This document shows, in pieces, positions 1 to 21,128 of a DNA stretch of 21,128 nucleotides. Position numbers and translations under genes: made by a program. Every line of letters starts with the position of its first letter. Position 1 is the first letter of the stretch. Source of the DNA: a virus; the IMG/VR virus record IMGVR_UViG_3300025646_000458, positions 1 to 21,128 of that record, one strand, 5' to 3'. Under the pieces are notes generated by a model. The model did no database searches, was not told where the DNA came from, and saw only the letters and a program-made list of their open reading frames with translations.

Positions 1-2
1 CG

Positions 3-3000
3 ACCAGTGAGGGGTGGGCCGACCATACGGACAACGCCCCACTTTATTCTGCCTACGAGCCACACGACCGCAGTCTCTTCTTCCACGTCACCAGAATGGG
101 CGTGAGCATGACGCACCGCTACGACGTTGACGAATTGAACTACAGTGGGTACGAGGAAACTACTGTCCAAGTCACCTCTACACCTGCCGCAAGCGTCTGG
201 GCAGATACGTCAGAGAAAAGTGGGGGTCGCTGGTTCCTGCGCGTCTACGACCCAACTACAGGTAAGGGTGTACTGGCATCTTACACCGGCACCAAGTCTG
301 ATGGATTCACAGGTGTTGTGTTCAGCCCAGACTTTGCCTCCTTTGTCGCTGGCAAGAGTGGGCTCAAGGTCACACCCTCCTACTACATGCCTGCAGGCAG
401 CACGCGCATGTTTGCTTCGCGCCGCCTACGCGACCACAGCGAATACAGCGGTGCGAGCCCGGACATGAAGAAGGTGGACTGGTTCGACGTCTACGACAAC
501 CTACCTGCCTCTACAGGCGCGATGACCAAGCCTTCCGCACCCTATTCCCGCATGACTGCTCCGAAGATGACTCCCATGCCGATTCCGCGCATGGGCCACC
601 ACTACGTCACGCCGACCATGGCCATGCTCCCCGGACATTACGCGCACCCTGCCTATCAGCGCCTGTATGACTTGCACCACGCCTGCAAGAGTTCCAACTA
701 CAGTCCGCTGCACCAGAGCCTGACCGGCTCGCTTGAGAACACCCGCACCAGCGGCTCTGGCGCCACCATCGAGTCACAGGGCTTCGGCCGCGACCCACTC
801 GTCTGGTTCTCGACGCCAACTGCAGCGTTCGGACCCAGTGACATCCACGGCGGTGCCTTCACCCTGCTCACTGAAACCAAGGTCAAGTACGAAGGCTACG
901 GTGTGGCTGCGAGCACTGGCGCTAACGCTGGCGATGTGAACGCTCAAGGTGGGCATACTCTGGTGCTGGAGGCTGCGAACACCTACACGTTGGGCAACCA
1001 CTTCCCTGACCCTCTGGAGGTTGGTGCTTACCAAATCATCATCCAGCCAAACGTGTTCAAGCAGCAACTGCAAGGCTTCCACAAGAACCACAGCGAGGAG
1101 ACCAAGGCTCCCAGTGAGGCTGGCACCAAGGTCACAGAACTGACGGGTCAGCAGGTCAACACCGTCATCGCCATCGAACGGGATGTGAGCACGCGTGGAG
1201 CCGTGGCTCTTATTTTGGCTGAAGCCATTATGGCCGACGTTCGCGGCTGCGAGGTCATTCTGAACGAAGTCATGCTCGACATCGAGCCGGACGCGAACAG
1301 TCAGTTCGCAAACCTGCCCCCGTTGGCCCTGTTCAACCCCATGGGTGTGCAGGAGAGCAGCAGCCCCGCATTCACGCGCCGCAGTCTTCCCTACCGACCG
1401 GGCATGTTCCAGAGTTCCACTCCGGGTCGCACGCTCACCATCCCATGGTGGGGCATTCTGCATAAGGACGGGGCCTCCTCCTCTGGAGCAGAGAAGTTCC
1501 GCCATTTGGAGTGGCACAAGCCAGACAACTACTACGAGTTCTGCCGGGTCGGCTACGGCGCCATCGGTTCTCAGATGACGCTCGCTGGCTACCCGACGAC
1601 TTACCTCGACATCTACGAACCGCACAAGCGCGCTCGCAGCCTCAATCCGAACTGTATTGTTCTGGCAAACGATTCCGGTGCGCAGACCATCACGGTTGAC
1701 GACAACGCCCTGTTCCCAGTGGCGCCTTACTACGGCGAGGTTCTGGAGTACACAAAGGACGGCATTCGCTACACTGCGACCTACACTAACCGGACGGGCA
1801 CGCTCGCCCATGCTACGCTGGGAGCGAGCACGACTTTCGAGGGCGTCGTGGGCAGTGCTGCGTTCTGGACTGGTTTGGTCAACGAGTCAACAGTTCTGCG
1901 ACTGAGCAGGCCCTACGACAACGGACCAAGCGACGAACTGTTCACCAAGTCAGCGACCAGTATCATGACTCGCAACTTACCGCAGTACGCCAACGGCAGC
2001 CGCGACACCAACTCGCTGCACGCTCCAGACGCATTCCTGTGCATGTGGCACCCCAACCTTGGGCGACCCTTCACGTGGTACAGCGACGACGAAAGTCGCG
2101 CATTCTACACCAATGACGGGTCAGCCGATGCGCCTGTGGACAAGAAGCCGTATAACCACGTTCCTGAGCACTTTGAGACCATCCACTACCACGATTTCAA
2201 CTACGTGGCCAGCAAAGGTCCATTCGGCCTTGCTATGAAGTGGGTCGCCCCTCCAGCCAGCAGCCAAGCCCACACAGGCGACATCTACACGGCTGCTGCC
2301 ATTGACGCCGTGGTGGACGGTGCTGGCACGCTCGACCACCAAGGCGGCACCGTTGGGGCGAACAAGTACAACTTCGCAGGCTTCTGGCCCGGCGGTAGCC
2401 GTGGGGCTGGCGGAGTCAGCCGTCTGGAAACCTACGGCCACGCCCTCATCGGCTGGGGCAGCGACACCTACGGCATGGATTGCGAGACTTATCAAGATTC
2501 GACAGGCGTGGCGACGCTGGCCCTGCCGAGCGACCGCAACAGGTGCTTTGGCTACCGTATGGCGGTACGCCAGTTGTTCAACAGGCCACGCTGGTCGCCG
2601 TATGTCCGTGGATGGTTGGAAGTGGCCAACAGCAACGCCATGCTTGGGTACTATCATGGTCCGCTTATCCAGCAAGACTCCAAGACTGGCGGCTGGGACT
2701 ACGTGGGTGCCGACGGTGACGAGGACGACGAGGACTTCGATGCCCTCTACGTGGGCATCCTTGAGCGAATTACGCAGGTGTCCAGCCTCCTCGGTCAAGA
2801 CCAACTTGGAAGGCAAGTTCGCTACAGTGATGGACGGCGCATGACCGGACCGTTCGGCTGTCCGGTCCGCACCTTGCGCAACACGTCGACGACGACGCGT
2901 CTGTTCCCCAACGACGCCAATGGTCAGGGTGTTGAAGAGTTGGCTGAGGCTCACCGCTTCTACATGGTTGACTGGTGGGGCAACACGCGTGGTGAGGACG

Positions 3001-4409
3001 TGCGTCGCTTCCCTGTCCGTGGCTTCGGTCTGCGTCCTTCGTGGGACCCAGAGGACGCATATGCAGACACGAACGTCACGCATCGTCCTGCAGCGCACGG
3101 TCTGTTCGGCGGAGACGGGAACGACCGCTACAGCGGCAGCGATAACAGCGATAACAACGCAGCCACGAACATGGGCACCGTTGACTGGTTCAACCCAGCC
3201 AGCGCTCTGCGAGTGGGTGACCGTGGGGATGGGCGTGGTGTGCGCTGGCCCACTGTCTTCAACGAAAGCCTGCTGATGGACGTCAGCGAAGCCCACGACG
3301 CCACAGGCCTCGTCCTGAGCCACAGCACGTCTGAGCCAGTTTTCGGCAACGGTCTGGTTCGCCCAAGCAACGCTGCACCCCAGCCCGGTGAAATCGAACG
3401 CGGCATCAGCGACCGCGTCGACCTCAACAGCGACGATGGCCTCCTCAAACCCTCAGCACACGTCGCAGAGGGCATCGAGACCGTGACGGCCGACATTCGT
3501 GGCGCTGAGCCAGTGGGCAGGGACGACGTGCGCCTTGGCCTTGATGTCGACACCATCGCCGAACTGAACGACGGCATCAGCCGCGAGTACATCGTCATGT
3601 CCACCGAAGCGGCCAGCCTGCACACCGACCGCGCAGTCGGCCAGCGCACCAACGTGCGTGGCGCTCACAACGTCGGCAGCCGCACGCTGAACGACCTCGA
3701 CATGACCGCACTCGATTGGTCCGACAAGCCGGTGTCCGGCGTGGTCCGACACTCGGATGCGCACGCGATGTGGCCGCTTGGCGGCACCTACGTCATGGAG
3801 TGGAGCAAGCACGCTGGCGTCCTTGACGTCAAAGGCTGGGGCAAGGCAGGTGCCGCTTCTTCCTCCAACCCCTATCAGGATGCAGACCATGACCCGACCA
3901 AGGAGAACGTGAACTACACGGACAGCACCATCCAGTTCATCTACAGACCTGCGCACGGGCTGGACTACCGCCACAGCCAGATGTTCCGACCGTTTGTCGA
4001 CACAACAGGACCTCAGACAGGCTCCAACTTCTTCCGCGCTACTGCCGGCGGCAAGTACGGTCTCTTCACCAGCGACGTTCCCAGCGCACGCACAGGGACG
4101 CCGAGCAACCCACCGTATGCCCCCGTCTACACCGTTGACCCAGACGCACCTACCACGGCGGACAGCAACGGTCCGAAGATTCAGGGCGTCGACGTCACTG
4201 GTTTCGACAAGACTGACGTGCGCTCACCAGTTGCGCGCATGGTGATGTCTGAGAACACGCTGGAGCACTTCCGCGCTGACGCAAGCCGCCGCTCTATTGA
4301 CGACGACGAGGGCGATTACAGCGTGCAGCCGCGCCACAGCCAAACGCTGCATCCGAAGGGTAGCAAGGGCGACACCTCCTTCAACACCGGAGACCATAGC
4401 GGAGAGTGA
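3..4409 (+). CDS. Giant virion (probably tail/baseplate) protein, 5' end outside window
   Basis: The reading frame is open from base 3 to the TGA at 4407-4409, giving at least 1468 codons. The first in-frame ATG (96) has no ribosome binding site and the frame continues upstream of it through Tyr/Phe-rich coding-like sequence, so I treat the gene as cut by the left edge. No enzyme motif, signal peptide or membrane segment is visible. The protein is rich in Asp, Gly, Thr and aromatic residues, as beta-rich virion proteins often are. It has a Met/Pro/His-rich stretch (about residues 153-197 from the ATG at 96), an acidic patch near base 2720 and a polar C-terminal tail. It lies directly before a hub-like protein, an adaptor-like protein and a tail fibre, so a tail or baseplate role is inferred from position only. 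It could also be a large receptor-binding or decoration protein. Long antisense ORFs inside it are shadows. Confidence 0.75.
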   Translation, partial: TSEGWADHTDNAPLYSAYEPHDRSLFFHVTRMGVSMTHRYDVDELNYSGYEETTVQVTSTPAASVWADTSEKSGGRWFLRVYDPTTGKGVLASYTGTKSDGFTGVVFSPDFASFVAGKSGLKVTPSYYMPAGSTRMFASRRLRDHSEYSGASPDMKKVDWFDVYDNLPASTGAMTKPSAPYSRMTAPKMTPMPIPRMGHHYVTPTMAMLPGHYAHPAYQRLYDLHHACKSSNYSPLHQSLTGSLENTRTSGSGATIESQGFGRDPLVWFSTPTAAFGPSDIHGGAFTLLTETKVKYEGYGVAASTGANAGDVNAQGGHTLVLEAANTYTLGNHFPDPLEVGAYQIIIQPNVFKQQLQGFHKNHSEETKAPSEAGTKVTELTGQQVNTVIAIERDVSTRGAVALILAEAIMADVRGCEVILNEVMLDIEPDANSQFANLPPLALFNPMGVQESSSPAFTRRSLPYRPGMFQSSTPGRTLTIPWWGILHKDGASSSGAEKFRHLEWHKPDNYYEFCRVGYGAIGSQMTLAGYPTTYLDIYEPHKRARSLNPNCIVLANDSGAQTITVDDNALFPVAPYYGEVLEYTKDGIRYTATYTNRTGTLAHATLGASTTFEGVVGSAAFWTGLVNESTVLRLSRPYDNGPSDELFTKSATSIMTRNLPQYANGSRDTNSLHAPDAFLCMWHPNLGRPFTWYSDDESRAFYTNDGSADAPVDKKPYNHVPEHFETIHYHDFNYVASKGPFGLAMKWVAPPASSQAHTGDIYTAAAIDAVVDGAGTLDHQGGTVGANKYNFAGFWPGGSRGAGGVSRLETYGHALIGWGSDTYGMDCETYQDSTGVATLALPSDRNRCFGYRMAVRQLFNRPRWSPYVRGWLEVANSNAMLGYYHGPLIQQDSKTGGWDYVGADGDEDDEDFDALYVGILERITQVSSLLGQDQLGRQVRYSDGRRMTGPFGCPVRTLRNTSTTTRLFPNDANGQGVEELAEAHRFYMVDWWGNTRGEDVRRFPVRGFGLRPSWDPEDAYADTNVTHRPAAHGLFGGDGNDRYSGSDNSDNNAATNMGTVDWFNPASALRVGDRGDGRGVRWPTVFNESLLMDVSEAHDATGLVLSHSTSEPVFGNGLVRPSNAAPQPGEIERGISDRVDLNSDDGLLKPSAHVAEGIETVTADIRGAEPVGRDDVRLGLDVDTIAELNDGISREYIVMSTEAASLHTDRAVGQRTNVRGAHNVGSRTLNDLDMTALDWSDKPVSGVVRHSDAHAMWPLGGTYVMEWSKHAGVLDVKGWGKAGAASSSNPYQDADHDPTKENVNYTDSTIQFIYRPAHGLDYRHSQMFRPFVDTTGPQTGSNFFRATAGGKYGLFTSDVPSARTGTPSNPPYAPVYTVDPDAPTTADSNGPKIQGVDVTGFDKTDVRSPVARMVMSENTLEHFRADASRRSIDDDEGDYSVQPRHSQTLHPKGSKGDTSFNTGDHSGE

Positions 4410-4415
4410 GGCACC

Positions 4416-6071
4416 ATGGCACTTGGTAAGAACACCGTGACTGGGCGCGCTGATGCGGCTCAGAACACAGTGATGAAGCGCGTGCGCAAGCCTCGGTTCG
4501 TCGACAACGCAGTGCGCCATGCCGAGTACACCCGCATCAAGGCTGGGTTCGCGGCGCAGTTGCCCACTGCATCTGACTTCGTCCCTACTGCAGAGCGACG
4601 TTACCGCCTCATCGAGGAAGAGGACACGGTTCGCATCCTGCACAACCCTACGGATAGCATGCGCTACGAGGGTGCGCTGTTCTACGACGAGGATAAGGTC
4701 ACGACCTCAACCCCTCTCCCAGCCTTGGCGGTCGGGGCCGAGCATCACGACCAAGCACTCGTCCTGTCGCAGTCTGAGGCGGCCACCAAGGGCACGCGCT
4801 ATCGGCTGGAGAACCTGAAGGGTAGCGGGCTGAACGCCATCGGCTTCACCGACAGAACCATTCGTTTTGCTCAGAAAGTTGGCGTGGGGCTGCGAACTTC
4901 TGACCTCGCAGCCCGCGTGGCGAAAGCCAACACGTCGTCAATCAATGGCGTGCGGGCAAAGCAGCCCAGTGGCACGTTTTTGGCCCGCGACTTCTACGGC
5001 GTCGAGGCGTTCACTGCACTTCGGTACCTGTCCAAGCACGACGGCTACAGCCCTCGCGGCGACCGCTACGGCAACCTCTGCTACTTCCCGCAGTCAAACA
5101 TCGAGCGGGAGTTCTTTGTGGCCGAGAACAGAGTTCTGGGCGGTGAAATCGACGACAGCACCGACAGTGCCCCTAACAGGGTCGTCGTTCGCGGCCGAGC
5201 GCGGGCAAACAACCACAGCAACGTCGTGCAGGTCGACGACTTCGGTCGTCAGGGGGCCGGTGTTCTGGAAGTGCCGGGTGGCATTCATGCACCCACAGCG
5301 ATGACGCGCTCCAGTGCGAAGGCTATCGGACAGCGCATGCTCAAGATGGCAAACAGCGCGACTGGCTCCAAGGTCCTGACCGAGGTTGTGGGTGCGACGC
5401 ATATGCACCCCGGCGACATGGTGTCGTACCAAACGCGCACGGACAACGAGCGATACGTCGTGCTTGGAAGCGACATTGACCTCGATGCGCGCACCAGTAA
5501 TCTGCACGTGAACTCAGTCAGCGTGTCCCTTGAGGACGTTCTGCAGCGGTTTCAGGAGATTGACGTCAGCGGCAACATCGAAGCCAACGAAGAGCGGAAC
5601 AGGCAGTTCGCTGTCGAGGAGTTCTCTACGTCGTTCGGCTTCAAGTTCCGCGTGTCGTGGCAGATTGCCGAGCGCGTAGACATGAACCGTGGCGTAGGGC
5701 TGACGGTCGGGACACACGACCGGAGCGGCATCAATGGTTCACTCCGGCTTCAAAGCACAGGCGTCCTCATGAACAACGGTGGTGGTTATGCGTCGGGCAC
5801 AACGACGTTCACCACGGACGGTGTGGCTGCCGACACCGTGTTCACGTCCGACAACCAAGAGGTGTTCAAGCGCAACGGGAACAAACTTGGCCACATCGAC
5901 GTGGCATCCGTGACGCCTACCTCAGTCGTCATCAAGTCCAGCAGCGTTCACGCCATGGACGACGACGAAGAGTTGTTCGTCTTGTCCGAAGCGCCACTGC
6001 CAGAGGCTGGGAACAACCACCTGCGCATCGGTGCCGTGCACAGTCGCTACATGAACAGCCGGAGGGGATGA
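4416..6071 (+). CDS. Structural protein, possible tail/baseplate hub (551 aa)
   Basis: The ATG at 4416 follows the stop of the giant protein by 6 nt. A GGAG-type ribosome binding site lies in the end of the previous gene at about 4400-4405. The family is not certain. Around residues 290-375 there is a pattern typical of phage tail hub proteins: an alanine-rich helix (AKAIGQRMLKMA), then a strand ending in HPGDMVSY, then YVVLGSDIDLD and a further strand with Val/Ser alternation. In hub proteins this part forms a beta-barrel in which a PGD turn precedes a strand. The remainder is beta-rich with Gly/Thr/Asn stretches. The N-terminus (about 40 residues) is basic. Its place between the giant virion protein and the fibre adaptor fits a baseplate or tail-tip component. 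Hub identity is an inference; that it is a virion protein is more secure. Confidence 0.7.
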   Translation: MALGKNTVTGRADAAQNTVMKRVRKPRFVDNAVRHAEYTRIKAGFAAQLPTASDFVPTAERRYRLIEEEDTVRILHNPTDSMRYEGALFYDEDKVTTSTPLPALAVGAEHHDQALVLSQSEAATKGTRYRLENLKGSGLNAIGFTDRTIRFAQKVGVGLRTSDLAARVAKANTSSINGVRAKQPSGTFLARDFYGVEAFTALRYLSKHDGYSPRGDRYGNLCYFPQSNIEREFFVAENRVLGGEIDDSTDSAPNRVVVRGRARANNHSNVVQVDDFGRQGAGVLEVPGGIHAPTAMTRSSAKAIGQRMLKMANSATGSKVLTEVVGATHMHPGDMVSYQTRTDNERYVVLGSDIDLDARTSNLHVNSVSVSLEDVLQRFQEIDVSGNIEANEERNRQFAVEEFSTSFGFKFRVSWQIAERVDMNRGVGLTVGTHDRSGINGSLRLQSTGVLMNNGGGYASGTTTFTTDGVAADTVFTSDNQEVFKRNGNKLGHIDVASVTPTSVVIKSSSVHAMDDDEELFVLSEAPLPEAGNNHLRIGAVHSRYMNSRRG

Positions 6072-6072
6072 T

Positions 6073-6429
6073 ATGCCGCTACTGAACGAAGGGACGAGAT
6101 TTCTGATTGAGACGCTGCGCGACCGCATCAACGAGGTGGTCTTCGGCTTTGACGGCACCGTCGCCACCCAGCAGGATGGGGGTATCGGCAACCCAGCGGT
6201 GGTCGTGACCCCGAACGTCAGGGTCGTTGACGACAACACGTTGATAGTCGAAGCCCGCCTGCCTCTCAGTACGACATTCACACGCCCGCTCAGAGAAGTG
6301 GTCATTCGCTATAAGAATCCCGCCGACTCAACCGACACGACTGACTTCATGCGCTACACGTACAACGCTGTGGAAAAGACAAGCAACAACGAAGTGAAGT
6401 TCTCGGCTATCATTGAGGTGAGCATTTGA
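6073..6429 (+). CDS. Small tail/baseplate adaptor-like protein (118 aa)
   Basis: The ATG at 6073 lies 1 nt after the stop of the hub-like gene, with a strong GGAGGGG ribosome binding site at 6061-6067. The protein has no catalytic motif and no cysteines. A short N-terminal helix is followed by alternating beta strands, including LREVVIRYKNP, and it ends in a strand (KFSAIIEVSI). This layout resembles small beta-sandwich proteins that sit beside baseplate and fibre genes in tailed phages and connect the fibre to the baseplate. Its TGA overlaps the TTG start of the tail fibre (TTGA), so the two are probably translated together. The adaptor role comes from size, predicted strand content and position, not from a recognised family. 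Confidence 0.65.
   Translation: MPLLNEGTRFLIETLRDRINEVVFGFDGTVATQQDGGIGNPAVVVTPNVRVVDDNTLIVEARLPLSTTFTRPLREVVIRYKNPADSTDTTDFMRYTYNAVEKTSNNEVKFSAIIEVSI
6415..6420 (+). promoter_or_regulatory. Ribosome binding site fixing the TTG start of the tail fibre
   Basis: GAGGTG ends 5 nt before the TTG at 6426. This supports the rare TTG start overlapping the previous stop codon over the first in-frame ATG at 6465, which has no comparable site at good spacing. Confidence 0.6.
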
Positions 6430-9242
6430 CCAATCCGACCGCAGGGCACACCAGCGCCACTGGCATGGGGAGCGATGCGCAAGGCCTGCGCGATGGCGAC
6501 GGGCTAACCAGCCCCAGCCTCACCAACCTCTACGAAGGGTTGCACGGAAACGGCATCATGCGTCTGGGTGACGGTGCGCGAGGCGATTCGCTGAGAAACA
6601 GCGTGGTGGCCAACACCCCCGGCTACCTGCAAATCGGCGCTGCCCAAGGAGAAGTCAAAGTCTACGGTGGCTACTGCGTTCTCGACGGCGTCCTCTACCA
6701 GTTCGCCAACGGTCCGGGCTCCTACGAGACGTTCATCGTGGGGACCACTGGGGCAGGGGCTAATCATAGCGGTGACCTTCCCAGCGTGCCGGGCTCCAAC
6801 AGCGACGTCTACGTGGTCGTCTACCTCGTCGGGCGCAACACCCCAGAGGCTCACGTGATGTACGAGATGGGCACCCCTGCAGCACCCTCCAGCGGTACGC
6901 CTCTCATTCCGAACCGCTTCCTGTCGACACCGAGCATTTCTGGCAACACCGACCTCAACCATCAGACAACTGTGCTGGGCGTGATTCGCTACTCTATGGC
7001 AGGCGGCTCGGCCAACGTGACCGCGAGCCTCAGCGGACCAGTCATTCACGACCGGCGCACGTTCCTCAGGAACAGCCCTCTCTACCTGACGCCCATGACC
7101 AAAGGCGGCATTGGCGACGTCGCTGCCTCCAACGCACTGACCAACCCAGACGCCTTCTTCTCGTCTCCCGAAGACGGTGACTTGACGGGCAGCACCTTTG
7201 GTGCCATCTGGCAAACGCACCGCGAAGACACCGCCGGAGGAAAGCACGGCGTCATTCTGGCAGCCATCCCCGGCAATCTGGACACTACGCCTGTGACTGG
7301 GGTGCACGTGCTTGGGCCTGACCGGCTGGAAAACATCACGACGTCGGCGGACATCACGTTCACTTTCGACGAAGCAAACATCTGGGTTATCACTACCGAC
7401 GCGAACCGCACGATTGCGGCGAACGGGGTTTTCCCCGCCGGGCATGTCGTAGACATCTACCACAAGGCAGGGGCGCACACGCTGACGTTTGACCCAACAG
7501 TGGGCGGTCACGGTGCGACCCCCATCAACGTCAGCATCGCGGTCGGCGAATCTGCCCGATTTGTCTACGACGGAACCGACTGGCACCAAGTGATTGCGGC
7601 ATCATCATCGTTCCCATCTTCCAGTGGTGCCTCTGGCCTCGTACAGTTGTCGGACGGTGCAGGTGGCTTTACCAGCGATGCAGACCTGTCGTGGGACAGT
7701 GCAGCCGGTGAATTGACGGTGAACGGCAAGTTGACCGTCACCGGCCTCATCGACCCCACTGGGCTCGAATTGGACCCGCAGGCCGCCAACCCCGGCGGTG
7801 TGGCTGCGAACACCTTGTGGCTCGACAGCGGTGCGAGCAACCGACCCAAAATTGGAGCAAATGCCGTGCTGCGCGCCTCTGACAACATCAGTGAACTCAC
7901 AAACGACTCGGCTTTCGTTGACGCTGCGGGTGCAGCCGCTGCTGCTCCAGTGGCATCGGTGAACACTCAAACTGGAGCAGTGAGCCTCGACGCTGACGAC
8001 CTTGCGGACGGCACGACCAAGGTGATGATGACCGCTGCAGAGCGCACGAAGTTGACCGGGGTTGAAACCGGCGCAACTGCTGACCAGACGGATGCTGAGA
8101 TTCGCGCTGCAGTGGAGGCGGCTACGGACTCCAACGTGTTCACAGACGCTGACCACACAAAATTGGACGGGATTGCTGCGGGCGCTACTGCTAACGACAC
8201 GGACGCCAACCTTCGCGACAGGGCCACGCACACCGGCACTCAAGCGGCGAGCACCATCGGTAGCGGTACGTTTGCCGATGCGCGCATCGCACAGAGCAAC
8301 GTGACGCAGCACCAAGCGGCTCTCTCGATTACGGAGTCGCAGATTTCAGACCTTCAGGGCTACCTTCTTTCGGAAACGAACGACCTGACTGCGTCGGTAA
8401 CGTGGGCGAATGTGCCAGATGCCAACATCACCCAGTCGTCCGTCACGCAGCATCAGGCTGCGCTGACTGTCGACGATAGCCAAGTGACCGCTGCGGCGAG
8501 TGCAACGAACTACACGCCCTCAGCAGCCACCGTCGAAGGCCACTTGAGCGGCATCGACACGGCGCTCGCAAGTGCAGGCTCCTACACCGACGCTCAGGCT
8601 ATTGCAGCCGTGGAGGGTGAGGCCGGGTTGGACTTCTCAACCTCAACGGGTGACGCCATCATTGAGAACACCGTATTGAATAAAGATATCATCCTCCGAG
8701 TCAACGACGGTGGAAGCAGCCTCGACCGACTCATCATCTACGGCGACAACGACCCTTCCTTCCCGAACACGGAAGTCAAGGTCGCCGGGTCCCTGCTCGC
8801 TACTGAGGAAGTGCAAACGAACTCACTCGTTTTGGGTTATGGGAGTTCGCCTACGGCGTCTATTGCTGAAATCAAAGCCTATTCATCGAGTGAACCAATG
8901 GTCTTCAAAACCGGAACAGGAAGCCCTGAGAGGATGCGAATTGCGACTGATGGGAAGGTTGGCATTGGGACCACTCCTTCTCAGACGTTGCACGTCAACG
9001 GAACCATCAGGCAGACGGTGACGAGCGCGGTACTCGTTGCCGACGCCAACGGTGACTTGACGGCTGCAAGCAACCTGACGGACGCATCCTATGTTGCGGT
9101 GGGTAGCGCGGGTGCTGATTTGTTCAACATCGTCCCTCCCGGCTCGCCCACTGATTGGACAGGGCCTCCTCCCACGTCTATCGAAGAGGCCATCAACCGT
9201 ATAGCGAGTTTCGTCGCTGCTACTCACGGGCCAATCCCGTGA
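6426..9242 (+). CDS. Tail fibre protein (938 aa)
   Basis: Predicted host-recognition fibre of a tailed virion. The N-terminal half (about residues 1-400) is Gly/Ser/Thr-rich and beta-rich and probably attaches to the baseplate. Residues about 430-500 carry the LRASDNISELTND type linker seen in phage fibres. Residues 538-600 hold two copies of the fibre motif (A/D)xTKLxGxxxGATAxxTDAxx, 38 residues apart. Residues 623-690 hold two copies of a (N/S)VTQHQAAL motif, 47 residues apart. Near residue 845 is a VGIGTTPSQTLHVNG segment, a very common phage fibre signature. There is no C-terminal S74-type self-cleaving chaperone with catalytic residues that I can recognise; the protein ends in a short helix and ATHGPIP. 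The start is TTG, supported by GAGGTG at 6415-6420. The receptor cannot be predicted. Confidence 0.9.
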   Translation: MTNPTAGHTSATGMGSDAQGLRDGDGLTSPSLTNLYEGLHGNGIMRLGDGARGDSLRNSVVANTPGYLQIGAAQGEVKVYGGYCVLDGVLYQFANGPGSYETFIVGTTGAGANHSGDLPSVPGSNSDVYVVVYLVGRNTPEAHVMYEMGTPAAPSSGTPLIPNRFLSTPSISGNTDLNHQTTVLGVIRYSMAGGSANVTASLSGPVIHDRRTFLRNSPLYLTPMTKGGIGDVAASNALTNPDAFFSSPEDGDLTGSTFGAIWQTHREDTAGGKHGVILAAIPGNLDTTPVTGVHVLGPDRLENITTSADITFTFDEANIWVITTDANRTIAANGVFPAGHVVDIYHKAGAHTLTFDPTVGGHGATPINVSIAVGESARFVYDGTDWHQVIAASSSFPSSSGASGLVQLSDGAGGFTSDADLSWDSAAGELTVNGKLTVTGLIDPTGLELDPQAANPGGVAANTLWLDSGASNRPKIGANAVLRASDNISELTNDSAFVDAAGAAAAAPVASVNTQTGAVSLDADDLADGTTKVMMTAAERTKLTGVETGATADQTDAEIRAAVEAATDSNVFTDADHTKLDGIAAGATANDTDANLRDRATHTGTQAASTIGSGTFADARIAQSNVTQHQAALSITESQISDLQGYLLSETNDLTASVTWANVPDANITQSSVTQHQAALTVDDSQVTAAASATNYTPSAATVEGHLSGIDTALASAGSYTDAQAIAAVEGEAGLDFSTSTGDAIIENTVLNKDIILRVNDGGSSLDRLIIYGDNDPSFPNTEVKVAGSLLATEEVQTNSLVLGYGSSPTASIAEIKAYSSSEPMVFKTGTGSPERMRIATDGKVGIGTTPSQTLHVNGTIRQTVTSAVLVADANGDLTAASNLTDASYVAVGSAGADLFNIVPPGSPTDWTGPPPTSIEEAINRIASFVAATHGPIP
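8031..8217 (+). repeat. Two-copy GATA-type tail fibre repeat
   Basis: Within the fibre gene, residues about 536-560 (TKLTGVETGATADQTDAEI) and 576-597 (TKLDGIAAGATANDTDANL) are divergent copies of one unit starting about 38 residues apart. The repeat is clear in protein and weak in DNA, so the copies are old. Confidence 0.7.
8292..8500 (+). repeat. Two-copy VTQHQAAL tail fibre repeat
   Basis: Copies start at base 8292 (QSNVTQHQAALSITESQISD, residue 623) and 8433 (QSSVTQHQAALTVDDSQVTA, residue 670), 141 nt apart. The unit alternates turns and short helices, as in phage fibre shafts. Confidence 0.7.
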
Positions 9243-9246
9243 GGTG
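9241..9246 (+). promoter_or_regulatory. Ribosome binding site for the 84-aa zinc-ribbon gene
   Basis: GAGGTG is followed by two ATGs, at 9250 and 9254. The 9250 frame stops after about 23 codons. The 9254 frame, 7 nt from the site, gives the zinc-ribbon protein. The site overlaps the end of the fibre gene. Confidence 0.55.
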
Positions 9247-9253
9247 ATTATGA

Positions 9254-9508
9254 ATGGGACGATTCGTCGACTTGCTCAAACAGGAGTGCGAGAACTGCAG
9301 GCGTATCGCTCTGCCTCGTAGCATCTCTGGTCGCTACGTCAGCGGTGAATTGGCCGTGCTGCACGAGTGCCCTTTCTGCTCTTACGTGAGGTTTCACGGA
9401 CAACTGGGCTTCAAAGGCGAGCGTAAGCGACGCGCAGAGCCGGTGTCGAAACGAGCAGGCGGGCGCCTCTCCACGTTTCTCAGGAATAGGGCTGAGAAAA
9501 TGCGGTGA
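9254..9508 (+). CDS. Small zinc-ribbon protein with basic tail (84 aa)
   Basis: Two CxxC pairs, C12-x2-C15 and C39-x2-C42, are set as in a zinc ribbon. The C-terminal half is strongly basic (Arg/Lys-rich), which suggests nucleic-acid or protein contact. It is the last gene of the structural block, starts 11 nt after the fibre stop, and has a GAGGTG ribosome binding site. No specific family is recognised. A regulatory or late-gene role is possible, as is a small tail-associated protein. Its position at the end of a late operon, rather than with the replication genes that hold the other small Cys proteins of this window, is notable. Confidence 0.65.
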   Translation: MGRFVDLLKQECENCRRIALPRSISGRYVSGELAVLHECPFCSYVRFHGQLGFKGERKRRAEPVSKRAGGRLSTFLRNRAEKMR

Positions 9509-9576
9509 TTATGCGACTTCGCGTTCACTCTTCCTCTTCAGCAAGCATTTCTACAGCCCTACAGATGTGGCACATC
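9509..9576. other. Convergent intergenic gap
   Basis: This is the only gap between genes larger than about 11 bp in the window. It separates the end of the + strand structural block from the end of the - strand operon and contains the palindrome noted separately. A short open frame with a ribosome-binding-site-like start crosses it and was rejected. Confidence 0.7.
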
Positions 9577-9577
9577 T
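9563..9577. terminator. 15-bp palindrome between convergent operons, possible terminator
   Basis: Two 7-bp arms (AGATGTG and CACATCT) surround a single G. As RNA this gives a 6-bp stem with a 3-nt loop. It lies in the 68-bp gap between the two converging operons and its last base is part of the chaperonin stop codon. No T-run follows on either strand, so it is not a classic terminator. It could be a protein-binding site or chance. Confidence 0.3.
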
Positions 9578-11079
9578 CATTCACCTCGCTTTCCGATGAT
9601 GTCGTCGATTCGGAGGATGCTGATGGTCACTTCGCTGGCTGACTGCACAGCCTGTCGCACCAGTTCAAGGGGCTCAAACACTCCAGCCTCAATCATGGAA
9701 CAAGCGCCGCCATTCTCGATGTCTGGCCCAGCATCGCTGTTGCCCTGCATGTGCTCGTTGCGTAGCGTCAGGATGGTGTCCAGCGGGTCGTGGCCAGCGT
9801 TCTCAGCGATGGTGGCAGGGATGCCCTCCAGAGCGTCTGCAAAGGCGTCAATGGCCATCTGCTCACGCCCTCCGGCTTCGGCCGCACGGGCGCGCAGGTG
9901 GAGGGCAGCGCTGAGGTAAGCAGAGCCGCCGCCAGCCACGGTCTTCCCGCTGTTGTGAGCCAAACAAACGACACCCAGAGCATCCTCAAAGCCGCGCTCT
10001 GTCTCGTCGAGCGTCTGACGGGTCGCTCCTCGCAGAACGAGAGTGGTCACCTCGCCTTCGCCTTCAACGACGACGTAGCGCATGTCGCCTATGGTCTCGC
10101 ACTTGATGTGCGCGTCAGAAGCCACCTTCCCACCGTCCTCAACGCTGTGGTACACGGTGGTGCCCAGAAGCCGGGCCAGCGCCGTCATGTCGCTCTCTGG
10201 CACGCGGTGGACCACAGCGATGTTGGCGTTGGCCAGAGCCGCTGCAACGACCTCGTTGACGGTGTCCCTGCAGAACACGGCGCCTCCGTCAGGCATGGTG
10301 TTGATGATGTCCGTAGCCTTCTGAATCCACTCGTCTCGACTGGATTGCTTCCGGTACTGCTGATATTCCTGCGCAGAGGACAGGCTGATTTGCACGTTGT
10401 CGTCCTTCTTCCCGTCGCCAAGGCCCGTGTTGATGAGCAGCACCTTGGGCGCAGGCTCGTCAGGCATGGCCGGGAGCATGAACTCCTTGTGCAGCACCAC
10501 GCCGTGGAAGCAGTACGAGTCGTCCAGCGAGCCACCCGGCTGCGAAAGCACCCGAATGCGGGAGTAGTCGCCGTTGGCGTTCTTGGCCGCAGTCACGCAC
10601 AGTTCGCTGACGTGGTCCATGCTGGACTCAAGCGCCTTTCCTGTGATGGAAGTCTGTGCAATCTTACTCAGAGGGGCTTCGACGGTCAATGAGTTTAGGT
10701 GCTCGACGGCCCAAGCGGCTGCTTTGCGATAGCCACGGCAAATGATGTTCGCGTGGAGGCCCTTGCCGAACAGCAGTTCGCTGTTGCCCAGCAATTCACC
10801 GGCAAGCACAACGGTACTGGTTGTGCCGTCGTAGCAGACGTCTTCCTGCGTGTTGGCAGCCTCGACGACCATCTTGGCCGCAGGGTGAGTGATGTCCAAC
10901 TGCTGCAGAATGGTCGCACCGTCGTTGGTGACGATGACGTTCCCGCCTGCGTCGACCATCATCTTGTCCATTCCCATCGGCCCCAGTGTCGTTTTCACCG
11001 TCGACACGGCCCGCTTGGCCGCTCGGATGTTGTGCACTACAGCGCTCGTGTTCCCCTCAGTCTCGTTCATGTGTATCAC
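9577..11079 (-). CDS. Group II chaperonin (thermosome-like subunit), 500 aa
   Basis: ATP-driven protein-folding subunit of the archaeal thermosome / eukaryotic CCT family; these assemble into double rings in the cytoplasm. Visible family blocks: TLGPMGMDKMMVD (residues 31-43), NDGATIL (52-58), DGTTS (84-88), ERGFEDAL (361-368, with the expected catalytic Asp at 366), VAGGG (381-385) and ILRIDDII near the end. A polar helical segment near 225-260 matches the built-in lid of group II chaperonins. Deviations: the Gly before DGTTS is Tyr83, the usual Glu after the GGG loop is Tyr388, and the protein is somewhat shorter than the usual roughly 540 aa, with a short N-terminus and no Gly/Met-rich tail. 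The start is GTG at 11079, overlapping the exonuclease stop (GTGA), with GAGGT 6 nt upstream. ATG at codon 4 is the alternative. It is the last gene of the replication operon. A role in folding viral proteins or joining host rings is inferred. Confidence 0.93.
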   Translation of the reverse strand: MIHMNETEGNTSAVVHNIRAAKRAVSTVKTTLGPMGMDKMMVDAGGNVIVTNDGATILQQLDITHPAAKMVVEAANTQEDVCYDGTTSTVVLAGELLGNSELLFGKGLHANIICRGYRKAAAWAVEHLNSLTVEAPLSKIAQTSITGKALESSMDHVSELCVTAAKNANGDYSRIRVLSQPGGSLDDSYCFHGVVLHKEFMLPAMPDEPAPKVLLINTGLGDGKKDDNVQISLSSAQEYQQYRKQSSRDEWIQKATDIINTMPDGGAVFCRDTVNEVVAAALANANIAVVHRVPESDMTALARLLGTTVYHSVEDGGKVASDAHIKCETIGDMRYVVVEGEGEVTTLVLRGATRQTLDETERGFEDALGVVCLAHNSGKTVAGGGSAYLSAALHLRARAAEAGGREQMAIDAFADALEGIPATIAENAGHDPLDTILTLRNEHMQGNSDAGPDIENGGACSMIEAGVFEPLELVRQAVQSASEVTISILRIDDIIGKRGE

Positions 11080-11687
11080 CAGTCTACCTCAAACTCCTTC
11101 ACTTCGCCAGTGTGGCGACAGCGGGCTTTCACGAAGCCTTCCGTCACACCATGCTGCCAAAGTTCGTAGGTGAGTTCTGCATCCTTCAAGCAGTATTCGG
11201 CGACCTTGCCAAAGTTGCCCTTGCGCCATTCGATGGGCGCGTCGTGACTCGTCATCAGTTTGCCCTTCTGGAGGGTGTGCTCGCAAGCGTCCGACAGGGG
11301 CACAGCGTGCCCCGTGATGGCGCGCAGAAGCGCTGAGGTGTCAAACACCTGCTCGTCGGACTTGGTGAGGATGTCGCCCGCCGCCCAGCAGTCGAGAGCA
11401 TCGCGGATGATAGGAAGGTCGAACTTCTTGAGATTGTGACCCAGTATGAGGCCGCCTTGGTTGACGTGATTGGCAAGGTCTTCGCCAATGATTTGCGGGT
11501 GCAACTCCTTGACGACCGTTCCTTCAGGAAGTGACTTGGTGACGGGCTCGTTGCAGTAGACCACGCCGTTTTCGCCGTCCCATGTCGCCACGACGGTGGG
11601 CTCAAACAAATGCGTCTGCCCCCAACCGCCAATCTCGTGCGAGTAGTTTGCAGTTTCAATGTCAAGAGCCAGCATTTTTACGACCAT
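11076..11687 (-). CDS. Free-standing DEDDy 3'-5' exonuclease (203 aa)
   Basis: RNase H-fold exonuclease of the DnaQ/PolB-exonuclease type. All three motifs are present: Exo I LALDIET (D9, E11), Exo II GHNLKKFD (N85, D90) and Exo III YCLKD (Y165, D169). The Tyr in the third motif makes it the DEDDy class. Length matches a single exonuclease domain with nothing added. The PolB of the same operon has its own exonuclease domain, so this is an additional activity, perhaps end trimming, extra proofreading or RNA/DNA clean-up. The start ATG (11687) lies 9 nt after a GGAGG that is inside the preceding Cys-rich gene, with which it overlaps by 26 nt. An alternative ATG is codon 5. It overlaps the chaperonin start by 4 nt. 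Confidence 0.85.
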   Translation of the reverse strand: MVVKMLALDIETANYSHEIGGWGQTHLFEPTVVATWDGENGVVYCNEPVTKSLPEGTVVKELHPQIIGEDLANHVNQGGLILGHNLKKFDLPIIRDALDCWAAGDILTKSDEQVFDTSALLRAITGHAVPLSDACEHTLQKGKLMTSHDAPIEWRKGNFGKVAEYCLKDAELTYELWQHGVTEGFVKARCRHTGEVKEFEVDW

Positions 11688-11826
11688 TCACGCATTCCTC
11701 CACGCAGCCAAAGCACCAGTCGCACATAACGACTTCCTGCCCATGATGTTTTCCAAAAGTCCAGCCTCCGATAAAGGCACCCACGAGAGTCGAGCACATA
11801 ACGCATTCGGTGCACTTAAGTTCCAC
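11662..11826 (-). CDS. Cys-rich zinc- or metal-binding mini-protein (54 aa)
   Basis: I read this from the sequence between the helicase-like and exonuclease genes. GTG at 11826 gives 54 codons ending in TGA at 11664-11662. It has seven cysteines in two clusters, C5-x2-C8-x2-C11 and C35-x2-C38-x2-C41-x3-C45, with a His pair (27-28) between them. A metal site or sites are very likely, as a treble-clef, a double knuckle or possibly Fe-S. An alternative GTG at 11835 would overlap the previous gene; a GGGCGG-like site precedes both. In the same frame an ORF runs upstream through the helicase gene, but that part is a shadow: the cysteine clusters only begin after the helicase stop. The stop lies inside the exonuclease gene. 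No family is recognised. Confidence 0.6.
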   Translation of the reverse strand: MELKCTECVMCSTLVGAFIGGWTFGKHHGQEVVMCDWCFGCVEECVNGRKNAGS

Positions 11827-11827
11827 A

Positions 11828-13249
11828 TCACGCACCGCCCTTCCTGAACTCAGGTCGCAGTCTGATGTAGACTCGCACAGATTCTCGCGTATCAACGAAC
11901 ATTTCTGCCCCGTAATCGTTGAACTTCGTGTTGATGGACCCGTGGCTGCTGTAGTTGGCCATTTTCCCGAAGGCTTCCATGACTTCGCTCTTCTTGGCCC
12001 AGCCCTGACCACGGGTGTCGTCGAAATCGAAGAGTTCGCACTGCTCAAACGACTTACGCCAGAAGTCCTGCATCTTCTTCTTCTCACTGGCACCTGCGCC
12101 AATGTTGACTTCAGACTCAAGCCACTGAATGAGGTTCCCGTAGAGGTCGTAGAGGATTTCGCGCGCCATGTCGACGTGGTCACCGCGCACGACCCACACA
12201 CCCTCAATCATGGCCATGTGGTGAGCGAGGATGTTGGTGTAGTTCTGGAGTCCCATGACGAAAGAAGAGCAGATACCTTGCTTGTCCGGTCCGAGCGGCT
12301 CAACGATGCTGTAATACTCATCAATCGCCATGTAGAGGGCTGGCCTGTATGAGTCGTCGATGGTGAACGTCCGCTTCATCAGACCCATGACAACCTGCTC
12401 TTGGTCGTCTTCCGACATCTCATCCCACTCCATTGGCGGGATGTCGGCGAGGTCGAGGATGCGCCGCTTAAGTCGCTTCTGCAAGTCAGTGAAGAACTGT
12501 ACGACTTCGTCGAATGGCATCTCCGGCTCTGAGTCATCGTGTACTGCGTCGGCCAACTCGTAGTTGATTTGGCGCTTCATGTCCAACGTCCAGTGCCGCC
12601 AGTACGTGAGGACACGCTGAAAAATACCCTTGTCGAGCACGTGTTCTTTGATGCCTTTTGGCGGGAAGGTGGTAATCCAAAGAGATACCTCAGATTTGAC
12701 GCTGAACGTGTCGCGAGCCATGTGCTTCGTGAGTTCGTTGCGTCCAGTACCCGCTGAGTTTAGGGCGGACTGGAGAAAGAGTGTGGTGTTTTCATTGTGC
12801 TGCCCTGTCTTGAGGATGATGCTACCTTCATCGAAGTTGAGCCCCTTGCGCCCGGCAAGAATGCCGGGGCGCACAATCATGTCTGGGTTTCGCTGGTCTT
12901 CCGAATCCGGGTCAGGGACCAGCGTGCCCACGAGAGCGGCGTCGTTGCCAGAGTTGTAGTCCATGCTGTTCAGCCCGGCCTCCAGCAGCACTCTCTCGAT
13001 GACCTCGTAGGCTGCCGACTTGCCTGTCCGGGTGTCCTGAATCCAAAACATGCTGACACGAGGGTCGAGGTTGCTCCCACCTACAGGGATGCGGACATAT
13101 GGGATGGCCGCTTGACCAAGGATGAAGAAGAAGGACAGCAGGCCCGGAATCTCATTGTTTCTGCTGAACATGTTGAAGTGCTCAAGGTAGCCCCTCAGTG
13201 TAGGGTATTTCTTGGTGCATTCATAGTTCGCTGCTCGATGTTCCATCAT
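11828..13249 (-). CDS. P-loop ATPase, probable replicative helicase-like protein (473 aa)
   Basis: Walker A is DTRTGKSA (K77, S78) and Walker B is LNFDEGS (D140, E141). A sensor-1-like WITTFPP lies near 191-197 and a conserved-looking arginine is in GIFQRVL (R212). This order is like AAA+ helicases of the MCM type or the DUF3987 helicase-like family found with viral primases. The C-terminal part (about 330-470) is helical and ends in what looks like a winged-helix segment near GWAKKSEVMEAFGKM. No zinc finger or N-terminal MCM OB domain is seen. Operon position next to primase and nucleases supports a replication role. It starts at ATG 13249, 9 nt after GGAGG, inside the end of the ERCC4 gene (29-nt overlap). 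A motor for recombination rather than the main fork helicase cannot be excluded. Confidence 0.7.
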   Translation of the reverse strand: MMEHRAANYECTKKYPTLRGYLEHFNMFSRNNEIPGLLSFFFILGQAAIPYVRIPVGGSNLDPRVSMFWIQDTRTGKSAAYEVIERVLLEAGLNSMDYNSGNDAALVGTLVPDPDSEDQRNPDMIVRPGILAGRKGLNFDEGSIILKTGQHNENTTLFLQSALNSAGTGRNELTKHMARDTFSVKSEVSLWITTFPPKGIKEHVLDKGIFQRVLTYWRHWTLDMKRQINYELADAVHDDSEPEMPFDEVVQFFTDLQKRLKRRILDLADIPPMEWDEMSEDDQEQVVMGLMKRTFTIDDSYRPALYMAIDEYYSIVEPLGPDKQGICSSFVMGLQNYTNILAHHMAMIEGVWVVRGDHVDMAREILYDLYGNLIQWLESEVNIGAGASEKKKMQDFWRKSFEQCELFDFDDTRGQGWAKKSEVMEAFGKMANYSSHGSINTKFNDYGAEMFVDTRESVRVYIRLRPEFRKGGA

Positions 13250-13964
13250 GGCTGTACCCTCCTCTCCCGTAGGTCTTTGTCACGCGAACCGGCTCCTCAG
13301 AAGTCAACACTTCAAGGAGTCGCTGACGCAACTTCGGACCGAGGCCTCTCACCTGTTTGAGGCTTTCGGGATAGAGCATTTCTTCAATGGAGCCGCATCG
13401 CTCCAGTGTATTTTGAACCAGTTCCGGTCCAAATCCGGGGACTGCAAGCAACATGTCTGCGCGTACGTCATTGGTGCTGGTTCGTGTGACAGCCTTCGCG
13501 CCATGAGTGCTTGCCGGTTTCTGCATTTTGCTGTGCAGTTTAGCGATGAACATGGCCGCCTCGGAGTAGTCCTTGGCGCGGTAGATGTGACAGTCAAAGT
13601 CTGCCGTGATGCGGGCAAAAATGCCCAGAATCATGTCCTGTGTCTTAGCGTAGGTCACAGGTCGACCTTGCTTCTTGGACATAGCCACGTGCTTAGCGAT
13701 GTCCCCGTGCACGACGAGGATGACGCGCTCGCAGTTGGCGTCAAGGTTCTCGATTTGGCGCATGAGGTGACCGCTGAACGTCGACTGGATGAGGTCAGAC
13801 AGACTCTTACACTCGATGTGCGCATTACCTGCCTTATAGTCCCCCATGCCCTGCAGGTGGGTCTTTTCAACAGCGAAGCCCTCACGCTCAGCCGCACGAA
13901 TGACGGCATCGTGGAGGGGGCCTCGCTCGTTTGAGTCGATGTAGAGAGGGACCTTTATCGCCAT
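13221..13964 (-). CDS. ERCC4/XPF-family nuclease with helix-hairpin-helix domain (247 aa)
   Basis: Structure-specific DNA endonuclease of the XPF/Mus81/Hef type, which cuts flaps, forks or branched recombination intermediates. The nuclease part shows YIDSNERGP (D10, E13, R14), MGDYKAG (residues 40-46), IECKSLSDLI (E51, K53, D57) and a following SGHLMRQ segment. The usual ERK signature is ECK here, with Cys52 in place of Arg. Two helix-hairpin-helix motifs follow, VPGFGPELV (near 175-183) and VRGLGPKLR (near 205-213), as in archaeal XPF. There is no helicase domain, so it is the short, nuclease-only form, which in archaea often works with the sliding clamp; a clamp is encoded upstream in this operon. 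It starts at ATG 13964 with GGAGG 8 nt upstream and overlaps the preceding gene by 10 nt. The tail after residue 222 is Gly/Ser-rich. Confidence 0.9.
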   Translation of the reverse strand: MAIKVPLYIDSNERGPLHDAVIRAAEREGFAVEKTHLQGMGDYKAGNAHIECKSLSDLIQSTFSGHLMRQIENLDANCERVILVVHGDIAKHVAMSKKQGRPVTYAKTQDMILGIFARITADFDCHIYRAKDYSEAAMFIAKLHSKMQKPASTHGAKAVTRTSTNDVRADMLLAVPGFGPELVQNTLERCGSIEEMLYPESLKQVRGLGPKLRQRLLEVLTSEEPVRVTKTYGRGGYSHDGTSSSEL

Positions 13965-14191
13965 ACACCACGCCTCCTTTCGTAGCGTTCAGCAAAGTAG
14001 ACGCAGCGTTTGCAGGCACGATTATCGCCCTCTTCGTCTACTTCCCAATGTGAGTCGCCAACGATGACCATGCCACAGAAGGAAGCGTCGCCCTCCAGCA
14101 CAGAACCATCGCTACGCCTGAGAATCAGGTGGTGGGGCTTGGCGCCTTTTCGACGACCAACCCAGTGAATCTTAGCGTACTTCTCACTCAT
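13955..14191 (-). CDS. Small C/H/C/C mini-protein, putative zinc-binding (78 aa)
   Basis: Unrecognised small protein. The frame is open further upstream, but I choose the ATG at 14191 because GGAGG lies 9 nt before it and the upstream part overlaps the primase gene in another frame. The N-terminus is basic (KIHWVGRRKGAKPHH). Then come C39, H48 and C60-x2-C63, spaced as a possible zinc finger, and an Arg-rich end (YERRRGVWR). The basic ends plus the metal-type ligands suggest nucleic-acid or protein binding. It overlaps the primase stop by 8 nt and the ERCC4 nuclease start by 10 nt. Confidence 0.65.
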   Translation of the reverse strand: MSEKYAKIHWVGRRKGAKPHHLILRRSDGSVLEGDASFCGMVIVGDSHWEVDEEGDNRACKRCVYFAERYERRRGVWR

Positions 14192-15296
14192 CCACAACCG
14201 CCTCCTCCATCGCACCAGTCTTGTCCCAGTATCGACACTTTCCAAGGCACATACCTTTCTTGTGAAGCATCGAGCACGTTTGAGGGTATTCCGTACCCAC
14301 GATGGTGCCGACTTGGTATCGGGTCGTGGCTTCATCAAAATCTGCCCAGTCGAGGCCGCTGATGAATTGCACGATTGTTTCGCCGTGTTCTGCCAACTTT
14401 GAGCGGTCGATTCGCTCAACCGGCATGAAGTTGCGTAGTCGTTTAGAGAGGTACTTGACCAACTGGACGCGAGCGTCGTGGCTTGGGTTGCTGCCGACTC
14501 GACAGGCGGCCGAGTTTAGGCAAGGGAGAATGATAATGCCGTCCATAGACGCTGTTGGCAGGTCGATGGGCTTTGAGTTGGGGTCAAATACGCGAGAGCG
14601 TTGCTTGGTGCGCACGACGTCCAGCGACACCCCCTTGGTCCCGTAAGCGAACATGCCAGACTTGGACTCCAGTGCCTCGACCATGATGTGGTCCAGCCCT
14701 GCTTCCAAGTCGGAGGTTTTCAGCGGTATGGACCAGAGTCCGCGTTTGGAGTTGTACGAGTTCGGGAGCCGAATCATACCGCTCGTGTCGAACGGCACTG
14801 CAGGGTCTGAGCAAAACAGGTTCATCTCGTGAATCCACTTGCTGATAAGTGACATACCTGCTTCCTTGACATCAGACAGATGGTTGCCGTCAGCGGGCAT
14901 GTAGGGTTTGTCCAGCATGACCCAGACGTGGAAGCCACCACCGCTGTACCAGACGGCGTGTGCGATGTCTTCCTTGAGCAGGTGCTTATGCAGCGTGAGG
15001 GTCTGACGCAGGGCCTTCTCAGGGTTGACGTCTGGCCTGTCCCGCTGCCTGAAGTCCTTGGGGTCAAAGTCCATCACGAAGTGACGGACGATGGGCGTGG
15101 TCAGGTCGACGCGCCTATTGTGTGGCTGCTGCAGGGCTCGGTAGCCGTAGACGGTCATGTAGGCGTTGGACACTCCGTCCTTGCCAGACCAGTAGCGCTC
15201 CAACTCCTCATCTGTACGAACCAGTTTTCGGAATCCCCTACCCTTCTCATTCCCAAGTTCCATTACTTCTCGTGGGAAATCGAAGACCAGACGCAC
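14184..15296 (-). CDS. Archaeo-eukaryotic primase with PriL-like Fe-S C-terminus (370 aa)
   Basis: DNA primase of the AEP superfamily, which makes primers for PolB. Catalytic motif I is VMDFDPKD (D76, D78), motif II is SGGGFHVW (118-125, H123) and motif III is around D170 with MIRLPNSYNSKRG (R176). After residue 255 the protein looks like the C-terminal domain of the large primase subunit PriL: LPCL (C259), HDARVQLVKYL, DWADFDEATTRYQVG, TCSML (C341), GMC (C350) and KCRYW (C354). Four cysteines in this order match a [4Fe-4S] site. This implies that catalytic and PriL-like parts are joined in one chain. An extra Cys265 is present. The GTG at 15296 starts 1 nt after the stop of the preceding gene; ATG at codon 12 is the alternative, with a weaker site. 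No separate PriL gene is in the window. Confidence 0.87.
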   Translation of the reverse strand: MRLVFDFPREVMELGNEKGRGFRKLVRTDEELERYWSGKDGVSNAYMTVYGYRALQQPHNRRVDLTTPIVRHFVMDFDPKDFRQRDRPDVNPEKALRQTLTLHKHLLKEDIAHAVWYSGGGFHVWVMLDKPYMPADGNHLSDVKEAGMSLISKWIHEMNLFCSDPAVPFDTSGMIRLPNSYNSKRGLWSIPLKTSDLEAGLDHIMVEALESKSGMFAYGTKGVSLDVVRTKQRSRVFDPNSKPIDLPTASMDGIIILPCLNSAACRVGSNPSHDARVQLVKYLSKRLRNFMPVERIDRSKLAEHGETIVQFISGLDWADFDEATTRYQVGTIVGTEYPQTCSMLHKKGMCLGKCRYWDKTGAMEEAVVDE

Positions 15297-15297
15297 C

Positions 15298-15570
15298 TCA
15301 CTCGCCTACCTTCATGATGCGCCCAAGGACGGCGACCAATTCTTCGTTGTCCGTGAGGAGGTTGACGTTGAGCGTCAGGTGCATCGGTCCAAGGGGACCT
15401 CTCTCTGACTCAGGGTCGAACTCCCAAAGGGATGTCTGAATTGCCACTGTGTAGTCCACCTCACCCAGATGCGAGAAATTCAACTCGACAGGGCGACCGA
15501 CGGCTGCGGGAAGCAGCCGCTCGATGACCATGGTGAGTGTTCGGATGTCGTGCTTCGTCGGGATGTGCAT
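15298..15570 (-). CDS. Unknown 90-aa protein between nuclease and primase
   Basis: No family recognised. The ATG (15570) immediately follows the TGA of the Cas4-like gene (TGAATG) with GGAGG upstream, so translation is probably coupled. The N-terminal third looks helical (DIRTLTMVIERLLPAAV). The middle and end have alternating strands (VDYTVAIQTSLWEF, MHLTLNVNLL), then a short helix. There are no cysteines, no catalytic motif and no membrane segment. The alpha/beta pattern is that of a small folded domain. Its fixed place before the primase could mean an accessory factor for primase or nuclease, but nothing in the sequence proves it. Confidence 0.6.
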   Translation of the reverse strand: MHIPTKHDIRTLTMVIERLLPAAVGRPVELNFSHLGEVDYTVAIQTSLWEFDPESERGPLGPMHLTLNVNLLTDNEELVAVLGRIMKVGE

Positions 15571-16599
15571 TCACTCTTCCTCCTGCATCTTGGCGATGTA
15601 TTCCTTTGGGTCGTCGCTGCCCTCCCACGAAGGACAAATCGACTTAAAGTCGCACCAAGCGCATTTACCTTGGCTTGGCTTAGGGGGGAAATCGTCAGTC
15701 AGGTATGCCGTGATGAGAGCCTCCTTGAGCCGCTGGACTCTTCCTTCAGCGTAGCGCGACACGCTTTGCTTCTGTCCCTCTTTGTTCGCATTGATGGGTT
15801 CGTAGAAAATACGGTTGACGCTGCGTTGCTCTAATCCGTACTTGTTATAGGCATCGAGCCCTTCCACCTCACCGGATGGGTAGACCCAGCCCCAGTGCGT
15901 GACGTTCTGGTGCTCGTGGTCAGCCACCTTGAGCAAGTGCTTGTAGAACGCCATCTCGATGCGCATGCTGTCGACCTTGAACGACTGGTCTTCCCACGTC
16001 ACGGTGCCAGTCGTGTCTGTCTTCGCTGTCTGCAACCACTTGCCGGTTTTCAGTTCCATCAAGGCCACGCCGTTTTCAGTAGCGAACGCACGGTCAATGC
16101 TCCCAGCCCAATGGATGGGGATGGTCAGCACCTCGCCGTTGAACTCAAACTCTTCCTCGGTGAAGGCGTGAACCTCGGCTTCGTTAATGATGGGTAGGTA
16201 GTCGTCTTTCCCACCTGCAAGCAATCGCTCCAAATCCCACTTTAGACGGGTCTCGATGGACTTCTCCTCGCCCAACTCGTAGGTTTCTTCAGGCAGAATA
16301 CTCAGTGCCAGTGCCAGCGCCTCGTCACGCTTATCCCGCTGCATGAGGGTGAGCAAGTCGTCGAGGTAAGGGTACACGTTGTTGAAGTAGTACTCGACGG
16401 CGTTGTGCACGTTCGTCCCTTTCCGCATGGCGTCGGTTTCAGGGGTCGGAAGGCCATGCACGCGCTTGTACTCGTACTGCTTGGGGCAGAAGTCGAAGTC
16501 GCTCGTCAGACTCGACTTGGTCACGCGCAGGTGCTTTGGGTGACCCGGCTTCCAAGCGTATGTTGACCGTGAATATGCTGTCCAATCCCTGTCGCTCAT
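15571..16599 (-). CDS. Cas4/RecB-like PD-(D/E)XK nuclease with Fe-S cysteines (342 aa)
   Basis: DNA exonuclease of the Cas4/AddB branch of the RecB-type nucleases. In order: C38 in FCPKQYEY, H65 in GTNVHNAVEYYF, D169 in GSIDRAF, E182-x-K184 in LMELKTGKW, a helix with the QxxxY-like position (MRIEMAFYKHLL, about 212-223) and the C-terminal trio C313-x2-C316-x5-C322 in GKCAWCDFKSICPSW. One Cys near the N-terminus plus three at the C-terminus is the Cas4 [4Fe-4S] arrangement. At 342 aa it is longer than CRISPR Cas4 (about 200 aa) and there is no CRISPR array or Cas1/Cas2 nearby, so its role is probably viral DNA end processing or recombination. It starts at ATG 16599, overlapping the preceding stop (ATGA), with GGAGG 7 nt upstream. 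Confidence 0.9.
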   Translation of the reverse strand: MSDRDWTAYSRSTYAWKPGHPKHLRVTKSSLTSDFDFCPKQYEYKRVHGLPTPETDAMRKGTNVHNAVEYYFNNVYPYLDDLLTLMQRDKRDEALALALSILPEETYELGEEKSIETRLKWDLERLLAGGKDDYLPIINEAEVHAFTEEEFEFNGEVLTIPIHWAGSIDRAFATENGVALMELKTGKWLQTAKTDTTGTVTWEDQSFKVDSMRIEMAFYKHLLKVADHEHQNVTHWGWVYPSGEVEGLDAYNKYGLEQRSVNRIFYEPINANKEGQKQSVSRYAEGRVQRLKEALITAYLTDDFPPKPSQGKCAWCDFKSICPSWEGSDDPKEYIAKMQEEE

Positions 16600-16775
16600 T
16601 CGTATTCCTCCAGTTTTGTTTGACGTCCGCCGACGATGTCGACAAACTCGGAAAGTGTGGTCTGGCGCGACCCCTTTTCATCATAGCGACCGCAGGTCGG
16701 GCAGGCGTCGAATCGAGACAGTGGAGCCGCAGGCTCGGTGTCCATTACCCGCTTCCAGAAAGCCCATTTACTCAC
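16596..16775 (-). CDS. CxxC mini-protein (59 aa)
   Basis: I read this directly from the gap between the MazG-like and Cas4-like genes. GTG at 16775 gives 59 codons to TGA at 16598-16596. The GTG overlaps the stop of the MazG-like gene (GTGA), AGGAGG lies 7 nt upstream, and its own stop overlaps the nuclease start (ATGA). It has a single pair, C25-x2-C28 in DACPTCGRYDE, set in an aromatic- and charge-rich chain (N-terminal MSKWAFWKR). One pair is only half a zinc ribbon, so it may dimerise round a metal, complete a site in a partner, or be redox active. No family recognised. Confidence 0.65.
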   Translation of the reverse strand: MSKWAFWKRVMDTEPAAPLSRFDACPTCGRYDEKGSRQTTLSEFVDIVGGRQTKLEEYE

Positions 16776-16969
16776 GCTTTTTCCTCCTTTTCAAGGTCAC
16801 GGATGAGTCTTTCAAGGTAGACAGCGAGGTCCATAGCCTCCTCTTGAGCATGGCGCAGCCATTCGATGTGGGTGAGGTCCTTGCGCTCCATCGTCTTGCC
16901 ATATTTGTGCCATCCGAGGTCAGCACGCTGGCGAATCTTACGGACGACTTCTTCTTCGATTTTGCTCAT
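16772..16969 (-). CDS. MazG-like minimal protein (65 aa)
   Basis: All-helical protein with the pattern LGWHKYGKTM, then WLRHAQEEAMDLAVYLERL. The EExxD part (E43, E44, D47) resembles the metal-binding helix of the MazG/all-alpha NTP pyrophosphatase superfamily. Similar 60-100 aa phage proteins with a KYG segment and a HAxEExxDxxxYL helix are common. If active it would hydrolyse a nucleoside triphosphate, perhaps to tune the nucleotide pool, but at 65 aa it has only one ExxD helix pair and would need to oligomerise. The ATG at 16969 overlaps the PolB stop (ATGA) with GAGGTG just upstream. The C-terminus is Lys/Glu-rich. Confidence 0.7.
   Translation of the reverse strand: MSKIEEEVVRKIRQRADLGWHKYGKTMERKDLTHIEWLRHAQEEAMDLAVYLERLIRDLEKEEKA
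16782..16787 (-). promoter_or_regulatory. Ribosome binding site fixing the GTG start of the 59-aa gene
   Basis: GGAGG read on the - strand, at 16787-16783, ends 7 nt before GTG 16775. It lies inside the 3' end of the MazG-like gene and supports this short gene as real. Confidence 0.5.
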
Positions 16970-19305
16970 TCAATCACCTCAAAGTAGTTCTTGGGGCGGG
17001 CGGCGCCAGAAGCGGCTGCCAAGTCCCAGTCGAGTGCCATGAAAATGGGCTTCAGTTTAGCCTTGAGCAACTTGTCCACCATCAAATCGACGTCCAGTTC
17101 GTAGCCGTCTAAATCAGATTCGTCGACGAAAGCCATGACGTCCGTGCGGTTGTCGCGAACGTAGACCCAGTCCACGCTCTGGTCCTTGAAGAACTTCGGC
17201 TCGACGGTTCTGTTATAGTAGAGGGCAGCCTTGATGCCTCCTCCAACCTTAGAATACTGTTCTGGGTGCTTCTGCAGTCGGGTGGTCGAAGCCACTTCCT
17301 TGAGGTCGAAATCGCTGCTCAGAATGCGCTTGGCCAGTGGACGGACCATAGAGATGACTTGCTCTTCGCTCGCTCCTCGACAAATGGCGGTGAGAACGTC
17401 GTTCTCAAGCGTCATTGAGATAGGAGCGAGTGTGCTGATTTTACCCCAGCGTGCGCTCTTGACCTTACCTTCGTCTTCAGGTGGCCACGAACAGATGCCG
17501 TAGTAGAGGTTCTTCCCACCGACAATCCAGTAGGGCATGTAGGCCTCAAACTCTACGATGAGGTCCTTGGCGTTGAGGCGCTGTTGCACGGTTGTCGTGA
17601 GGTGCTTTGCCAGTGCCCCTGCTTCGTCGTAGGGGACCTGTACGAATGCCGAATCGGTGTGCCCGTAGAGGGGTGCGTAGCCCTGCGCCTTTGACTCCTC
17701 AAGGAGGAAACGAATGGCTTGTCGACCGACCGAAGTAATGGCGCTGGCGATGTCGAAATCACACCAACCCCAGTGAGCGCTGGCCGTCATCCCGTAGAAA
17801 GAAGCCATCACACGCTTGACCGCCAACTGCATGGTGTTCCATCCGCTGCGCTCGCGCTCGCTTTCCGATTCGCGCATCTTACGCTTATACAGGTCACGTA
17901 GGTCGAACATCTCGGTGACGATGCGGGGAAGAAGTGCGTCGACGCCCTGCCTCCAGCAAGTGCCGTCCGGCAGTCGATGCACGTTGTCCTCATTCGCTTG
18001 GTCGGGGTGCACCTGCGTTTCCCAAGACAGGTTGTGGCTAAGGATGATGCTGGGGTACAGACCCTTGTAGTCAACGCAGGCCACGCCCTCGTATCGTCCG
18101 GGCCGAGGAGGGGGGATGAACGCGCCCTCGTACTCCTGTTTCTCCTGCTGAGAACGGGTGGGTGCCTTCCAATCGGTCCTGCGACTGAGTAGGCCGCGCG
18201 CAAACCGCGTGACGTTGTGGCAGGAAGGGAACGTGACGCCGCACAGTCGCTGCAGAGAGAAGAAGAAGTCGAGGACGTGGTTGTCTTCGTCGATGCGCTT
18301 CAACAGCACCGTGTCCTGCATACAGTAGTCCACGTAGTCGTCGAAGCGCTCCGTCCACCCAGTGAACACGTCCATGTCGAACTTGCCGCCGAGGCCACAG
18401 GCTTCCGCCAGCGTGTCTAATTTGAGGTTCTTCAGTTGGGGTTTGCCGCTGTCTTTCCAGACGCGCTCAAATCCGCTGCCACTGTTGAGCGGGGAGGCCG
18501 TATCGAAACACAGTCGACCACGGATTGGTTGGTCCGTGTAGTCGTAACCTTTCTTGGTGCCAAGCACCCGGCCAAGCGGGCTGAGGCGCCTGAACTGCTT
18601 TAGCCGCTCCGTCAAGTGCGGTAGGTCAGCCCACATCATGGAGTGGGCCACAAGCACGTCGGGGTTGCACTCCTCCAAATAAGCGAGGAAGGCCCTGTGC
18701 ATGTCCGATTCTGAGCCGTACAGATGGCGTTCGTAGGTGTAGTCGACTTTCTCACCGCGCACCTCGTAATCGACCTCACGGACCTCGATGTGGTGGTCCA
18801 TGTCGTAGAGGCCGTTGGGGTTATCTTTCTTCCAGCAGAAGGCAACTCGCCTTCGATTGAAACTGTCCACCACGGCCATGACCGTGGTCTCCTTGGTCTT
18901 CGGGTCCCACTCCAAGTCGAAGTGCCAGACGCGAGGCGTCCAGTCAGGTATTGTCTGGTAGGTGTCCATGAGGTAGCGGTCTGCGAGGCTGAGGTCAGCC
19001 TCCCACGTCTTCCAAAAGCGAGCAGCCATGCTCCTGATGTCGCTCTCACGGTAGGCGTAGACCTTGATGAGTGGCTCGTTGTCGCGCAGCCCTACGGCTG
19101 TGTCGTCGTAGTCGACCTCGGAGCCGTAAAAGGAGTCGAGCACGTTGTCGATGATGCGTTTTGGGGTGTTGGCTGAAATCCAGAAGTAGGGCCTGAAGTC
19201 GGTCACGGTGTCTTCGATGAGGTTTCCGTCCTTGTCGCGCCACCTCAGGTAAAGGTGGTCGGGACCCTCAGGGTCCGGTCGGAACGCATCGACAATCACC
19301 GTCAT
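16966..19305 (-). CDS. polB: Family B DNA polymerase with 3'-5' exonuclease domain (779 aa)
   Basis: Replicative DNA polymerase. The exonuclease domain has D130/E132 in HFDLEW, D227 in the HSMMWADLPHL segment (the usual Asn is Ser222) and Y327/D331 in YCMQD, so proofreading is probably active. Polymerase motif A is VDYKGLYPSII (D412). Motif B is KRVMASFYG (K497, Y504), with Ala501 where most families have Asn. Motif C is YGHTDS, with His549 in place of the first Asp and catalytic D551 kept. KNLYYG near 599-604 matches the KxY motif. There is no protein-priming insertion or intein that I can see, so it is a primer-using enzyme, consistent with the primase and clamp genes. The 779-aa length is normal for archaeal and viral PolB. 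Its start at 19305 overlaps the zinc-ribbon stop (ATGA). Confidence 0.96.
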   Translation of the reverse strand: MTVIVDAFRPDPEGPDHLYLRWRDKDGNLIEDTVTDFRPYFWISANTPKRIIDNVLDSFYGSEVDYDDTAVGLRDNEPLIKVYAYRESDIRSMAARFWKTWEADLSLADRYLMDTYQTIPDWTPRVWHFDLEWDPKTKETTVMAVVDSFNRRRVAFCWKKDNPNGLYDMDHHIEVREVDYEVRGEKVDYTYERHLYGSESDMHRAFLAYLEECNPDVLVAHSMMWADLPHLTERLKQFRRLSPLGRVLGTKKGYDYTDQPIRGRLCFDTASPLNSGSGFERVWKDSGKPQLKNLKLDTLAEACGLGGKFDMDVFTGWTERFDDYVDYCMQDTVLLKRIDEDNHVLDFFFSLQRLCGVTFPSCHNVTRFARGLLSRRTDWKAPTRSQQEKQEYEGAFIPPPRPGRYEGVACVDYKGLYPSIILSHNLSWETQVHPDQANEDNVHRLPDGTCWRQGVDALLPRIVTEMFDLRDLYKRKMRESESERERSGWNTMQLAVKRVMASFYGMTASAHWGWCDFDIASAITSVGRQAIRFLLEESKAQGYAPLYGHTDSAFVQVPYDEAGALAKHLTTTVQQRLNAKDLIVEFEAYMPYWIVGGKNLYYGICSWPPEDEGKVKSARWGKISTLAPISMTLENDVLTAICRGASEEQVISMVRPLAKRILSSDFDLKEVASTTRLQKHPEQYSKVGGGIKAALYYNRTVEPKFFKDQSVDWVYVRDNRTDVMAFVDESDLDGYELDVDLMVDKLLKAKLKPIFMALDWDLAAASGAARPKNYFEVIE

Positions 19306-19466
19306 TCCTCCTCTTCGATGAGCGTGTATTGGACCTCTGCCCCGCAGTCGCTGCAGGTCAACGTAGATACGATGCCTTTACCTTCCAACCCAAAGTCCTC
19401 AGGGTTCCAGTCGTTGCCCCAAATGAGGCGACCACCGCAGTACCAGCAAACATCTCGTCGCGCCAT
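19302..19466 (-). CDS. Zinc-ribbon mini-protein upstream of PolB (54 aa)
   Basis: I read this directly from the gap between clamp and polymerase. ATG 19466 has GGAGG 7 nt upstream and the gene ends in TGA at 19304-19302, overlapping the PolB start. It carries a textbook zinc ribbon, C7-x2-C10-G and C38-x2-C41-G, with an aromatic-rich loop (WGNDWNPEDFG) and an acidic C-terminus (IEEEE). Small ribbons of this shape occur in many viruses as DNA- or protein-binding adaptors. The position between clamp and polymerase suggests a replication-linked role, which is inference. Confidence 0.75.
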   Translation of the reverse strand: MARRDVCWYCGGRLIWGNDWNPEDFGLEGKGIVSTLTCSDCGAEVQYTLIEEEE

Positions 19467-19468
19467 TT

Positions 19469-20230
19469 TCAATCCTCCTCGTCCACTTGGTCGATAACGA
19501 CCATGAGGAAATGCGTGTGCTCTTGTTCAATGACCATCACCGTGTCGTCTCCAGTGTGGATGTCCACGTCACCCGAAGGTAGGCTGTTGAGCAGTTCAGG
19601 AAGCCACTTGTCGAAGGCCGAGGATGCCGTGACGGCGGGGCCTTCGACGTTGGTGAGTGGGGCGTTGACGAACATCTTACCTGTCGAGTCCTTCCCGCCG
19701 CGAATCGTCAACTGCGAGCCGTCTGCGTCAAACTCAGTTCGGCACGAGTAATTGTCGCCGAGCACCTTCTTGAAGTGCGTAGCAGGCTTGAGCGCCTCCG
19801 ACGCCACCCGTGCATGGTGAGTGAGTGGTGTGTTGAACCACGTCCGCCACATGCCCTCCTTGGATGTCTCAATGGCTCGCTCCATCATCCCCACGCGCTT
19901 CTGCGATTCGACGTAGGACGCCGTGGGTAACTTGAGGCTGACTTTCTCACCCGACAGGTGGAGGGTGCCATTCTTCCCTTCTTGGCTCACGTCGAGGCTG
20001 GACACCTTCGTGCTGCTGAGGAACTTCTTGACCTTTGGTAAGTCTGTGATGCTGATGTGACCCGTCTTGGTCACCCCGCAATCCATCTTCCGCGACACGT
20101 AGTGCGTGGTCTTCCCGACCGAAGCCGATATGTGGTCACTGCCCACTTTGATGGCGATGTCCTGAAGGTCTGCCCCGAACGAGTCAAGGAAGTTCGTCAG
20201 GTTATCGCGGCTGATGCTGAAGGATGCCAT
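19469..20230 (-). CDS. PCNA-like DNA sliding clamp (253 aa)
   Basis: Probable ring-forming processivity factor for PolB. The length fits PCNA (about 245-260 aa). Features of the fold: an N-terminal helix (RDNLTNFLDSF), strand pairs including HISASVGKTTHYVSR, then GHISITDLPKVKKFLSS, which is the typical helix after a strand, and a second half ending in VMVIEQEHTHFLMVVIDQ, like the last strands of a clamp. Sequence is divergent, so the call rests on layout, length and its place two genes upstream of PolB. ATG 20230 follows GAGGTG by 5 nt and lies 9 nt after the RecA-like stop. A PIP-box search of PolB and ERCC4 would test partnership. Alternative: an unrelated beta-rich DNA-binding protein. Confidence 0.7.
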   Translation of the reverse strand: MASFSISRDNLTNFLDSFGADLQDIAIKVGSDHISASVGKTTHYVSRKMDCGVTKTGHISITDLPKVKKFLSSTKVSSLDVSQEGKNGTLHLSGEKVSLKLPTASYVESQKRVGMMERAIETSKEGMWRTWFNTPLTHHARVASEALKPATHFKKVLGDNYSCRTEFDADGSQLTIRGGKDSTGKMFVNAPLTNVEGPAVTASSAFDKWLPELLNSLPSGDVDIHTGDDTVMVIEQEHTHFLMVVIDQVDEED

Positions 20231-20239
20231 GTGTGCACC

Positions 20240-21127
20240 TCAGAGTGTACCCTCGCGGAGTTCCGGCAGGCCGAGCCATTGTGCGGGCTCACCGGCCTTC
20301 GTGACGAAGTATAGTCGCCTTTGGTTGAGAAGGTCGGAGTTGGTCTTCTGCTTGAAGAACTCAGCCTCGTAGCGAACCTCGCCGGTCTTGGCACCGTCCG
20401 CGTTGCGGACGACCGAGCGCCTGCACCAGATGACCTGAAACAGGTCCTGATTGGCTGACTTCTCCCACGCGAACTTCCAACCGTCAAAGCCGACCTTGCC
20501 GTCCTTGTCCTCCCTGAGGTGGGTTTCCCAGTAGACGTCGACGCCGAGCAGGTTGAGGCGCTGGCACTGTGCGGTCAGTTGCTTGAACCGCGTCGAGCGG
20601 ATGGCCCAGTTCCAGCCAATCTCCTTATTCAACTTCGCAGCGCTGGCCTCGACGGCATCGGTGGCCTTCATGTCGAGGTCGTGAATCTTCATCACGTTCA
20701 TGCACATGCCGTCGAACTGGTCCACGCCCGTGACGATGAACGTCTTGAGCGGCAGACCGTCGAAGTCGGGCCTCTGCTGCTGCTCGGCGTACTCGACGGC
20801 GAACTTGCAGATGTCCATGGTGCGGTTGTAGGAGGCGAGGTAGTTGTAGGCCGTGCGGTTTTCTTGCTGCATCACCCAAGGGGAGAAAGTGCGGAAACGC
20901 TCGTCCTTCGGATAGTGAGCCGTCTTGCACGCCAGCCCACCGTTGTCGTGGTCAAGCACGAAGCACATGCCCTGTGGGTGCCGATGTACGTGAGCATCCA
21001 TGGCCAACCCGGTCTTGCCCGTGCCTTCGTGCCCCACCATGCCACAGAAGATGGCACTCGGCGCCATCGCATCGGGTGCGGCCTGAGCCTGCATTTCCTG
21101 CATCAAATCAGGGAAACGCGTGAGGAA
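20240..21127 (-). CDS. RecA/RadA (Sak4)-like P-loop ATPase, 5' end possibly outside window
   Basis: RecA-fold ATPase. Walker A is GHEGTGKT (residues 25-32 from the TTG at 21106, with K31 and T32) and a Walker B-like strand is TFIVTGVDQF (D129). The length is near 290 aa, shorter than full RadA and like the phage single-strand annealing-associated Sak4 group. It has no N-terminal HhH domain of RadA in view. The chain has Cys/Met-rich stretches and ends GLPELREGTL. The frame stays open to the right edge with no stop, and the first start I see is TTG followed by ATG at 21103, without a clear ribosome binding site, so the true start may be outside the window. As the first visible gene of the operon it would act in recombination or strand annealing during replication. 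Confidence 0.8.
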   Translation of the reverse strand, partial: FLTRFPDLMQEMQAQAAPDAMAPSAIFCGMVGHEGTGKTGLAMDAHVHRHPQGMCFVLDHDNGGLACKTAHYPKDERFRTFSPWVMQQENRTAYNYLASYNRTMDICKFAVEYAEQQQRPDFDGLPLKTFIVTGVDQFDGMCMNVMKIHDLDMKATDAVEASAAKLNKEIGWNWAIRSTRFKQLTAQCQRLNLLGVDVYWETHLREDKDGKVGFDGWKFAWEKSANQDLFQVIWCRRSVVRNADGAKTGEVRYEAEFFKQKTNSDLLNQRRLYFVTKAGEPAQWLGLPELREGTL

Positions 21128-21128
21128 G

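What the first reader, a model, noticed from the sequence alone, without database searches (positions are those of the whole stretch)
14184..15296. Single-chain primase joining a PriS-like catalytic core to a PriL-like Fe-S domain
The AEP motifs are followed by C259, C341, C350 and C354 in a context (DWADFDEATTRYQVG, then TCSML, GMC and KCRYW) that looks like the PriL C-terminal [4Fe-4S] domain. In cellular archaea these are separate subunits. A fused minimal form would be useful for studying how the Fe-S domain guides primer start.
Basis: partly seen in the sequence, partly recalled or inferred. Interest (0 to 1): 0.5.

Follow-up and report, generated by a model that had tools for sequence, protein, structure and literature searches.

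The report
Single-chain viral DNA primase
A marine archaeal virus carries a compact one-piece DNA primase in which the primer-making part and a probable iron-sulfur part, usually two separate proteins in archaea, are joined; it is real, but the same design is already known in a few archaea and in related salt-loving viruses.

Summary
The gene (14187-15296, minus strand, 370 aa) has an archaeo-eukaryotic primase (PriS-like) core, residues ~1-225, and a PriL-CTD-like domain, ~250-362. In 141 distinct family sequences, C259 is kept in 141 and C341, C350 and C354 in 140 each (one is truncated); every other cysteine varies. The domain alone matches archaeal PriL models (1.2e-5) and PF04104 (5.7e-4), below curated cut-offs; 0 of 10 cysteine-fixed shuffles hit PF04104. 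The core aligns with PriS and LigD structures at Z ~10. PDB fold searches with the C-terminal model recovered no PriL; a viral library gave an archaeal-virus 'primase large subunit' second. The gene lies in a conserved replication module of magrovirus-like contigs. The kind is known: Nanoarchaeum equitans has PriS fused to PriL-CTD (PMC2614490), cluster-2 DPANN archaea have fused primases (PMC7414124), and halovirus homologues (hhalign E 1.7e-8) are annotated in GenBank as small-subunit plus large-subunit regions. Bound cluster and activity are inferred.

The parts
14187..15296 (-). single-chain primase, 370 aa (GTG start; stop codon at 14184-14186)
   Evidence: family member found in 254 of 257 loci held, never two in one locus
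14622..15296 (-). AEP (PriS-like) catalytic core, about residues 1-225
   Evidence: structural alignment over model residues ~2-226: LigD 2fao_A Z 10.7, human PriS 4bpw_A 10.4, Sulfolobus PriS 1zt2_A 10.2, Prim-PolC 6sa0_A 10.1; PriS profile NF001641 listed for 37 of 37 members, window E 0.035, best 1.2e-5
15063..15071 (-). motif I, D76-x-D78
   Evidence: 141 of 141
14928..14945 (-). motif II, S118-GGGF-H123
   Evidence: G119-G121 in all 142 rows; H123 in 141 of 141
14757..14789 (-). motif III, D170 followed by R176-x-PNS (residues 170-180)
   Evidence: D170 in 139 of 141 (N in L088 and L090); R176 in all 142 rows; aligned with the Sulfolobus PriS motif in a weak hit, E 0.8
14211..14549 (-). 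PriL-CTD-like domain, about residues 250-362
   Evidence: model pLDDT 90.6
14520..14522 (-). C259, first putative [4Fe-4S] ligand
   Evidence: 141 of 141
14274..14276 (-). C341, second putative ligand
   Evidence: 140 of 141
14247..14249 (-). C350, third putative ligand
   Evidence: 140 of 141
14235..14237 (-). C354, fourth putative ligand
   Evidence: 140 of 141
13221..13964 (-). downstream ERCC4/Hef-type nuclease
   Evidence: PF02732 8.2e-11, Hef nuclease 1.5e-20; homologue in 161 of 161 loci compared
15571..16599 (-). upstream PD-(D/E)XK (RecB/Cas4-like) nuclease
   Evidence: PF12705 4.7e-15; homologue in 160 of 161 loci compared
16966..19305 (-). family B DNA polymerase, presumed primer user
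   Evidence: PF00136 1.6e-32; homologue in 146 of 161 loci compared

Best explanation
It is the replicative primase of a magrovirus-like (Poseidoniales-associated) tailed virus. One chain holds a PriS-type AEP catalytic core and, after a short linker, a reduced PriL C-terminal domain. Most likely mechanism: motifs I and III (D76, D78, D170) bind the two metals and H123 helps bind the nucleotide in the AEP site, while the C-terminal domain, folded round a [4Fe-4S] cluster held by C259/C341/C350/C354, binds the template and the 5' end of the nascent primer, so that initiation and primer length are set in cis. The primer is then taken over by the virus's own family B polymerase and clamp from the same gene cluster. 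Shown here: both domains by sequence profile, conservation of motifs and four cysteines, the predicted AEP fold, the conserved cluster. Inferred: primase activity, the metal cluster, template and primer contacts, hand-over to PolB.
For: AEP fold by structure comparison; PriS and PriL profiles in the same chain in the right order; DxD and H123 in 141 of 141 and D170 in 139 of 141; only the four proposed ligands conserved among all cysteines, with near-fixed spacing; confident helical model of the C-terminal domain, whose second viral-library hit is an annotated archaeal-virus primase large subunit, probability 0.97, TM 0.47, E 0.23; homology over residues 22-353 to the halovirus HVTV-1 gp100 protein, whose four cysteines align; same-strand cluster with PolB, clamp-like, RecB/Cas4-like and ERCC4 nuclease genes; never two family members in one locus, though loci cover only part of each genome.
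Against: Foldseek and VIA-align against the PDB did not list any PriL-CTD for the C-terminal model; the nearest primase row was PriX (5of3_C), Z 4.5, among unrelated rows of equal score. Profile scores are below curated cut-offs. Unrelated models also match some members: RecX 15 of 80, best 5.7e-5, and MADS6 10 of 80, best 0.0012; DUF4348 9 of 80, best 0.023. A PDB sequence search with the C-terminal profile found no PriL. PF04104 over whole records missed this gene itself. Domain orientation is uncertain (full model pLDDT 74.2, pTM 0.53, residues 1-20 and 38-64 under 50). Two relatives have N at position 170.
Confidence: 0.87

Rival explanations
1. The four cysteines hold a structural zinc ion, and the domain is a redox-inert template-binding module.
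For: Four invariant cysteines fit either metal; AEP domains of viruses and plasmids are often fused to Zn-binding domains (PMC5862659, passages seen).
Against: The domain is related to archaeal PriL, whose C-terminal domain contains a 4Fe-4S cluster (PMC5862659); the first cysteine is more than 80 residues from the other three with long helices between, unlike a compact zinc finger.
Confidence: 0.08
2. It is a DNA-synthesising PrimPol used in repair or recombination, not the replicative primase.
For: Neighbours include ERCC4-type and RecB-like nucleases; AEP structures of repair enzymes (LigD, Prim-PolC) score as high as PriS.
Against: No locus held a second family member; it lies in a cluster with PolB and a clamp-like protein and has a PriL-type domain; ICTV profiles list an archaeal-type primase within the magrovirus replisome.
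Confidence: 0.1
3. The C-terminal domain is an unrelated helical domain that only happens to carry four cysteines.
For: No PriL-CTD among PDB fold matches; a few unrelated models, RecX above all (15 of 80, best 5.7e-5), match some members too.
Against: Three archaeal PriL models are listed for 75, 72 and 71 of 80 members at E <= 10, best 1.4e-7; 0 of 10 cysteine-fixed shuffles hit PF04104; viral-library hit named primase large subunit; depositors of two halovirus homologues name the same two parts.
Confidence: 0.04

Closest known systems
Halovirus (Druskaviridae) primase: HVTV-1 gp100, HVTV-2 gp100, HCTV-1 gp95, HCTV-5 gp96, HCTV-16 gp99
   Same: Nearly full-length homologue (HVTV-1: hhalign probability 95.4, E 1.7e-8, 305 columns, residues 22-353); same two-domain order; the four cysteines align in all five; the HVTV-2 and HCTV-16 entries are annotated 'eukaryotic/archaeal primase small subunit (N-terminal region) and large subunit (C-terminal region)', the other three as hypothetical protein.
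   Different: 19-20% identity to the window protein, which finds none of them by tblastn itself (a distant family member does, E 5e-5); shorter C-terminal helical part; eight rather than three residues between the last two cysteines in HVTV-1.
Nanoarchaeum equitans NEQ395 single-subunit primase
   Different: Cellular; no sequence was compared here.
[quoted passage not shown]
   Same: One-gene PriS-PriL primase (PMC7414124, passages seen).
   Different: Cellular; presence of the PriL N-terminal domain and phylogenetic relation not tested here.
PolpTN2 of Thermococcus plasmid pTN2
   Same: Plasmid-encoded AEP core followed by a PriL-like domain with four predicted Fe-S cysteines; purified protein light brown (PMC3973330, passages seen). 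The cores show weak profile similarity (probability 20.5, E 0.0011 over 112 columns).
   Different: Over 920 aa, with PriCT-1 and winged-helix parts and motif II His replaced by Gln (PMC5862659, passages); no significant C-terminal profile similarity to this family; no PF04104 hit at E <= 10.
Heterodimeric archaeal PriS/PriL
   Same: Both domain types.
   Different: Two chains; NCBIfam model lengths of 323-324 and 348-360 aa against 370 aa in all here; no room for a PriL N-terminal domain.

Membership tests
Archaeo-eukaryotic primase (AEP) superfamily | motif I DxD, motif II SxH-type, motif III hD | tested here: met
   D76, D78 and H123 in 141 of 141, D170 in 139 of 141
Archaeo-eukaryotic primase (AEP) superfamily | AEP (RRM-like) fold | tested here: met
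   PriS 1zt2_A Z 10.2, 175 aligned, rmsd 4.0; LigD 2fao_A Z 10.7, 186 aligned, rmsd 3.6; parts of the model are of low confidence
PriL C-terminal Fe-S domain | sequence profile of PriL | tested here: met
   NF002589 1.2e-5, PF04104 5.7e-4 for the domain alone; below the curated cut-offs
PriL C-terminal Fe-S domain | four conserved cysteines, one N-terminal and three clustered | tested here: met
PriL C-terminal Fe-S domain | PriL-CTD fold | tested here: inconclusive
   no PriL among PDB rows; PriX 5of3_C Z 4.5, 79 aligned, rmsd 3.4; viral-library PriL hit probability 0.97, E 0.23
PriL C-terminal Fe-S domain | bound [4Fe-4S] cluster | not testable with these tools
   needs purified protein
Complete PriL | N-terminal PriS-binding domain | tested here: not met
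   aligned AEP core reaches about residue 226-234 and the CTD starts near 250; the best PriL stretches of the whole protein lie at 258-357 and 306-356
Halovirus fused primase (Druskaviridae) | near full-length homology with the four cysteines in register | tested here: met
   (hhalign alignment ends at residue 353, so C354 is placed by MAFFT only)
NEQ395-type fused primase | PriS fused to PriL-CTD | tested here: met
   architecture only, from profiles against the description in PMC2614490
NEQ395-type fused primase | common descent of the fusion | not tested
   no NEQ395 or DPANN sequence was at hand
PolpTN2 family | motif II His replaced and PriL-like region of the PolpTN2 type | tested here: not met
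   H123 present in 141 of 141; hhalign of the CTD with PolpTN2 E 0.16, probability 0.4; core only weakly similar

The most novel reading that the evidence does not exclude
Magroviruses and haloviruses inherited this minimal PriS plus PriL-CTD primase from a common tailed-virus ancestor, independently of the fusion in Nanoarchaeum and other DPANN archaea. If so, archaeal viruses reached the same reduced design separately, showing that the PriL N-terminal domain is dispensable when the Fe-S domain is tethered in cis.
Probability: 0.35. Interest if true: 0.5.

Novelty: new member of a known kind. Interest (0 to 1): 0.27.

Why it matters
At 370 aa it is a compact single-chain primase of a widespread virus group: the two broadest scans of IMG/VR confirmed 356 and 349 stretches that encode relatives (80 kept each). 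Homologues in haloviruses with named Haloarcula hosts should make it genetically tractable. It offers a simple test of what the PriL Fe-S domain does without a heterodimer. The architecture itself is already on record.

Tried and rejected
Single-sequence PDB search with the whole protein and profile searches gave no PriL; weak hits were to AEP proteins or unrelated chains. Pfam search of whole virus records for a separate PriL (0 of 15 virus records at E <= 0.1) is weak evidence, because the same search also missed the fused protein's own PriL part. PF01896 hit 7 of those 15 records, once each; by my reckoning from the ranges each hit lies inside the fused primase gene.

PDB fold searches with the C-terminal model listed no PriL-CTD; this absence is told here and not used as evidence of a different fold. 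PolpTN2 was considered as the parent family and rejected. I first took the wrong pTN2 gene (1785-4622) for PolpTN2 and corrected this. tblastn of the window protein in the phage collection gave nothing at E <= 0.1, and of its C-terminal domain at E <= 10 only an ANMV-1 protein at E 4 and two records of one phage at E 7. Cellular archaeal PriS/PriL or NEQ395 sequences could not be obtained, so no tree was built. The shuffle control was run against Pfam only, not NCBIfam; one of its ten shuffles hit another family at E 0.21.

Literature: nine searches. No passage I read states that magrovirus primases are fused: the ICTV profiles (PMC12999244, PMC10768690; whole text) say only archaeal-like or archaeo-eukaryotic primase; passages of PMC7544198 do not discuss it; the word primase does not occur in the main text of PMC10160649, PMC5628999 or PMC8651126. 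Passages of PMC6563490 and PMC12770985 did not bear on it. Listed but not opened: PMC11705971, PMC12934983, PMC13108676 among others. Philosof 2017 (PMC5434244), Prabhu 2025 (PMC11706807), Schneider 2023 on the N. equitans primase (PMC10250227; only its title seen, in the reference list of PMC12770985), Iyer 2005 and Kazlauskas 2016 are not held, so I cannot say it is unpublished.

Rows dropped: of 141 distinct family sequences, 79 were kept with the window for the C-terminal alignment A4 (over 93% redundancy, the truncated L109 and loci fetched by other routes left out). A1 used 24 and A2 37 chosen sequences. The context count used 161 of the 258 loci then held, many of the rest being re-fetches of the same contigs; loci were chosen for holding the primase and many are cut at contig ends. 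One member counted, L230, is partial at its start.

Full report
What is there. The window is a 21,128-base virus record. In 39 relatives the frame starts at the same place with ATG, GTG or TTG. All quoted motifs and cysteine numbers are correct.

The N-terminal half. D76-x-D78, S118-GGGF-H123 and D170 are the AEP catalytic motifs (motif names recalled). Among 141 distinct family sequences, the window included (40-100% identity to it), D76, D78 and H123 are invariant; D170 is N in two. A model of the full chain built from 37 sequences (pLDDT 74.2, pTM 0.53) aligns over about residues 2-226 with LigD polymerase (Z 10.7), human PriS (10.4), Sulfolobus PriS (10.2) and Prim-PolC (10.1). A PriS model was listed for 37 of 37 members, best 1.2e-5, with the window protein itself at only 0.035; PF01896 for 11 of 24, best 0.0061.

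The C-terminal part. Residues 258-357 gave PF04104 at E 0.0055 in the whole protein, 22 of 24 members within the E <= 10 listing, best 3.5e-4, and 5.7e-4 for the domain alone (43 of 80 members, best 3.1e-6). Three NCBIfam PriL models were listed for 75, 72 and 71 of 80 members at E <= 10, best 1.4e-7; the window gave 1.2e-5, 3.6e-3 and 9.7e-4, at the C-terminal end of the PriL models. These scores are below the curated cut-offs, and some unrelated models match members too: RecX 15 of 80 (best 5.7e-5), MADS6 10 (0.0012), DUF4348 9 (0.023). Ten shuffles with cysteines held in place gave no PF04104 hit. C259 is present in 141 of 141, C341, C350 and C354 in 140 of 141, spacing C-x81/85/86-C-x8-C-x3-C. 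No other cysteine is conserved: in the 142 rows, which hold the window twice, C162 is kept in 128, C265 in 76, and cysteine at position 79 occurs in 68. That single-out of exactly four cysteines is the best evidence for a metal site. The domain model is confident (pLDDT 90.6, pTM 0.84), with five helices. Against the PDB it found no PriL; PriX, a PriL-related subunit according to PMC5862659 (passages), appeared at Z 4.5 among unrelated rows, so this is inconclusive. Against predicted viral structures the top hit was an unnamed 332-aa protein (E 7.9e-6, TM 0.72) and the second a 327-aa 'Archaeal/eukaryotic-type DNA primase large subunit' of an uncultured archaeal virus (probability 0.97, E 0.23, TM 0.47); the other 48 rows shown of 178 have probability 0.51 or less.

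Missing part. The core ends near 225-234 and the C-terminal domain begins near 250, so there is no PriL N-terminal domain, which in cellular enzymes joins PriL to PriS (established knowledge, recalled). A linker replaces it.

Surroundings. In 161 loci compared, the homologues found all lie on the same strand as the primase: ERCC4 nuclease in 161, RecB/Cas4-like nuclease 160, the 473-aa ATPase-like protein 155, exonuclease-like 151, chaperonin 151, PolB 146, clamp-like 129, Sak4-like 122. The clamp and Sak4 names rest on weak PHROGs hits (0.019 and 0.012). Relatives lie on contigs up to 115.6 kb. ICTV profiles give magroviruses 90-110 kb genomes with PolB, archaeal-type primase, in Apasviridae a PD-(D/E)XK nuclease and in Aoguangviridae a chaperonin (PMC12999244, PMC10768690; read whole). 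Assignment of the window to Magrovirales rests on this gene content; neither magrovirus reference record tried was held.

What is known. N. [quoted passage not shown] Undinarchaeota and cluster-2 DPANN have fused primases (PMC7414124, passages); PolpTN2 is a plasmid fusion (PMC3973330, passages) but a different family. tblastn with a distant family member (L121) found halovirus genes over both domains (E 5e-5), and hhalign of the family with HVTV-1 gp100 aligned residues 22-353 with 20-362 (probability 95.4, E 1.7e-8). In two of the halovirus records the gene is annotated as small-subunit N-terminal and large-subunit C-terminal regions. Both ICTV profiles name Druskaviridae as relatives of magroviruses. 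So the fusion is already on record in a related group; the window adds a member.

Mechanism. By homology: two-metal nucleotidyl transfer in the AEP site, with the Fe-S domain tethered in cis holding template and primer 5' end, then hand-over to the viral PolB. None of this was measured. Whether the viral and DPANN fusions arose separately could not be tested without cellular sequences.

Noticed in passing
L121 (NZMJ01000138.1, 'Maricaulis sp.' MAG): The only match in the genome collection encodes a protein 100% identical to those of virus loci L178 and L242, so this contig is probably a virus contaminant in the bacterial bin; the DNA was not compared.
   Followed up: partly
L263:3926-4351 (ANMV-1 virus, AJP62017.1): A 141-aa hypothetical protein of the ANMV-1 virus matches archaeal PriL models weakly (0.0059), so this virus may carry a stand-alone piece of a PriL-CTD-like domain.
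   Followed up: partly
9577-11079 (-): TCP-1/cpn60-family chaperonin gene (3e-129) downstream of the replication genes, with a homologue in 151 of 161 loci.
   Followed up: partly
L088 and L090, primase gene: Two relatives have Asn in place of the motif III Asp (position 170); it is unclear whether they are active.
   Followed up: no
L109:1259-2134: The primase frame is cut short before the last three cysteines, although the tblastn match runs on to query residue 364; probably a frameshift in the assembly or a broken gene. Not mended.
   Followed up: no
16772-16969 (-): 65-aa protein between PolB and the RecB-like nuclease, with a homologue in 114 of 161 loci and matching several PHROGs of unknown function (1.9e-14).
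   Followed up: no
11828-13249 (-): 473-aa protein with a P-loop-like stretch (TRTGKS), with a homologue in 155 of 161 loci, without a Pfam or PDB sequence match; a candidate replicative helicase or ATPase.
   Followed up: partly
13955-14191 (-): Small frame (start chosen by me inside a longer frame) overlapping the end of the primase gene, with a CxxC pair; homologue found in only 6 of 161 loci.
   Followed up: no
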